In this document: one piece after another, positions 1 through 58,414 of the stretch
Numbering within the stretch: the first letter of the stretch is position 1
Layout: every line of letters begins with the position of its first letter
Virus record (IMG/VR): IMGVR_UViG_3300047678_000800
Coordinates: 1-58,414 of that record
From: a virus
Length of the DNA stretch: 58,414 nt
Strand: one strand, 5' to 3'
Translations under genes and position numbers: made by a program
Notes under the pieces: model-generated
Told to the model about the DNA's origin: nothing
Databases searched by the model: none
The model's input: only the letters and a program-made list of their open reading frames with translations

Positions 1-423
1 GTGCATAAGATTGCCAAGGACGGGTATGCCCCAGAGGGGTGGATGTTCCTCTACCTCATCTCCTGCGGTGACTACGTCAAGATCGGAATCACGAAGAACG
101 TCTATCGGCGGCTCGCTCACATCCAAACCGGCAACCCGCTCCAATGCAGCATCGAGCACGCCTGGGTTGTGAACGAGCGGCTGGCTCCGCGTATGGAGCG
201 GCAAGCGCATGATCTTCTGAAATACCTGCATGTCCGGCTGGAATGGTTCAAGGCAACGCCGAAGTTCGCCAAGGACTGCGCGCGGTCAGCGATCCTTTTT
301 ATCGAACAGGAGCAGGCACGAGTGGCCGAATTGCTTGGGGACGACCCGGTTGTTATCCCGTTCGAACCGGCACGCTCTGCCGGCATCCGGGTAATCGATG
401 CGCACACAGGGCGGGTTGAGTGA
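1..423 (+). CDS. GIY-YIG / T5orf172-type nuclease-domain protein
   Basis: 140 residues from a GTG start at the first base of the window. Residues 16-47 carry the GIY-YIG-like core (FLYLISCGDYVKIGIT followed by a conserved RRL...IQTGNP), the pattern of the T5orf172/MUG113 branch of the GIY-YIG superfamily often found in phages. Members are presumed DNA-cutting or DNA-binding proteins; the role here is not known. The stop overlaps the next gene by 4 bases (GTGA), so the two are translationally coupled. If the genome is circular, this gene directly follows the one ending at 58414 and belongs to the rightward early operon. Confidence 0.8.
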   Translation: MHKIAKDGYAPEGWMFLYLISCGDYVKIGITKNVYRRLAHIQTGNPLQCSIEHAWVVNERLAPRMERQAHDLLKYLHVRLEWFKATPKFAKDCARSAILFIEQEQARVAELLGDDPVVIPFEPARSAGIRVIDAHTGRVE

Positions 424-956
424 GCGAATTATTTCCCACGGTCCGCAAGAGCGCGATCATCTCGCCATGCGGGCTCTACCGCTACGAACTTCGGCGCGAA
501 TGGGATGACAGCCTGCCGCCATACGTTTCCGGAATGCTCAATCCAAGCACGGCAGATCATGAAATTGACGACCCGACGATCATTCGGAACTGGCGGCGGG
601 CGGAGCGGCTTGGATATGGCTCGCTGATCGTCTGGAACCTTGGCGCCGGCCGCGCAACTGAACCTGCCGACTGGAAGCGGATGCGCGATCCCATTGGGCC
701 GGAGAACAATGCCCACATCAGACGCATCCTGACTGAATGTAAAGAGCGGAACGGTCTAGCTGTCGTCGGCTGGGGAGCGCACGGGGACCACTTCAATCGC
801 GCGCGCCAAGTGGCTCAGATCGCTGGCGAGGTTGGGATTAAATTCCAATGCCTTGGCACCACCAAGTCCGGTCAACCAAAACACCCGCTTTACATCGCCA
901 ATGAGCAACCGCTCGTTCGGTGGTTGCCGCCTCCCGCCTCTCACATACAGGAGTAG
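420..956 (+). CDS. DUF1643 domain protein
   Basis: 178 residues, GTG start overlapping the previous stop. The N-terminal half has the DUF1643 signature: a beta-rich start (ISPCGLYRYEL), then LNPSTAD, a DPTI motif and the WNLGAGRAT stretch, and WG..G at about residue 120. The family is common in phages and mobile elements and has no established biochemical role. The length matches the family. It belongs to the rightward early operon. Confidence 0.85.
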   Translation: MSELFPTVRKSAIISPCGLYRYELRREWDDSLPPYVSGMLNPSTADHEIDDPTIIRNWRRAERLGYGSLIVWNLGAGRATEPADWKRMRDPIGPENNAHIRRILTECKERNGLAVVGWGAHGDHFNRARQVAQIAGEVGIKFQCLGTTKSGQPKHPLYIANEQPLVRWLPPPASHIQE

Positions 957-963
957 ACAGACG

Positions 964-1335
964 ATGGCTGAACAGACGCCTGACGAGATCATCGCGTCGT
1001 CAAGGTTTTACCCACGCAAGCCCAATCCCGTTCACCAAATTATCATCGACGGCACCCGCTACATCTTCGAGTGGAGCGAAATGTGGGGGCCGCTGCCCAT
1101 GACTAGATCGGGTCGCGTGCGTGAGCTTGGGCACAATCATAAAATCTGGCGCGCCACTGGCCTATGGTCGAAGCAGGGCAAGCGCGTCGATGAATACGGC
1201 GTCTGTGTCTGGGAATATCCGCCGAAGGAAAGGGTCCGAGTTCGCCCCATCAGCAAGCGCAGCTACCTCATCCTACCGGATGGCGCGCCAGAAGAACCTG
1301 GCGACAAATGGGTGGAGATTGACAGTGATGAATGA
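964..1335 (+). CDS. Hypothetical protein
   Basis: 123 residues. The ATG at 964 is chosen over upstream in-frame starts because it lies 7 bases after the previous stop with a GGAG-like site just before (949-953). Rich in Trp, Arg and Tyr, soluble, with no signal peptide or membrane segment. Family not recognised. The stop overlaps the start of the next gene (1328), indicating coupling. Confidence 0.7.
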   Translation: MAEQTPDEIIASSRFYPRKPNPVHQIIIDGTRYIFEWSEMWGPLPMTRSGRVRELGHNHKIWRATGLWSKQGKRVDEYGVCVWEYPPKERVRVRPISKRSYLILPDGAPEEPGDKWVEIDSDE

Positions 1336-1570
1336 CATGACCCCCGCCGCCATCATCGCCAGTGCGTGGGCGAGTGAGAGGGAGAAGCACACAGTTTGGA
1401 CAGCTAGTTTTGGCGCGCAGACCCAATTGACGTGCTTTGGCGCCGGCGTGGTGTTTGAAGGCGATCCCGATGCCTGCCAAGCCCATCTTGATCAGTTGTG
1501 CGCCGCCGCCGTGGAGCGCGCCCTTGCAGAAGCCGGGTATGTGATCGTGCCGAGGGAGAGCGGTAGATGA
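1328..1570 (+). CDS. Hypothetical small protein
   Basis: 80 residues, ATG at 1328 inside the end of the preceding gene. The N-terminus (TPAAIIASAWASE) resembles the helical opening of many small phage early proteins, and the gene at 964 opens in a similar way (TPDEIIASS). Function unknown. Its stop overlaps the next start by 4 bases (ATGA). Confidence 0.7.
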   Translation: MNDMTPAAIIASAWASEREKHTVWTASFGAQTQLTCFGAGVVFEGDPDACQAHLDQLCAAAVERALAEAGYVIVPRESGR

Positions 1571-1743
1571 GCAGCGACATCCTTAAGCGCGCATACCAAA
1601 GGAAATTAGCGTTAGAGGAACAGCGTACTAAAATTGATCGGAAGTTGCTGGAAATTGATTCATTCTTTGAGGTGTATGAGATGGTCTTGCTGGATGGGTT
1701 GCCGCCCACCCCCACGACGCCGACAAACCCGAGTAGGAGATAG
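1567..1743 (+). CDS. Small coiled-coil protein
   Basis: 58 residues. It starts on the ATGA overlap with the previous gene, which supports translation. Residues 5-30 are a charged helix (Lys/Arg/Glu/Leu heptad-like) likely to form a coiled coil; the tail is Pro/Thr rich. Function unknown. Confidence 0.6.
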   Translation: MSSDILKRAYQRKLALEEQRTKIDRKLLEIDSFFEVYEMVLLDGLPPTPTTPTNPSRR

Positions 1744-1747
1744 ACGG

Positions 1748-2188
1748 ATGAAAGAACCTGTTGATCATGTGCTTCGCCCGCAGCTTCCATGGCGGCAAGC
1801 GGCCGGAATTACTGAATGTGGTTTTGACGCCAGCAAAGTCAGAACCATTAGCCGGGAAGAGTATTTTGCCCGGTACAAGGACTTGGGGCGGCAGCGGTGC
1901 GCTTTATTGACCTGCATGACCTGTAGCACTACGGCGCAGCGATGGGGAACCTGGGAAGACGACCCGAGAAAGGCGCTGGAGCGTGAGATACAATGGGAGG
2001 CCGGGTGGCGGACGGATCGCGGAACTCGGCTTCGAGACGAACTAGTTGCGATCGCAGCCCTCGTTGATGCTCACCGCGAGGAATTTGAGGCGCACATCAA
2101 TCAGACTGAACAGCGGCGCGATTGGCTGGCAAAGAAGGCGGCAGTCGCCACCAAATCCAAACCTCCACGCGGCCATGGAGGCCTATGA
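1748..2188 (+). CDS. Hypothetical protein, last gene of rightward operon
   Basis: 146 residues, ATG at 1748 just after the previous stop; the in-frame upstream extension is rejected because it overlaps coupled genes. It has a CxTCMTC cysteine cluster at about residues 52-59 and a helical, charged C-terminal half ending in a basic tail. No family recognised. It is the final rightward gene before the leftward late operon is met. Confidence 0.7.
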   Translation: MKEPVDHVLRPQLPWRQAAGITECGFDASKVRTISREEYFARYKDLGRQRCALLTCMTCSTTAQRWGTWEDDPRKALEREIQWEAGWRTDRGTRLRDELVAIAALVDAHREEFEAHINQTEQRRDWLAKKAAVATKSKPPRGHGGL

Positions 2189-2230
2189 CTTCTCTGCATA
2201 GCCCGATACGGTCTGGCATCGGGGGAGCGG

Positions 2231-2353
2231 CTAACCCAACAGCCGCCCGACCACGACCCCACCGACAAACCCGGCAGCGAGTAGAGCGCGCGCTTCGAGA
2301 AAGTTCCGCCAGATGAACCGTAGCTGGCCGAGGGTGAGGTTACGGTCTTTCAT
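2231..2353 (-). CDS. Tiny membrane protein
   Basis: 40 residues, supported by a strong ribosome site (AAAGGAG) 6 bases before the ATG. A basic N-terminus (MKDRNLTLGQLRFIWRN) is followed by one glycine-rich hydrophobic segment (ALLAAGFVGGVVVGRLLG). It is the last gene of the leftward late operon, next to the spanins, so a lysis accessory or holin-like role is possible but unproven. Confidence 0.6.
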   Translation of the reverse strand: MKDRNLTLGQLRFIWRNFLEARALLAAGFVGGVVVGRLLG

Positions 2354-2416
2354 GATGGGCTCCTTTGGGGTAGGATGCTTGCGGGAAGATGTCCTTCGGG
2401 CACCTGCCCCAGCCAG

Positions 2417-2444
2417 AAAGGCCGCTCAGCAATGGGTGGCCTTT
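2417..2444 (-). terminator. Possible late terminator hairpin
   Basis: Perfect 7-bp inverted repeat AAAGGCC / GGCCTTT with a 14-base loop, 22 bases beyond the Rz1 stop. The A-rich and T-rich stem ends resemble phage intrinsic terminators, but the T tract is only three bases. If active it would separate the spanins from the 40-residue gene. Confidence 0.4.
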
Positions 2445-2465
2445 CGCCATTAATGACCCTCAACA

Positions 2466-2726
2466 CTACTGATGGTCATTCACCGCCCGCGCTGCCTCGT
2501 AGGCGTCGATGACGCGTAAATGCTTACGCTGGCAGTCCCGATACGCCAAGGCAGCGTCAGCGTCGGCTGTGACCAGTGTTGGGATGGTCTGATCCGTCAA
2601 GGGCTGGAGCGGTGGGCAGGGCGCCATCATTTCCGCCGACAACGGGGAGAGCCGTACCCGCGCGGATGGCGTTGAGGTCGTCGAACACCCCGCGAGGAAG
2701 ATCGCACTGGCGATCACGATAAACAT
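2466..2726 (-). CDS. Rz1: o-spanin (Rz1-like outer-membrane lipoprotein)
   Basis: 86 residues from the ATG at 2726; an earlier ATG at 2753 would add nine polar residues. It has a short hydrophobic signal ending in the lipobox FLAGC, with the lipidated Cys at residue 14, then a Ser/Pro/Thr-rich mature chain. Most of the gene lies in a different frame inside the Rz gene and runs 91 bases past its end, the classic overlapping spanin layout. With Rz it is expected to fuse inner and outer membranes at the end of lysis. Confidence 0.85.
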   Translation of the reverse strand: MFIVIASAIFLAGCSTTSTPSARVRLSPLSAEMMAPCPPLQPLTDQTIPTLVTADADAALAYRDCQRKHLRVIDAYEAARAVNDHQ

Positions 2727-3051
2727 CAACTGCCACCGTTCTGATGCGATCACGGTATATGGTCCTTAGCTGTTGGGTTTGTGCCTTGTCGGCGGTCAGG
2801 CTCACGTCGATTCCGTGGAGCGTGTCGATGTATTCCCAGCTATCGGCCTGCGCTTTGGCCTGTGCTGCCTGCTGGCGGGCCTTCCACTCACTGTCCGCCG
2901 CATCGTAGCCCGCGTGCCAGATATGGCTGTGTACGGCCCACAGAAGCCCGAGGACGGCTAGGGTGATGGCGAGGTATTTCAGCCATCCCCAATTGGCCTG
3001 CAGCCAGCGTCCGGCAGCGTAGCGGGCGAGCAGTGTTGCGAGGAAGGTCAT
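2557..3051 (-). CDS. Rz: i-spanin (Rz-like)
   Basis: 164 residues. One N-terminal transmembrane segment (about residues 23-42) is followed by a charged coiled-coil periplasmic region (about 50-105, with several TADKAQ/RDRIRT-type stretches), as in Rz proteins. The C-terminal third is encoded over the Rz1 frame. The start overlaps the deformylase stop by 4 bases (ATGA). It is the inner-membrane partner of the o-spanin in host lysis. Confidence 0.85.
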   Translation of the reverse strand: MTFLATLLARYAAGRWLQANWGWLKYLAITLAVLGLLWAVHSHIWHAGYDAADSEWKARQQAAQAKAQADSWEYIDTLHGIDVSLTADKAQTQQLRTIYRDRIRTVAVDVYRDRQCDLPRGVFDDLNAIRAGTALPVVGGNDGALPTAPALDGSDHPNTGHSRR

Positions 3052-3485
3052 GGTTGGCTCCCAATCACTTTGCCGTCCAAATGGTCGACTTCGTGTTGAA
3101 TGCAGGTAGCGAGAAGCCCAGCCGCTTTAAGCACCACGCGCCTTCCGGTACGGTCGGTGTAGGCGACGCGCACAGATGCATGGCGGCGCATGTCAGCGGA
3201 AAGTCCTGGAACAGACAGGCACGATTCCCGGCTCAGCACGTGTTGGGCGGATCGGAATGTTATCTCGGGGTTAATCATTTCTCGAAGGGGGCCACCTGCG
3301 ATCTGCATAACCACCATCCGCAGCGGGACACCAATTTGAGGTGCCGCCAAGCCGATGCCAAAGTGCGCGGCCATGGCACTGCCCATATCATCCAAAATGG
3401 AGCGCACGGCGTCGGTTATCTGAACAACCTGTCCAGCCCGCTCATAAAGCCTTGGATCAGGAGCCGTTAGAAGAACGCTCCTCAT
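3048..3485 (-). CDS. def: Peptide deformylase
   Basis: 145 residues from the ATG at 3485, which overlaps the upstream stop; a longer frame to 3521 would overlap that gene more. All three catalytic motifs are visible: GIGLAAPQIG, ESCLS (Cys metal ligand, with Ser in place of the usual Gly) and QHEVDHLDG (both His ligands and the catalytic Glu). The enzyme removes the N-formyl group from new proteins. It ends soon after motif 3, so it lacks the C-terminal helix of bacterial enzymes, as described for other phage deformylases. Its place between endolysin-like and spanin genes is unusual. Confidence 0.93.
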   Translation of the reverse strand: MRSVLLTAPDPRLYERAGQVVQITDAVRSILDDMGSAMAAHFGIGLAAPQIGVPLRMVVMQIAGGPLREMINPEITFRSAQHVLSRESCLSVPGLSADMRRHASVRVAYTDRTGRRVVLKAAGLLATCIQHEVDHLDGKVIGSQP

Positions 3486-4183
3486 TCCACGCCCCTTTTC
3501 CGCCTGTCGTATTTGCTCCACAGCACGATGCCGATCCCGATCACCGTCAGGACGGCCATGGCTATTCCGGCATAGGACCAGAACCCCATGGTCATTGAGA
3601 CCGCTTCCTTTGCCTGCTCAATGGTGTCCTGAGCGCCGACAAGGTTATGGATGTCCGTGTCCTTGATCTGGGACACAACCGCGCCACCAGCCGTCCCTGC
3701 CGAAGCAATCGCGCTGCCAATGACGGTCGGGGATTTGGCGATGGGCTTTGGCTCGGCGACCGCCGTAATGCCCGCCAGGGTAAGGCCGTAATTAATGACC
3801 GAATCCGCGTAGGGCTGGACACCGTTCTCATGCTTGATGATGGCCTTCACCAGCGGCTTCATGACGTTGAAATCATGCACGTTAATCACATCGTCGGGGC
3901 CAACGCCGACTGATGCGGCGACGGCGTCGACATACGCTTCCGTGTCATTTTCAACTGGGGGCGCCCAACGGCCGATGATCCGACGAACCGTGCTTAGGCC
4001 GTGCTTGTCCTGGTAGGTGACGATCACCCGAGCCAGCGCCCGAATGCCGTACGGCGCGGACTTGAATACGATGAATCGCTTGTCGCTTGACTGGTCATCG
4101 GCCATGCCCTGCCACGGGGTGCCGTCACGGTCGATATTGCCGGGGTTGTTGTTTCGGATTCCGCGCGTAATGGCGTTGGTCAT
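3482..4183 (-). CDS. Endolysin-like protein with C-terminal membrane anchor
   Basis: 233 residues. The N-terminus has the RGIRNNNPGNI signature (residues 7-17) followed by the FIVFKSAPYGIRAL region of phage-type glycosidase or structural P5-like endolysin proteins. The catalytic half ends near residue 135. A linker and a single hydrophobic segment (about 200-222) with a basic tail follow, an arrangement suggesting membrane tethering, similar to genes fused to a pinholin-like segment. It is coupled to the holin-like gene upstream and the deformylase downstream. The catalytic activity is inferred, not shown. Confidence 0.75.
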   Translation of the reverse strand: MTNAITRGIRNNNPGNIDRDGTPWQGMADDQSSDKRFIVFKSAPYGIRALARVIVTYQDKHGLSTVRRIIGRWAPPVENDTEAYVDAVAASVGVGPDDVINVHDFNVMKPLVKAIIKHENGVQPYADSVINYGLTLAGITAVAEPKPIAKSPTVIGSAIASAGTAGGAVVSQIKDTDIHNLVGAQDTIEQAKEAVSMTMGFWSYAGIAMAVLTVIGIGIVLWSKYDRRKRGVE

Positions 4184-4518
4184 TTGCGTTCCTCAATGCG
4201 CATTTCTTGGATGATCGTCTTCACGTCCGACTGGTATTGGTCTTTGGTCACCCATGGCGCGCCGTAGATGACCAAGTAGGCGATAACCCCAAGCATTGCC
4301 GTGACGCCGCCGCCGATGATCAAGTTCAGCCGGGTGTGTACCTTGTCGAGCCCAGACGTGATCATGTCCCGCGCCTGCCGGTGCTGGTCTTCGTTGTCCT
4401 CGCACACTCGGTCAAGCTTCGCCTCTATGCGGGCTTGGCCCTGACATAGCTGGCGAATCTCCGATTGCGCGGCAACTACCATCTCTCTGGTCTCCGATAG
4501 CCGGTCATGTTCCACCAT
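4180..4518 (-). CDS. Holin-like / XhlA-like membrane protein
   Basis: 112 residues: a long N-terminal amphipathic coiled-coil (about residues 5-62) and one strong transmembrane segment (about 64-86, IIGGGVTAMLGVIAYLVIY), then a short charged tail. The shape fits hemolysin XhlA-type or other single-span phage holin partners. It is the first gene of the lysis cassette and overlaps the endolysin-like gene by 4 bases. Confidence 0.65.
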   Translation of the reverse strand: MVEHDRLSETREMVVAAQSEIRQLCQGQARIEAKLDRVCEDNEDQHRQARDMITSGLDKVHTRLNLIIGGGVTAMLGVIAYLVIYGAPWVTKDQYQSDVKTIIQEMRIEERK

Positions 4519-4636
4519 TGCCAGCCCCGCTGAATCGTGTCGTCATTGGCCCAATCATGATCACCTCTAATCCAGGTGGTTGTGATAGCTCCCGGCGTTC
4601 GTGTCCGCGGACGTCGGGGGCGCTCTTAAAGTCTCG

Positions 4637-5482
4637 TCACCAATTCACTGCATTCGTCGGGAATACATGCCCGGCGCCCCACAGAATGCGGACTGCTCCG
4701 CCGCCGCCATCCCCGCCAGCGCCGACGCTTATGCCGACGCCGCCCCCGCCAGCGCCATAATTGCCGCCATCCGCACCAGCCGAATTCGTCGCGTTCGAGC
4801 CCGCCGTGCCGCCGGAACCGCCGGTGCCCCCGACATTGACCGCACCGCCTGTTCCGTTGCTGCCTTGCCCTAGAATGCCGATGCCGCCCGCGCCGGCCGC
4901 GCCGAACTGGCCGGTATTGCCGCCGGGGCCACCACCGCCGCCACTGCCGCCGTTGCCGTTCGCGCCGGTGCCATTCCCGTTGCCGCCATTCACGCCATTG
5001 CCGGAATAGCCGCCCGACGAGCCGCCGCCGCCCGCATACCCGCCTGACTTGTTGCCGCCGTTGCCGCCGGAGAACTTGATCGTGCCGATGCCGGATGATG
5101 CTTGGCCGCCCGTGCCACCATTGCCCATCGCATCGCCTGCGCCGCCACCCTTTGCCAGCACGAGGTCTGTACTCGAGCGCCGGAGCTTGGTGTCGCCGCC
5201 CGTGGGTGACCCTGGCGATATGCCGCCGGCGCCGACGACGACCGTCAGCGTCTCGCCCGGGGTGACAGGCAGATAGTTCGTGTAGGACAGGCCGCCACCA
5301 CCGCCACCACCGCCGCCATCTCCGGTGCCGATATTTTGGCCCGCGGCGCCCGCACCGACGCATAGGACCGAGATGCGGTTGACGCCGGACGGAACGACGA
5401 AGCTGGTTGTGCCAGGCGTCGTGAACGATTGCTGACCGTATTTGCCGCGCGCCGCCATGAGAAGAAGTTGCCAGCCCAGCAT
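4637..5482 (-). CDS. Glycine-rich receptor-binding / fibre-tip protein
   Basis: 281 residues from the ATG at 5482, which overlaps the upstream fibre stop (TAATG). After a conserved opening (FTTPGTTSFVVPSGV.RISVLCVGAGA) most of the chain is glycine-rich (GGGGGGGG, GNGGTGG, GGNGNG), as in phage adhesins and glycine-rich fibre-tip proteins that form polyglycine-helix bundles. It ends with ILWGAGHVFPTN. It probably assembles with the upstream collagen-like fibre. The glycine codons create long GC-rich repeats whose antisense frames are not genes. Confidence 0.8.
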   Translation of the reverse strand: MLGWQLLLMAARGKYGQQSFTTPGTTSFVVPSGVNRISVLCVGAGAAGQNIGTGDGGGGGGGGGLSYTNYLPVTPGETLTVVVGAGGISPGSPTGGDTKLRRSSTDLVLAKGGGAGDAMGNGGTGGQASSGIGTIKFSGGNGGNKSGGYAGGGGSSGGYSGNGVNGGNGNGTGANGNGGSGGGGGPGGNTGQFGAAGAGGIGILGQGSNGTGGAVNVGGTGGSGGTAGSNATNSAGADGGNYGAGGGGVGISVGAGGDGGGGAVRILWGAGHVFPTNAVNW

Positions 5483-6546
5483 TACTTGATATCCAGGCCC
5501 GCGACGAAGCCGGACCAGATCGTCCCGCCGTCGGTGGTGTAGAACACGAGGACATCGGCGCCGGAGCTGGTGAGTGTCGGAGCCGCGCCGCCTGGCCACT
5601 TCACCGATGCCGGCCAGTTCACCGTCGCGGAGCCGCCATTGACGATGCGCATGGAGAATCCGCAGGCATTCGGCGATGCGGTCGGATTGGAAAAGGTGAA
5701 GGTGGTCGTGCCGCTGATCTGGACCGTGACGTTGTTGCCGTTGGTGACGTCGATGGTCTGCGAGCCGGAGACGGTGCCCTTGGCGATGGTGACGACGCCG
5801 TAGTCCTTGATGAGCGGGGCGACCAGCAGATTGTCGGCATAGTTCTGGGTGCCTCCAAAGGTGTTGGCGACCAGCGAAGCGGCCCCGAGATTTGTCAACG
5901 CGGCCGCCGCCGTCGCTGCATTGGTGCCCCCGTTGGCGACCGGCAGCGGGTCCGGCACGATGCCATTCGGACCGGTCGGCCCCGTCGGACCATTTGAGCC
6001 GGCCGTTCCCGTAGGCCCCGTGCTACCAGTCGGGCCAGTTGGCCCCGGGCTGCCCGGGCCGCCGGCGCCGGTTGGGCCCGTGGGGCCGCCGCTACCCGTG
6101 GGGCCGGTGGGGCCGCCAATCGAACTCACCCGATCATCGGCGAATTTGACGTTCGTGCCGTCGGACACGATGGTCGAGGTCTTGCCCTGGGTGACGACGA
6201 TTCCCGTTGACCCGGATGCGACGGTCTTGACGGTGATGTTGAACGCGCCGGTGGTTTGGTTGTCGATGATCCAGACGCCGCCCATGGCCACGGTCGAACT
6301 GCCGAACGCCAGCGGAATGGTGACGGTGACGTTGCCGCTCAGGGTGCCGGTGAACAGGATGCGCTGGTTCTGCGCCTGCGATTGGGACAGCGCCACGTCC
6401 ACATTGGTCAGCGAAACCTGGACACTGGCGCCGATACGTTTGTCGATCAGCGTCCAGTCGGCGTTGACCGGGACGTCCCATGTATCGACGTAATCGTTGT
6501 TGGCGGGGCGCTCGATGCCCACGTTCGGCGTGAATGTACTGACCAT
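5482..6546 (-). CDS. Tail fibre with collagen-like GPT repeat
   Basis: 354 residues from the ATG at 6546, which is preceded by a GGAGCG site. The N-terminus (TPNVGIERPANNDYVDTW) is the usual anchor of this fibre class. Residues about 143-194 are Gly-Pro-Thr triplets expected to form a collagen-like triple helix. The rest is a beta-rich distal domain containing PVANGGT and LTNLGA, typical of fibres. It acts in host binding and is coupled to the glycine-rich protein downstream. Confidence 0.85.
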   Translation of the reverse strand: MVSTFTPNVGIERPANNDYVDTWDVPVNADWTLIDKRIGASVQVSLTNVDVALSQSQAQNQRILFTGTLSGNVTVTIPLAFGSSTVAMGGVWIIDNQTTGAFNITVKTVASGSTGIVVTQGKTSTIVSDGTNVKFADDRVSSIGGPTGPTGSGGPTGPTGAGGPGSPGPTGPTGSTGPTGTAGSNGPTGPTGPNGIVPDPLPVANGGTNAATAAAALTNLGAASLVANTFGGTQNYADNLLVAPLIKDYGVVTIAKGTVSGSQTIDVTNGNNVTVQISGTTTFTFSNPTASPNACGFSMRIVNGGSATVNWPASVKWPGGAAPTLTSSGADVLVFYTTDGGTIWSGFVAGLDIK

Positions 6547-6646
6547 GCAAGACGCTCCATTGCTCACGACGTGAGTGACGGAGGCATCAGGCCAGCTTAC
6601 GTGTCGCCCCGGGGCGCGCTGGGCGGAAACACTCGCTCCGGGACGG

Positions 6647-6675
6647 AGAATAGCGCAGCGCGGCATTCAACACAA
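6647..6675 (-). promoter_or_regulatory. Possible sigma70-like promoter for the fibre-lysis genes
   Basis: On the minus strand a TTGTGT box, a 17-base spacer and TATTCT precede the fibre gene by about 100 bases. The match is partial. This 198-base intergenic stretch (6547-6744) separates divergent genes, so it should hold promoters for both; I see no convincing rightward one. Confidence 0.3.
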
Positions 6676-6744
6676 GAATTCGGGAGAATACAGCCTTGCG
6701 CCGGTCCTGTATGCTCACCATTTGCGGTGCATGGGGCCACTATC

Positions 6745-7467
6745 ATGATCAGGGGCAGGAATCACGCGCTGGACGGCATCCGTGGGCTGCTGGCGCTGAG
6801 CGTGCTGGTTGCCCACCTCACGCCCTTTGAAGCCCTGCAGGTCAACGGGCGGCTGGCGGCTTGGGGGTTCTTCATCTTGTCCGGCATGGTGCTGGCGCCA
6901 GGTTACGACGGCCAATACGGGCGCTTCCTGCTGCGCCGTGCCGTGCGGCTTCTCCCCATGTATGTGATCTGCGTCGGCGCCGCGTATCTGCTGGACCCGC
7001 ACCCGATGGCCGAATTTTTCTGGATGCCCGAGGCTGACCCGCCGGCATGGTCGCTCTGCATCGAGATGGCGGCCATGTTCTTCATGCCCCTCATCGTCTG
7101 GGCCCGAACGCACATCGGCTGGGCGGCGCTGGCGTGCATTGCCGGGCTGCTTTCCGGGGTGTACGTGTTGCACCAGGCAGCCTTTTACGGAAGCCTGTTC
7201 CTTGCGGGTGCGGCCATGTCCCATCTGGCACCGCGCAACCGGCTGCTGGAATCGCCGCTACCCCAATATCTGGGCGCCATCAGCTATCCGCTTTATCTGT
7301 CGCATTGGGTGGTCATCGCGCATGTCCCCGGCCCGTTGTGGCTCAAGGTTGTCGCCGCCTTCCTCGTCGCGCATGTGCTGACCATCACGGTGGAGCGGTG
7401 GAGCATTGAGGCGTCGCGGATGGTGTGGAGGCCGGTCATGCCCCGGCTAGGCGAGGAACGCCGATGA
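6745..7467 (+). CDS. Acyltransferase-3 family membrane O-acyltransferase
   Basis: 240 residues. The N-terminus has the family signature: HALDGIRGLLALSVLVAH, with the conserved Arg and the His eleven residues later. FILSGMVL follows, then about six more hydrophobic segments, SYPLYLSHW near the end, and a basic C-terminus. Such enzymes acylate surface sugars such as O-antigen. At 240 residues it is shorter than the usual 330-380, so it may be a compact or reduced form. It lies on the strand opposite to all surrounding late genes, which suggests an independently expressed cargo gene that alters the host surface. Confidence 0.88.
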   Translation: MIRGRNHALDGIRGLLALSVLVAHLTPFEALQVNGRLAAWGFFILSGMVLAPGYDGQYGRFLLRRAVRLLPMYVICVGAAYLLDPHPMAEFFWMPEADPPAWSLCIEMAAMFFMPLIVWARTHIGWAALACIAGLLSGVYVLHQAAFYGSLFLAGAAMSHLAPRNRLLESPLPQYLGAISYPLYLSHWVVIAHVPGPLWLKVVAAFLVAHVLTITVERWSIEASRMVWRPVMPRLGEERR

Positions 7468-7718
7468 TCTGGTTCATCCTGCTGGTTCTGGCCCTGATTT
7501 TCGTCCCCGGCGTGCTGTTGCTGGCCGTCGGCGGCGTGGTGCTGCTGGCCATTCCGCTCATCATCTTCTTCGCGATATGGATTGGCCTGACGCTCGCCTG
7601 CTACAAGGTCGCGCCCGAGTTGACGTGGTTCGGCGTCATCATCGGATTCCCGCTTGGCATCTGGGTGGCCCGCAAGGTGGCGTTCCGCTACTTCAAGGCG
7701 GAAGGCCTCATCGACTAG
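7464..7718 (+). CDS. Small two-span membrane protein
   Basis: 84 residues, ATG at 7464 overlapping the acyltransferase stop. It has two hydrophobic regions: residues 2-40, nearly uninterrupted, and about 48-65. A basic end follows (ARKVAFRYFKAEGL). The family is not recognised. Coupling to the acyltransferase suggests shared expression and perhaps a shared role at the host membrane. It ends 4 bases into the convergent 1332-residue gene. Confidence 0.7.
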   Translation: MIWFILLVLALIFVPGVLLLAVGGVVLLAIPLIIFFAIWIGLTLACYKVAPELTWFGVIIGFPLGIWVARKVAFRYFKAEGLID

Positions 7719-10700
7719 ACCGCGCCGCCGATCTGCTTTTTCGCCACCGCCAGCGCCGCCGCAATCGCCTCGTCGGGCTGTTGCAGCAATGGCTTCGTCT
7801 CCCGGTTCGTCTCGTTCTTGATCCGCTCGTGCTGGCGGATGAGATCGTCGGCGATGTCCGACGGATTGCCGATGCGGCCGCCGTTTGCAAATCGGCGCGA
7901 AAATCTTGCCATGATGCGATCATCGGCTTCGCCACCCTTTGGCTTCATCCTAGACGCATCAATGCTAAAATTGCCTATGGCGGTCGGAGCCTCGACGCCA
8001 AAGCCTATCTGGTTAGATGGACCCATCTTTGAAGCGCTTGCCCTGCCGACGAGCGTGGGATCACCGAAGTCATTATGCAGAATCGGCGCGGACACGTTTG
8101 CATATACCCCGCGCTGCTTCGGAGCGCGCATCGCTCCATCAATATCCGACTGGCGATAACCGCCCGAGACAACAACTCCAGGTACGATTTCCTGAGGGCG
8201 AACCGCGACGTCAAGCATCTTTGCCCTTGCGGATGGGCCAACTGCATCATCCTCAGCTTGTTCACCTGTAACCGGTCGCATGAAGGACTCGGAGTTATTG
8301 ACCTGCAGAGGAAGCCACCCCCCATCGGACCGTCGGATTCGACCACCATTGCGCTCGGCTGGCGCGTACACCGGATCCTCGCGGCGTTTGTCGGCGGCGT
8401 TCGGCGCATGAATCGCGGACTGCATGGGCACGAACAGCATGGCGTTGCGCAGCCGCTCGCCAGTTGACATGGGGGTGCTGGTCGGGGCCTTGCGCAGCAT
8501 CTCGGCGGCGCGTTTCGGGTCCAGCATGGCGTCACGCAACGAGGCGCGGACGTTGCCCATGCCTTTTTCACGGATGGCGTTTGCGAAGTCTTTCGCCAAG
8601 CCGCTGATGGCCGCCGCTGCCGCCGCGCCGTGCTGCCCTGCTGCCGCCAGGCCAAGAGGTGCCGCCAGTTTTCCAGCCGATTCCTTGATGCCCCGCGCGG
8701 CTTCCTGCATCGGCGCAATCGCATCCTGCGGCGTGTTCGACTGGCCGGCGAACTTGGTCGCGTTCATGGTCCGCTTGGCGCGCGCGATATCGGCCGCCAC
8801 GGCGTTCAGCGTGTCGATGCTTTCCTTACCCAGTCCAGCCGCTTCCAGCACAGGCCTGTTCTTCGCCAGGAATTCCTGGAAGGCGTTTGCCTTGATCAGG
8901 TTCTCGCCACTGGCCGCCGCCTCGGTCTGCGATTGCAACCGCTCGAGCAGATGGTCCATGACCGATTTTTTCAGGCCCTCGGCTGCATCCGGGTCTTTCG
9001 CCGCTTCTGCCGCCAGCCGCTTCATCTGCGCCACGGCATCGTTGCGGCCGAAGATGCTGCCGACCGTCCGCACCACATCGGTGGGCTCGGAAACGCCCAT
9101 GACCTTGCCGACGGCGCCGGCCTGGAAATCATCCAGCGCCTGCTTGCGCGCAAGAGCCGCTTCGGTGACGGCCTGGGTAGCCTTCGCGGCATCGCCGAAC
9201 CGTTCGCTCAGTTCGGGGAAAGCGCGCAGGGCATTGCCATATTGCCGGTCGCTCTGGAATGCCGCCAGCTTGACCGGATCAATCGTGCCGTCGGCTGTCA
9301 TCGCGGCGGACCGGACCTTTGAGGCGACATAATCGCCGAGCAGCTGTGTTGCCCGGTCATCGCCGACCATCCGGCGCAATTGCTGCACACCCTCGAACCC
9401 CGACGGTCCGGTGTGGAAGAACAGTTCAGGCACGGTGGACGGTGCCAGATCAGGCCGGAACGGTGCGAACTGCGACATGCCGTCGCTGGCCCGCGCGGCT
9501 TGCGCAAAGCGATCAGCGGCATCCGGAATGGCCCGCAGCGCCTGAGCATGGTTCTTGGCCCACACGGCATATTTCGCAGGGTCCAGCGTGCCATCCTCGC
9601 GCAGCGCGGCCTTGCGCAGCGACGCGGCGGCCTGATCGACCAGCGCCGAACGCGCGCCCTCATTCTCGCCAAATGCCTTCGTGAAGGCCTGCGCGGTCTG
9701 CAGCCCCTTGTCGCCGGGGATGAAAGCGGTTGCCGGCACCGCGGACTCCGGCATTGTCGGACGCCCGAATTTGTCTTTCAGGACAGCGCCAACGGGCCCC
9801 TCGTCGAAGGTCGCCTTCAGTTCGCTATGCGCGCTCTTGGCGTCCCGGAGACGTTGGGCAGCCGCTTCGTCAAAGTTCGGCACCAGTGCCGGCGGAGATG
9901 CGGGTGCCCCGGCCGGAGCCAGCGCAGAATCATCCATCCACTTGCCGAACAGGGCATGGGCGCGGTCCTCGATGGTATTGCCAGCGGAGATCGCGCCGCG
10001 CGCCAAGGCGCTTCGTTCGCGTTCAACCTGGTTCCTGACGCCGTTGTCCATCGCGTCATTGATCGCCGACTTGACCTGCGACAGGCGCCCCCACGTCGGC
10101 GTCCGGCCGTTTTCTGCCGCCATGGCAGCGGTCACGCGCTGTTCAAGCGCGACGAGATCCTGGAACGGCACCACTTCAGGCATATCCGCCACGATCTTGA
10201 ACACCTGCAGTTCTTCGCCGTCCGGCGGCTTGGAGTTCATGTTGAACTCATCGGCCATCCGCATGACGCGGTTGCGCACCGGAGCCGCGACGATATTGAT
10301 GCTGCCTTCCGGGTCGATGGCCTGATAAAGCGCGTCTTTCTGTGCCTTGGCGGCGGCGCGCGACTCCTGCAGCGCATCCCGCATGGTTAGACCAAGCACT
10401 TCCGGCGGCGTCGTGCCGCCAAGCGCACCGACTTGGCCGGCCGCCTGCGCACGAGCCGCTTCGATCTTCGGTGTGATTTCGGCGCCAATCCGCGTGCCAT
10501 AGAACTCCGGCGTGCCAGTGCCGTTGAGGTCTGCGGCCTTCCGCTGCGCCTCGGTCAGATAGCGGTCGATGTTGATCTGGTGCGCCGCGTCGATCTGGTT
10601 GTGCTGGTCGCGAAGGAAGCGAGCCACATCCTCGGGCGCGCCTTCCGTCTGGACGCCTCGGAATGCCGCCATGCGCGCGGCGTTCTGCTCGCCTTCACGC

Positions 10701-11713
10701 ATTTTGAATGGAACCGGGTTCTGCGTCGCGATGTCACGCTCAAGCGCCAGCGCGCCCAAGTCGCCGGTCACCTGTCCCGTCGTCGGCATCGAACCGGGCA
10801 CCAATTCATGGGGCGCATCAAGCGCAGCCTGGGCGGCCGGACGGTCCTTGAGCGCGTTGGCTAGCAGCCGGCTGGCATGGCTTTCCGGATTCACTATCGG
10901 GCGAATCCAGTCAGCCGCACCGCGAGTGGTCGCCTGCGCGCCAGCCAGCGTCGCACCTGCTCCGAGACCCCCACCCAGCCCACCGATGATCTGTGCAGGA
11001 ACTTCCGCGCTGGTGCCCTCGAACTGCTTGCGCGCCGCTTCGCTACCAAGGCCGGCGCCGACCGTCATGGTGCTTTTTTGTGCCGCCGTGCCGGGGCCAA
11101 GGAATGCAGATGGCGCCAGTTCCCCAATGGCTTGGGCATAACGACCTGGCGTCGTCTGCGCCTTGTAATCCAAGGGCGTCGGCCCTTTATCGCCCGTCAC
11201 CAAAGAGGAAAGCGTCTCAGGCCTTACCGCATTGATCCCCTTGTCCGCAGCGGCAATCATGCCGGTGGACGTCGGAAAGGGCATCCCAAAGATGTAATTG
11301 ATCTTCCCTTCGGCCTGGAGTCTGGTTCCTTTATCCTTGGCCGCAGCGCGAGCAAGCGCTTCCTGATCTAGCTTTTCATACCGGTCAGCCGTTCCCGGAT
11401 CGGCCAGCCCCATCGCTTCCAGCGCCTTGATGCCGTAGTGGCCAGCCCGGTTGGCCGCGTAATCATACAGCGCGCCCGCATCGCCGATGATCCCAGGAAG
11501 CCCGACAGTGCCGCGCGCAAGACCCGCTGCGCCAGATTTTATCGTATCCGCAAGCGCGCTGGGCGGCGCGCCGACAGGCTTGGCCTCCGGCTGTGCTGCA
11601 ATCCGCTCCAAGTCCTCATTGGACATATCCGCAGCTGTGGGCGGTGCTGCGGCTGGCGCGGCACCGGCGATCCGTTCCAGTTCCTCGTCGGACATTCCGG
11701 ATAGGTCGGCCAT
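7715..11713 (-). CDS. Large internal virion (ejection) protein, 1332 residues
   Basis: Very long soluble protein, Ala/Asp/Arg rich, with helical repeats. The N-terminus contains two copies of an MSxEeLERIA motif (residues 7-16 and 30-39). A long helical middle has ALARKQAL, FGRNDAV and similar stretches. The C-terminal 250 residues contain NGGRIRRSDGG and FANGGRIGNP motifs shared with other virion proteins here. The gene follows the 1634-residue protein with a 1-base overlap. Position and size fit the ejection proteins of P22/T7-like phages that leave the capsid with the DNA. No enzyme domain recognised. Confidence 0.75.
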   Translation of the reverse strand: MADLSGMSDEELERIAGAAPAAAPPTAADMSNEDLERIAAQPEAKPVGAPPSALADTIKSGAAGLARGTVGLPGIIGDAGALYDYAANRAGHYGIKALEAMGLADPGTADRYEKLDQEALARAAAKDKGTRLQAEGKINYIFGMPFPTSTGMIAAADKGINAVRPETLSSLVTGDKGPTPLDYKAQTTPGRYAQAIGELAPSAFLGPGTAAQKSTMTVGAGLGSEAARKQFEGTSAEVPAQIIGGLGGGLGAGATLAGAQATTRGAADWIRPIVNPESHASRLLANALKDRPAAQAALDAPHELVPGSMPTTGQVTGDLGALALERDIATQNPVPFKMREGEQNAARMAAFRGVQTEGAPEDVARFLRDQHNQIDAAHQINIDRYLTEAQRKAADLNGTGTPEFYGTRIGAEITPKIEAARAQAAGQVGALGGTTPPEVLGLTMRDALQESRAAAKAQKDALYQAIDPEGSINIVAAPVRNRVMRMADEFNMNSKPPDGEELQVFKIVADMPEVVPFQDLVALEQRVTAAMAAENGRTPTWGRLSQVKSAINDAMDNGVRNQVERERSALARGAISAGNTIEDRAHALFGKWMDDSALAPAGAPASPPALVPNFDEAAAQRLRDAKSAHSELKATFDEGPVGAVLKDKFGRPTMPESAVPATAFIPGDKGLQTAQAFTKAFGENEGARSALVDQAAASLRKAALREDGTLDPAKYAVWAKNHAQALRAIPDAADRFAQAARASDGMSQFAPFRPDLAPSTVPELFFHTGPSGFEGVQQLRRMVGDDRATQLLGDYVASKVRSAAMTADGTIDPVKLAAFQSDRQYGNALRAFPELSERFGDAAKATQAVTEAALARKQALDDFQAGAVGKVMGVSEPTDVVRTVGSIFGRNDAVAQMKRLAAEAAKDPDAAEGLKKSVMDHLLERLQSQTEAAASGENLIKANAFQEFLAKNRPVLEAAGLGKESIDTLNAVAADIARAKRTMNATKFAGQSNTPQDAIAPMQEAARGIKESAGKLAAPLGLAAAGQHGAAAAAAISGLAKDFANAIREKGMGNVRASLRDAMLDPKRAAEMLRKAPTSTPMSTGERLRNAMLFVPMQSAIHAPNAADKRREDPVYAPAERNGGRIRRSDGGWLPLQVNNSESFMRPVTGEQAEDDAVGPSARAKMLDVAVRPQEIVPGVVVSGGYRQSDIDGAMRAPKQRGVYANVSAPILHNDFGDPTLVGRASASKMGPSNQIGFGVEAPTAIGNFSIDASRMKPKGGEADDRIMARFSRRFANGGRIGNPSDIADDLIRQHERIKNETNRETKPLLQQPDEAIAAALAVAKKQIGGAV

Positions 11714-14700
11714 TACTGCGCGGCCTTCCTGCGAGCCAGTTCGGCCCGCGCTTCCTCCGGGGTGATCTGCGGCTTGGGGCCAGAAGGCGCGCCAGCATCG
11801 ACGGGACGATAGACCATGTTGCCGTCAGCCCCCTGCTCTGCCACGACTTTCATCGGCTTCTGGGTCTTTTCGCCGCCAAACACGGTGCCTGCCGGCATGA
11901 TATACGCCTGCCCTGGCACAGCGTCCGACGGGTTCGCCGGGAAGATGCCGGTCACGGCCAAGCCCTTGCGGGCGTCATCGACATATTTGGCGACGGGGTT
12001 CGCGGGCATCCATTCGGTGTAGAAGTCGGACGCGGTCTGCGCGGTCGGGTGCTTGTCGTGCCACTTCACGAAGGCGTCGCGCTGCGCGTCGTTCCAGCGC
12101 ATCTCGCCAAGCATCTGGGCAAGAATCTTCTGGGCGGCTTCCGGCTGCAGGTCCGCATTCGGATTCGAGTGCTGGATCTGGTCGAATGTCGATGCGGCGA
12201 CATTGCTGCCCAGCGCACGGGTATCGGATGCCGCCGCGCGGGTGGCATTCTTCATGAACGCCTGGAACGCCGCCGGGTTGGCGGTATCGGAATCGTTGAA
12301 CGGGATACCGATCGCCCGCAGTTTCGCGATGATGCCGGCCTTCTGCTGGGCAAACGCGCCCGGCTCGTAGTGTTCCAGAATGTTGGCCATGGCCTGCACC
12401 TGGTTCTCGGCGATCTGGCGCTGGACATAGGACTGGTCCAACTCGCGGCGCGTGTCATAGACATTCTGAGTTTGCTTCCGCAACACTTCGGCGGTGACCG
12501 CTTTCTGAGCGGCGGCATTCAGTACCTCGGGAATGACGACGGGGTTGTTGTTATTGTCCAGCGGCGTAATGTCGCCGGTGCCGACTTTGCTCGCCCTGTC
12601 ACGCAGTTGGTTGATTTGGTTCAGCAGCCCCTCGCCCTGTTTGCCGTCGGGGTCCATGCCGGAAGTGCGCAAGTAGGTCAGGCGGTCCTGCAACTTATCG
12701 GCCTCGGCGTTTAGCTTTGCCGGGTTGTAAGTGTCGGCCACGCCGTTTCTCGTCCAAATATCGTCGCGGCTGGCGCCCGGCGCCTGTGCAACGGCTGAGG
12801 GTTGAACGGGAGCAGCGCCAGGCTGTGGCGTTCCGACAGGAGTGGTCTGCTGAGGTGCGGGTGCCGAAGTAGATGTAACCACGGCCGGCGCAGGCGCTGG
12901 GCTGCTCTTACTGGACGCGCCGACGCCAGCGGCCCCATACAATTTGTTGAGCCCAGCGGACTCGCGGAATGCCGCAAGTTTTTGCTGGTACTCTGGCGCA
13001 GAGATGATGGAGTTGGAGATGGAGTCGAAATATGCCGGCTGGTTGTTTTCGTCCAGCACCGGACGGAACCGGCCCTGGAAGTCCTTGTAGGCCTGCAGCG
13101 CCTGACCGGTGCGCTCGACATCCAGCTTGCCCCGGTAGATTTCCAGCTGCTGCGGGATGTTCTCGGCCTGGGCGCGTTGCAATTCGGTGCCCGCCATGCG
13201 CTGCTGGGCCTGCCCGTAGGTCTGGGCGGCCGCAAGCGCGCCGGACCCCAGCGAGCCGATCAGGCTGCGGCTTGGACTGGTCAGCGTGCCGCCAATGGCC
13301 GCGAGCAGGGCGAGATGGGCGGGATCGGACAGCCAGCCGCCGATGCCATGGGGCTTCTCAGCCTTCTCGGCGGCCGCTACTGGCGCGGCCGGCCGCTGCA
13401 TCGGAACAAGACCGCCCATGTCCGGCGTGGGAACGTCCGAGATGCCAGCATCAGCCGCCGGCACAACGCCGCCCTGTGACGGTGCCGGAGCAGCCTGGCG
13501 CGGCGGTGCCACGCCGGCATGCTGGTCACCAGTGGTCCGGGCATAGACGTCGCGCGCCGACCGGGGCGTGCCGTCATTGTCGAAGAATACAGGCTTGTTC
13601 GCGGCCACAGCCTCGGGCGATGCAAATGAGAAGCCGGGTGCATCCGGATCCTGCCGCATGCCCTGAAGGAACCGGGGGCCACCAGCGGGGCCAAGGAACC
13701 AACTCATCTGGATGGCGCCGGGCGTGGGCTCGATGCCATTCTTTTCCAGATGGCCGGCCAGTTCGCGCGCATAGACCGGCGCGGCGATGTCCTGCTTGCC
13801 GGGGACCATCTTGTCCTCCGGCTTCAGCCCGAGATTCGGATAGCGGCTGACCACATCGTTCCAGGTGCCATCGGTGAACTGGTACTTGCCGCTGGCGCTG
13901 GACGTCGGCGAGCGCGCATCGTCGCGACCACCGCTCTCATGCTGGGCAATGCGCGGAATCGCTTCGGCGACAGGATCGGCTTTCGGCGGCACGACACCAG
14001 CTGGCTTGGTTTCGATGAAGTTGCCCATGGCGTCCACGGGGCGGTCATCGACCTCGGGATTGAGCAGATAGGCCTCATCGACCGTGCCGCCATTGGCGAA
14101 GCCGAAGATTTTGGCAACACTCAGGCCCGTCTTTACCAAGCCGCCCAAGCCTCCGCCGCCCTTATTCTGTTGCTGCTCATTGGGCGTCAACAGTTCATGG
14201 TTTTCCTTGTCGTTCGGCACCAGCCCCATGTAGCCCGCCTTGTTGGCATAGGCCGGATCATCGGGAACGACACCGCCCGCCGCGAAGCCGAAATGCTCCT
14301 TCAGGGCGTCGGCAACGGAGTCCTTTGCCTTGTCCTCGGGCTTGTCGCCGAAGATTTCCTCTCCGGTCTTGTAGAGGCCAGCCAGTCCGTTTGCGGTGTT
14401 GACGGCATCCATCGCGGTCGGCGCGTTATCTTCCGGAATATCTCCAGCCGTAATCAGCTGGTGGCTGCGGCCCTCAAGCGGGATCATTGCCATGTAGCCG
14501 CCGGACTTGTCGCGGCCGCCATAAGGAAAGTCGACCACATTGCCGCCGGCCGCACGCGGCACGACACCGCCATCGGCGCGCTCGGGAATGCTGTAGCCGG
14601 GCCCGAAGCGGCCGTCACCGATCTTGCGGAGCGCATGGATCAACATCGCATTGCTGACCATGCTCGGGAGGTGAGCCAGAACGCCGCCGCCATCGGCCCG

Positions 14701-16617
14701 GCCGTCACGCACCGCGTCCCTTGTCGCGGCATCATAATCGACCGTCTTGAAGCCGCGCGCCTCACCGACAGCCTCGGGATGCGTGTCCTCGACTTCCTGC
14801 GCGATCAGGCCGATCTGGCTGCGCGGGTCGCCCTTGAAGTTGTAGCGATAGATTTTCTGCCCATCGTGGGTCTTGCCGATCTCGCGGATGTTTTCCTTCA
14901 GCCGCTCGTCGGAGAAGAACGAACCCGGCTTTACAGTTGATGTGGTCGTACCGGATAGCGCGCCGGTGCCCTGGGCGATGTTGGACAGGAACTCGGTGGT
15001 TTGGAACGGATAGGCCTTTTCCTGCAGGAACTGGTTGTAGAGCGCGTCCTTGCCGGCTTGTTCGGTCTGCTGCTGGACCTGACCGGCGGCGAGTTGCGCC
15101 TGCGATCCCTGAATTGCCGACGTCTGCGCCTGGTTGCCGAGGCCCGCGATATTGCCGGCCGTCGTGTTCTGGGCGCCGAATGCCTGGTTGGCGAGCGCCG
15201 CCTGCTGGGCAGCCGTGCCTGTGCCCTGCTCATAACCCTGCTGGCCAAGCGCGGCCGTCTGCTGGGCAGCGCCGAGGCCCTGTCCGTAGGCCTGCTGGCC
15301 GACGTTGGCAAGCGCCTGCCCCGTGCCCGTCATCTGGCCATAGACCTGCTGACCAAGCCCCTGCTGCGCCTGTCCCGTGCTCTGCGTCTGCTGGTAGGCC
15401 TGGTTGCCGATATTGGCCAGGTTCATGCCGGTGCCGCTCTGCTGGGCGTAAGCCTGCTGTCCAAGGCCGGCGGTCGTGCCGGCAGCGGCATTGCCCTGGC
15501 TAAACACCTGGTTGCCGAGCGCTGCATTCTGCCCGGCGGCCGCAAGCTGCTGACCGAAGCCCTGCTGGCCGATCTGGGCAAGTTGCGATCCCGCCTGCGT
15601 CAACCGCGCCTGGTTGGCTTGTTCGGCGCCGAGATTGACGCCCTGCTGCTGGTTGAACTGGTTCTGCGCCTGGCCGAAGCCCTGGCTGTAGAGATTGGCG
15701 ATGGTCTGGCTGTTGGCCAAGTTTTGTTGATAGGCGAGATTGGCCTGCGCGATTCCCGCCCGGTCGCCGCCGAACGCGCCCGCCGAAATGGCATCGCCCT
15801 GCATGGCCGACCGCTGCTGGGCATTCTGCTGGCCCTGTGCCGCCATGGTCGTGTTGACGACGTTCTGGAGATACGGATCCATGTATTGCTGGACAGCCTG
15901 CCCCGAATAGGCCTGCGGATTGACGCCGCCGGCGCCGGCCACCGTAAAGCCCGTCGCCACTGCCTGATAGGGATTGGCCTGCTGCACAGCCTGGTTGACC
16001 TGCTGGCCAGCCTGGTTCTGATAGGCATTCGCCGCAGCCTGACCGCCATAGAGGTCGTTCGCCGCCTGTCCGATGAATGGTGCGGCATTGTTCGCGGCAT
16101 TGCCCACAAGCCCCGTGGCGGCCTGGTTATAGGCCTGCCCGGTCTGCTGGGCGTTGGCGTAGTTGGTCGCTGCCGCCTGGTTGAATGGCTGGGCGGCGCC
16201 GAGACCGCCGACGATGTTGTTCGTGGCGGCAAGATTGTATTGCTGGCCGGTCGCCTCGGCATTCTGGGTGCCGGTGAGCGCCGCCTGGTTGTAGGGCTGG
16301 GCGTTTGTGAAAGCCGCGCCGGTCGCGTTATAGGCGGCGCCGACCTGCGGCAACGTGCTGTTCAGCGCGGCATTGTAGCCGGTGAGCGCCTGGGCATAGT
16401 AGGGCTGTGCCTGGTTCGCCGCGGCATTGGCGCCAGCGATGCCGGCCGTCTGTGTCGGGTTAAGCTGGGCGACGAATGCGCTCGGGTCGTTGCTGTACCG
16501 CTGGAACGGCGTATTGGCGACCTGCTCGGCACGGGCATTGACCGAATTGTAGCGCGCCAGCACGTCAGGCGGAATCGTGACGCTCTGGGTTGTGGTCTGG
16601 TTGCCCTTCTTGCCCAT
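11713..16617 (-). CDS. Giant virion protein with S74 chaperone-like and transglycosylase-like domains, 1634 residues
   Basis: Residues about 1-545 are an Ala/Gln/Gly/Asn-rich repeat region (many GQQAYGQ-type units). About residues 566-640 contain SDERLKENI and IGLIAQEVE, the intramolecular-chaperone (peptidase S74) signature normally found at fibre C-termini. About 640-880 hold GG-V-type repeats (ADGGVVPRAAGG, FAAGGVVPDD). Residues about 885-1000 (IAQHESGGR, ASGKYQFTDGTWND) look like a lysozyme/transglycosylase-like fold that could open peptidoglycan during DNA entry. The rest is helical. It is probably an internal or tail-associated ejection protein. The chaperone motif in mid-protein is odd. 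Confidence 0.8.
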   Translation of the reverse strand: MGKKGNQTTTQSVTIPPDVLARYNSVNARAEQVANTPFQRYSNDPSAFVAQLNPTQTAGIAGANAAANQAQPYYAQALTGYNAALNSTLPQVGAAYNATGAAFTNAQPYNQAALTGTQNAEATGQQYNLAATNNIVGGLGAAQPFNQAAATNYANAQQTGQAYNQAATGLVGNAANNAAPFIGQAANDLYGGQAAANAYQNQAGQQVNQAVQQANPYQAVATGFTVAGAGGVNPQAYSGQAVQQYMDPYLQNVVNTTMAAQGQQNAQQRSAMQGDAISAGAFGGDRAGIAQANLAYQQNLANSQTIANLYSQGFGQAQNQFNQQQGVNLGAEQANQARLTQAGSQLAQIGQQGFGQQLAAAGQNAALGNQVFSQGNAAAGTTAGLGQQAYAQQSGTGMNLANIGNQAYQQTQSTGQAQQGLGQQVYGQMTGTGQALANVGQQAYGQGLGAAQQTAALGQQGYEQGTGTAAQQAALANQAFGAQNTTAGNIAGLGNQAQTSAIQGSQAQLAAGQVQQQTEQAGKDALYNQFLQEKAYPFQTTEFLSNIAQGTGALSGTTTSTVKPGSFFSDERLKENIREIGKTHDGQKIYRYNFKGDPRSQIGLIAQEVEDTHPEAVGEARGFKTVDYDAATRDAVRDGRADGGGVLAHLPSMVSNAMLIHALRKIGDGRFGPGYSIPERADGGVVPRAAGGNVVDFPYGGRDKSGGYMAMIPLEGRSHQLITAGDIPEDNAPTAMDAVNTANGLAGLYKTGEEIFGDKPEDKAKDSVADALKEHFGFAAGGVVPDDPAYANKAGYMGLVPNDKENHELLTPNEQQQNKGGGGLGGLVKTGLSVAKIFGFANGGTVDEAYLLNPEVDDRPVDAMGNFIETKPAGVVPPKADPVAEAIPRIAQHESGGRDDARSPTSSASGKYQFTDGTWNDVVSRYPNLGLKPEDKMVPGKQDIAAPVYARELAGHLEKNGIEPTPGAIQMSWFLGPAGGPRFLQGMRQDPDAPGFSFASPEAVAANKPVFFDNDGTPRSARDVYARTTGDQHAGVAPPRQAAPAPSQGGVVPAADAGISDVPTPDMGGLVPMQRPAAPVAAAEKAEKPHGIGGWLSDPAHLALLAAIGGTLTSPSRSLIGSLGSGALAAAQTYGQAQQRMAGTELQRAQAENIPQQLEIYRGKLDVERTGQALQAYKDFQGRFRPVLDENNQPAYFDSISNSIISAPEYQQKLAAFRESAGLNKLYGAAGVGASSKSSPAPAPAVVTSTSAPAPQQTTPVGTPQPGAAPVQPSAVAQAPGASRDDIWTRNGVADTYNPAKLNAEADKLQDRLTYLRTSGMDPDGKQGEGLLNQINQLRDRASKVGTGDITPLDNNNNPVVIPEVLNAAAQKAVTAEVLRKQTQNVYDTRRELDQSYVQRQIAENQVQAMANILEHYEPGAFAQQKAGIIAKLRAIGIPFNDSDTANPAAFQAFMKNATRAAASDTRALGSNVAASTFDQIQHSNPNADLQPEAAQKILAQMLGEMRWNDAQRDAFVKWHDKHPTAQTASDFYTEWMPANPVAKYVDDARKGLAVTGIFPANPSDAVPGQAYIMPAGTVFGGEKTQKPMKVVAEQGADGNMVYRPVDAGAPSGPKPQITPEEARAELARRKAAQ

Positions 16618-16626
16618 GTCTGCCGC

Positions 16627-17106
16627 CTAGTGCTGCGCGCCGGTGTGGGCGCCGTAGAGGAAGAAACTGCCTGCCGGTGGGCCGAACTGCCGCTCGTAGA
16701 GCTTGACCTTGCCGTCGGTGCGGGTGTTGGAAATGATGCCGATCATCAGGGGGAGACCCATCTTCTCGGACATCTCCTTGGCGAACTCGCAGCATTTACG
16801 CGCGCGGCCGCCCTTGGCCGCCCGGAAGTCGGGGTGCACGAACACGCACACCTCCTCAAGCAGCGGTTCATCCGAATACCAGTAGCCCGAGACCTTGAGC
16901 AGGATCAGCGCCTCAAGCTTGTCGCGCTCGCCGATGACGCCCATGACGCCGCGCCACTGGTACAGCGCGGATCGAACCATCTCGCGCACCTTGTCCTCGT
17001 TCAGCGGGAACACAGCGTTTTCCTCGCCAACCAGCCGGGCGAGCGCCATGACGCCCTCCTCATCTTCCGGCGTGCCGATGCGAACCTTGACGTCGGTATC
17101 GTCCAT
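16627..17106 (-). CDS. GNAT-family N-acetyltransferase
   Basis: 159 residues. The fold order fits GNAT: N-terminal VRIGTPEDEEGVMALA, a central beta hairpin (GVIGER..LEALILLKVSGYWY), the EEVCVFVHPDFRA strand with the following RKCCEFAKEMSEKMG helix in the acetyl-CoA-binding region, and C-terminal LYERQFGPPAGSFFLYG. The substrate is unknown. It sits between virion protein genes, a place where similar acetyltransferases occur in related short-tailed phages. Confidence 0.85.
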   Translation of the reverse strand: MDDTDVKVRIGTPEDEEGVMALARLVGEENAVFPLNEDKVREMVRSALYQWRGVMGVIGERDKLEALILLKVSGYWYSDEPLLEEVCVFVHPDFRAAKGGRARKCCEFAKEMSEKMGLPLMIGIISNTRTDGKVKLYERQFGPPAGSFFLYGAHTGAQH

Positions 17107-17108
17107 GA

Positions 17109-17558
17109 TCAGCCTTTCTGTGGGCCCGGCAGGGCTTTCAGCTTCTTGACGGTCTTGGCGCGGAACTTCAGCACGAACTGGTCAAGCGCCCGGTGGCCGC
17201 AATCCAGATCGCCCTTGCCGATATGCATCACGGCCTCGGGCGGAATGACGTATTCGCCGCCGGCCGCCACGATGGGAACACCGCCGCCTTCCGCACGGGC
17301 AGCGGGCTCATAGGGCTTCCCCGCTGCATAGGGCTTGCCGCCGAACAGTTTCTCGGCATGCTTGAACCCGGCCATGGTGTTGCCCTCGCCCATGGCGGAA
17401 ATGATGTCGGCGGGGATGACATAGGCGCCCGACGGCACATGGATCGGCAGATGGTCGGTGCGACCGGCCACGGCACTGTTGATCGCGCCGGAATGAACCT
17501 TGCCGCCGCGCGCCAGGTTCAGTGCAGTTTCGACGGGATCGGGTGCATTATTTAACAT
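17109..17558 (-). CDS. Putative minor virion protein with GG-V / VIP motifs
   Basis: 149 residues. It has ARGGKVHSGAINSAVAGRTD near the start, then two matching HVPSGAYVIPADIISAMGEG and AAGGEYVIPPEAV units that recall hinge motifs of phage internal proteins. The same GG-V and VIP style recurs in the 1634-residue protein. Enzyme function not apparent. It starts just after the tandem duplication at 17566-17626. Confidence 0.7.
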   Translation of the reverse strand: MLNNAPDPVETALNLARGGKVHSGAINSAVAGRTDHLPIHVPSGAYVIPADIISAMGEGNTMAGFKHAEKLFGGKPYAAGKPYEPAARAEGGGVPIVAAGGEYVIPPEAVMHIGKGDLDCGHRALDQFVLKFRAKTVKKLKALPGPQKG

Positions 17559-17565
17559 AACACCA

Positions 17566-17626
17566 CCATACTACAGGATTTGGCTGTAGGAAACGCCCAT
17601 ACTACAGCATCTAGCTGTAAGAAACG
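17566..17626. repeat. Tandem 30-bp direct repeat at the 3' end of a virion gene
   Basis: Two 30-base copies (17566-17595 and 17597-17626) match at 26 of 30 positions with one base between. On the minus strand each encodes VSYS; the left copy continues QIL-stop while the right copy, read first by the gene, stops straight after VSYS. The simplest reading is duplication of the gene end followed by a C-to-T-type change that made an earlier stop. Each copy also contains a CTACAG...CTGTA inverted repeat. Confidence 0.75.
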
Positions 17627-17964
17627 GCCACGGTCATGCCCGTGCCTGGCTCGATCACGAGCCCCTTCAGGAACGGCAGGTTCAGCGTCTGGATCAAGGC
17701 CCCGGCACTCTCGATGACCGCGATCTGGTTGCCTGCCGCTGCACCAGCCACCGTGTTGATGTCGAAGACCTTGCCGTCACCCGAGCCGGGGTCGATGATC
17801 GAAAGGGTCACCACCCGGCCGGACGTGCCCTTGACCAGCGTGGCCGTGGTCAGCGGCGGTGTCGTGTAGACGCCGTTGATCGCCAGCGTGGTCTGGCTCA
17901 GCGTGTTGTAGGCCGTCACCAGGTCTTTCAGCGTCGTGATGACGTCGTCGATGTTCGCGGCCAT
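17611..17964 (-). CDS. Putative virion-associated protein
   Basis: 117 residues from the ATG at 17964, which touches the upstream stop (TGATG). Helical N-terminus (IDDVITTLKDLVTAYN), then a beta-rich body with DPGSGDGKVFDIN and a hydrophobic C-terminus ending VSYS. The stop lies in the first copy of a tandem repeat. Many short-tailed phages have a similar small protein after the neck protein; exact function unknown. Confidence 0.7.
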   Translation of the reverse strand: MAANIDDVITTLKDLVTAYNTLSQTTLAINGVYTTPPLTTATLVKGTSGRVVTLSIIDPGSGDGKVFDINTVAGAAAGNQIAVIESAGALIQTLNLPFLKGLVIEPGTGMTVAVSYS

Positions 17965-20015
17965 CAGTATTTGCCATCCTGCTGGATACGGTAGCGGACC
18001 TTGCCGAGCCGCCACCATGAACCGGTGTCATTGCTCTCGATGCGGATCGACACCAGCCGGCCGCGCAGCCGTGGCGTCACGAACTGCGTCGCCTGGATGA
18101 CGGTGAACGGGCCATGGACCACGGGCGTGTCGCCGGGATAGTTGGCGACATAGAACGTGATCATCAGCTGGGCGTCCTGCGGCTGGCCGTAGAAGTTCCA
18201 TTTGAAGTCCGGCCACACCTGGTCGATGAAGCTTTGCCAGTCCCCCTCGGCAATGGCGAAGTAGCCGGTCTGGAACCAGGGCAGCATGGCGCTGCCGTCG
18301 GCATCGGGACTGGTCTCGTGCTGGTAGATGTAGCCGCCGCTGTCGGCGCCGATGGGCGGCCCAAGCACCGACTGGTTGATCCATGCCGTGCGCTGCAGCG
18401 TGCCATAGTCCCAGGCCGGCGGATCGATCATCACGTTCAGCTTCACATAGCTGTCGATCTCGCCGTCGCCGTCCACGCTCGGATAGTACCAGGTCATCTC
18501 GCCGAACCGCGAATTGGGCGCGGCCCTGATCTTGTCGACATGATCGGTGTCGAGGTTCTGGAACACGACATCCCAGACCGGGCACGGGATGACCTGCACG
18601 CCGTCCCCGGCATAGCGGTAGAACTGCGATTGCGACATCCAGTAAACGGAGCCGTTCATGGTCGCGGCTGCCTTGCGTCCGATCAGGCCGCAGCCGGTGC
18701 CGATCTCGTTGAAGCTGTAGACGTAGGGCTGGTTGATATAGCGCATGGCCCACACCGACAGATCGGTCCACAGCAGGCCCTGCTGCGGCGCCTGCAGACC
18801 GCCAACAATCTTGGAGCCTTTCGGGATGCGATAAGAGCCGGCCTGGTTGGTGGTCAGCGCGTTCCACTGGTTGAAGTTGTTGATGTCGCACCAGCGCACC
18901 AGCAGCGGATCCTGAATGCCCGTTACCGTCGAGCCCCAGGCCACGATCTGGCGCTGCGGCATGGCGACGAAGAAGCCGTCATTGACGATGGGCGCCGTCG
19001 GGATCAGCGCGGACTCGGCATAGCCGGACTGCGGCGACCAGTAGAAGATTGGGCCGCCGGCTGGGTTGGACAGCAGGATTTCGCCCCAATTATCAAGGCT
19101 CCAGTCTGTTGCGGTGATGGGTGTCCCGCCGGTCGCTGGTACCGATGTGCCGGTGCCATAGCCACCCCGGCCGTAGCCGCCGATGCCATAGCCGGTGCCG
19201 GCCACAATGGGACCGACGCCGATATAGTAGATGTATTGGGCCAGGCCGCCATTCATGAAGCCCGACGTCGATGAAGTCGCCACCGTCGCCACCGTGATGG
19301 TGTAGTTGTCGGCATCAATGACGGTCTGCACCGTGTAGGAGCCGGACACCGTCACGCCGCCCACCGTGGTGGAAATCGGGAATACGGCAGTATCGCCGAC
19401 GGAAAGGCCGTGATCCGCCAGCGTCACCTGGACCGACGCTGCGGCGCTTGTCGTCGTGAACTCGGGCACAGCGCCGCCATTAGAGACCGTAGACGTCGCA
19501 TTCACCGGCGCACCGAAGATGTCGTAGACATAGATGTTGTAGGTGTTGGCGCCGATCTGGAAGCACTGGTAAGCGCCGAACAGGATCAGGCCGCCGACGC
19601 TGATCGGCGTGTTGATGTAGACCACGACATAATCGGTCACGTTCGATCCGGTGTCGGTGATCATCACCTCATTGCTGCCGGAGGTCGTCGAGACGTCCAC
19701 GGCCACGTTCCGGGTCTTGGTCTCTGGCGTCAGGTCCGACAGGCTGCCGTTGGTGATGACCGACAGGGAATCCTCGGCGCCGACCGCCAGGTAATTGCTG
19801 CCGGAAAGCGCCTCCCAGGCCGTCAGCGCGCGGATGGGCGAGCCCACGGTCGTCGGATAGAACTTCTGCCAGCCGCCCAGCTTCTGCGGCAATCCGATGC
19901 CGTTCCGGTCAGGCTGAAACCGGATCAGGTTGCATGTCGAGATGGCGGTTTCATTCAGCGCCAGCGTCTTGTTCTGGTCGACACCCGGCACGATGACGAG
20001 GGCTTGATGGGGCAT
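17964..20015 (-). CDS. Large beta-rich neck / DNA-stabilisation-like virion protein
   Basis: 683 residues. The N-terminus (VDQNKTLALNET, CNLIRFQPDRNG, PQKLGGWQKFYP) and propeller-like repeats of aromatic/Gly strands (YWMSQSQFYRYAGDGVQV, PGDKD-like turns) resemble the packaged-DNA-stabilising neck proteins of P22-type phages (gp10-like). That assignment is by style and gene order, so it is tentative. A glycine/tyrosine-rich patch (IGGYGRGGYG) lies near residue 285. It immediately follows the 235-residue neck-type protein. Confidence 0.65.
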   Translation of the reverse strand: MPHQALVIVPGVDQNKTLALNETAISTCNLIRFQPDRNGIGLPQKLGGWQKFYPTTVGSPIRALTAWEALSGSNYLAVGAEDSLSVITNGSLSDLTPETKTRNVAVDVSTTSGSNEVMITDTGSNVTDYVVVYINTPISVGGLILFGAYQCFQIGANTYNIYVYDIFGAPVNATSTVSNGGAVPEFTTTSAAASVQVTLADHGLSVGDTAVFPISTTVGGVTVSGSYTVQTVIDADNYTITVATVATSSTSGFMNGGLAQYIYYIGVGPIVAGTGYGIGGYGRGGYGTGTSVPATGGTPITATDWSLDNWGEILLSNPAGGPIFYWSPQSGYAESALIPTAPIVNDGFFVAMPQRQIVAWGSTVTGIQDPLLVRWCDINNFNQWNALTTNQAGSYRIPKGSKIVGGLQAPQQGLLWTDLSVWAMRYINQPYVYSFNEIGTGCGLIGRKAAATMNGSVYWMSQSQFYRYAGDGVQVIPCPVWDVVFQNLDTDHVDKIRAAPNSRFGEMTWYYPSVDGDGEIDSYVKLNVMIDPPAWDYGTLQRTAWINQSVLGPPIGADSGGYIYQHETSPDADGSAMLPWFQTGYFAIAEGDWQSFIDQVWPDFKWNFYGQPQDAQLMITFYVANYPGDTPVVHGPFTVIQATQFVTPRLRGRLVSIRIESNDTGSWWRLGKVRYRIQQDGKY

Positions 20016-20018
20016 GCG

Positions 20019-20726
20019 CTACCCCCGCGACGACGAAGCGATGGGGCTCGGCGACAGGGAGGTCCAGCCACCGGACTGGAACTTGGCGCGGAACGCCTCG
20101 ACGGTGGCGCCGGTCAGCAATGCCTTGTACTGCTGCTCGTAGGAGATGGCCATGGCAGGGTCGTCGCTTTGCCGGCCAAAATTACGCTGGAACCCGGAGA
20201 TGAAGATCATGGATGCCATCAGCAGCAGGTCCGGCAGATACAGCGAGATGAAGTTGGTCGTGTTGGATGCCGACAGCGTGTCGAACCGGACGGTGCCGAC
20301 AATCTCCGCCGTATAGGCTGCCAATGGCCAAGGCCCGACGATGATGTCGGTATCGTTCAGCATGGCGAACATGGTCGGCACGCCGGCGCCAGACGACGAT
20401 GGCCAGAGATTATCCAGCAGTTCCTTGGTGACCGGCAGCAGCGGGTTGCGCGTGCCGAGGTCCGGATTCGTCGTTGTGGAGGGCGTGATGACGTTGATGT
20501 TCTGGACCGTGACGAACGCGCCGGCCGAAAGGGTCAGATTCCGGTTGTTCGCCGTGAAAAGCTTGGTGTCAGACTGCACCGTGGCAAGAAAATCGAGGTC
20601 GCGCTGGATGCGCAACTCGGCATAGTCGATGGTGGACGGCAGATTTGCGACGAAATTGACGTCATCGGCCGGCACAACGGCCAATTCCGCCAGTTCAGCC
20701 ACGTATTGCGCGTAGGTCAGGCCCAT
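20019..20726 (-). CDS. Probable neck / head-completion protein
   Basis: 235 residues. Helical start (YAQYVAELAELA, TIDYAELRIQRDLDFL), a beta-rich middle and a helical end (YEQQYKALLTGATVEAFRAKF). The opening AELRIQRDLDFL...VQSDTKLFT and the later LPDLLLMASMIFISGFQRNFG are typical of head-tail connector proteins in this phage group. Placed between the glycosyltransferase and the large neck protein. Function inferred from position. Confidence 0.65.
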   Translation of the reverse strand: MGLTYAQYVAELAELAVVPADDVNFVANLPSTIDYAELRIQRDLDFLATVQSDTKLFTANNRNLTLSAGAFVTVQNINVITPSTTTNPDLGTRNPLLPVTKELLDNLWPSSSGAGVPTMFAMLNDTDIIVGPWPLAAYTAEIVGTVRFDTLSASNTTNFISLYLPDLLLMASMIFISGFQRNFGRQSDDPAMAISYEQQYKALLTGATVEAFRAKFQSGGWTSLSPSPIASSSRG

Positions 20727-21797
20727 TTATGCCGCCTTTGGCCGCTGATGGGCCGAAATCAGGTCCAGATTGGCTTTCAAACGCGCATTTTCGGGCTCGA
20801 AGGCCAGCGCATTGGCCGCATGGCGCTTCGCATCAAGGAAAAGCCCCAGATTCCATGCCGAAACCGCCGCCAGGTCGTGCGGCTGATAGCCCCACACCGC
20901 CGGATCGCAGGTATAGACCAGTTCCCGATGCTCAATGGCGAGCGCCGAGCGGGCCGCATGGTAGCAATCCAGCCATTGGCCGCGCCGATACATGAACATG
21001 GCTAGGTCGCACCATGGCTCGCGCGTCTGTGGCGCCTCGGCACAGGCCCGGCGATGCCATTTCACCGCTTCGGCCCAATTGCCGGTTTCTTCAAAGCACC
21101 GGCCAAGCAGCCGCTGGGCATAGCAGCGTTCGTTCGGCCACGATGCGGCCGGCATGGCCAGATATTTCTCCAGCGCGGCGACGGCCTCGTCCCAGCGGTG
21201 GTTGAACGTCAATTCCCGGGCATAATAGAAGGCGTTGCGCGGGCATGCCGGGTCTTCGTCAACGGCAAGCTGCAGCAGGTCCATGTACTGGCTGCGGCTT
21301 TTCGTCGGGTCAGGCTGGTGCACAGCGATCAGAAAATCGGTATCGGCCCATTTTTCCGTGATCCGGCTGTCGGGGACAGGATACTCGTGACATGGGTGGT
21401 GCCAGCGATAGCCATGGCGGGCGTGGATCTTCTCGTATTTGAACGCGATGCCGGTGCCCCAATCGAACATGTAGCGCAGCCGCGTCGTGTCTTCCTGCCA
21501 GACCCGCTCGATTTCGGCGCGCCAGCCGGGCTGCAGCACTTCATCGAGGTCAAGCGAGATGCAGATTTCGATGTCACGCGGCACCAGCGCCAGCGCGGCA
21601 TTGCGCGCCAGGTCGAACCGCCACGGCGTGATGCAGATGTCATGGACCACGGCGCCATTCACCCGCGCCAGCGCAACTGTTTCATCGGTGCTGCCGGTAT
21701 CCGCGATCAGGATCAGGTCAGCATCGGCTGCCGAGGCGCAGAACCGCTCGACGAACGCGGCTTCATTCTTGCTGATGGCATAGACGCAAATCTTCAT
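20727..21797 (-). CDS. Family-2 glycosyltransferase with TPR-like repeats
   Basis: 356 residues from the ATG at 21797, which overlaps the upstream stop (ATGA). Residues 1-110 are a GT2-type Rossmann domain: MKICVYAISKNEAAFVERF, LIADTGSTDET (nucleotide-sugar binding) and SLDLDEVL with the DxD metal motif. Residues about 180-340 form helical TPR-like repeats (AFYYARELTFNHRWDEAVAALEKYL-type units). It likely transfers a sugar to a protein or glycan. Lying among virion genes, it may glycosylate phage structural proteins or the host surface. Confidence 0.88.
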   Translation of the reverse strand: MKICVYAISKNEAAFVERFCASAADADLILIADTGSTDETVALARVNGAVVHDICITPWRFDLARNAALALVPRDIEICISLDLDEVLQPGWRAEIERVWQEDTTRLRYMFDWGTGIAFKYEKIHARHGYRWHHPCHEYPVPDSRITEKWADTDFLIAVHQPDPTKSRSQYMDLLQLAVDEDPACPRNAFYYARELTFNHRWDEAVAALEKYLAMPAASWPNERCYAQRLLGRCFEETGNWAEAVKWHRRACAEAPQTREPWCDLAMFMYRRGQWLDCYHAARSALAIEHRELVYTCDPAVWGYQPHDLAAVSAWNLGLFLDAKRHAANALAFEPENARLKANLDLISAHQRPKAA

Positions 21798-22045
21798 GAC
21801 GCCATCACCAGTGCCGTTGGCCAATACCGGCGAGATGCGGGAACGCGAGCCCAGAGCTCGACGCCGACAAGCGTGACCCGCGCATCGGGCGTATCCAGAA
21901 TCCAGGTCTCGGCGCCGACCAGATTGACGCGGGCGTCCGGCGTGTCCTGGACGAACATCTCGACGCCGTTCTGGGTGACCCGCGCATCGGGCGTGTCAAT
22001 CGGCCAGAGTTCGATGCCGGTCTGGGTTTGGCGTGCATCCGTCAT
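21794..22045 (-). CDS. Protein built of four 17-residue repeats
   Basis: 83 residues. Residues 3-69 are four tandem 17-residue units with consensus DARVTxxGVExWxxDTP; a short basic tail follows. In DNA this is a 51-bp repeat (21839-22039). Similar ARVT...VEV repeats occur in phage virion proteins of unknown role, often next to fibres. The gene overlaps both neighbours by 4 bases. Confidence 0.75.
   Translation of the reverse strand: MTDARQTQTGIELWPIDTPDARVTQNGVEMFVQDTPDARVNLVGAETWILDTPDARVTLVGVELWARVPASRRYWPTALVMAS
21839..22039 (-). repeat. Four tandem 51-bp coding repeats
   Basis: Each unit encodes 17 residues beginning DAR and ending near DTP. The copies have diverged, so this is an old duplication held in frame rather than a recent slippage tract. 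Confidence 0.7.
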
Positions 22046-23106
22046 GAGACCACCTTCTGGCCAATCAGCAGGGCGTTCACGTCAGCGACAACCCAGGGTG
22101 CCGAGGTGTCAGGATCTGTGTCCTGGATCAACTCGACGTTCTGGTATGTCGTGCTCAAGTTCGTGGTCGGGCCATCCGCCGGGGTGCCTGCCGAACTCAT
22201 GGTCATGGCCAGCGTCCGGGTACCGCTGTCGGTCTTGCGGGCATAGCCGCGCACGGTCAGGCCAACGATGGAGCTGACCGGCGTCGGTGTGGTCGGGACC
22301 GCCTGCACGCCATACAAATCCTTGTCGCCGGGCGTGGCGCTGTAGACGTAGCTTGTATCGCCGTCCTCGATCAGTTCATTGACCATGAGATAGTTCGAGG
22401 GGCCGGACAGCGGCGTGAACTGCACGCTGCTATCGGAAACCGGCGGCAGCCAGATCGACTTGACGTCACCGATCCAGGTGTTCGGGGTGTCGGCCACGTT
22501 GCCGTCCCACACCCACATGTCCATGGTGTAGCAGTAGCCGATGTTGTTGCTGTTCTGGGTGCGGAAATAGAAGTTGTTCGCATAGTTGTTGGACGTGCCG
22601 CCGCGCGTGTTCACGCCGGTCAACACGAAATCGTCGGTAGGGCTGCCATTGCGCCGGACGTGGATTTCGCCCGCGACATTGCTGATCACGACCTCAACCT
22701 GGAACTGCTGCCAGGAGAACGCCGGGAACGCGCCGTAATAGATGCCGAGCAGCGTGCCGGCCGTCCCGCCGCTATAGAACCGCATGGAGCCGTCGAAGTC
22801 AGACAGGACCGCGGTCACCTGCGGCGTCAGGCCATCAAGCCACTGGATGGCGATGGGCGGGTCGCCGACACCGACGCCGAAGGCCCGGTTGTAGTACCAG
22901 GAAAAGGCGAAGAAAATGGTGTCCTCGTTGCGCGGCGATGACTTCGCCAGCACCAGATTATTGATCGTGGTGGGCACGAATGATTGGCCGACGCCGAACC
23001 GCGTCGTGCTGGTCAGGACCGCCAGGCCGGCCACGTCCCACTTGTTCTGCCCCGCATCCGCGAAGGTAGCATAGGGCGCGAAGCTGTCACGAATGATCAG
23101 GCTCAT
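22042..23106 (-). CDS. Lectin-like beta-sandwich virion protein
   Basis: 354 residues from the ATG at 23106 (a 59-residue upstream extension is low-complexity and antisense to coding). It opens with MSLIIRDSFAPY, followed by repeated beta strands and aromatic residues (FFAFSWYYNRAFG, WQQFQVEVVISN, GEIHVRRNG), a pattern like concanavalin-type jelly rolls. Its second half has further beta repeats ending NALLIGQKVVS. A fibre or capsid-surface role is likely. It is coupled to the repeat protein downstream. Confidence 0.7.
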   Translation of the reverse strand: MSLIIRDSFAPYATFADAGQNKWDVAGLAVLTSTTRFGVGQSFVPTTINNLVLAKSSPRNEDTIFFAFSWYYNRAFGVGVGDPPIAIQWLDGLTPQVTAVLSDFDGSMRFYSGGTAGTLLGIYYGAFPAFSWQQFQVEVVISNVAGEIHVRRNGSPTDDFVLTGVNTRGGTSNNYANNFYFRTQNSNNIGYCYTMDMWVWDGNVADTPNTWIGDVKSIWLPPVSDSSVQFTPLSGPSNYLMVNELIEDGDTSYVYSATPGDKDLYGVQAVPTTPTPVSSIVGLTVRGYARKTDSGTRTLAMTMSSAGTPADGPTTNLSTTYQNVELIQDTDPDTSAPWVVADVNALLIGQKVVS

Positions 23107-23113
23107 GGGTTCC

Positions 23114-24383
<1,270 letters not shown>

Positions 24384-24387
<4 letters not shown>

Positions 24388-25073
24388 CGGAAGTATCCCC
24401 CGATCATGGGGGAGATGTAGAAGTCCGACGTCTCGACATTCTGCAGCGCCGCGATCTCGTAGCTTTCGTCGGCGATGGCCTTGAGCCCGGGCGCGATCTG
24501 CGGCGCCCAGATTTTCGCTAGCCGGAAAGCCAGCCCATCGGCGAAGGCCTCAAGCCAGAGATACGGGATTTCCAGCGTCTGCCCGGACGTGAAATTGGCG
24601 TCCTGGATTTGTCGGACCCGGTAGTATTTCAGGTACTGCGCGCTCTGCCCGTCGGGTACCGGCCACAGCGTCACGGTGCCGTTGATGAGCCGGTCTTGCC
24701 AATAGACGGTCGGGAAGCCCTGCATCTCCTTGTTCGGATAGCTGGCGTATTCGGTGCGGCTGACCGGCAGGATGATGCGGTCGATGTTCTGGCCGGTCTG
24801 GTTCGACTGGATGTAGGTGTCCAGCATGACGACCGTGTTGGCATCGACGTTGTAGGTCGCCTGCCCCTCGATGAGCGGCACGGTGATCAGATCGACAGCC
24901 CAGAGATTGACGCCCTGGTTTGCCCAGCGCGCCAGCAGCATGTTCGACGCCATGCGCGCCGCGGTCATGTGTTCCTGGACCAGCGACGTGCCGCGAATGC
25001 CGACGATGTTGTAGGCGTAGATGACCAGTTCGCCGAGCGACGGGTTGAATGCGTAGGTGCCCGATGTGGACAT
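24384..25073 (-). CDS. P22 gp4-like neck / tail-adaptor protein
   Basis: 229 residues. An N-terminal helical segment (LGELVIYAYNIVGIRGTSLVQEHMTAA region) and RWANQGVNLWAVDL are characteristic of the gp4-type head-completion proteins that join the portal ring to the tail. A beta-rich centre and a C-terminal helix (AFADGLAFRLAKIWAP) follow. Size is somewhat larger than P22 gp4 (166 residues). Assigned by motif style and position downstream of the capsid gene. Confidence 0.7.
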
Positions 25074-25078
25074 GGGCC

Positions 25079-25879
25079 TTACCCGTAAACGGACGTGAGC
25101 GTGCGGTTTAGCCCGTCTTCATCCCAGCAAAGCAGGGTTGACGACACGTGCGGTCCGGTCGTCCCAAGCGTGTCCACGTAAAACACGATGTTCGAGTAGC
25201 CGCTTGCGCCTAAATAACCCGACGCCTTTGAGACAGTGTAGTAATCAACCCAATGAACACTATCCGATGACGTTTGAATGTGAATGTTGGTCCCGTCGTC
25301 ATAGAGACCGATCCACACTTCAGCATGTAGAGGCAGCCCCAAAGAGATTTGCGACGTCACGACAGCAGATGTGGATCCTGTCGGCGACGCAAAATTATCA
25401 ATCTCAAAATAGGCATTTGCCCCGGAGTTGCTAAAAATGCTGAGGACTTGCAATTTTGTGCCGTCAGACCAACCGACACCTGAGATGCCATAGGCGCCCC
25501 CCTGATTAATGGGCGTGGCCGGCCTTATGGCAGCAACAACTCGATAAGGGGCCGTGGGTGCGGGCCGGGATAGGCCCTGCACGGCTCGGGTTCCACCCGA
25601 CAATGTGCCACTGGTAAGGTTAAGGGCCTGCGTGAGGCCGCCCGCGACACTCGCTTCGGAAGCGGCGGCGCCGGTGAAATTAAACTGCGTCCATTGAGAT
25701 GAATCCGGCACCTTGGCCGCATAGGAATTGAAACTACCCCCGCCCCCGCCAGCCAAATCAGCAATATCCTGCGTCGTCGCCCGGACGTTTGCGCCGGCCT
25801 GCACAAGCACAGTCTCTTCGGTACCATCCAGGGTCGCGGCGGCCGGAAGGGCTGAAATCTTGGTTCCGTCAATGGCCAT
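25079..25879 (-). CDS. Fibre-like protein with anchor shared with the collagen-like fibre
   Basis: 266 residues. The N-terminus (ISALPAAATLDGTEETVLVQ) aligns with residues 1-40 of the fibre at 23114 (both LP..., an EE pair, VQAG, V R, and a TT..I end). A Gly-rich hinge (GGGGGS) leads to a jelly-roll-like domain rich in Ser/Tyr/Trp (HIQTSSDSVHWVDYYTV). It is likely a second fibre or decoration that docks at the same virion site. The base composition is less GC-biased in the distal half, suggesting a swapped domain. Confidence 0.78.
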   Translation of the reverse strand: MAIDGTKISALPAAATLDGTEETVLVQAGANVRATTQDIADLAGGGGGSFNSYAAKVPDSSQWTQFNFTGAAASEASVAGGLTQALNLTSGTLSGGTRAVQGLSRPAPTAPYRVVAAIRPATPINQGGAYGISGVGWSDGTKLQVLSIFSNSGANAYFEIDNFASPTGSTSAVVTSQISLGLPLHAEVWIGLYDDGTNIHIQTSSDSVHWVDYYTVSKASGYLGASGYSNIVFYVDTLGTTGPHVSSTLLCWDEDGLNRTLTSVYG

Positions 25880-26062
25880 CTAGCCCTCCAGCAGGATTGG
25901 GCCGCCATCCTCGAGCAGGATGTAGCCGGTGGTTTCAAGCAGCAGCGCGGGGGCGATCTGGCCGGCGACGGTGACCGTCAGGCCGGGACCGCCGCTGAGG
26001 CCGTCAATCCACGCCAGGCCGTCGCCCTGGGACAGCCCTGATGTGCCGTTGTTCAGCCCCAT
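25880..26062 (-). CDS. Small hypothetical virion-region protein
   Basis: 60 residues. Starts on the stop of the 216-residue gene (TGATG) and ends directly against the next start. Contains Gly-rich turns and a repeated LLLETTGYILLEDGGPILLEG end. Small proteins with repeated ILLE(D/E)GG units are frequent in phage late operons. Function unknown. Confidence 0.65.
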   Translation of the reverse strand: MGLNNGTSGLSQGDGLAWIDGLSGGPGLTVTVAGQIAPALLLETTGYILLEDGGPILLEG

Positions 26063-26712
26063 CAGATCGGTCCATTGCTGGCCTGCAGGAACGTGCCCGA
26101 TACCGAGCCGGAGCCGCTGTTCAGGGTTACGCGGGCATAGACGGGCGGGTAGGCATAGTTGCCCTGCGCCGTGCCCGTGGCGGCGACGAGATCAGTGTCG
26201 GGATGGCTGACCCAGACGACATCGGCGGCCGCGACCGGGTTGGTCGGGCTGTTCGGATCCTGCAGGGTCTGCTGCACCGTGTAATTGACCGTTCCCGAGA
26301 CCGTGCACTGGATGCCGATGGCGGACGGCGCCCAATCGTCGAAACGGATCCAGCGGCTGGACGCGACATCGGAGGTGCCCACGGTCAGCGGATCGTCGGC
26401 GTTGACCGCGATGGTGACGGATTCGACCACCAGATAGTCCAGCACCGACTGGATCGTGCCGACATTGACACCGGCCAGGGTCTCGCTCTGCGGGTTCAGG
26501 CTGCGGTCGAGACCCGTGATCGTGAAGGTGTTGTTGACCTCAAGGCCGGTGACCGTGATCAGGACGCGGCGCGCGGTGTCCAGATAGGCCACGCCATCGA
26601 CCGCCAGAGCGCCGTTCAGGGTGATTGGCCCTGCGGTCGGCGTCTGGCTGGTGGCGATGGCGTTGGCGGCCGCTGAGGCAAGCGGGCCGACGGTAAGGGT
26701 CGTCGGGCGCAT
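26062..26712 (-). CDS. Beta-rich virion protein
   Basis: 216 residues from the ATG at 26712; a 56-residue upstream extension is rejected because it overlaps the 97-residue gene antisense-like. Ala/Thr/Val rich with many short strands (TVGPLASAAANAIATSQTP, VLITVTGLEVNNTFTITG). Probably a structural component of head or neck; no family named. Confidence 0.7.
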   Translation of the reverse strand: MRPTTLTVGPLASAAANAIATSQTPTAGPITLNGALAVDGVAYLDTARRVLITVTGLEVNNTFTITGLDRSLNPQSETLAGVNVGTIQSVLDYLVVESVTIAVNADDPLTVGTSDVASSRWIRFDDWAPSAIGIQCTVSGTVNYTVQQTLQDPNSPTNPVAAADVVWVSHPDTDLVAATGTAQGNYAYPPVYARVTLNSGSGSVSGTFLQASNGPI

Positions 26713-26719
26713 GGGCTTC

Positions 26720-27013
26720 CTAGCTGTTGTAGGACTTGTGACCCGGAGGGTTGGTGCCGGCGGCAGCCGCCGAGAACGGGGAGCGGCCGCCATCCTTGCG
26801 GGGCTTCCGGTCGGCGCGCATCTTGGCCATTTCGCCGGATACGCCGCAGTCGCCGCCATCCTTACGCTTGGCACGACCACCGCGCTTGCGCTCCATAGCC
26901 TCCTTGGTGACGTCCGACTTGCCGGAATAGCTTTCGGTCACCGGCTTGTCGTCGGCGAACGCGCCCTGCGGATCAGTGGAGCCGCCGCTGGCCTTCTTGG
27001 TCTTGCCCTTCAT
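26720..27013 (-). CDS. Basic low-complexity protein
   Basis: 97 residues, strongly basic: KRGGRAKRKDGG and ADRKPRKDGG stretches with many Lys/Arg/Gly, and SYNS at the end. The same ADRKPRK(D/S)GG element occurs in the 319-residue protein at 32927. It could bind DNA or protein within the head. Likely disordered. Confidence 0.7.
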   Translation of the reverse strand: MKGKTKKASGGSTDPQGAFADDKPVTESYSGKSDVTKEAMERKRGGRAKRKDGGDCGVSGEMAKMRADRKPRKDGGRSPFSAAAAGTNPPGHKSYNS

Positions 27014-27023
27014 GACTGGTCTC

Positions 27024-27956
27024 CTATGCCTGGGTGACGCCGAACAGGCCCGTGGCCGAGCTGATGTTCGCTATGGATGGGGTCTGCGAGATGATGAGGC
27101 GCTTGGTGCCGTCGCTGGCCGACTGGACCGCGTAGGTGCCGCGGACATCGCCCGTGGTCGCGGTAGCGGTCGTGGTGTCGGCCGCCACGAAACCGGTGCC
27201 GGCGGTGATGACCGTCGTGTTCCTGTTCAGCAGCACTTCGCCGACATAATCGGCGCGCAGCGGCAGGCCAAAGACGTCTGCCAGGCCGACGCTGTAGTTG
27301 TGGGCATCGGTGAACAGCGGGGTGACCGACGAGATGAACTTGAAGGCCTTCTTGCCGTTGACCGTGTTGGCGCCGGCACCGACCGTGATAGTCTCGGTCA
27401 TGGGCACGCCATAGGCATCGTAGCCCGCAACCGTGAAGTTGCCGCCAGTGCCAGAGGTGGAGCCCGTGATCGAAACCGCCCGGCCAACGACCGCCGCCGG
27501 ATTCCACAGCTGCACCGTGCCGGCCGACCCGAAGGCCAGCCGGTTGGTCGCGATGGTGACGCCGCCAATGGTCTGGGACGAGATGGTGTCGATGGCCCGC
27601 TGGCCGGTGACGACCGCGCCGGTGTTGTAGTTGATGATCGACACGCCGACGGTGATGCCGCCGCCAGTTGATGCCACCAGGGTCATCGCCGTGCCGTTGA
27701 CCACGTTGGCCAGGGCCGCGAGCAGCGCCGAGCCGATGGTGGCCGGTACGAAGCTGCCCGTCTGGACCATGGAGGTGGCGCCGAACCCAGCCGTGACCGA
27801 ACCGAAGTCCTGACCGGGCTTGTAGATGAACGGCGCACGGGGGTCGAGAAGCGCCACGCCCTGGATGAAGGGCGACGGCGCGATCTCGGGGTTGTAATCG
27901 CCGCTGCTGGCCTGCCCGAAACTGACAACCGGACCGGCGAAAGCTGTGATGCTCAT
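27024..27956 (-). CDS. Virion structural protein following the capsid gene
   Basis: 310 residues from the ATG at 27956 (upstream frame overlaps the capsid gene). Gly/Thr/Ala/Val-rich beta protein with VSFGQASSGDYNPEI near the start and repeated TITVGAGANTVNGKKAFKF-like strands. It directly follows the major capsid gene, a place often held by a second head or decoration protein in this phage class. Exact role unknown. Confidence 0.7.
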   Translation of the reverse strand: MSITAFAGPVVSFGQASSGDYNPEIAPSPFIQGVALLDPRAPFIYKPGQDFGSVTAGFGATSMVQTGSFVPATIGSALLAALANVVNGTAMTLVASTGGGITVGVSIINYNTGAVVTGQRAIDTISSQTIGGVTIATNRLAFGSAGTVQLWNPAAVVGRAVSITGSTSGTGGNFTVAGYDAYGVPMTETITVGAGANTVNGKKAFKFISSVTPLFTDAHNYSVGLADVFGLPLRADYVGEVLLNRNTTVITAGTGFVAADTTTATATTGDVRGTYAVQSASDGTKRLIISQTPSIANISSATGLFGVTQA

Positions 27957-27970
27957 TGCCTGTTCTCCGG

Positions 27971-28885
27971 TTACGAGGTCGGGAAGCTGCCGTAGATAGC
28001 GCGCGGGTTGTAGTAGCTGAACGAATACCGCTCGTAGCCCTTGACCAGCAGGTTGTCGGTCACGAAATCGACCTGCATGTCCGTCTCGAACGCGATGCGC
28101 TCCATGTAGGACAGGCCGGTGATGTTGGTGAGCAGGAACCAGGCAAAGGACGACGTCAGGTAGTCGCACACCATGTACCCTTCCGGCAGGCCGCCGGCGG
28201 TGGTCAGGATGGCGTTGACGTCGTTGTCGGCAGTGCCGGGGCGCAGTTCCGTCTTGGTCAGGCGGATGGCGACCGGCTCCAGCTGCGGCGGGACGATCAG
28301 CTTGCGGCCGCGGGCGAAGGTCTTCAGGCCCGCCTGATCGACGAACTGCGTCCGGATGGAGATCATGCCGTTCAGCAGGGTCGCTTCGTTCAGGTCCACG
28401 TCCGTCGCCGGGCGGTTGGCGAAAGTGCCGCCGTCCACCGGGTGAGCCGTCGAGCAGAGGGCCACACCGTCGCCGCCGACCGAGGCGTTGTAGGTGGTGG
28501 CCGTGTTCAGCACGTTGGCGCCATAGATTTCCTTCGTCTGGGAGAAGGATTCCATGAGGCCCAGGTTGGACGGCTGGAACTGGGTCTTGTAGAGGTTGTC
28601 GTCGATGGCCTTGCGGGTGATCGCATAGCCGAGGCCGATTTCGGTGTGTTCCTGGTTATAGACGTAACGCTCACCAGCGTTGTTGTCGAACCGGGTCTGA
28701 CCGCCTTCGGTCTTGAGCTGCGCCAGCCCGAGGAACCGCATTTCAGCGGTGCGCTCGAGGGCCATCTTCGAGTTGTGCTTGGTGAAGATCTTGTCGTACT
28801 GCGACGGGATCTGTTCGTACTTGCCTTCGATGCCGCGCAGGCCCGGCAGGAGAAGGTCTTTGATGGCTGAAAGATTAACGGCCAT
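27971..28885 (-). CDS. Major capsid protein
   Basis: 304 residues. Opening LLLPGLRGIEGKYEQIP, then FTKHNSKMALERTAEM, RYVYNQEHTEIGLGYAITR, and the conserved CSTAHPVDGGTFANRPA and GYMVCDYLTSSFAWFLLTN regions are typical of the Mu gpT-like HK97-fold capsid proteins found in short-tailed phages of Alphaproteobacteria. It forms the shell with the scaffold at 30597. The gene lies downstream of a terminator and promoter, allowing high separate expression. Confidence 0.9.
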   Translation of the reverse strand: MAVNLSAIKDLLLPGLRGIEGKYEQIPSQYDKIFTKHNSKMALERTAEMRFLGLAQLKTEGGQTRFDNNAGERYVYNQEHTEIGLGYAITRKAIDDNLYKTQFQPSNLGLMESFSQTKEIYGANVLNTATTYNASVGGDGVALCSTAHPVDGGTFANRPATDVDLNEATLLNGMISIRTQFVDQAGLKTFARGRKLIVPPQLEPVAIRLTKTELRPGTADNDVNAILTTAGGLPEGYMVCDYLTSSFAWFLLTNITGLSYMERIAFETDMQVDFVTDNLLVKGYERYSFSYYNPRAIYGSFPTS

Positions 28886-28897
28886 TGGTCATCTCCC

Positions 28898-29497
28898 TTA
28901 AATGCCGGTCAACTGCTTCGTCGCGACGTTGTTGAACGCCACGATGATGCGGTTGTAGCCAGTGGTGACATCGGTACCGGGAGCGCCCGGCGGGAAGGTG
29001 AGCAGGCCCACGATGCGGAACGGATAGGTGTTCGCGGTGTTAAGCGAGCCCTGGTCGGCGTAGGCCGTCGAGATGCCGTTCGCGGTGTTGCCGGAGCCCA
29101 CACCGAAGCCGATGTTGCTGCCGACGTCCGCCTGGCCGATGGGGGTCGTCGAGCCGCCGGCCTGCACGAGGAACTGCGCATTGGGGTCGTTGACGACATA
29201 GGCCGTCACGGGGGCCGATGAGTTGGCGTCGGCGCCCGGCCAGTAGTTGGACCAGACAACGCGCTTCTGCGACACGCTGAGATAGGTGCAGCCGACGAAG
29301 ATGCCGGCGACGCCATTGGCGGCGGTGTTGGAACTCGCCTGCGCGATGTAGCCGGTGTTGAGATCGACGACGGGGTCGCCCTGGAAAATCTTGGTCGCGT
29401 TGTCATACGCGATCAGCTTGGTGGCCATTTCGTAGGTCGGCGCGGAGCCGAGGCCGCTGTACTGCTGAAAACCGAACGGCGCATTCGTGTTCGCCAT
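28898..29497 (-). CDS. Head-associated protein (decoration-like)
   Basis: 199 residues, with the start NTNAPFGFQQYSGLG seen in phage head proteins that precede capsid genes. Beta-rich with GDPV and GCTYLSVSQKRVVWSNYWPG. It is the first gene after the strong terminator and promoter region and has a good ribosome site (GAGGAG, 8 bases before the ATG). Probably a capsid decoration or pro-capsid partner. Confidence 0.75.
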   Translation of the reverse strand: MANTNAPFGFQQYSGLGSAPTYEMATKLIAYDNATKIFQGDPVVDLNTGYIAQASSNTAANGVAGIFVGCTYLSVSQKRVVWSNYWPGADANSSAPVTAYVVNDPNAQFLVQAGGSTTPIGQADVGSNIGFGVGSGNTANGISTAYADQGSLNTANTYPFRIVGLLTFPPGAPGTDVTTGYNRIIVAFNNVATKQLTGI

Positions 29498-29561
29498 GAC
29501 GGTACTCCTCTAGGGAAGTTCGCCATCGCGCCGAGCGATTTTTGAACCGGGGTTTGATTTA

Positions 29562-29580
29562 CGTCCTCGCCGGGAGGACG
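29562..29580 (-). other. Hairpin in the capsid-operon leader
   Basis: Perfect 7-bp stem CGTCCTC/GAGGACG with a 5-base loop in the untranslated leader before the head genes. It may stabilise the abundant head mRNA; this role is inferred. Confidence 0.45.
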
Positions 29581-29622
29581 GAGACCGCTCGCCAGGAGCC
29601 GGTCCGGTAGTTAGCCTCAAGG

Positions 29623-29648
29623 ATTATGTAAAATCGCGAGGCTGTCAA
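29623..29648 (-). promoter_or_regulatory. Promoter-like site before the capsid operon
   Basis: Minus strand shows a consensus TTGACA (29643-29648) and CATAAT (29623-29628), with a spacer of 14 bases, shorter than ideal. The same TTxACATAAT core appears before the portal gene (36163-36190). It sits between a terminator and the head genes, the expected place for a capsid promoter. Confidence 0.5.
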
Positions 29649-29689
29649 TGCGCATTTTACAGCGCGCGGTGGTGAATTAGGTGGCTCAC

Positions 29690-29724
29690 AAAAAGAACCC
29701 GCAGAACTTGCGCTCTACGGGCTC
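29690..29724 (-). terminator. Strong intrinsic terminator
   Basis: On the minus strand an 11-bp stem (GAGCCCGTAGA pairing with TCTGCGGGTTC, including two G-U pairs) with an 8-base loop is followed directly by five T. It lies about 30 bases after the small gene at 29757 and ends the packaging-portal-scaffold transcript before the capsid operon. Confidence 0.85.
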
Positions 29725-29756
29725 AGTTGACGCCTCTGGAGACGGCGGCTGGGATA

Positions 29757-29951
29757 TCAGGTCTGGCGCTTCGGGAACGTGCGCGGATAGGTGAACCCGC
29801 TGTCCCGCAGCGGCGGTGGTGAAGGGTCCATGCTGGTCAGCATGACGGTCCGGTAGTTGCGCAGCGAAACGGCTGTGCTGCAGGTGCCGACGTCGATTTC
29901 CTCGGAGACGTAGTGACCGCGGTCATCGGTGCCCGTCAGGTGGTAGCGCAT
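29757..29951 (-). CDS. Small hypothetical protein
   Basis: 64 residues; MRYHLTGTDDRGHYVSEEIDVG followed by a Pro-rich tail (PSPPPLRDSGFTYPRTFPKRQT). It begins on the stop base of the 210-residue gene. No family. It is the last gene before the terminator. Confidence 0.65.
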   Translation of the reverse strand: MRYHLTGTDDRGHYVSEEIDVGTCSTAVSLRNYRTVMLTSMDPSPPPLRDSGFTYPRTFPKRQT

Positions 29952-30583
29952 CAGTCCTCCGGAATCTCGACCGGCTCGAACGACTTCTTGATGTTCGGCC
30001 GCACGCGCGGATCATCCCGCTCGAACTGGCCCTGCGGCGCCTCGCTCAGCTGCGCCTCCTTCGCCCGGACCTGGCTGATGGCCTTGCGCCGTTCGATCTC
30101 GCGCGCCTCGTCGGTGATTTCCTTGGGCCGCTCCATCAGGATCATGCCCTTGCGCTCGATGCTGTCGTAACCGCCGGTGGACGGCATCATGTCGGGGTGA
30201 CGGCTGGCCGGCACCGGTTCCCAGCCACGCCGGGCCAAGTCGACCTGATAGGCCGGATCTTCCTGGCCGATGACGGTCTTGCGCTTCCATTCGTAGTTCC
30301 AGCCTTCGGGCGGCGGCGGTGCGCGGAACTCGTCCACGCCCTCGTCCATGACGAAGCCGGTGCCCTTGATCTCGGCGGCACGCTTGGCGGCACGGGCGCG
30401 GGGGTCATCATCCTCACGGAGCGCGGCGCGCAAGGCCGGGCGCGTGATGCTGGGCGGGGCCGTCTCGGCGCGGCTGATGGTCTGCAGATCGCCGTCGATG
30501 TTCATCTGGGCGCGCGGCTCACGCGGGGCCGGCTTGGCCTTCTGCACGGTGCGGGCGCGGGGGGTACGTTTCGGGGCTGCCAT
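29951..30583 (-). CDS. Charged virion-region protein
   Basis: 210 residues, rich in Arg/Lys/Glu/Pro. A basic, disordered N-terminus (KRTPRARTVQKAKPAPREPRA) precedes GWNYEWKRKTVIGQEDPAY, WEPVPASRHPDMM and IERKGMILMERP. The last three motifs recur as a conserved phage protein of scaffold-capsid regions. Function unknown; it may assist head assembly. Confidence 0.7.
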   Translation of the reverse strand: MAAPKRTPRARTVQKAKPAPREPRAQMNIDGDLQTISRAETAPPSITRPALRAALREDDDPRARAAKRAAEIKGTGFVMDEGVDEFRAPPPPEGWNYEWKRKTVIGQEDPAYQVDLARRGWEPVPASRHPDMMPSTGGYDSIERKGMILMERPKEITDEAREIERRKAISQVRAKEAQLSEAPQGQFERDDPRVRPNIKKSFEPVEIPED

Positions 30584-30596
30584 GTTTCAGGTTCCT

Positions 30597-31496
30597 TCAA
30601 TGGGTGGTCAGTTTGCCTTCGCGCTGGAGCGAGACCATGTTCTTCGCGTATTCCTCGTAGGGAATGCCGCTGGAATCACAGAAGTCGCGCTGCTCAGGCG
30701 TCAGTCGGACGACATTCTTGTTGCCGCCATTGCTACCGCCGGCACGGCTGGGCGGGGCGGCCGGAGGTGCGGCACGGCGTGCAGTCGGAGCCGCCTGCCC
30801 TGCCTCGGAGATGGGGTTGTCGGCAGGCTCGGCGGCCGGCGTGGAGCGGAATCCCAGGGTCTGCTCGATGGCCGCGAAATACTCGTCGGTGTCCGGCTTG
30901 ATGCCGTCGGCCTGGGCGAGTGTATCGGCGGCCACCATCTTGTTGAACAGCCGCTGGTCACGGGCGCATTCCGGATGGGCGCGCACCCATGCCGCCGAAC
31001 GGGGCGAAAGCTGCGAGGCCAGCCGCTCAACCGGGTCGGCTGGCTGCGGCGGAGCCTGCCGGGGCTGGTTCTCAAGGTGGTGCTTGCCAGCCTCAAGCTG
31101 CATCAGCTTGGCCGTGTTGATGCCCATGGCCTCGTTGATCTCGGCAACGGCGTCATAGTCACCATTGGCGAGCGCGGCGCTGTAGTTCCGGCGCAGGGCC
31201 ATCGCCACAGCCTTGGTGTTCTCGATTTCCGACGAAATCAGCTGCAGCTGGGCGCTGCCGACCTCGGATTTGGCCTGGTGCACCTCGACGCGGGCCTGAT
31301 GAGCCTCGCGCGCAGCGGCTTCCGATGCCGCCTTTTCGGCCGCAAGCTGGCGTTTCAGTTCGGCGGTCACGTCATCGGTAGTCAGTTCCGCGGAATCGGC
31401 GGGTTTTGCGGCCGCCGGCGTCGCATCGACGGTGATTTCGTCGTTTTTCGGCGCCTCGATGGGGTCGATCTCGATTTGGAGGTCTTCGTCAGCCAT
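30597..31496 (-). CDS. Scaffolding protein
   Basis: 299 residues, acidic N-terminus (IEIDPIEAPKNDEITVDATP), a long alpha-helical coiled-coil centre (about residues 45-140, Ala/Glu/Gln/Arg), a Pro/Ala linker and a C-terminal helix-turn. It fits P22 gp8-type scaffold: high charge, mostly helix, placed between the GroES-like protein and the capsid. It would guide shell assembly and then leave. Confidence 0.75.
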   Translation of the reverse strand: MADEDLQIEIDPIEAPKNDEITVDATPAAAKPADSAELTTDDVTAELKRQLAAEKAASEAAAREAHQARVEVHQAKSEVGSAQLQLISSEIENTKAVAMALRRNYSAALANGDYDAVAEINEAMGINTAKLMQLEAGKHHLENQPRQAPPQPADPVERLASQLSPRSAAWVRAHPECARDQRLFNKMVAADTLAQADGIKPDTDEYFAAIEQTLGFRSTPAAEPADNPISEAGQAAPTARRAAPPAAPPSRAGGSNGGNKNVVRLTPEQRDFCDSSGIPYEEYAKNMVSLQREGKLTTH

Positions 31497-31506
31497 TTTT
31501 CGGCTC

Positions 31507-31902
31507 CTACCAGATCAAATCGGGGTGGGCGACGCGGCCACGGACCTTGATGTCGTCCAGAATCCGGCAATCGGCGTCGTTGACCTTGAGCGGCCAGCTG
31601 TCGGAGGTGCGGAAGAACACCCAATCGCCGACATCAATGGGCTTTTCCCAGACATAACCGCTGTGGGCATCCGCGACGAAGGCCGTCGGGCCCTTTTTCA
31701 GGACCAGACCGACCTTGCCCTGGAACTTGTCCTCAGCGCGGGTATTGTCGGTCAGGATGATGCCGGACTTGGTGCGTTCGGGGCGCTGGTAGATCGCGAC
31801 CAGAATCTGATTATTGAAGATTTCGACGCCCGTGACGTCGCCAGTTTTCTCAAGGAGTGCCTGGCCGGGGTCGACTTCATGGAGCATTGCCACCTGTGGC
31901 AT
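31507..31902 (-). CDS. GroES-like co-chaperonin
   Basis: 131 residues. Residues 28-70 contain the Cpn10 pattern: NNQILVAIYQRPERTKSGII, which includes the mobile-loop equivalent KSGIILTDN, then KFQGKVGLVLKKGP. Somewhat longer than GroES (97), with an extended C-terminus (DVGDWVFFRTSDSWPLKV). It probably works with host GroEL to fold the capsid protein, as T4 gp31 does; here it sits right before the scaffold gene. Confidence 0.82.
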   Translation of the reverse strand: MPQVAMLHEVDPGQALLEKTGDVTGVEIFNNQILVAIYQRPERTKSGIILTDNTRAEDKFQGKVGLVLKKGPTAFVADAHSGYVWEKPIDVGDWVFFRTSDSWPLKVNDADCRILDDIKVRGRVAHPDLIW

Positions 31903-31903
31903 G

Positions 31904-32107
31904 TTACCTCTGTTTTTCGATGTTGCTGTTTGCGTCGTCGATCATTTCGAGGGCCGCTTTCAGGCCGTCGATCTCGCTGGTCTTCCGGCAATAGGCCGGG
32001 TAGTCGGGTAGAAGGCCGGATGTGATCTCTTCGGAGATGCGCGCGATGCCGAGATTCAGCAGCTTGCGCAGTTCCTTCTCAAAGGCGTCTTTGTTGGTCA
32101 GGGCCAT
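31904..32107 (-). CDS. Small helical protein
   Basis: 67 residues from the ATG at 32107, within the end of the preceding gene (10-base overlap). Helical and charged (NKDAFEKELRKLLNLGIARI, IDGLKAALEMIDDANSNIEKQR). Two bases before the GroES-like gene. Function unknown. Confidence 0.65.
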   Translation of the reverse strand: MALTNKDAFEKELRKLLNLGIARISEEITSGLLPDYPAYCRKTSEIDGLKAALEMIDDANSNIEKQR

Positions 32108-32331
32108 GCAGTGCGCTCGCGGAGGAATTCGTTTTCCAACCCCATGCGATATAGGGGATGGGCCGCGTCCCACGCGTCCTCTAGGTAATTGTCAGTAATG
32201 CCTGGGTGACGCTTCCGTGCGCGGTCAAACGCCCACGCCTTAAACTCAGCAGGGTCGGCCACAGTCACGGTTTCGCTTACCGGCTGGCCGTGTTCATTGA
32301 TGCCGTTGATCGTGAGTGTCTGGTCACTCAT
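32098..32331 (-). CDS. Small hypothetical protein
   Basis: 77 residues from the ATG at 32331 (ATGA overlap with the 71-residue gene). A beta-hairpin start (TLTINGINEHGQPVSETVTV) precedes a helical region with WAFDRARKRHPGITDNYLED. Function unknown. Confidence 0.65.
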   Translation of the reverse strand: MSDQTLTINGINEHGQPVSETVTVADPAEFKAWAFDRARKRHPGITDNYLEDAWDAAHPLYRMGLENEFLRERTAWP

Positions 32332-32543
32332 TTCCACCTCGGCAGTTTCGGCACCGGCGCCCAATGGGTCGGCTCTTTCAGTTCGCGGCCGTCATCGTCG
32401 GACATCCAGCACTTGAAGCCGTGCGGGCCATCACGCCACTGGCAGCGCACCGGGTGCTTGCGGCTGGGCTTGGCGAGATACACGGGCACGTCCTTGCGGG
32501 CCGTCCGGATGTCTCGCCAGCGCCAGAGGGTGATGCCGAACAT
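32328..32543 (-). CDS. Small Trp/Arg-rich protein
   Basis: 71 residues, rich in Trp, Arg and Lys (LWRWRDIRTARKDVPVYL), with one Cys pair (CQW..KCW). It overlaps the next gene by 4 bases. Function unknown. Confidence 0.65.
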   Translation of the reverse strand: MFGITLWRWRDIRTARKDVPVYLAKPSRKHPVRCQWRDGPHGFKCWMSDDDGRELKEPTHWAPVPKLPRWK

Positions 32544-32545
32544 GG

Positions 32546-32899
32546 TCAGAGGCGCGCCACAATGAATTCGAGCCGCTGGTTGGCCTCAGCCAGTTCGTCG
32601 GCCAAGCCATGAATAGCGGTATCCGGCACGGGGCGCGGAGCCTGGGCGTCTGTCTCGATGCTGATGTGCAGGATGCTTGCCAGTTCGGCGGTCAGCGTGC
32701 GGAAGCGGTCGATCTGCTTCCTGACGTCGTCGATTGAACTTGGCGCACGCTCAGTGAGCGTCACCGGCGGGGCGCCGGCAAGACCCTGAAGGCCAAGTGC
32801 TGAGCCACCAGCGTTTCCATTGCCAACTAAACCGCTGGCGCGGAGGCCACTCCCGGGACCGCCATAGAGACCTGCGGCGTTGCGATATTCATCGTGCAT
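32546..32899 (-). CDS. Hypothetical protein with C-terminal coiled coil
   Basis: 117 residues from the ATG at 32899, chosen because ACAGGAG lies 6 bases before it; an ATG at 32923 would add eight residues. Gly/Leu-rich N-terminus (LYGGPGSGLRASGLVGNGNAGG), then a helical C-terminal half (DDVRKQIDRFRTLTAELASI, ELAEANQRLEFIVARL). Similar small proteins occur upstream of GroES/scaffold in this group. Function unknown. Confidence 0.65.
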   Translation of the reverse strand: MHDEYRNAAGLYGGPGSGLRASGLVGNGNAGGSALGLQGLAGAPPVTLTERAPSSIDDVRKQIDRFRTLTAELASILHISIETDAQAPRPVPDTAIHGLADELAEANQRLEFIVARL

Positions 32900-32926
32900 G
32901 TGTTGCTCCTGTCCGATTTCCATGCG

Positions 32927-33886
32927 TCACGGCGCCTTCCCGATCTTCTCAAGCCGGCCGACACCCGATCCGGCACCCGCATCCTCATTGACGCCCTTCA
33001 CCGACCCGCCACGCTTGCGGCCCATGGGCGGCTGGCCCGGCATACCCGGAGGCATACCGCCGGCACCGCCATTGATGGTGATCGGCGAGCCCCCACCGGC
33101 GCCCGGAGGCGGACCCTGCGGCGGCATCGGCACCGGAACGGCGCGGGGCGGCGGCGGGGGCATATCCGGCGCGACGCCCATCGGCTGCGGCTTGCCGCCT
33201 TGGGGCGCGATGATGATGTTGACGTTCATCTTGCCTTTGCCCTTCGTGGCGCCGCCGGTCGCGCGCTTGATGCGGCCACCCTTCTTCGCCATGGTCGTGC
33301 CAGCCATGCTGGTGGCCGGCCCGGTCGTCGAGGTCGTGGTGTTGCTGCCGCCCCCGTCGTCCTTCTTCTTGTTGATCAGCTTGTTCAGGAAGTAGCCGCC
33401 AACGCCGCCCAGCAGCATGGGCAGGATTTCGCCGCCAAATCCCTTCTCGGGCCGGTCATGCTTGGCGTCCTCCGGCGAGTCCTCCCATTCCTTCATGGTC
33501 ATGCCCTTGGCGCGGGCCATGGCCTTGTCCTCGCGCTTGTCCTTGGCCGAACCCTCGACGACACCACCCTTCTTCATGCCGCCGACCTGCTTGACGCCCG
33601 GGCGATCCTCGTTGGCGTCCTTCTGGTTGCGGTTCATCATCTCCGTGGCGACACCGCCGGACTTGCGCGGCTTGCGGTCACCGCGGGCCTTGGACTCTTC
33701 GCCGGCCACGGCACCACCAGCCTTGAAGGCGCGGCGACTGACCGGGCGCATGCCGGTCGGCGCGCTGGCGTCGAAATCCTTGGGCTCGGTCCAGCCGGAG
33801 GCGTCGATCCTGCCCTTGTTCGGCGCGGCAAGGCGCTTGGCCTTTTCACGAGCGGCGGCGCGGCTGCTATCCCTCAGTTCCTGCAT
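32927..33886 (-). CDS. Basic, Gly/Pro-rich virion-associated protein
   Basis: 319 residues from the ATG at 33886. Three regions: a charged N-terminus (RDSSRAAAREKAKRLA), a middle with a glycine-zipper-like helix (PMLLGGVGGYFLNKLINKKK, about residues 155-175) and a Pro/Gly-rich C-terminus (APDMPPPPPRAVPVPMPPQG). It carries GDRKPRKSGG and KKGGRIKRATGG motifs, like those of the 97-residue protein and the large virion proteins. Probably minor head protein; function unknown. Confidence 0.68.
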   Translation of the reverse strand: MQELRDSSRAAAREKAKRLAAPNKGRIDASGWTEPKDFDASAPTGMRPVSRRAFKAGGAVAGEESKARGDRKPRKSGGVATEMMNRNQKDANEDRPGVKQVGGMKKGGVVEGSAKDKREDKAMARAKGMTMKEWEDSPEDAKHDRPEKGFGGEILPMLLGGVGGYFLNKLINKKKDDGGGSNTTTSTTGPATSMAGTTMAKKGGRIKRATGGATKGKGKMNVNIIIAPQGGKPQPMGVAPDMPPPPPRAVPVPMPPQGPPPGAGGGSPITINGGAGGMPPGMPGQPPMGRKRGGSVKGVNEDAGAGSGVGRLEKIGKAP

Positions 33887-33896
33887 GGCCCTGGTC

Positions 33897-36131
33897 CTAT
33901 GGTTGTGGCGGCACGAGGCCGGGTTGGGGTGGCGTGTTGTTGGCGTCCAGCACCTGCTCGACAATCGGCAGGGATTCGGGGTGCACGGCGACGTTCTGCG
34001 CCAGGTCCAGCAGCTGGATTTTTTCCTCGCTGCGGCGGTCGGCGGCGCGGTTCTCGGCGTCGGTCTGGGCGGTCAGTGCCTTGACCTGCACTTCCTTGCC
34101 CTTGATCTGGGTCTGCGCCTGGCCAAGCTGCGCGTTGGTCTCGACTTCCTTCATCTTCGCTTCGGACGCGAGCATGGAGGCCTGCGCCTTGATCTGATCA
34201 ACCTGGTTGTCCATCAGCTTGGCCTGCATCTCCGGCGGCATCTGGCCCTGCGCATCCGCGGGCACGAAGAACTGCTCGGGATTGCTGAAGCCCAGTGCCT
34301 GGATGATCACGGTGTCGATGGCGATGGGGTCGTACTGACCGGGGTTCGCGGCCTGCAGCTGCTTCAGCGCGCCCAGCTTGGCGATGCGTTGCGGGAAGCT
34401 GGCAGTATTCGGGTCGGCCTGCGGCACCAGATCGGCGTCGTCCAGCGCGGCAAGGAATGCCTGCGGGTTCCAGTCGCGCGCCGGCTTCTTGTTGGCCTGC
34501 CAGAACGATTCCGGATGCTCCCGGAACTCGCGGCTCAGCAGGCGGAATTCCTCGGTCTGGGCGGCGTGCATGCGCTTGTGGACCGAGTTCAGGATCATCT
34601 TGGCCTGCTCGATCATGGCCAGCGTGGTCCCGACCGGCGCATCCGCCCTGCCCTCGCCGACCTGCTGTTCAGAGGTACCACCGACGCGCTGGCCGGTCTG
34701 GGACATGTCGGCCGCCAGCGCCGCAAACGCCGGGCCCGATTCCTTGTACGGCAGCGGCATGACCGCATCGCCGATCTTCATGCCGCCGGTCTTGACCAGA
34801 GCGCCCCCGCCAGGCGGGACGCGGAACATGTTGGTGTTCTGGCGGGCGCCGGTGTCGGCCATCAGGAAGCCGGGAAAGTTGGCGAACATGCCGGCGTCCA
34901 GCATCAGTCGCCAAGCAGCCGTCAGCGCATTCGTGGTGTTGCCCAGGATATGCAGCAGCCCGATGTCGTAGAAGCCCATGCCGGGCACGAAGGTATACTT
35001 GACGAAGTTCTGCCGGGCCGTGGGCAGTTCCTTGGTGTCCTCGTCATAGTTGCGGACGACGGACAGAATCTCGCGGGTCGTGACGTCGATGGTCACGCGG
35101 TACGGCAATTCCAGCCCGGTCGGCTTGCCCTTCCATTTGTGCCCGAACCCCTGGATGTCGAGTTCGCAGTAGCACTCGTAGATTTCGCGGTCGCGGTCCT
35201 CGGCGTGCGCCACGTTGGCGTCGACACCCTGCTGGTCCTTCTTGGCCTGCTGCGCCGCGTCCATCTTCTGGGCGTTCGGCGTGTTCAGTTCGATGTCGCG
35301 GTAGACGCCCAGGATCTGCATGCGAGTGACCACCGATGGCCGCATCATCGACCTGTGGGTGATGCGCCGGGCATTGCTGAGGTCGGTCGCCGTGTTCGAG
35401 ACGATCAGGTCATCGGCGTCGATGCTCTCGGAGACCGGCCGGCCCCGCAACGGGCAGAAATAGACCTTCTTGAAGGCTGTGCCGCCGAAGCCCAGCATCA
35501 GCAGCATGCGGTCAGTGTCGGGATAGTATTCGGTCGCCGTCGCCGTCAGGTAGTGGTTGAAATCGGTCTCAAGGTCGTTGGCTTCCTTGTCCTCAGCCGT
35601 GTCGCCATTGGTGTCGTCGTTCCGGATTTTCACCGGCCCGTCAGTCGGCAGCAGCTCGGAGCGCGCATTGGCCTGAAAGCGCAGCACGGCTTCCAGCAGC
35701 AGCGGGTGCCGGATCTTCGACATGCCCTCGACCGGCGCACCGTCGGCGCTGCCCTGGATGCCGGGCACCTCCAGCTTGAGCCCAAGCAGCTTGATGCCGT
35801 TGGCGCGGTCCTCGATCCAGTCTTTGCGGCTGTCCAGATCGGCGGTGATGCCGCGCAGCAGTTCCTCGCTGATGCGGCTCAGTTCGTCCCGGTCGATGTC
35901 CTCAGCCAGGTTGTCGAACCAGCCGGATGGGCCTGCATCCTTCGCGTCCTGAAGCGGGCTGCCGTCGAGGGAGATGGTGATGGAGCCGTCGCCATGTTCG
36001 ATCTGCAGAAGGTTGCCCTTCTCGTCGATGATCGGCGCGTCGTCATTGTCCGCGAACTCGATGGTAACGCCCGGAGCCAGTGGCTCGGCGTCGGGGCCGG
36101 GAAGCCTGATATTCGGGACGACACCTGCCAT
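33897..36131 (-). CDS. P22-type portal protein
   Basis: 744 residues, close to P22 portal (725). Landmarks are the N-terminal ISEELLRGITADLDSRKDW, MSKIRHPLLLEAVLRFQANA, the core YPDTDRMLLMLGFGGTAFKK, NFVKYTFVPGMGFYDIGLLH and VGTTLAMIEQAKMILNSVHK, then a long helical barrel-like C-terminus (about residues 620-720, KAQASMLASEAKMKEVETNA). It forms the DNA entry/exit ring, docks TerL and initiates head assembly. A short promoter-like site lies just before it. Confidence 0.9.
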   Translation of the reverse strand: MAGVVPNIRLPGPDAEPLAPGVTIEFADNDDAPIIDEKGNLLQIEHGDGSITISLDGSPLQDAKDAGPSGWFDNLAEDIDRDELSRISEELLRGITADLDSRKDWIEDRANGIKLLGLKLEVPGIQGSADGAPVEGMSKIRHPLLLEAVLRFQANARSELLPTDGPVKIRNDDTNGDTAEDKEANDLETDFNHYLTATATEYYPDTDRMLLMLGFGGTAFKKVYFCPLRGRPVSESIDADDLIVSNTATDLSNARRITHRSMMRPSVVTRMQILGVYRDIELNTPNAQKMDAAQQAKKDQQGVDANVAHAEDRDREIYECYCELDIQGFGHKWKGKPTGLELPYRVTIDVTTREILSVVRNYDEDTKELPTARQNFVKYTFVPGMGFYDIGLLHILGNTTNALTAAWRLMLDAGMFANFPGFLMADTGARQNTNMFRVPPGGGALVKTGGMKIGDAVMPLPYKESGPAFAALAADMSQTGQRVGGTSEQQVGEGRADAPVGTTLAMIEQAKMILNSVHKRMHAAQTEEFRLLSREFREHPESFWQANKKPARDWNPQAFLAALDDADLVPQADPNTASFPQRIAKLGALKQLQAANPGQYDPIAIDTVIIQALGFSNPEQFFVPADAQGQMPPEMQAKLMDNQVDQIKAQASMLASEAKMKEVETNAQLGQAQTQIKGKEVQVKALTAQTDAENRAADRRSEEKIQLLDLAQNVAVHPESLPIVEQVLDANNTPPQPGLVPPQP

Positions 36132-36162
36132 GCGGACATTTCACGTCTTTGAGGTGTCCAAT

Positions 36163-36190
36163 ATTATGTTAAATATACCGCTCGGCGCAA
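36163..36190 (-). promoter_or_regulatory. Promoter-like site before the portal gene
   Basis: Minus strand TTGCGC (36185-36190), a 16-base spacer and CATAAT (36163-36168), about 32 bases before the portal start. An AT-rich island in GC-rich DNA. The core TTTAACATAAT resembles that before the capsid operon. Confidence 0.5.
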
Positions 36191-36245
36191 CCGTCATTTC
36201 GTGGTGGCACCGGATGGGCGCGCTAGATGTTGATTAGGGCGGGAT

Positions 36246-36569
36246 TCACGCGGCAACCAGTTTCTGGCCGGCCGCCATGATCCGATCCAGCGGTGCCGCC
36301 GCGCGCTTGTACCTGAAATCCTGAAGCACGCGGACACGCTCAGCGACGCGAGCGCGGAGCCGGGCCGCCAACACCGGATCAGATGCAAGCGCCTTGTCCG
36401 CCCTGATCTTGGCGGCCGCCCAAGCGTCTCTCCGCACTTCTGCCTGCGCCTCGCTCCCCGGCATCTGAAGGTTGAAGATTGTCCAGTCCATGAACGTCTC
36501 GACCAAGCGGTCGTATTCGCTCGCATGGATGGTTTCCTCGTTGAGCCTGTCGCCTGATCCTGATCCCAT
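36246..36569 (-). CDS. Small helical protein between terminase and portal
   Basis: 107 residues; helical and charged (NEETIHASEYDRLVETFMDW, AAKIRADKALASDPVLAARL). A similar small protein occupies this place in other short-tailed phages. It might help packaging, but this is unproven. Confidence 0.65.
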   Translation of the reverse strand: MGSGSGDRLNEETIHASEYDRLVETFMDWTIFNLQMPGSEAQAEVRRDAWAAAKIRADKALASDPVLAARLRARVAERVRVLQDFRYKRAAAPLDRIMAAGQKLVAA

Positions 36570-36577
36570 TGCCTACC

Positions 36578-38239
36578 TCAAACCGGATAAAGCGGCTGAA
36601 CATTGTTGCCGCGGAACTGCATTGCTTCCTGCTCCTCGGCGTCGCGCTCTTCGCTGCGAACCAATAAGCCGATATCCCGAAGATGCCGCACGGCCTGCGT
36701 GACCGTATCCACCAGATCGTCATGTTTGGCCTTTGGGAATGCCGCGCACTGCGTGATGACCATGTCGGCCCATGCCCGGTCGGGCGCGTAGACCATGCCC
36801 TCGCTGAACAGGTGCTGGACGCTGTAGGCCCGGGCGCGCTTGTCCTGCGCGCCGGGGTCGACCAGTTGCACCGCGAAGTTGGACGACTGGTACAGCCGCC
36901 GGATTTCCTGAGCAACCGACTGGCCGGACGCCTTGGATTCGATGAGCAACTTGTCGATGTTAAACCGCTTGGTGGTGGCGATCACCTTTTCGACCAAGTC
37001 GTGTAACTCTAACCGCTCCTGCCAAGCTGCCATGAGGATGACCTTAGTGTGTGGCCGTCCGACGACCGAACTCATGCCGGTGCCCTCGCCATGCACGCGC
37101 TTGCCGGGCTTGCTCATGAAGGCGTTTGCCCCAGATCCACTCCTGACATCTTCGAACACACCCCATACCGTCATGGCGCTGGGGTCGTTCTCCTGCTTCT
37201 CGGTGTAGGCCGTATCCAGCGACGCGATGATGTAGGTCAGGTTGGGGAACTTGGCCTCGTTCCACAGCATCCACCAGTCGCGCTTCAAGATGCCGCCCCC
37301 CTTGGGTTCCGGCCGCTGCTGCAGCTGGCCGGCGGATCCGTATGGGCCAAGGCCGGACTTGAGCCGTGCGACCTCCTTCGGCCCGAAACGCTCCGGCGTC
37401 AGCAATTCGCCCTCTTCGGTGCGCGGGTCCGACCACCCGATGGCGTTCGGGTACAGCATCACGGCCCGGTCGCGCTCGTACTCCATCGGCAGCATCAAGT
37501 GCACGAATTCGCCGCCCAGGTCGGAGCCCAGGATATGGCCGCACAGATCGTCCTCGTGCAGCCGCTGCATGACCAGGATCAGGGCGCCGGTGCGCGGGTC
37601 GTTGAAGCGGGTCGACATGCTCTGGTCGTACCAGTCCAGCACACCTTGGCGCACCGCCTCGGACTCAGCCTCGCCCGTGTTGTGCGGATCGTCGATCACC
37701 AGCACGTCGCCGCCGTCACCAGTCAGTTGGCCGCCAACAGACGTGGACAGCCGGTAGCCGCCCTTGTCGTTCTCGAACTTGATCTTGGTGTTCTGGTCGC
37801 CGGTCAGCATGAAGCGGTTGCCCCACCGCTGCTGGTACCAGACGCTGCTCATCAGCCTCCGGGTCTTGACGCTGTCGCGGATCGACAGGTTGCCGGCGTA
37901 GCTGGAATGGAGAAACTGGACCTGCGGGCCGGATGTCGTGCTGACATGCCGCTGTGCCCAGACCCATGCATCGAACGCGACAAGCATGGACGACTTCGAT
38001 GTGCGCGGCGGCTGGTTGATGATCAGCCGGGATATCTCGCCGTCGCACACGGCCTCCAAATGCTCGGCAATGGCCTCCAGATGCCAGCCGGGCACGAACG
38101 GCTTGGTGTCGATGTACTTCCACGCCCCCTGCATGAACCGGTACAGCGATTCCTCGCAGCGGCGACGGTCCACGGCCAGCCAGGAATCCTCGAGGCTTGG
38201 CGCGTGGCGTGCGGCGGCTGTGAGGGTGGCTCGGTCCAT
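36578..38239 (-). CDS. terL: Terminase large subunit
   Basis: 553 residues. The ATPase domain has Walker A-like PPRTSKS (about residues 75-82) and Walker B VLVIDDPHN (about 175-183). The nuclease domain has SLDTAYTEK (about 337-345; acidic metal ligand) and HDDLVDTV (about 507; acidic ligand). QRPEPKGGGI, the linker typical of phage terminases, is also present. Pumps DNA into the head and cuts the concatemer. Overlaps the upstream 88-residue gene by 1 base. Confidence 0.93.
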   Translation of the reverse strand: MDRATLTAAARHAPSLEDSWLAVDRRRCEESLYRFMQGAWKYIDTKPFVPGWHLEAIAEHLEAVCDGEISRLIINQPPRTSKSSMLVAFDAWVWAQRHVSTTSGPQVQFLHSSYAGNLSIRDSVKTRRLMSSVWYQQRWGNRFMLTGDQNTKIKFENDKGGYRLSTSVGGQLTGDGGDVLVIDDPHNTGEAESEAVRQGVLDWYDQSMSTRFNDPRTGALILVMQRLHEDDLCGHILGSDLGGEFVHLMLPMEYERDRAVMLYPNAIGWSDPRTEEGELLTPERFGPKEVARLKSGLGPYGSAGQLQQRPEPKGGGILKRDWWMLWNEAKFPNLTYIIASLDTAYTEKQENDPSAMTVWGVFEDVRSGSGANAFMSKPGKRVHGEGTGMSSVVGRPHTKVILMAAWQERLELHDLVEKVIATTKRFNIDKLLIESKASGQSVAQEIRRLYQSSNFAVQLVDPGAQDKRARAYSVQHLFSEGMVYAPDRAWADMVITQCAAFPKAKHDDLVDTVTQAVRHLRDIGLLVRSEERDAEEQEAMQFRGNNVQPLYPV

Positions 38240-38505
38240 CAGGTGTAGGAATCCGGGCTTTCGTTCGGCCCCTTGACGGACACCTTGCCCGCGTAGATTT
38301 CGTGCAGGTTGCCGGACACGACGGCCGCATGGAACGCCTGCTCGGCCACAAGCGCTTCGGCGTATGACATGGCAACGAGCGTTGAGTCGGCCGGCGCCAC
38401 CAACCCCTCCAGCCTTTCCAGTTCATCCGCCGCGCGACACACGATCTCGCGGTCTGCGATGCTCAGCGGGCCGATGTCGCGCAGGAGGTCGGGTAGGTCG
38501 CTCAC
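38239..38505 (-). CDS. Small protein between terminase subunits
   Basis: 88 residues; helical (IADREIVCRAADELERLEGL, AEALVAEQAFHAAVVSGNLH). Overlaps its upstream neighbour by 4 bases. Function unknown. Confidence 0.65.
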   Translation of the reverse strand: MSDLPDLLRDIGPLSIADREIVCRAADELERLEGLVAPADSTLVAMSYAEALVAEQAFHAAVVSGNLHEIYAGKVSVKGPNESPDSYT

Positions 38506-38765
38506 GCTGCATCCATGGCTTTGCTGATCATGGCGCGCACCTCGTCAACGTTGGCCGAACAGAAGCAGTCCATCATTTCCGGCGTCGGCTCCAGCAGCGT
38601 TCCAAGGATGTCCTTTACCAGAGAGCCCAGATCGAATTCACCCTCAATCAGCACTCGGCTGCCGTTACGAAGCCAGCGAAGAATTCTCGTATTGCGGCCA
38701 GTGCAGTGCTGCTGAAGCAGGTTCGTGTAGGCTGCTTGGATTTGTGGGGTCATCAGATCGCTCAC
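38502..38765 (-). CDS. Small helical protein next to TerS
   Basis: 87 residues; YTNLLQQHCTGRNTRILRWL and SLVKDILGTLLEPTPEMMDC suggest helices. It overlaps the TerS stop by 4 bases. Function unknown. Confidence 0.65.
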   Translation of the reverse strand: MSDLMTPQIQAAYTNLLQQHCTGRNTRILRWLRNGSRVLIEGEFDLGSLVKDILGTLLEPTPEMMDCFCSANVDEVRAMISKAMDAA

Positions 38766-39370
38766 TTCGCCCTCACCTCCGCCATGCGAATGGCCATGAA
38801 TTCCTCGAAAGCCGCCAGCGCCTCGGGCGACATGTCGTCGATGTCGAACAGCGGCGTCGCGTCCTGGGTCTGGATCGGGCCGCCGTTCTTGCCGGTCAGG
38901 GCCATCTGCTCCCGGAATGCCATGACATCGACGTGCTTGCCGATCAACTCCAGGCGCTTCACCCGGTCAGATAGCTTGACCTTCGTGATGTCGCCGATCT
39001 TCACCCCGTCCGAGCGTAGCTCCTCAACGTCCAGGCCGGCGACCAGGCCTTGGCGCCAGATCAAGGGCCATTCGCTGACGGGCTTGAGCACGCCGCTCTC
39101 GTGGTACAAATCCGCGATGTCGGCCGTCGCTTCGTCTGCCAGCCGGTTCAGCAGCCACGCGGCATCCACGGCCACTTTCTCGGTCACTTTCGAGGCGATT
39201 TCAGCCTTGAGTTCGGCAACGCGGGCCGAAATGCTTTCATCTGAATTCAGACGGGAAGCATTCCCCCGGTTCCGTTTGAAGCCCGCAGCAACGTACGCCT
39301 CGTCGGCCGTGAGCCCCGAAGCGATGCCTTGGGCGAACAGTTCGTGCCGCTGGTTTTCGAGAATACCCAT
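38762..39370 (-). CDS. terS: Terminase small subunit
   Basis: 202 residues. The N-terminal ELFAQGIASGLTADEAYVAA GF-type helix-turn-helix and VAELKAEIASKVTEK coiled coil match the Terminase_2 family; the later WLLNRLADEATADIADLY and KIGDITKVKLSDRVKRLELI are characteristic of this branch. It recognises the packaging start and stimulates TerL. A TATAAT box lies 7-12 bases before the start. Confidence 0.87.
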   Translation of the reverse strand: MGILENQRHELFAQGIASGLTADEAYVAAGFKRNRGNASRLNSDESISARVAELKAEIASKVTEKVAVDAAWLLNRLADEATADIADLYHESGVLKPVSEWPLIWRQGLVAGLDVEELRSDGVKIGDITKVKLSDRVKRLELIGKHVDVMAFREQMALTGKNGGPIQTQDATPLFDIDDMSPEALAAFEEFMAIRMAEVRAK

Positions 39371-39376
39371 CTCCGG

Positions 39377-39382
39377 ATTATA
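39377..39382 (-). promoter_or_regulatory. TATAAT box before TerS
   Basis: Perfect minus-strand TATAAT ending 6 bases before the TerS ATG, with CCGGAG between. No good -35 box. If used, transcription would start at or near the start codon, so either leaderless translation or chance. Confidence 0.25.
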
Positions 39383-39421
39383 CCGATTTCCAGTGTGAAA
39401 TAAAATCCACCATCAGCTCGC

Positions 39422-39727
39422 CTATTTCTCCCCCGGCGTCGGTGCCAGAGCGCGGGCAAGATCCAGCGTGTCCCGAACAATCACCATGTCGACGGGCGGC
39501 TGATAGGCGCCGGCGTGATGGACTAGCGCATACAGGAACGCCGTGAACAGCAGCTCGATGTTGACCCACGTCTTCGAAGCCATGTGCACCGGGAAGTGGT
39601 AGACCGTCTGGCCGCTGAAATCTTGCAGTCCGGCCACGTCGTCCATGCCGACGACATACTCCGGAAACCCCTGATGCTCGAGGCCCTGATCGGTCACGGC
39701 CCACTGGTCGTTGCAGAAGTAAATCAT
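39422..39727 (-). CDS. Hypothetical protein
   Basis: 101 residues; aromatic-rich N-terminus (IYFCNDQWAVTDQGLEHQGF), YHFPVHMASKTWVNIELLFT, and a C-terminal helix. Coupled to the DUF1376 gene (4-base overlap). A small neighbour of this kind is common next to phage replication genes. Function unknown. Confidence 0.65.
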   Translation of the reverse strand: MIYFCNDQWAVTDQGLEHQGFPEYVVGMDDVAGLQDFSGQTVYHFPVHMASKTWVNIELLFTAFLYALVHHAGAYQPPVDMVIVRDTLDLARALAPTPGEK

Positions 39728-40701
39728 GCCACCTGCTCCGTCTGGGTCTGGACTGGTTCAAGGTTTCCATACCGCATCCGGTACCGCTCGAGCAGTTGCC
39801 CCCAGACCAGCGTGTCGGGATGGTTCGGCGGCGGTCCGATGATCGGCTCCGGCCACGGCAGCCCCTTCGACCATTCGCCCAGGTACTCGAGCCAGCGGTG
39901 TTCGGTGAAATCGGCGACGAAGGCCCGAGCGTAGGCCAGCCGGTCATTCGTGGCCTTGGCGGCCGCCTCCCGGATGGCATCAGGGAAATAGTTCAGCGAT
40001 GTCACCTGCTTCTGTCCCGGACGGGCCATGACTGCCTTGACACCAGCACGAATGGCTTCCTCGCCGTAATCGGCCAACCATTGCCGGACGATCCCGAGCG
40101 GATACCGTCGCGGGTCACCGGACATGCCGGCGGTTTCAAGGATCCAGGCGCCTAAAGCGAGATAGGGTTCGACAGGTCGCGCACTAGCTGCTTCTTCTGA
40201 ACGTAGTGAAGAAGACTTATCTTTATCCTTATCCTTGGTTGCTTCTGAGTTCAACGTGGGTTGTTCATCAAGCTGTACTTGCTGTTGCTCTTGATGTTGT
40301 TCTTTAGGTTGAACTCGACGTTGATGCCGCCCCTTTCTTTTCAATGCGCTAGCCCGCCCAGCCTTTGCCGCGCGCTCTCGGTTTGCGTCAATTTTTGCCA
40401 GCACATCCGGATAGTCATCAGCGACCCTCAATTGAGAGATTGTAACCAGCGCATCGGGGTCGCTCATGTCCCCCTGCACCTCGAAATAGTGGGCGATTCC
40501 ACGCCACCGCGCTTGCCACTGCTTCTCCGGCGTGCCTGCTATCCGAGCCAACTTTGCGGGTGTGCGCGCGAGCGGTTGCCCCTTATTGGCCCACTGAGCA
40601 GCCATCAGGCGCATGTAGGCGCCGTACTCAGCATCCGACAAATCCATGGTGTCCCCCTGAAGGGGACCGACCTCAACCGGCCAAAATGGCGCTTCAGCCA
40701 T
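39724..40701 (-). CDS. DUF1376 replication-initiation-like protein
   Basis: 325 residues from the ATG at 40701, touching the helicase stop (TGATG); the longer frame into the helicase gene is rejected. Residues 1-90 match DUF1376 (FWPVEVGPLQGDTMDLSDAE, GAYMRLMAAQWANKG, RIAGTPEKQW). A low-complexity linker (KEQHQEQQQVQLDEQP, KDKDKDKSS) leads to a C-terminal helical domain. DUF1376 proteins resemble phage initiator or helicase-loader proteins; the tight pairing with DnaB supports a loader-like role. Confidence 0.82.
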   Translation of the reverse strand: MAEAPFWPVEVGPLQGDTMDLSDAEYGAYMRLMAAQWANKGQPLARTPAKLARIAGTPEKQWQARWRGIAHYFEVQGDMSDPDALVTISQLRVADDYPDVLAKIDANRERAAKAGRASALKRKGRHQRRVQPKEQHQEQQQVQLDEQPTLNSEATKDKDKDKSSSLRSEEAASARPVEPYLALGAWILETAGMSGDPRRYPLGIVRQWLADYGEEAIRAGVKAVMARPGQKQVTSLNYFPDAIREAAAKATNDRLAYARAFVADFTEHRWLEYLGEWSKGLPWPEPIIGPPPNHPDTLVWGQLLERYRMRYGNLEPVQTQTEQVA

Positions 40702-42161
40702 CAGATAAACCCCTCGCCTTTCGGTTGTTCGCCCAAATCCCAGAACCGGTTCGTCGCCATGTCGCAGCCGATGTGCAGCGTGGTGCTTTCGCCCTGCCGG
40801 TTCTTCTCGACGATCATTTCCATGCGGTATTGGAGCCGCTCCAGTTCGGAGCGCCAAGCCACGTGCGCGGCCACGTCATGGCCGGTCGGCTCTGCCTTGC
40901 GCTTGTAGTAGTAATCCCGATACGGGAAGAGGATGATGTCGGCATCTTCCTCGATCTCGCCGCTGTCCCGGAGGTCGCCGGCGTTCGGCCGCTTGTTTTC
41001 GCGCATCTCGACATTGCGGTTGAGCTGGACCAGGGCCATGACGCTGAGGCCGAGTTCCTTGGCCATGTTCTTCAGGTCGTTGCTCTTCTCGCCTTCGGCC
41101 TTGTTGGCGTTGTTCCGGTAGTTGCCGCTGTCCTTGATCTTTCGGAGATGGTCGATCACCACCAGGCCGAGACGGATGCCGCGGCGTGCGAGATCGCGCT
41201 GCAGGCGCCGGCACTCGGCGGCGATGGATGCAACGGTGCGCCCGGGCGTGTCGTCGAAATAGATCGGCAGCGACTGGATTTCGGACTGTGCCTGCGCGAG
41301 CCGGCGCAGCTGCTCCTGGTTGATCTGGCCGCGCTTGGCATAGCTGTATGGAATCTTGAACTCGTCGGTGCTGGCGACCTCACAGGCCATACGCAGGATC
41401 AACTGGCCCTTGGGCATCTCGAGGCTGAAGAAAACGGCCGCATATGCCGGGTTCGCGATGACTGACTGGCGCACCAGCGAGAGTGCCCGCGCCGTTTTTC
41501 CCATGCCGGGACGACCGGCCATCAGGATCAGATCGGCGACATCAAGACCGCCAATCGCCGCGTCCAGATCCTTTGAACCAGTGCTGGGGATGACGGTCTT
41601 GCCGTTCATGGCATCCTGCACGTTCTGTAGGACATCGCCGATCAGGTTGGACACATGCTCTGGCTTTGGGCGCGGACCATCAGCCTGGATGTCGTTCAGT
41701 TTGGCCTGGCCGGCCTCCAGCACGGATGCGGCGGTGCTGGCCACGTCAGGCCGGAGAAGCGCCGTGCGGGTCTCGTCAAGGACGCGGGCGCCTTCGCGGG
41801 CCTGCCAGAGATCGACAAGGATGCGGGCGTGATCGACAACGGATGTGGGAAGGGCGGCGACCGCTGCACACCGCGCCAGATAGCGGGTGCCACCCATTTC
41901 GGCCATGCCGGCATCGTTCTCAAAATAGGTCTTGAGCGATGCGGTGCTGACCTTGCGGCCGGCGCGGGCGAGCGATGATGCCGCCTGATAGATGCGCTGG
42001 TGCAGCCCTTCATGGAAATGCTCGGCGCGCAGGAACTCGATCTGGTCCAGCACCTGGGCGCGGGTCAGCACGACACCAAGAATGGCCTGCTCGATCTCGA
42101 GGTTGAACAGCGCGACCGTATCGGTCTCGTAGCCGAGGTCTATGGGTGATTCCGCGTTCAT
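40701..42161 (-). CDS. dnaB: DnaB-type replicative helicase
   Basis: 486 residues. N-terminal helical domain (NLEIEQAILGVVLTRAQVLD), linker, then RecA-like motor with Walker A AGRPGMGKTA (about residues 212-221), SLEMPKGQL, Walker B LGLVVIDHL (about 330) and DLRDSGEIEEDADIILFPYR with the conserved ADI..F/L. It unwinds DNA at the replication fork. Without a phage DNA polymerase or primase in the window, it probably recruits the host replisome. Confidence 0.92.
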   Translation of the reverse strand: MNAESPIDLGYETDTVALFNLEIEQAILGVVLTRAQVLDQIEFLRAEHFHEGLHQRIYQAASSLARAGRKVSTASLKTYFENDAGMAEMGGTRYLARCAAVAALPTSVVDHARILVDLWQAREGARVLDETRTALLRPDVASTAASVLEAGQAKLNDIQADGPRPKPEHVSNLIGDVLQNVQDAMNGKTVIPSTGSKDLDAAIGGLDVADLILMAGRPGMGKTARALSLVRQSVIANPAYAAVFFSLEMPKGQLILRMACEVASTDEFKIPYSYAKRGQINQEQLRRLAQAQSEIQSLPIYFDDTPGRTVASIAAECRRLQRDLARRGIRLGLVVIDHLRKIKDSGNYRNNANKAEGEKSNDLKNMAKELGLSVMALVQLNRNVEMRENKRPNAGDLRDSGEIEEDADIILFPYRDYYYKRKAEPTGHDVAAHVAWRSELERLQYRMEMIVEKNRQGESTTLHIGCDMATNRFWDLGEQPKGEGFI

Positions 42162-42961
42162 GCCGTCACCCTGAGATCAACAGGAAGATGACTAGCCGCA
42201 GCAGGATATGGTGTGGCCGGCAGCGCAAACGGGGCGCCCCATTTCGGCAAGTCGGCCTCGATTTCAGCCCAGTTGCGGGGGTGCTGCGCCTTCAGGTCCG
42301 GCGTGCGCTCACAGGGATAGTAGCCGCCATCACCGGGGGTCAGGAATCCACCGTACTTGTCGCACCACCGGGAAGGGCTGATCTGCAGCGCCTTCATGTC
42401 GGAACGGGTGACGAAGCCCCTGCGCTCCAGAATAATCATCAGCTTGATGGCCTTGATCTTCCACGGCGTCAGTTGTAGCGGAGCGGCGTGGCCGCCGGTG
42501 ACATCAGGGATGTAGTCAGGCAGGACGCAGCGTTGTTCCGGGCACCAGGGATGCCAGTCCCGATAGCCCGAAGCCTGATCCGGCAAGTCACGGTCCAGTC
42601 CCCAGCCGGTGAAACTGTCATCCCATCCACGTCGTGCACGGATCTTGATGACGTGGACGCCGCACCTGTCGGCCATGCGCTCCATGTGAAGCTGGCAGGA
42701 ATCGGCGGGCACCAGCACGGCGCGATAGTCGGGGCCGTTCAGGCTGTACCAGTGTTCGTCCGGCAACGCCTGGTCCAGCACCTTTGGGTTGAGGCTCAGT
42801 TTCGCCTCGATGCCGATCTGCAGGGCAGTGACCGGATGCGCCAGCAGAAGATCCCAGCCAGCGGTCTCGTGATAGGCGACCCAGGGGTTGCGCTTGTCTG
42901 CGGCGACGATCTCGCAAAACGCGGCGACAAGATCAGACTCGGCTGTGAACAGCTTGCTCAT
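42158..42961 (-). CDS. PD-(D/E)XK-like nuclease candidate
   Basis: 267 residues from the ATG at 42961 (ATGA overlap with the upstream stop). N-terminal SDLVAAFCEIV, GWDLLLAHP and TALQIGIEAKLSLN form a D...ExK pattern like the restriction-endonuclease fold; DSCQLHMERMADRCGVHVIKIR follows. The C-terminal part (LTPWKIKAIKLMIILERRGF, ISPSRWCDKYGGFL) looks winged-helix-like. Next to DnaB, so a role in replication or recombination is plausible. Nuclease activity is inferred. Confidence 0.62.
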   Translation of the reverse strand: MSKLFTAESDLVAAFCEIVAADKRNPWVAYHETAGWDLLLAHPVTALQIGIEAKLSLNPKVLDQALPDEHWYSLNGPDYRAVLVPADSCQLHMERMADRCGVHVIKIRARRGWDDSFTGWGLDRDLPDQASGYRDWHPWCPEQRCVLPDYIPDVTGGHAAPLQLTPWKIKAIKLMIILERRGFVTRSDMKALQISPSRWCDKYGGFLTPGDGGYYPCERTPDLKAQHPRNWAEIEADLPKWGAPFALPATPYPAAASHLPVDLRVTA

Positions 42962-43275
42962 GCCACCTCCAGCGCAAGCGCCAGATGCCGCTGGGCAAAA
43001 CACACCGCGAACCACGGATCCTGCCGGACCACCTGCGGCGCGGCATCGCTGCCGACGACATGATGGACGACCTCGACGCATCCCTGCCCCGGGCGCGAAT
43101 ACAGCAGATCGTGCTTCCTGCGCTTGGCCAGCGGCGGGAACGGATGCGGCGTCATGCGCAACCGGTATTGCGCGGCGGTCTCGCCTTCGATGCGCCCGGC
43201 CAAGTAGCGGCGGCGGCATTCGGCCAGCGCGAGCGCGTGGGAGGCGATGGAGTTCTGCGCGGCGTCGTAGGTCAT
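42958..43275 (-). CDS. Hypothetical protein
   Basis: 105 residues. Helical N-terminus (AAQNSIASHALALAECRRRY) followed by a basic middle (FPPLAKRRKHDLLYSRPG) and VRQDPWFAVCFAQRHLALAL. Overlaps both neighbours by 4 bases. Function unknown. Confidence 0.65.
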   Translation of the reverse strand: MTYDAAQNSIASHALALAECRRRYLAGRIEGETAAQYRLRMTPHPFPPLAKRRKHDLLYSRPGQGCVEVVHHVVGSDAAPQVVRQDPWFAVCFAQRHLALALEVA

Positions 43276-43892
43276 GCGTAATCACCGTCGCGCTCAAGAC
43301 GCTTCCGGGTGCCAGGCGGGATCCAGTGCATGTTGGTTTCGCCACCTTCGCCGACATGCCAGACGATCCAGCAATAAGCGGTAGCGGTTGACGCCAGCGC
43401 ATCAACGCGCCCCTTCACCATAGGCACGCGCTCGGCGAACGGCAGGATGTAAGCAGGTTCCCGCCCAGCCTTGGCGAACAGGTCGTGATAGCGCTCGCCA
43501 CCTTCAAGGAACTGGAGCCGCACCAGCATAGCGACGCCGACTCGGGCGCGCTCCAGCGCCGTCAGGACGAACTCACGCCCTAGGCGGAAAGGTGGGTTGG
43601 TGATGATCCAATCGGCCCTCTTCTCGCTTGGCCAAAGGAAATCCTCGATCACAGCCTGGCCGTAGTCGTGGACATCACCGGCCGCGACCGAATGGAAGTA
43701 TTCCGCCAGCGTCCGCGCCATGTGTCCGCCACCGCAGGCGGGTTCCCACACAAGCTGGTCGCTGACCTCGTGGCGCTCCTTTAGGAATTCGCACAGCGCC
43801 CGGGTAGCCCATGGCGGCGTCGGGAAAAAGTCGAGGGAATCGCTCGCCTCTTTCCGATGCGCCATCACGGCATGGCTGGTGTTCTGGCTCAT
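43272..43892 (-). CDS. SAM-dependent DNA methyltransferase (adenine/N4-cytosine type)
   Basis: 206 residues. FFPTPPWATRALCEFL opens the fold; WEPACGGGHMA is the SAM-binding motif I; ITNPPFRLGREFV contains the catalytic NPPF of N6-adenine/N4-cytosine enzymes. The C-terminus (YCWIVWHVGEGGETNMHWIP) is typical of phage members that lack a separate target domain. It could modify phage or host DNA. The target site is unknown. Confidence 0.88.
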   Translation of the reverse strand: MSQNTSHAVMAHRKEASDSLDFFPTPPWATRALCEFLKERHEVSDQLVWEPACGGGHMARTLAEYFHSVAAGDVHDYGQAVIEDFLWPSEKRADWIITNPPFRLGREFVLTALERARVGVAMLVRLQFLEGGERYHDLFAKAGREPAYILPFAERVPMVKGRVDALASTATAYCWIVWHVGEGGETNMHWIPPGTRKRLERDGDYA

Positions 43893-44095
43893 GCGCCCAC
43901 CCCAACCCCATCAGCCGCGCGCCTCTTGCGGCTCTCCGTCATCCGCCCCAGCCGGGGAATGCCGAGGATTTCCATCCGGTAGCGCACGGCCTTCATGGTC
44001 TGGCCCGTCGCAGCGGCGATCTCCGGGATGCTGTGCAGATCGGCAGCCATGCGGGCCATGATCGCGTCCTGTTGGGCGGTCCACTGGTTTTTCAT
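43889..44095 (-). CDS. Small SANT/GcrA-like helix-turn-helix protein
   Basis: 68 residues: WTAQQDAIMARMAADLHSIP, EIAAATGQTMKAVRYRMEIL and a basic tail (RKRRAADG). Trp-Thr followed by three helices fits SANT/Myb or GcrA-like DNA-binding. First of three neighbouring genes of this kind by gene order on the chromosome; coupled to its neighbours. Confidence 0.68.
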   Translation of the reverse strand: MKNQWTAQQDAIMARMAADLHSIPEIAAATGQTMKAVRYRMEILGIPRLGRMTESRKRRAADGVGVGA

Positions 44096-44559
44096 GCCAG
44101 TTCCCCGACGACGCCGTAGCGCACCAGCGGCTGGTACACAGGCGGCGCGTAATGCTGGCAGCCATCACGCTGGCAGCCGGCGGCGAACTCATGCCGGATG
44201 CCGCAGGCGCCGCAGCATTCCTGGGCGCGCTGTTCCGGCGCCAAGATCATCCCGCGATTGGCGCGCCTCTTGGTCAGGCCCATCTGTCCACCCTTGGACT
44301 CGATGGACCCTGATGTGGTCTTGAAATGCTTGGCGAGGTCGGCCTTGGTCATGGTCGGCCAGAGGCGGGCCAGTTCCTCGCACCGCTCAGGTGTCCAGAA
44401 GCGCGGCAGGATGCGCTTGCGCAGACCAAGTTCGCGGGCGACGGACGCGACGGTGGCCTTGTTGCGGCCGAGCGCCTTGCCGATCTGCTGATAGGTCAGG
44501 ACGCCACGCTCACATTCGGCCGTGAGAAAATCCTTTTCGGCTTCGGTCCATGCGCTCAT
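44092..44559 (-). CDS. GcrA/SANT-like DNA-binding protein with two HTH units and Cys cluster
   Basis: 155 residues from the ATG at 44559. Unit 1: AWTEAEKDFLTAECERGVLT then QQIGKALGRNKATVASVARE and LGLRKR. Unit 2: FWTPERCEELARLWPTMTKA then DLAKHFKTTSGSIESKGGQM. Both resemble GcrA/SANT helices. The C-terminal CCGACGIRHEFAAGC can bind zinc. Probably a phage transcriptional regulator or DNA-transaction factor. Confidence 0.72.
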   Translation of the reverse strand: MSAWTEAEKDFLTAECERGVLTYQQIGKALGRNKATVASVARELGLRKRILPRFWTPERCEELARLWPTMTKADLAKHFKTTSGSIESKGGQMGLTKRRANRGMILAPEQRAQECCGACGIRHEFAAGCQRDGCQHYAPPVYQPLVRYGVVGELA

Positions 44560-44972
44560 CCGACACACCCCGCTGAGGCATGGCTGAGCCGGTTGGCCAT
44601 CTCGATGATCTGCTCGGCAGGGACGTCCTCGATGTCGCCGACCTTGAACGTGGTCGACATGTCATATCGGGCGGGAATGCGTTTGGGCCGCAATACGGTC
44701 TCCATGGCGCGCACCGGCAGGGCATAGCGGCGCAGCGTCTCGACTGCCTGCTCCAGCTCCGGCGGCGCGGTTCTGATTTCGGGGATGGGCTCCAGCGGGC
44801 CATGGGCGTTGCTGCGCGACAGCCATCCCATCTTGTGGGCCTTGTTCTGGCAGCCCTTGGCACTACGGCCAGGAAGCCGTTCGGTCATCTGCCGCCAGGT
44901 CATGCGGGCGATGATGCAGGCCTCGAGGATGGTCAGTTCGTAGCCGGTCCATTCGGGGTCGCTGAGGCTCAT
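44556..44972 (-). CDS. SANT-like DNA-binding protein
   Basis: 138 residues from the ATG at 44972 (overlaps the VRR-NUC stop). EWTGYELTILEACIIARMTW, RQMTERLPGRSAKGCQNKAH and KMGWLSR form a SANT-like three-helix unit; the C-terminal half is Pro-rich then helical (VPAEQIIEMANRLSHA). Third of the row of small HTH genes. Confidence 0.66.
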   Translation of the reverse strand: MSLSDPEWTGYELTILEACIIARMTWRQMTERLPGRSAKGCQNKAHKMGWLSRSNAHGPLEPIPEIRTAPPELEQAVETLRRYALPVRAMETVLRPKRIPARYDMSTTFKVGDIEDVPAEQIIEMANRLSHASAGCVG

Positions 44973-45346
44973 GCGCCCAACTCCGCAATGAAGAAAGCCA
45001 TGTCCTCGACGCTGCGGACCAGTCGCCATTCGAAGCCCATGGCCTTCAGGGTGTCGCGCCAGCCCTTCTGGTCATCAGACAGGCTGCCGGACTTGGTCTT
45101 GAGTTCGGCGAAACCGGTCCTCCCGTTCGGGACCAGGATCACGATGTCGGGCACACCGGAGCGCATCCCTTGGTCCTTGAGTTCGCGTCCCTTTCGGGAG
45201 CGGACACCCTTGGATGAGCCGGACAGATGCGAGCCGTTGGGGACAGCGAAGAACGTCAGACGCCCCATGCGCTCATGCAGGCGCAGCAGGTCTACGCAAC
45301 CGCACTGGATTTCGGATTCGAGTTCGCCGCCCCCAACGCCCGTCAT
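44969..45346 (-). CDS. VRR-NUC-type nuclease
   Basis: 125 residues. Contains GVPDIVILVPNG and GFAELKTKSGSLSDDQKGW, the PD...ExK catalytic signature of the VRR-NUC family (Asp-72, Glu-Lys pair near 82-84), plus an NGSHL loop. Phage versions are small stand-alone nucleases thought to act on recombination or replication intermediates. Coupled downstream to HTH genes; 3 bases after DUF2312. Confidence 0.88.
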   Translation of the reverse strand: MTGVGGGELESEIQCGCVDLLRLHERMGRLTFFAVPNGSHLSGSSKGVRSRKGRELKDQGMRSGVPDIVILVPNGRTGFAELKTKSGSLSDDQKGWRDTLKAMGFEWRLVRSVEDMAFFIAELGA

Positions 45347-45349
45347 GGC

Positions 45350-45646
45350 TCAGTTCACCGCGTCCCAATACAAGTCGAACATCGCCTGTTCTTCCTGCCT
45401 GATATCCCGGTCCTTCTTGCGCTCCGCGACCACCTTGCGAAGGGCCTTGGGGTTGAACCCATTGCCGCGCGCCTCGGCGTAGATGTCGCGAATGTCTGCC
45501 GAAAGACCGTCCCGCTCTTCGGAAAGACGCTCTATCCGTTCAACCATGCTTTTCAGTTGGCCGGCGGCAGCGGAGGTCTCCACAGTGGCGACACGGCCAT
45601 GTAGTTCGCCGGTGTTGGTATCGTGGGACGTCGCGTCCATGGTCAC
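45350..45646 (-). CDS. gapR: DUF2312 / GapR-like nucleoid-associated protein
   Basis: 98 residues; the ATG at 45646 has GAGGTGA 3-9 bases before it (an ATG at 45640 is the alternative). AAGQLKSMVERIERLSEERD, LSADIRDIYAEARGNGFNPK and ALRKVVAERKKDRD match GapR, the alphaproteobacterial protein that binds over-twisted AT-rich DNA and helps replication and topoisomerase work. A phage copy could serve phage DNA replication or alter host chromosome structure. A terminator-like hairpin just upstream suggests attenuation control. Confidence 0.9.
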   Translation of the reverse strand: MTMDATSHDTNTGELHGRVATVETSAAAGQLKSMVERIERLSEERDGLSADIRDIYAEARGNGFNPKALRKVVAERKKDRDIRQEEQAMFDLYWDAVN

Positions 45647-45655
45647 CTCATCGGG

Positions 45656-45913
45656 TTAAGAAAAGGACCGGAGCCCAAAGGCCCCGGCCAAGGTGCCGCG
45701 CGTGGAAACGGGAACCGCGCGGATGGAGACAAGTGGAGCGGCCAGCCCTGAACCGGGGAGAACCTGGCTGGCCGCATCGACGCCAAGGCACAAACCTGGC
45801 GACGATTGGAAAGAGGTGCCCGAATGCGAGGGCTCACATCCGGGCTTGCAGGCATAGGTGACAGCCGGAGGGGCCAAGCTGTTGGAGCCGGTGCCTGCAA
45901 TTGGGGAATTCAT
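45656..45913 (-). CDS. Doubtful ORF over a structured region
   Basis: 85 codons, ATG overlapping the upstream stop (ATGA). The peptide is Ser/Pro/Gly-rich (TGSNSLAPPAVTYACKPGCE) and its end is the translation of a terminator-like hairpin and T tract (GAFGLRSFS). The coupling favours translation, but the six consecutive hairpins and composition favour an RNA. I rate the RNA reading somewhat higher; both are given. Confidence 0.35.
   Translation of the reverse strand: MNSPIAGTGSNSLAPPAVTYACKPGCEPSHSGTSFQSSPGLCLGVDAASQVLPGSGLAAPLVSIRAVPVSTRGTLAGAFGLRSFS
45661..45689 (-). terminator. Intrinsic terminator / attenuator before the GapR gene
   Basis: Minus-strand stem GGCCGGGGCC / GGCTCCGG-CC (one bulge, one mismatch) with a TTTG loop, followed by TTTTCTT. 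Fifteen or so bases before the GapR ribosome site. Confidence 0.65.
45661..45905 (-). ncRNA. Candidate structured RNA / attenuator leader with six hairpins
   Basis: On the minus strand, in order: S1 45846-45900 (9-bp TTGCAGGCA/TGCCTGCAA closing stem); S2 45818-45845 (about 12 bp, with G-U pairs that work only on this strand); S3 45781-45801; S4 45738-45775 (10-bp GCGGCCAGCC/GGCTGGCCGC); S5 45696-45722 (7-bp CCGCGCG/CGCGCGG); S6 45666-45689 followed by TTTTCTT. S1 and S2 abut. This looks like a folded RNA that ends in an intrinsic terminator just before the GapR gene. It could be a free RNA or a leader controlling read-through. Confidence 0.45.
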
Positions 45914-46131
45914 GCGGTCCTCCAGACGCGGAGGCCATCGGCGACGGCGCGCGCCGTGAACTTGACGCCATGGATGCGCGCGTACTGCGATGCGGCCGCG
46001 CGGGCAGATGCGAAACTGTCGCTGTCGGTCACCAGAAAGCTGTCACCGACATCCATCCCCGCGAACGGGAACTCGTTGGGCTCCCTCGGCGGCAGCGGGA
46101 CGCCGCGCTCTATGGCGTAGAGGGCTGTCAC
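45910..46131 (-). CDS. Conserved phage protein, GDSFLV type
   Basis: 73 residues from a GTG start overlapping the previous stop (GTGA). Contains FPFAGMDVGDSFLVTD, then SARAAASQYARIHGVKFTAR and LRVWRT, a layout seen in a widespread small phage/mobile-element protein family of unknown role (often FPF...VGDSF...A...Y...G..F..R....G.RVWR). Confidence 0.78.
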   Translation of the reverse strand: MTALYAIERGVPLPPREPNEFPFAGMDVGDSFLVTDSDSFASARAAASQYARIHGVKFTARAVADGLRVWRTA

Positions 46132-46250
46132 GGCTTCACCTCGGGTGTACTACCGATGCCCCTTTGCGCCGCCGATCCGGGACGCGCATGGTTGACACGG
46201 CTTGGATGATCGGGCGTGGCTTGTGCGGATTTGGCGGGGCAAAGGATCAT
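46128..46250 (-). CDS. 40-residue protein
   Basis: Supported by translational coupling at both ends: its ATG overlaps the Cro-like stop (ATGA, 46250-46247) and its stop overlaps the next start (GTGA). Sequence opens MILCPAKSAQATPDHPSRVN and is basic/Pro-rich. No family. Confidence 0.5.
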   Translation of the reverse strand: MILCPAKSAQATPDHPSRVNHARPGSAAQRGIGSTPEVKP

Positions 46251-46480
46251 GCGGCCTCCCCGCGCAGGAAGGCGTCCTTATCAAAGCCTTCTATGTCTTC
46301 GGCGGCGAGGTCCGCGATCCAATATCGCCACTCTGCCGGAACGCCGCGCACAGTCCAGTTCCAGACAGCGCGGTGGTCCTTAAGATGGCGCCCAGAACGT
46401 CGTGTCAGTTCACGGCCAAGCCCAGCAAGGCCACCTCTCTTGGCGGCCAGTTCTCGAATGATGTCTTGATTGTTTGGCAT
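46247..46480 (-). CDS. Cro-like DNA-binding regulator
   Basis: 77 residues from the ATG at 46480; upstream residues in the open frame run into the operator region and are rejected. NNQDIIRELAAKRGGLAGLG, then AVWNWTVRGVPAEWRYWIAD with the W...GVP..WR..IA pattern typical of Cro/YdaS-type proteins. First leftward gene, divergent from the repressor and driven by a TATAAT promoter covered by operator O1. Likely switches on the leftward programme and represses the repressor. Confidence 0.72.
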   Translation of the reverse strand: MPNNQDIIRELAAKRGGLAGLGRELTRRSGRHLKDHRAVWNWTVRGVPAEWRYWIADLAAEDIEGFDKDAFLRGEAA

Positions 46481-46491
46481 GGTCCACAATG

Positions 46492-46506
46492 TACACGTAT
46501 CGTGGA
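46492..46506. promoter_or_regulatory. Operator O1
   Basis: TACACGTATCGTGGA: near-palindrome of consensus CCACG-TAT-CGTGG, immediately beside the minus-strand TATAAT box (46508-46513), where repressor binding would block the start of the Cro-like transcript. Confidence 0.7.
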
Positions 46507-46507
46507 T

Positions 46508-46513
46508 ATTATA
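46508..46513 (-). promoter_or_regulatory. -10 box of the leftward early promoter
   Basis: Perfect TATAAT on the minus strand 28 bases before the Cro-like start. No consensus -35 is evident at 17 bases (GAGTTG); a TTGTGG lies at a spacing of 14. Flanked by O1 downstream and O2 upstream. Confidence 0.55.
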
Positions 46514-46527
46514 CAAGCATCACATGG

Positions 46528-46540
46528 CCACAACTCGTGG
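46528..46540. promoter_or_regulatory. Operator O2
   Basis: CCACAACTCGTGG: half sites CCACA and CGTGG with a 3-base centre, matching the O1 spacing. It lies in the -35 region of the leftward promoter. Another half site (CCACG) occurs at 46564-46568. Confidence 0.55.
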
Positions 46541-46565
46541 GGCGCAAAACCGTACAGTTTGCGCC
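46541..46565. repeat. Inverted repeat upstream of the repressor gene
   Basis: GGCGCAAA / TTTGCGCC, 8 bp perfect with a 9-base centre, 12 bases before the repressor ATG. It could be a further regulatory site or a hairpin in the repressor leader. Confidence 0.5.
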
Positions 46566-46576
46566 ACGATACCGGC

Positions 46577-46885
46577 ATGGCTAAAGCTGCTGAGAAGACA
46601 CCCGCGAAGATTGCATTCGGTGATCGCCTGCAAGAGGCGATTGCAGCGTCGGGCTATAAGTCGGACGCAGCCTTTGCGCGGAAAATCGGCATCTCCCCGA
46701 AGCGCATGAGCAACTTCATCAACGGCTGGCGCTGGGCCGAACCGGAGCTGCTGGGCGCGATCTGCGAACAGCTAGATTGCACAGCAGACTATCTTCTGTT
46801 CGGGAAAAGGGCCGGCCTTCTGGGTGATTTCAGGGACCGCCTTGACGCTTGGCGCGCGGCTGGGAAGTTATCCGGCCGCACATAA
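46577..46885 (+). CDS. XRE-family helix-turn-helix repressor
   Basis: 102 residues from the ATG at 46577. IAFGDRLQEAIAASGYKSDA, then AFARKIGISPKRMSNFINGW and LGAICEQLDCTADYLLFGKR form the five-helix XRE domain (about residues 12-78). A short C-terminal helix follows with no peptidase or RecA-sensing domain. No ribosome site is visible, so translation may be weak or leaderless, like lambda cI from PRM. It is the probable owner of the CCACG-TAT-CGTGG operators. Confidence 0.82.
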   Translation: MAKAAEKTPAKIAFGDRLQEAIAASGYKSDAAFARKIGISPKRMSNFINGWRWAEPELLGAICEQLDCTADYLLFGKRAGLLGDFRDRLDAWRAAGKLSGRT

Positions 46886-47045
46886 AGCGTATCAACGCCT
46901 CGCGTTGATCCAGGCCGTCTTCTTGAGGCCAGCTAAACCGACGAACATCCCCCATGACGTCTTCGATCTGTCGGCCGTGCCGGATGGCGACGGCCTGCGC
47001 CAGGTGGGCGAGCAGCGCATCATTAGCAATCCGTGACTCAACCAT
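46830..47045 (-). CDS. Hypothetical protein, converging with the repressor gene
   Basis: 71 residues, ATG within the end of the upstream gene. Helical (NDALLAHLAQAVAIRHGRQI, LDQREALIRFMCGRI). The last 56 bases overlap the repressor gene on the other strand. Function unknown. Confidence 0.5.
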   Translation of the reverse strand: MVESRIANDALLAHLAQAVAIRHGRQIEDVMGDVRRFSWPQEDGLDQREALIRFMCGRITSQPRAKRQGGP

Positions 47046-47277
47046 TTAGCCACCCCCCCTCAATATATTCTGCCCAAGCCGAACCACACGGTAACTCCAC
47101 ACCCATGGATTGCGCAAGCGTCCAAGGGTATTCCTGAGTGATTAGAACGACGTGTGCGGAAGCGCACTTAGCGACCAGCGATTTGGCCACGCTGCGGGGC
47201 GATTGTTTCCACTGCGGCGATTTCAACAAAAAGTGATATGGCCACGTATCGTGGCGATTTTCTCTTGCATCGTCCAC
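47038..47277 (-). CDS. Hypothetical protein, start uncertain
   Basis: Up to 79 residues from a GTG at 47277, but that start lies inside operator O5 and codons 8-13 would run through O4, so a start further in (a TTG at 47229 or GTG at 47190) is more likely. The recognisable part (VAKSLVAKCASAHVVLITQE, PCGSAWAEYIEGGWL) has no family. It is coupled to the next leftward gene. Confidence 0.45.
   Translation of the reverse strand: MDDARENRHDTWPYHFLLKSPQWKQSPRSVAKSLVAKCASAHVVLITQEYPWTLAQSMGVELPCGSAWAEYIEGGWLNG
47241..47255. promoter_or_regulatory. Operator O4
   Basis: GCCACGTATCGTGGC: a perfect 15-base palindrome around TAT, the best copy of the operator in the window. Confidence 0.75.
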
Positions 47278-47293
47278 ATATCGTGGATATATT
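47265..47293 (+). promoter_or_regulatory. Rightward early promoter
   Basis: TTGCAT (47265-47270), exactly 17 bases, then TATATT (47288-47293). The spacer is almost entirely operator O5, so repressor binding would exclude RNA polymerase. The first rightward gene starts 23 bases later. Confidence 0.72.
47273..47287. promoter_or_regulatory. Operator O5
   Basis: TCCACATATCGTGGA: near-perfect palindrome with the same 5-3-5 layout as O1 and O4, lying between the -35 and -10 boxes of the rightward promoter. Confidence 0.75.
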
Positions 47294-47316
47294 CAGTCCA
47301 TCGGCACAGACGCCAG

Positions 47317-47526
47317 ATGGAGATGAAATTGGAAGCGCCTACCTCCCCCACCCCTCCGAATAGCCGCCGCAAGCCGGCCGTCCCGCCGTCCTACACGGAC
47401 AAGGTGGTTGTCGTGACACCGGTCAGCACCGGGTTCGTTCTGACCGTGGCCGTGGCCAAGAGCTGGCACTTTCGCAGCCAGGCTGAGATGCGCCGGTTCC
47501 GTAATGCTCAGGGGCTATTCGCATGA
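47317..47526 (+). CDS. Small early protein
   Basis: 69 residues, first gene of the rightward operon. Pro/Ser/Thr-rich N-terminus, then VVVVTPVSTGFVLTVAVAKS and WHFRSQAEMRRFRNAQGLF, a beta-hairpin plus helix. Overlaps the next gene by 4 bases. Function unknown; a first position in the early operon is often held by host-takeover proteins. Confidence 0.68.
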   Translation: MEMKLEAPTSPTPPNSRRKPAVPPSYTDKVVVVTPVSTGFVLTVAVAKSWHFRSQAEMRRFRNAQGLFA

Positions 47527-47912
47527 ACCGCGACCCCAACCTAGAATTCGCCGTCTCGCTCGGCGTGAATGAAGCCGCCGCCGCGCTGCTGAGTGGGAAG
47601 GGCACGCCGGTCATGCTGGCCGCGCTGAAATCCGCCACGCACTCGCCGAACCCGCGCATCCGCGACAGCGCCGAGACGTTCCTGCAGCTGTTCCATGGCT
47701 GCCCGTGGCGGCTGATCGGCGACAACGCTGGCGACGTGCATGACGCGCTGCCGAGCGACACCGAGGCCAGCAACGTGGTCACGCTGGTGATGCCTCAGCC
47801 TGCCGCCGAGATCATTGATTTCGATAGCCGCAACCTGCGCCGCGATCTGGCGAAGGCGGCGACGTATCCGGCGCCGGGTGGGTTTGATCCGCTGAACGAC
47901 GGTGCGGCGTGA
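47523..47912 (+). CDS. Hypothetical early protein
   Basis: 129 residues. Helical (EAAAALLSGKGTPVMLAALK), with FHGCPWRLIGDNAGDVHDAL and a C-terminal helix. Overlaps neighbours by 4 bases. Function unknown. Confidence 0.68.
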   Translation: MNRDPNLEFAVSLGVNEAAAALLSGKGTPVMLAALKSATHSPNPRIRDSAETFLQLFHGCPWRLIGDNAGDVHDALPSDTEASNVVTLVMPQPAAEIIDFDSRNLRRDLAKAATYPAPGGFDPLNDGAA

Positions 47913-48487
47913 TGGGCCGCGAAGTACGGCGAGTTCCGGCCGACTGGGAACACCCGCGCGACCACGCTGGTCACTACAGGCCGCTGTACGGCAGATCGTT
48001 CGCGAAGGAAGTGGCGCAGTGGGATATCGACGCAGCCATGTATCGCGCAGGTTATGAGCGCAGCTATCTGGTCGAGTGCTGCAAGGTGGTTCGCCACGAT
48101 GGCACAGAGATCGTGAAGCCTGCCGGGCTTCTGGCCTACAAACCCGCGACGCAGCGCACCGATTGTTCAGATTACAGCGACTACGCCGGTGGACGTCCAG
48201 TTCGTGACGACTACATGCCCGACTGGTCCGAGGCTGAGCGCACCCACTGGCAAATGTACGAAAGCACCAGTGAGGGCACGCCCATCTCTCCGGTGTGTGC
48301 ATCGCCGGAAGAGCTTGCGCGGTGGCTAGCCGACAACAAGGCAAGCGCTTTTGCCGACATGACCGCCAGCTATGAGAGCTGGCTGGCCACCATCAATGCT
48401 GGTTCTGCCCCGTCTGCAATCACCACCACCCGCGAAGATGGATCCGTCGTCATGCAAAGCGGCGTCGAAGCATTGGGAGCCGCCTGA
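47909..48487 (+). CDS. Conserved phage protein, GREVRRVPADWEHP type
   Basis: 192 residues, GTG or the following ATG as start. The opening MGREVRRVPADWEHP and later PDWSEAERTHWQMYESTSEG TP are a widely shared phage signature of unknown function. The C-terminal half is helical then Gly/Ser-rich. Confidence 0.8.
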   Translation: MMGREVRRVPADWEHPRDHAGHYRPLYGRSFAKEVAQWDIDAAMYRAGYERSYLVECCKVVRHDGTEIVKPAGLLAYKPATQRTDCSDYSDYAGGRPVRDDYMPDWSEAERTHWQMYESTSEGTPISPVCASPEELARWLADNKASAFADMTASYESWLATINAGSAPSAITTTREDGSVVMQSGVEALGAA

Positions 48488-48633
48488 TGGAAACCCCCAC
48501 CGACGATTTCAGCCTGACCCGCTTCTGCCTGCAGTTCGCAGCCCTGACCGCCTTCTTCGGCCTGATGCTGGCCGGGATCGCGTATGCGCCGCAGGTCGAT
48601 GCATGGCTGCAGGCCATGAAGGGCGGTCTGTGA
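48487..48633 (+). CDS. Small single-span membrane protein
   Basis: 48 residues, coupled on both sides (TGATG type junctions). One hydrophobic segment (about residues 15-33, QFAALTAFFGLMLAGIAYA). Function unknown. Confidence 0.62.
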   Translation: METPTDDFSLTRFCLQFAALTAFFGLMLAGIAYAPQVDAWLQAMKGGL

Positions 48634-49025
48634 TGCTGACGCAGAAGCAGCGCGCTCTCCTGGCATTCATCGCCGAATGCATCGACGCAACCGGCGCGGC
48701 ACCGACCTATCCCGAGATGATCGCTGCCACCGGATGCGGGTCGAAAGGCAACCTTGCCTTCCGGCTGACGTCCCTGGAACGGCTGGGCTTCATCCGCCGT
48801 GACAAGGCGCGGCCGCGCGGCATCACCGTCCTGCGCATGCCGGACGCCAACCCGCTGCCCGACCTGATCCGCGACATCGTGGCCCACTTCAAGCCCGAGT
48901 TGGCAGGCCTGCGCCACGACTGCGCGGATGTGGATGGCGGTCCGACGGATCCGAGCCTGCTGGCCTTCATCGAAACCGGCGAGGCGCTGATCGCGCGTGC
49001 CGAGGCAGCGCTGGGAGGCCGGTGA
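48633..49025 (+). CDS. LexA-type winged-helix DNA-binding protein
   Basis: 130 residues from the ATG at 48633. LTQKQRALLAFIAECIDATG, APTYPEMIAATGCGSKGNLA and SLERLGFIRRDKARPRGITV match the LexA N-terminal winged helix, but the self-cleavage peptidase domain is absent, replaced by a helical tail. It may bind SOS-like boxes or a phage operator without being cleaved by RecA. Confidence 0.83.
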   Translation: MLTQKQRALLAFIAECIDATGAAPTYPEMIAATGCGSKGNLAFRLTSLERLGFIRRDKARPRGITVLRMPDANPLPDLIRDIVAHFKPELAGLRHDCADVDGGPTDPSLLAFIETGEALIARAEAALGGR

Positions 49026-49222
49026 TGCAACGCCTGGACACCCGCCGCCACCTCCCCGCGATCTGCGCATGCGGAGCCCACCACACCGCCGACCTGAACT
49101 GCCGGTCCTGCGGTGCGCCGAATCCCGACAGCGAGCGCCTCCAGGATCGCTGGCGGCACGTCAATCACCAGCGCGCCAAGGCCCGGCAGCGGGCGGCGCA
49201 GTACCAGAACAGGAGCGCGTGA
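49025..49222 (+). CDS. Small zinc-ribbon-like protein
   Basis: 65 residues from the ATG at 49025; a GTG at 49022 is the alternative. CACG...CRSCGAPN can bind one zinc, followed by a basic helix (LQDRWRHVNHQRAKARQRAA) that could contact nucleic acid. Function unknown. Confidence 0.6.
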   Translation: MQRLDTRRHLPAICACGAHHTADLNCRSCGAPNPDSERLQDRWRHVNHQRAKARQRAAQYQNRSA

Positions 49223-49587
49223 TGCACAGCTACATCCCCGGCAAGGTCTACCGGATCAACAAGAACACCGTGGCGCACATCTACGCGGCGCACATGGATG
49301 AGGCGACGCCGAAGGTCTACGGCATCGTCATCACCGAATATGACAGCGTCCCGAATGGCATCAACACCGCCGACTGGTCCGCTGTCACCGGCCAGTGGCG
49401 CTCCGGCAAGAGCATGCCGAGCTGGGATCTGCCCGCCCTTCCCTGCGAGCCCATCGGCGATGTCCCCGGCTGGGGTGCCCCGGCGCCGGCGTATCCGTCC
49501 ACGGCTGCCGAGATCGCCGACATGGTGGTCGAGCGGCTGCGCGGCATGGACCAGATCATCATTCTCGACGAAACGATGGCGGCCTGA
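49222..49587 (+). CDS. Hypothetical protein
   Basis: 121 residues, ATG at 49222. YIPGKVYRINKNTVAHIYAA and GIVITEYDSVPNGINTADWS form a compact beta-rich domain; Pro-rich linker; C-terminal helix (AAEIADMVVERLRGMDQIII). Function unknown. Confidence 0.68.
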   Translation: MHSYIPGKVYRINKNTVAHIYAAHMDEATPKVYGIVITEYDSVPNGINTADWSAVTGQWRSGKSMPSWDLPALPCEPIGDVPGWGAPAPAYPSTAAEIADMVVERLRGMDQIIILDETMAA

Positions 49588-49589
49588 TC

Positions 49590-49892
49590 ATGAGCAAGGT
49601 CTGCGAGCTCTGCGGCAACGACAGCCCGGTCGGATCGTGCACCTGCCTGGAAGCCGAGTGCGCGCGGTGCGACGGCATGGGTGAGTGGGAAGAGGGCCCG
49701 CTGCCCGCCCGCTCCATCGTCCAGATCGACCCTGAATATGTGACGGTGACCTGCCCCGACTGCGAAGGCTCCGGCTGGATCAAGTGCGATCGCGGCGGCC
49801 TGAACTGCCGCTATGCCAGCCATGACGGCAAGACGCCCTGCTACTGCGAGCAGGCTTTCGACCGGCAGCAGAAGCACCTGGAGGAAGCGTGA
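49590..49892 (+). CDS. DnaJ-type Cys-rich zinc protein
   Basis: 100 residues from the ATG at 49590. Cys pairs CELC, CTC, CARCDGMGEW, CPDCEGSGW and CYC; the CxxCxGxG repeats are those of the DnaJ central zinc domain. No J domain. Phages carry many such stand-alone units; role unknown, possibly protein binding. Confidence 0.75.
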   Translation: MSKVCELCGNDSPVGSCTCLEAECARCDGMGEWEEGPLPARSIVQIDPEYVTVTCPDCEGSGWIKCDRGGLNCRYASHDGKTPCYCEQAFDRQQKHLEEA

Positions 49893-50131
49893 TGAACGCC
49901 TACGGCCGCATCACCCAGGCAGAATCCGCCCGCCGCCGCGCGATGGTCGAGAACAATGACGACCTGTTCCGCGAACTGGACGGTATCGCCGCTGACCTCG
50001 CCATTGCCCACCGTCGCCTTGACGGTCTGGCGTTCGAAGGCGTGACCGACATGGACGAAGCCGCCGACCTGATCGACAAGGCCGCCGCCCTCGTGGCCAA
50101 GCGCCGGGCGGTCGTGGAGATGGGCCCGTGA
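49892..50131 (+). CDS. Small helical protein
   Basis: 79 residues from the ATG at 49892. Charged helices (NAYGRITQAESARRRAMVEN, GIAADLAIAHRRLDGLAFEG). Coupled on both sides. Function unknown. Confidence 0.65.
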   Translation: MNAYGRITQAESARRRAMVENNDDLFRELDGIAADLAIAHRRLDGLAFEGVTDMDEAADLIDKAAALVAKRRAVVEMGP

Positions 50132-50352
50132 TCGCCTCGCCCCGCCTCACCTCCGCCTGGCTTGCCTTCGCGCGCATCTGCGGGCTGACGGCAGCCGCCA
50201 TCGCCTTCGCGGCCATTGTCATCGTGGTGTTCGGCGCTGGCGTCGTCATCGCGGCCATCGGGGCAAGCCTGATCCTGCTGATGGACGTCGCGGCCATGGT
50301 GACGTGGCTCGTGATCGGCGCAGCACGGCTGGTTCGGAGGGCGCTGGCATGA
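50128..50352 (+). CDS. Small two-span membrane protein
   Basis: 74 residues from a GTG. Two hydrophobic segments (about residues 14-42 and 46-66) with short ends and a basic C-terminus (ARLVRRALA). Could act on the host membrane; unproven. Confidence 0.65.
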   Translation: MIASPRLTSAWLAFARICGLTAAAIAFAAIVIVVFGAGVVIAAIGASLILLMDVAAMVTWLVIGAARLVRRALA

Positions 50353-50570
50353 CGGCTTTAAGCACCAGGGAGGCCGAACTCGAAGCCGAGAACCGGCACC
50401 TCCGCTACAGCATCCGCAGCCGCAAGGGCCACGTGACCCGGCGCAAGCGTGCTGACCAGCCGGCGAAGGAACCGGCGCCCGACATGACGCCGGCGCTGCT
50501 GGCCTATGTGGCCGGCAAGTCGCCGGAGCGGTTCACGAAGATCATCAGGAAATTGGGGAGGCTCACCTAG
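50349..50570 (+). CDS. Small basic protein
   Basis: 73 residues from the ATG at 50349. Helical N-terminus (REAELEAENRHLRYSIRSRK), basic centre (GHVTRRKRADQP), short C-terminal helix (SPERFTKIIRKLG). May bind nucleic acid. Function unknown. Confidence 0.63.
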   Translation: MTALSTREAELEAENRHLRYSIRSRKGHVTRRKRADQPAKEPAPDMTPALLAYVAGKSPERFTKIIRKLGRLT

Positions 50571-50752
50571 TGCGCTACTCGCTGAGAGATGCCGTCACCA
50601 TTGACGGTCACCACCACGGCCGGATCGTCGGCGTCAGCTCCCGCGACTTCAACGTCGAGATGGAGGACGGCCGGATCAGGGCCAATGTCGAGGCGGAGCG
50701 GATCGCGCCGAGGGCTGCGGTTCGGGCCATAAGGAGCAAAGCCAATGGTTGA
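50570..50752 (+). CDS. Small beta-barrel-like protein
   Basis: 60 residues, GTG start. RDAVTIDGHHHGRIVGVSSR and DFNVEMEDGRIRANVEAERI suggest a small beta fold (SH3-like). Coupled at both ends. Function unknown. Confidence 0.6.
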   Translation: MRYSLRDAVTIDGHHHGRIVGVSSRDFNVEMEDGRIRANVEAERIAPRAAVRAIRSKANG

Positions 50753-51431
50753 TTTCGTCACCGTCATTGACTGTGAGACGACGGGCATTGATGACGAAGC
50801 ACGCGTCGTCGAGGTTGCGGCAGTCCGCTATGACTTCGATTTCGGATCTTCGTCCAATGGACAGATTTTCCAGACGCTGATCAATCCAGGTGTTCCGATC
50901 CCTGCGACAGCATCCGCCATCCATCACATCGTGGATGAGATGTGCGCCGACGCGCCCGATCTGGACGCCGCGCTGTCATGGCTCAGAAGCAGCGAGCCGA
51001 TGGTATGGATTGCGCATAACGCCAAGTTTGATCGCCGTTTTCTCGGACCACTAGGCGACCGCTGGGTCTGCACCTACAAGTGCGCGCTGCAGCAATGGCC
51101 GGATGCGCCGTCGCACAGCAACCAGGTCCTGTCCTACTGGCTCAAGGCTCCCCGGCCACCAGAGAGCACCGGTCATACCCACCGGGCACTGTTTGATGCA
51201 TGGACCACGGTCGGCATCCTTGATGCTCTGAAGCGCGAGGGCTGGACACTGGAGCGTATGTTGGAAGTATCGGGGAAACCCGCGCTGCTTCCCCGTTTCC
51301 GCTTCGGCAAGCACGCGAACGTCCCGTTGTCACAGGTGCCGGGCGACTACCTGCAGTGGATGCTCCGGCAGGATTTCGACGAGGACGTGATGTTCACGGC
51401 TGACTCCGAATTGCAGCGGAGGCGGTCATGA
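50745..51431 (+). CDS. DnaQ-like DEDDh exonuclease with DUF3820-like tail
   Basis: 228 residues. Exo I: VIDCETTGID (Asp-Glu); Exo II: WIAHNAKFDRR (Asp); Exo III: HRALFDAWTT (His and Asp). The C-terminal RFRFGKHANVPLSQVPGDYL QW resembles DUF3820, which is fused to similar exonucleases elsewhere. Probably a 3'-5' DNA exonuclease for proofreading or recombination, located just before the annealing protein. Confidence 0.88.
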   Translation: MVDFVTVIDCETTGIDDEARVVEVAAVRYDFDFGSSSNGQIFQTLINPGVPIPATASAIHHIVDEMCADAPDLDAALSWLRSSEPMVWIAHNAKFDRRFLGPLGDRWVCTYKCALQQWPDAPSHSNQVLSYWLKAPRPPESTGHTHRALFDAWTTVGILDALKREGWTLERMLEVSGKPALLPRFRFGKHANVPLSQVPGDYLQWMLRQDFDEDVMFTADSELQRRRS

Positions 51432-51805
51432 GCCGTAGCCCCGGCCGCGCCGCGCGCCCCCAGATCGCCATCAATGAACCGGTGGCCGGCTACTACAAGC
51501 GCAAGCTGGTCAGCAAAGGGCCGTGGGTGCCAGTCCGCCTGTTCTATGGGCCGCCCGTCGATTCTGAGACCGGCGACGAACTGGACCGCTCCTGGCGCTG
51601 GCAGGCGTGCGTCGGCGACGAGATCAAGGCCGGTGACGCCGAGATCGCCGAGGTGTGGGTCGCGTCATGCCGGAACCCGATCACGGAAGCCGAATGGCGC
51701 TTCCTCGTTGCTGACCGCCAGTGGGCCGCCGAACACGCGCCGCACCTTCCTGAAGCCAATCCCTATCGCCGCATCGACCTCGCGTCGCTGCCAGTCCTCT
51801 TCTAA
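51428..51805 (+). CDS. Conserved hypothetical protein
   Basis: 125 residues. YYKRKLVSKGPWVPVRLFYG and WRWQACVGDEIKAGDAEIAE, then NPITEAEWRFLVADRQWAAE. This layout recurs in phage genes beside exonuclease/annealing genes. Overlaps the exonuclease by 4 bases. Confidence 0.72.
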   Translation: MSRSPGRAARPQIAINEPVAGYYKRKLVSKGPWVPVRLFYGPPVDSETGDELDRSWRWQACVGDEIKAGDAEIAEVWVASCRNPITEAEWRFLVADRQWAAEHAPHLPEANPYRRIDLASLPVLF

Positions 51806-51818
51806 CCGGAGAACCAGA

Positions 51819-52580
51819 ATGGACTCTCTCGACACCACTACAGACCTCGAGAACCCGCGCGCCGTCATGGGCGGCAACAACCCGCCCAGCCCCATCGAAC
51901 TGCTGATCGACAACCTGACCCTGGCGAACGTCGATCTGATCGCCCGGCGTGATGCGCTGGTCGAAGCCGTCGGCCGCGTTCCCGAGACCATCGACAATGA
52001 CGATGTGGCCGGCAAGGTCGCCGACTTCATCAAGCAGATCAGCGTCACGGCCAAGGCAGCCGAGGACAGCCGCGTCGAGGCGATCAAGCCACATCTCGAG
52101 GCGCAGCGCGCGGTCGGTGGGTTCTTCAAGAAGCTGACCGAGCCGCTGGATGCCGCCAAGGCGCGGCTGAACGACCGGCTGACCGCGCATCTGCGCCGCA
52201 AGGCCGACGCCGAGCGTGCCCGCATCGCCGAGGAACAGCGGCAAGCCGCCATCCGCGCCGAAGAGGAAGCGGCGAAGAACCAGGACGCCTTTGGGCTGCC
52301 CGCGGTCGATGAAGCGCCGGCGCCCGAGCCCGTTGCCCGCGAGACAAAGGCCGCCGACCTGTCCCGGACTCGCGGCGATTACGGTTCCGTCACCAGCCTG
52401 CGCGAGACCTGGGAATTCGAGATCACCGACATCAAGGCGATCCCGCTCGCATCGCTCCGGCCCTTCCTCGCGCGTGACGCCATCGAGAAGGCAATCCGGG
52501 GCTACGTGAAAGCCTACCAGGACGGCAAACCGCTCAAGGGTGTCCGCGTGTTCAAGGACGCCAAGGCCGTCACCCGCTAA
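51819..52580 (+). CDS. Coiled-coil protein upstream of the annealing protein
   Basis: 253 residues from the ATG at 51819 with AACCGGAGAACC before it. NNPPSPIELLIDNLTLANVD, then long helices (about residues 60-160, Ala/Glu/Arg/Lys) and a C-terminal globular unit (SLRETWEFEITDIKAIPLAS). A protein of this shape commonly precedes phage annealing genes; likely recombination accessory. Confidence 0.75.
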   Translation: MDSLDTTTDLENPRAVMGGNNPPSPIELLIDNLTLANVDLIARRDALVEAVGRVPETIDNDDVAGKVADFIKQISVTAKAAEDSRVEAIKPHLEAQRAVGGFFKKLTEPLDAAKARLNDRLTAHLRRKADAERARIAEEQRQAAIRAEEEAAKNQDAFGLPAVDEAPAPEPVARETKAADLSRTRGDYGSVTSLRETWEFEITDIKAIPLASLRPFLARDAIEKAIRGYVKAYQDGKPLKGVRVFKDAKAVTR

Positions 52581-52607
52581 CCCGCTCACCCGAAAGGAAC
52601 TGCCAAC

Positions 52608-53813
52608 ATGGCGAACCAACCCGCGACCGCTACCCGGACTGAACAGCAGCCGGTGAACCAGCATCCGGCCAGCAACGTCCCGGCCCTCGCCGGCCCGCGC
52701 CTGCCCTATCACCCGGCAATCGAGGAACGCTTCGGCGTTGACCGCTCCTCATGGAAGGCGCTCGTCGAGGCCATCTTCCCCGGCGCGCAGTCGACCGAGA
52801 GCGTGATCCTGGCCCTGTCCTACTGCAAGGCGCGCAATCTGGATCCGTTCAAGCGCAACGTCCACATCGTGCCGATCTGGGACAAGGGCAAAGGCAAGCT
52901 GGTCGACACTGTTTGGCCGGGAATCGGTGAATTGCGCACCACGGCTTTCCGCACCGGAGTCTATGCCGGCCGCGACGCCACGGTGTTTGGCGACGACATC
53001 GAGAACGAATGGCCGGTCACCGACAGGAACGGCAAGACCAGCACCGTCAAGGTGAAGTTCCCGGAATGGGCGCAGGTCACCGTCTACCGGATGGTCAAGG
53101 GCAATCGCGTCGCGTTTCAGGGCCCGCGCGTCTACTGGATGGAGACGTTCTCGTCGAACAAGGGCGGCGACCCGAACTCCATGTGGCAGAAGCGGCCGCG
53201 CGGCCAGCTGGACAAGTGCGCCGAGGCGTCATCCCTGCGCGCGGCCTTTCCGGAAGAACTCGGCGACGACTACATCGAGAGCGAGGCCGGGATGATCGTC
53301 CAGCACGGCAGCGGTCCGCAGCAGGGCGTGCAGGCTCCGCGCGATGTCACCCCGCGCCCGCAGCGCGTTGACTATGTCGAGACCGCGCCAGTCGCCGAAG
53401 TGATGGCTGGCGAAGACGAGGCCGAAACCGAACACGACGCCGAGACCGGCGAGATCATCGACAACCAGGGCGCATCAGCCAATACGCCCACCACAGCGCA
53501 CTCGTCGCCCACGCAGGACGGCCAGGCGCATGACGAGCGGCAGGGGGAGGATTCCGCGGCCCCCTCTCGGGAGACTTCCCCTGCCGCCGAAGGGACACAA
53601 GCCGACTTGCTCGGCGACGGGGATGACCCGAACGACGTCAACCGGGTCGATGCCTTCATGATCAAGCTGAACGGCATCAACAATGCGGGGGCGGTCGAAA
53701 CCGTGATCACGGAGAACGCGACTTGGATCGCGGCGCTGAATGGGCTCAACCGGTCGGACGTGGATCGCTGCATCGCGGATGCGCGGGCGCGGGCCAAGGG
53801 TGGGAAGCGCTAA
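52608..53813 (+). CDS. bet: Bet-type single-strand DNA annealing protein
   Basis: 401 residues. ILALSYCKARNLDPFKRNVH and IVPIWDKG are the Bet/RecT-superfamily core; GELRTTAFRTGVYAGRDATV and WAQVTVYRMVKGNRVAFQGP, WMETFSSNKGG follow; QLDKCAEASSLRAAFPEEL ends the domain. The last 150 residues are an acidic, Pro/Thr/Asp-rich tail (EDEAETEHDAETGE...) longer than lambda Bet (261 residues). Drives strand annealing and phage recombination, probably with the exonuclease at 50745. Confidence 0.9.
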   Translation: MANQPATATRTEQQPVNQHPASNVPALAGPRLPYHPAIEERFGVDRSSWKALVEAIFPGAQSTESVILALSYCKARNLDPFKRNVHIVPIWDKGKGKLVDTVWPGIGELRTTAFRTGVYAGRDATVFGDDIENEWPVTDRNGKTSTVKVKFPEWAQVTVYRMVKGNRVAFQGPRVYWMETFSSNKGGDPNSMWQKRPRGQLDKCAEASSLRAAFPEELGDDYIESEAGMIVQHGSGPQQGVQAPRDVTPRPQRVDYVETAPVAEVMAGEDEAETEHDAETGEIIDNQGASANTPTTAHSSPTQDGQAHDERQGEDSAAPSRETSPAAEGTQADLLGDGDDPNDVNRVDAFMIKLNGINNAGAVETVITENATWIAALNGLNRSDVDRCIADARARAKGGKR

Positions 53814-53816
53814 CCG

Positions 53817-55454
53817 ATGACACACCCCATACCAGAGGCCGCGCTGTCGCAGCACATCCTGATCGTCGGGATGGTAGGCGCCGGCAAGACGTTCACGGCG
53901 AAAGGCGTTGTCGAGCGGTTGATCCGCGACGGGCGCCGGACATGCATCGTTGACGTCATCGGCGTCTGGTACGGGCTCCGACTGGGGTGTGATGGCGGTG
54001 GTGGGCTGCCCCTGCTTATCCTGGGTGGTGAACACGCTGACATCGAGGTCACCGAGGACATGGGAACTGCGGTTGCGACGCTGATCGCTGACCCGGCTGG
54101 CCCATCGGCGCTGCTCGATTTGTCCCAAATGACGGGCGCGGCGATGCGGCGGTTCATGACGGCTTTCGCCGCCGAACTGTACCGGCTCAACAGGGCGCCA
54201 CTGCACCTCATCATTGATGAGGCAGACGAGATGATGCCCCAGCAGCCGATGCCGGATGCCATGCGGCTTCTGGGCGAACTGGATCGCATCGTGCGACGTG
54301 GCCGAGCGCGCGGTTTCCGCGTGACGATGATCACCCAACGGCCGGCCGTGCTGCACAAGAACGTGGTCACCCAGGCCGCGACCTTGGTCGCCATGCGGCT
54401 GGTGAGCGAGCAGGACCGAAAGGCCATCGAAGGCTGGATCAAGGGTGTGGCTGACACCGCGCTCGGCAAGAAAGTACTGTCGGCCCTCCCCGGCCTTGAT
54501 ACCGGTGAAGGCTTCGTCTGGTCACCGCAGGCCGGTGTGCTGGAGAAGGTGCGTTTCCCCGAGATTACCACCCTCGACACCAGCCGCACGCCGGAACACG
54601 GCGAGGACGCGCTGCTGCTGACCGACAAGGCAGGGCTTGATGTCGGTGCCATCGCGGCTCGGTTGAGCGCACTGGCCGGAGAGAAAGCCCAGGATGCAAA
54701 GCCGCAGAAGCGCCCCGTGCGTGATGACCGGGAACACCAAGCAGCGCGGAAAGATGCTCATGCCGCCGGCTGGAAGGTCGGATATGCCGATGGTCTAGCT
54801 TCGGCCGCCGCATCCGTGCGGGAACTGCTGCGTCAACTTGAGGAACCCAAGGATGACCGGCACCTCGAAGTCGCCCGCCAGATTCAAGCCATGCCGATTC
54901 CTGATGCCGAGCGCGAGCCTGCAAGGACGATCCTCCAGTCATCACGTCCGGCGCCAGCGTCCACCGAAGGCAAGCGGCCTAGCGGTGTCCAGCGGATGCT
55001 CAACGTGCTGGTGTCGCGCCATCCAGCGAAGTTGACCCGCGCGCAACTTGGCACGCTGGCTGGATTGAAATCGAATACCGGCTCATTCGGCAACAACCTG
55101 GGCGCGCTCCGGCGTGACGGGTACATGCTCGAGGCTGGACAGGAATGTTGGGCCTCTCCGAAAGCTGTCGAGGAATTCGGCGCCGCCGTAGCGCCGGTTA
55201 CGCCCGAGGAAGTTCGGGCGATGTGGCGCTCTGCCATCGGTGGCGGCGGTGTCCAGCGCATGTTCGATCACCTGGTCGACATTTACCCGGCCGATATCAC
55301 CAGAACAGCGCTGGCCTTCGCATGTGGGCTACAGCCCAACACCGGATCCTACGGCAACAACCTGGGCACGCTGCGCCGGAACAACCTGATCGTCGAGGAC
55401 AGGGCACGGTCAACGCTGCGTCTGTCGGCTGATTTGTTCGACGGTGATGCATGA
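53817..55454 (+). CDS. HerA/FtsK-like ATPase with duplicated C-terminal winged helices
   Basis: 545 residues. Walker A GMVGAGKT (residues 18-25), a helix, VTEDMGTAVATLIADPAG, Walker B LHLIIDEADE (129-138) and RARGFRVTMITQRPAVLHKN sensor region match the HerA/VirD4-type (DUF87) motor. Residues about 390-437 and 478-525 are two copies of a module (GVQRM..., ...NTGS(F/Y)GNNLG(A/T)LRR), probably winged helices. Placed right after Bet, so a DNA-pumping or end-processing role is likely; packaging is already served by TerL. Confidence 0.8.
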   Translation: MTHPIPEAALSQHILIVGMVGAGKTFTAKGVVERLIRDGRRTCIVDVIGVWYGLRLGCDGGGGLPLLILGGEHADIEVTEDMGTAVATLIADPAGPSALLDLSQMTGAAMRRFMTAFAAELYRLNRAPLHLIIDEADEMMPQQPMPDAMRLLGELDRIVRRGRARGFRVTMITQRPAVLHKNVVTQAATLVAMRLVSEQDRKAIEGWIKGVADTALGKKVLSALPGLDTGEGFVWSPQAGVLEKVRFPEITTLDTSRTPEHGEDALLLTDKAGLDVGAIAARLSALAGEKAQDAKPQKRPVRDDREHQAARKDAHAAGWKVGYADGLASAAASVRELLRQLEEPKDDRHLEVARQIQAMPIPDAEREPARTILQSSRPAPASTEGKRPSGVQRMLNVLVSRHPAKLTRAQLGTLAGLKSNTGSFGNNLGALRRDGYMLEAGQECWASPKAVEEFGAAVAPVTPEEVRAMWRSAIGGGGVQRMFDHLVDIYPADITRTALAFACGLQPNTGSYGNNLGTLRRNNLIVEDRARSTLRLSADLFDGDA

Positions 55455-55636
55455 CCACCTTCCCCGCCGGCATAGCCTTGGTACTCGCCTGCATGGCTGC
55501 GGCCTTCGCCGGGGTACTGACGGCTGCGCTGGCGGGGAGAATTCTGGCGCCGCGGTTGGGGTGCTGGCTTGCATCGCACGGCCTAGACGGCCCAGCCCTG
55601 GCCCAGCGGATTTATCAGGAATGGAGAGGGAAATGA
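55451..55636 (+). CDS. Small single-span protein
   Basis: 61 residues. N-terminal hydrophobic stretch (about residues 5-30, FPAGIALVLACMAAAFAGVL TAALAG), then a basic/charged tail. Coupled both sides. Function unknown. Confidence 0.63.
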   Translation: MTTFPAGIALVLACMAAAFAGVLTAALAGRILAPRLGCWLASHGLDGPALAQRIYQEWRGK

Positions 55637-55845
55637 ACGCTGCTGAAAAACTGGCCCGCGAGATTGCCCGAGTGGCGGTTGTCCGCGAGCATTTCGAGGA
55701 ACTGCGTCGGATGCCGAATGTCATTGTCGCTCCGCAAATCGCCATGATGACGGCATCGCTCGAAAAGGCATTCGCGGCATCTGGGTCGAACGACGCTACC
55801 GAGGTAATCGAGGCGCTTCACGAACTTGAAGGGTGGACGGAATGA
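55633..55845 (+). CDS. Small helical protein
   Basis: 70 residues from the ATG at 55633. Helices KLAREIARVAVVREHFEELR and APQIAMMTASLEKAFAASGS. Function unknown. Confidence 0.65.
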   Translation: MNAAEKLAREIARVAVVREHFEELRRMPNVIVAPQIAMMTASLEKAFAASGSNDATEVIEALHELEGWTE

Positions 55846-56216
55846 CCCCGCCCCGCGATACGGATGCCGAGCGGTTGGCGGAGGCGCTGGTTGGCGTGAC
55901 GCCGGGGCCTTGGACCCATTATGCCGAGACATGTGCAGAATGCACCGCTACGAACACATGCGAATGGCTGATCGACGGGCCGCTCGGCGCATACCATGGG
56001 CAGTTCAGCATTGAGGCGGACGCCCGTTTCATCGCCCTGTGCCGTGAAGCCGTCCCCGCCCTCCTAGAATCCCACGCAGCCCTCAGGAAAGCGCTGGAAG
56101 CCGTCATCAACATCCCCGCCGTGAAGCAGGTTCTTGGCACCAAACACACAGCGGGATGCGATTGCCCGATGTGCAAAGCCCGCGCCCTCCTGACAGACGG
56201 AGCCTCCCATGGTTGA
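55842..56216 (+). CDS. Cys-containing early protein
   Basis: 124 residues from the ATG at 55842. WTHYAETCAECTATNTCEWL has Cys pairs, and a terminal GCDCPMCKARAL could bind zinc. Middle helix (LESHAALRKALEAVINIPAV). Resembles phage Ead/Ea22-like early proteins in layout, but that link is tentative. Confidence 0.62.
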   Translation: MTPPRDTDAERLAEALVGVTPGPWTHYAETCAECTATNTCEWLIDGPLGAYHGQFSIEADARFIALCREAVPALLESHAALRKALEAVINIPAVKQVLGTKHTAGCDCPMCKARALLTDGASHG

Positions 56217-56625
56217 CCTGAACGCGCGACTGAATGCTGGGCCAATTCATGCTCTGTCGATCCGGCAGCCGTGGATCCACCACATCCTGCATGACGGCAA
56301 GGACGTCGAGAACCGGGACTGGCCCACCCAATACCGGGGCTGGGTTCTTTTGCACGCCAGCAAGACAATCACGAAAACCGAGATGCGTGAATTCAAGGAA
56401 GACTTTGGCGTCGATCTTCCGCTTGGCGGCATCTGCGGCGCGGCGCGCATCACCGATTGCGTGACCAGTATGGCCAGTCGGTGGTTCGTGGGCCGATACG
56501 GCTTTGTGCTGGCCGACGCGACACCGCTTCCGCTGGTGCCGATGAAGGGTGCGCTAGGCTTCATGCCGGTGCCGCAGGAGATCGTATCGGCAATCCTCAA
56601 GGCGCGGGAGGCGACCCATGGTTGA
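56209..56625 (+). CDS. ASCH-domain protein
   Basis: 138 residues. IHALSIRQPWIHHILHDGKD and VENRDWPTQYRGWVLLHASK are the ASCH signature (RNA-binding PUA-like fold); GICGAARITDCV and FVGRYGFVLADATPLPLVPM follow. Phage ASCH proteins may bind modified bases or RNA. Overlaps its neighbours. Confidence 0.87.
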   Translation: MVDLNARLNAGPIHALSIRQPWIHHILHDGKDVENRDWPTQYRGWVLLHASKTITKTEMREFKEDFGVDLPLGGICGAARITDCVTSMASRWFVGRYGFVLADATPLPLVPMKGALGFMPVPQEIVSAILKAREATHG

Positions 56626-56848
56626 CCCCGTAGCCGACGAATACGCCGCGCTCCGCAAGTTGGTGAAGGACGCCTACAACGAGGGCTTCACCGAGGGAAT
56701 GCGCGAACACACGTCCAGTCGAGGCGGGAAGCCTTGGCCCGATAGCGCCGCCAAGAAGGCGCTGGATCGCATCTGCTTCGACTGCGGCAACGTGAAGGAC
56801 TGCTTCATGAACTGCGGCCCGGCGCTGCCTGTAGGAGAACGCCCATGA
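56618..56848 (+). CDS. Small early protein with C-terminal Cys
   Basis: 76 residues. EYAALRKLVKDAYNEGFTEG helix, then CFDCGNVKDCFMNC, which may bind metal. Function unknown. The first 25 residues resemble part of the protein at 57011 (ELVRAAYIEGF), a possible shared domain. Confidence 0.63.
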   Translation: MVDPVADEYAALRKLVKDAYNEGFTEGMREHTSSRGGKPWPDSAAKKALDRICFDCGNVKDCFMNCGPALPVGERP

Positions 56849-57024
56849 TCATCGACGTGTGTTGCCCAGACTGCAACGGCGACGGCTGGCGGCCAAAGCG
56901 CCGCGTGCTGGTCACCGGATCGCCGACGCAGGTGTTCGAGGAAGATTGCCCGACCTGTAAAGGCACGGGCGCTGTGCAGGAAGACCTCAACGACGAAGTG
57001 GAGGACGACGATGGCGAATGGTGA
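56845..57024 (+). CDS. DnaJ-type zinc-knuckle protein
   Basis: 59 residues. Two CxxCxGxG units (CCPDCNGDGW and CPTCKGTG) around a short loop, with an acidic tail (EDLNDEVEDDDGEW). Like the gene at 49590 but smaller. Overlaps the next gene by 14 bases. Confidence 0.7.
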   Translation: MIIDVCCPDCNGDGWRPKRRVLVTGSPTQVFEEDCPTCKGTGAVQEDLNDEVEDDDGEW

Positions 57025-57406
57025 CCCCGTAGCCGAAGCGCAGAAGGTGCTGGATGAATGGAATGGAGACGGCACAGGGGACGCATGGACGTTCGCCGAA
57101 GCCCTCGCCTCCATGATCACCCTGAACCGCTCCCTGCTGGAGCCGCTGGGGGATGAGGGGCGGAAGTTGGCGCGCCTCCTCCGTGTCGCCGCTCAATATG
57201 TCTGCGTGACCTACTACCCGGAAAACCTTCGGTTGATGGCTGACATCATCGAGCGCCAATCCGCCGCACTGTCCACCTTCAAGGAACTGGTTCGCGCCGC
57301 CTACATTGAAGGCTTCAATGCCAGCGAGAACACCAGCATGTCGGCAGATACCATGTGGGAAATGTCGGATGCCCGCGCCCTCACCGGAGGAACCAGCCAT
57401 GAGTGA
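57011..57406 (+). CDS. Hypothetical early protein
   Basis: 131 residues. FAEALASMITLNRSLLEPLG, LARLLRVAAQYVCVTYYPEN and STFKELVRAAYIEGFNASEN are helical; the last resembles the start of the 76-residue protein at 56618. Function unknown. Confidence 0.68.
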   Translation: MANGDPVAEAQKVLDEWNGDGTGDAWTFAEALASMITLNRSLLEPLGDEGRKLARLLRVAAQYVCVTYYPENLRLMADIIERQSAALSTFKELVRAAYIEGFNASENTSMSADTMWEMSDARALTGGTSHE

Positions 57407-58079
57407 CGCGCCCGCAAAGTTCTACATCGACTGCGAATTCAACGGCCACGGTGGCGCGCTAATCAGTATGGCCGTCATCTCGGAGACAGGTGGAGGACTG
57501 TACCTTTGTGTCCCTGAGCCGCCTCCCGATCTGGACCCATGGGTAGCCGAGAACGTGTGGCCGCTGGTTCACGAGAGGCTGCCAATCGGCCGCACAGTGG
57601 CGTTCCTGAATGATTGGGGAAGCCTCATTCGCGCTTTCATGAAGCCGGTCGGTCACCCCGTAATCATCGCTGACAGCCCTGTGGATATTGGCCGGTTCTG
57701 CACAGTCCTATCCACTGGGCCTGATGGCGGATGGGCATCGGCAGACTACCCCGGCATGACATTCGAGGTCCGCAACGTCGATTGCTATCCGACCGATCTT
57801 CCGGGCGCTGTTCAGCACAACGCCTATTGGGATGCCATGGCGTTGCGCGCCATCCTCGCGCGCACGGCTCCCCGCGCCGATGCTGACCTCCCGACCCAGC
57901 CCGCCGCGCAGTCGGATGATCTGCTGTGTGTCGTATGCCTCAAGCCGATCAGCGATGACGATGAAAGTTATATGGGCGACGATCACGGCGCGGACTGGCA
58001 CCATTCGTGCGCACCGGACGGCTTCCCCAACGAGGATTTCACCCACCCAGCAGACGACGCGGACGGGGAGGCGGTGTGA
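57399..58079 (+). CDS. DEDD-type 3'-5' exonuclease with Cys-rich C-terminus
   Basis: 226 residues from the ATG at 57399. KFYIDCEFNGHGGALISMAV holds Exo I (Asp, Glu); VIIADSPVDIGRFC gives Exo II Asp; VQHNAYWDAMALRAIL gives Exo III (His, Asp). This layout fits RNase T / DUF5051-like exonucleases. A C-terminal CVVCLKPISDDDESYMGDDH plus DWHHSC likely binds zinc. It may trim RNA or DNA; it is distinct from the DnaQ-like gene at 50745. Confidence 0.82.
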   Translation: MSDAPAKFYIDCEFNGHGGALISMAVISETGGGLYLCVPEPPPDLDPWVAENVWPLVHERLPIGRTVAFLNDWGSLIRAFMKPVGHPVIIADSPVDIGRFCTVLSTGPDGGWASADYPGMTFEVRNVDCYPTDLPGAVQHNAYWDAMALRAILARTAPRADADLPTQPAAQSDDLLCVVCLKPISDDDESYMGDDHGADWHHSCAPDGFPNEDFTHPADDADGEAV

Positions 58080-58414
58080 TGGTCGGCAAGTATACTTTTA
58101 GCGGAACCGAAGATTGGAACGAAGTCAGTGCACAAAAACCGAATGAAGTACTTGGCGTTCTGGTTGAGGTGCAGGTTGTTGCAAAGCGGTGCGTGTACCT
58201 AAATCACTACCGAATTGCAGGCGCGAAACCGTACTTTACCGAACACCTGCCAAGTCACACACTCAAATGTACCCTCCGGGATATTATCGACGCATTCCCA
58301 GAAGATCAACTTCTTGCGGCCATAACTGAACGCAGGGAACAGCGTGAATATTTTGATGCATATCGCGCTGCCCGCGCCGCTACCGAGGCCGCGCAGAACG
58401 GGGGCGAGCCGTGA
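58079..58414 (+). CDS. Hypothetical protein at the window end
   Basis: 111 residues from the ATG at 58079, overlapping the previous stop. Less GC-rich than its neighbours. VGKYTFSGTEDWNEVSAQKP, VLVEVQVVAKRCVYLNHYRI, then a helical tail (RREQREYFDAYRAARAATEA). Ends with the final base; if circular, the gene at 1 follows at once. Confidence 0.68.
   Translation: MVGKYTFSGTEDWNEVSAQKPNEVLGVLVEVQVVAKRCVYLNHYRIAGAKPYFTEHLPSHTLKCTLRDIIDAFPEDQLLAAITERREQREYFDAYRAARAATEAAQNGGEP

Follow-up and report, generated by a model that had tools for sequence, protein, structure and literature searches.

In a virus contig of 58.4 kb (the window, 58,414 bases analysed as a whole), six inverted repeats follow one another over 245 bases on the minus strand upstream of a gapR-like gene. 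An open reading frame (ORF) of 85 codons, p85, covers the same stretch, 45656–45913. The question is whether this element acts as an RNA or encodes a protein and, if it acts as an RNA, whether its target is gapR or the operon in which it is located.

Genome context

The portal protein encoded in the window is 62–68% identical to those of a large virus family. The element is located in a leftward run of minus-strand genes in the order cro-position gene, p73, element, gapR, VRR nuclease gene, genes of DNA-binding-type proteins, methyltransferase gene (phrog_799) and helicase gene. According to its sequence, the helicase appears to be DnaB-like. The first gene (46247..46480) is assigned to the cro position by its location, and no Pfam match was found for it. 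The small early gene p73 (45910..46131) shows a coding signal and has relatives in other viruses. The gapR-like gene downstream of the element (45350..45646; PF10073, E 2e-27) starts with GTG at 45646 or ATG at 45640. A small helix-turn-helix (HTH) protein gene, which is repressor-like, diverges from the run on the plus strand (46577..46885; Pfam HTH_3, E 1.9e-4, a little below the curated threshold). In the divergent region, dyads were detected by an inverted-repeat search (46535–46569), and a perfect TATAAT on the minus strand (46508–46513) is a possible −10 element of an early promoter. Its −35 element is weak, and the site is absent from the list of the consensus promoter scan. As far as gene order can tell, the run resembles an early operon.

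Between the first gene and p73, a 40-codon ORF is present (46128–46250, minus strand), with an ATGA overlap after GGGGAGG and an odd composition like that of p85.

Fold of the element

The minus-strand RNA of 45656–45913 has a predicted folding energy of −124.4 kcal/mol, compared with a mean of −94.6 kcal/mol (s.d. 4.3) for dinucleotide shuffles (n = 200). The resulting z is −6.91, and none of the 200 shuffles is equally stable. The plus strand gives a z of −2.36. With DNA folding parameters, the minus strand is still ahead (z −6.2 versus −3.5). Six modular hairpins, P1–P6, are found in both the minimum free energy (MFE) and the centroid folds. The six consecutive hairpins that an earlier note on this DNA had described are thus all reproduced, at the same positions and with the same stem lengths.

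P1 (45846–45900; z −3.1) consists of a 9-bp outer stem and an inner hairpin. P2 (45818–45845; z −4.7) is a 12-bp stem with two G-U pairs, and it abuts P1. P3 (45776–45806; z −4.8) is abutted by P4 (45738–45775; z −3.9), which has a 10-bp stem; P3 and P4 together span ~70 nt. P5 (45696–45722; z −2.5) has 7 bp, all G-C, and the loop GUUCCCGUUUCCA. P6 (45666–45689; −20.4 kcal/mol) has 10 bp including two G-U pairs. Taken singly, each hairpin is more stable than its own shuffles (z −2.5 to −4.8). The 6-nt linker CACCUU between P6 and P5 (45690..45695) is complementary to the gapR Shine–Dalgarno sequence GAGGUG, not significantly so. Sequestration of the gapR ribosome-binding site by this linker was considered and rejected: the predicted pairing fits, but the site is equally closed in 20% of the shuffles.

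P6 has the features of an intrinsic terminator, a GC-rich stem of 10 pairs followed by CTTTTCTT, in which the T-tract reads C-TTTT-C-TT. P6 with its T-tract (45658..45689) was also detected by an independent pattern scan, where it is the sole minus-strand terminator-like site near the element. The strand bias and this end bear out the earlier suggestion of a structured minus-strand RNA with a terminator-like end.

A regression scan across all 58 kb of the record places the element first, with the two most stable 250-nt windows given their composition; a plus-strand site near 2.3 kb is almost equal to it. At least six stems of at least 7 bp are found in 1% of the shuffles and in 8 of 896 windows of this genome (0.9%). 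The hairpin count alone is unremarkable, and the exceptional feature is the energy. Unpaired G is scarce and the loops are G-poor, as the composition predicts and without significance, and G-poor loops were dropped as a special feature.

The second most structured region of the record is 2200–2650 (z −4.4 on the plus strand, with both strands stable). Its structure, located between convergent genes near the left end, is probably that of back-to-back terminators.

The overlapping open reading frame

The start of p85 consists of GGAGG and then ATGA, in which the ATG overlaps the TGA of p73. The final T of the P6 T-tract is the first base of the p85 stop codon TAA, which is located about 10–16 nt ahead of the gapR start codon. 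The ORF thus ends inside the terminator, as had been noticed earlier. With these features, p85 is a candidate leader ORF overlapping a terminator, as in attenuators of the pyrBI type. The anatomy is not statistically special, because an open frame is expected by chance (the p85 frame stays open in 68% of dinucleotide shuffles) and A/G-TGA overlaps are found at 44% of the long ORFs.

The good Shine–Dalgarno sequence, the overlapping start and the frame that stays open up to the terminator would suit a real gene for an 85-residue protein, in which the hairpins are incidental. However, the GC content per codon position of p85 is flat (0.58/0.65/0.67), without codon periodicity; in gapR, p73 and the nuclease gene it falls at position 2 and rises at position 3, as is usual. 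The p85 translation has few charged residues and an odd composition. It has no match in Pfam, PHROGs, NCBIfam or IMG/VR, and its sole match among phage sequences is one stretch with E 6. Synonymous-codon shuffling of p85 destroys the fold (z −6.9 for the element against these shuffles), and therefore the structure does not follow from the encoded amino acid sequence. A protein gene at this position is highly improbable, in agreement with the earlier view that the ORF is unlike one. From its sequence, p85 may be translated though it is no conserved protein.

Search for relatives

With Rfam 15 at the gathering score, no match was found in the 58,414 bases, and blastn and nhmmer searches of phages, plasmids and 192 fetched loci gave no DNA homologue of the element. 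The region after the nearest relative of p73 (in L082) contains another ORF and not the element. Two single-sequence covariance models, R1 (P1–P4) and R2 (P3–P6), were searched against the fetched loci, virus records and 385 alphaproteobacterial genomes. R1 gave nothing convincing in these three sets; a match in L036 (E 0.02) was inspected and judged to be chance.

The best lead came via relatives of the methyltransferase. R2 matched two of these loci on the coding strand, L273 (2487–2643, 28.4 bits) and L203 (3504–3667, 25.3 bits), in both cases 1.3–2.4 kb upstream of the methyltransferase gene, as in the window. The best other match in ~2.7 Mb of viral DNA reached 18.6 bits, and the best match in the 385 alphaproteobacterial genomes, searched with stricter filters, reached 24.9 bits. 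Therefore, the L273 match is above the background and the L203 match is at the background. The R2 score comes partly from the generic GC-rich terminator. The two stretches fold stably as arrays (z −3.9 and −4.6), start at ATGA after a small early gene, contain abutting hairpin pairs and end in a similar terminator. The loop word UCCCGUUUCC of P5 recurs in a hairpin loop of L203. The 5′ half of the element (P1–P2) was found in neither L273 nor L203. From these comparisons of sequence and fold, a look-alike of P3–P6 appears to occupy this operon slot in L273, and perhaps in L203.

In an alignment of the three sequences (A4), 21 of the 42 pairs show double changes. This favours the structure, but the counts are not proof, because the alignment was fitted to the structure. 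A three-sequence model (R3) 'matched' 29 of the 385 genomes. The best 12 of these matches were inspected and were mostly generic terminators or hairpins, several of them the terminator of the other strand; R3 was judged unspecific and its matches were not used. A DNA search with the L273 stretch gave one match of 41 nt, in a host coding region, which was rejected.

Two other structured regions were observed. L273 carries a long GC-rich inverted repeat (CCCCACCTGCCCC...) at 9222–9379 on the plus strand, which scores as a microRNA family below the gathering score of that family; the match is surely chance, and the palindrome is striking. In L109, a viral contig binned with an Opitutae metagenome-assembled genome, a minus-strand structure at 2848–3010 (z −6.1) ends in a terminator and has no Rfam match.

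Against the suhB/MmgR family (RF00519; gathering score 41), the element scores 15.3 bits (E 3) at 45651–45719 on the minus strand, over P5–P6, which is no better than the background in other viruses. On the sequence, none of the described RNA families testable here includes the element, as the earlier note had supposed. A suhB/MmgR-type small RNA (sRNA) is located in the same early slot of L225 (3233–3304, plus strand, 46.8 bits), 1.7 kb upstream of the methyltransferase gene. Another match of this type, below the gathering score (35.3 bits), is located in L200 (2626–2697, plus strand), 2.3 kb upstream of the methyltransferase gene. Both methyltransferases are related to that of the window. 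These RNAs suggest that regulatory RNAs are often located in this slot.

Other suhB-type matches were also recorded. A weaker one (25.6 bits, at 3288–3365) follows a gapR-like gene in L214. Seven virus contigs (L301, L302, L303, L321, L322, L323 and L324) have matches over the gathering score, at 54–77 bits; those of L322 and L323 are near the contig ends and may be host flank or attachment sites.

Regions upstream of other gapR genes

The earlier note had regarded the element as a stand-alone RNA or an attenuator controlling the expression of the GapR-like protein, and the search that it proposed upstream of other GapR (DUF2312) genes was performed. We fetched 80 GapR relatives and examined the upstream regions of roughly 60 loci from other viral contigs. 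No structured leader was found in these regions, which are mostly coding and not unusually structured (z mostly +1 to −3). The stronger folds upstream of GapR correspond to repressor/first-gene regions and coding sequence. Stable upstream regions in rhizobial GapR prophages were considered as counterparts and rejected, as they also consist of the repressor/first-gene region and coding sequence. Because these ~60 regions are without it, the element is, as judged from sequence, not a GapR leader as such. The anatomy favours a terminator or attenuator within the operon; the GapR-specific link was not upheld.

In the rhizobial prophages L042, L052, L055 and L059, gapR directly follows a cro-like gene, opposite the repressor gene (~2630–2990, plus strand). 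According to these prophages, GapR-like genes look early in other temperate phages too.

Proposed mechanism and alternatives

We tentatively favour the reading that the element is a non-protein-coding minus-strand RNA in the leftward early operon, serving as a terminator/attenuator before gapR and the replication genes. The fold of the minus strand (z −6.9), the recovery of P6 by the independent scan, the same-strand run from the divergent HTH gene with its TATAAT, the lack of coding signal and homologues of p85, the stability beyond that of synonymous-codon shuffles, the start of the leader at the ATGA overlap and its stop in the T-tract, and the look-alike array and terminator in the same operon slot of L273 and perhaps L203 argue for it. 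The high stability of P1–P5 is not accounted for by a leader that is translated up to the T-tract, and this speaks against an attenuator. Sequence and computation give the fold and its strand bias, the shape of the terminator, the order of the genes, the anatomy of the leader ORF and the absent coding signal; from these we infer that the stretch is transcribed, that P6 terminates, that the leader is translated and that gapR is regulated.

In such a terminator/attenuator, RNA polymerase would start near 46500 and transcribe the first gene and p73 before it reaches the hairpins. In an untranslated array, P1–P6 would form and P6 would terminate transcription before gapR, leaving a short early RNA whose 3′ end is protected by a hairpin. 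A ribosome terminating at the end of p73 would leave ~220 nt to P6, and therefore the terminator could act. The ribosome finishing p73 could also reinitiate at the AUG that overlaps the p73 stop (GGAGG...AUGA) and read the 85 codons of the leader across the hairpins. Such a ribosome would stop in the T-tract, so that P6 could not form, and transcription and translation would continue into gapR; the leader ribosome would end adjoining the gapR ribosome-binding site. In Escherichia coli, translation of the upstream gene almost abolishes the activity of a terminator located a few base pairs behind the stop codon; full termination needs >27 nt between the two (PMC4824070). With P6 in the operon, gapR and the replication genes would need it to be passed. 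As a conjecture, P1–P5 may serve to protect the short RNA or to slow the ribosome on the leader.

Two readings compete most with this one. In the first, the array may be the 3′ end of the early transcript or be cut from it, and persist as a stable phage sRNA of ~250 nt; such an RNA would act in trans, for instance through base pairing to ribosome-binding sites. The 3′ terminator, the compact modular fold, the CACCU words in the linkers and the suhB/MmgR-type sRNAs in the early region of L225 and L200 are consistent with an sRNA. Its suhB score is at the background level, however, anti-Shine–Dalgarno words are not enriched in the element (p 0.07–0.23), and no promoter of its own was identified; we consider an sRNA possible and rather unlikely. 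In the second, the abutting pairs could work in the manner of put RNAs: a pair such as P3 and P4 would bind the polymerase, which would then pass P6 and later terminators. The put RNAs have ~70 nt and two stem-loops, and putR is located ~270 nt from the start of its promoter (PMC9378689). P3 and P4 match the put RNAs of HK022 in size and abutment, the array is located downstream of an early promoter (only predicted here) and before a terminator, and the abutting pairs recur in the look-alikes of L273 and L203. Nevertheless, abutting hairpins are common in arrays, and the resemblance to put is one of layout. Antitermination of this kind is doubtful, and we give it little weight.

The element may instead be an inert GC-rich palindromic spacer with an ordinary terminator, kept without a regulatory role. 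The frequency of six-hairpin counts in shuffles and genome windows, the lack of a close homologue and the nearly equal stability of the 2.2–2.6-kb site of the same genome would agree with a spacer. On the other hand, the fold is strand-specific, every hairpin is individually stable, and a look-alike is present in the same slot of L273; a spacer is unlikely. We give similarly low credence to a broader proposal, in which one early-operon slot of alphaproteobacterial temperate phages (the window, L273 and perhaps L203) holds an undescribed class of hairpin-array RNAs. Its sequence would diverge fast while the abutting pairs and the terminator are kept, with put-like or translation-coupled control of early transcription. 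Should the look-alikes form a single family, this would be a previously undescribed class of early-operon phage RNA. As an early-operon terminator/attenuator, the element is of a kind already known.

Early-operon antitermination and attenuation have been worked out in detail in coliphages; for phages that infect Alphaproteobacteria, much less is known. The combination of a hairpin array, a leader ORF ending in a terminator and the gene of a DNA-binding protein is compact and would make antitermination and attenuation in alphaproteobacterial phages testable. The observation is solid and strand-specific, yet stands almost alone, and the mechanism is a proposed one.

Comparison with known systems

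The put RNAs of HK022 resemble the element in their abutting stem-loops of ~70 nt downstream of an early promoter, which is predicted here. The element differs from them in having six hairpins including a terminator and in its host group, the comparison being one of layout. MmgR is an Hfq-dependent trans-acting sRNA of 77 nt with an anti-Shine–Dalgarno motif (PMC7143759). The suhB/MmgR RNAs (RF00519) have a GUUUCC stretch and a GC-rich terminator in common with the element, and RNAs of this type occupy the related slot in L225 and L200; the element is longer, has six hairpins and is without the CUCCCU single strand before the terminator. The gene downstream of the element is a clear member of the family of phage GapR homologues (PF10073); unlike here, the ~60 other viral loci have no structured leader upstream.

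The terminator tR1 of lambdoid phages is an early terminator between cro and the replication genes. Likewise, the terminator-like hairpin P6 is located between the first genes of an apparent early operon and its replication genes. In the window, by contrast, no nut-like site or N-like protein was identified, and a hairpin array of 200 nt precedes P6. The coupling attenuators of the pyrBI type in E. coli differ from the element in that here there are no pyrimidine genes and no known pause site, the candidate leader has 85 codons, and five further hairpins are present. In both cases, a leader ORF, a candidate one here, runs through an intrinsic terminator, and a ribosome translating close to the terminator would prevent its hairpin.
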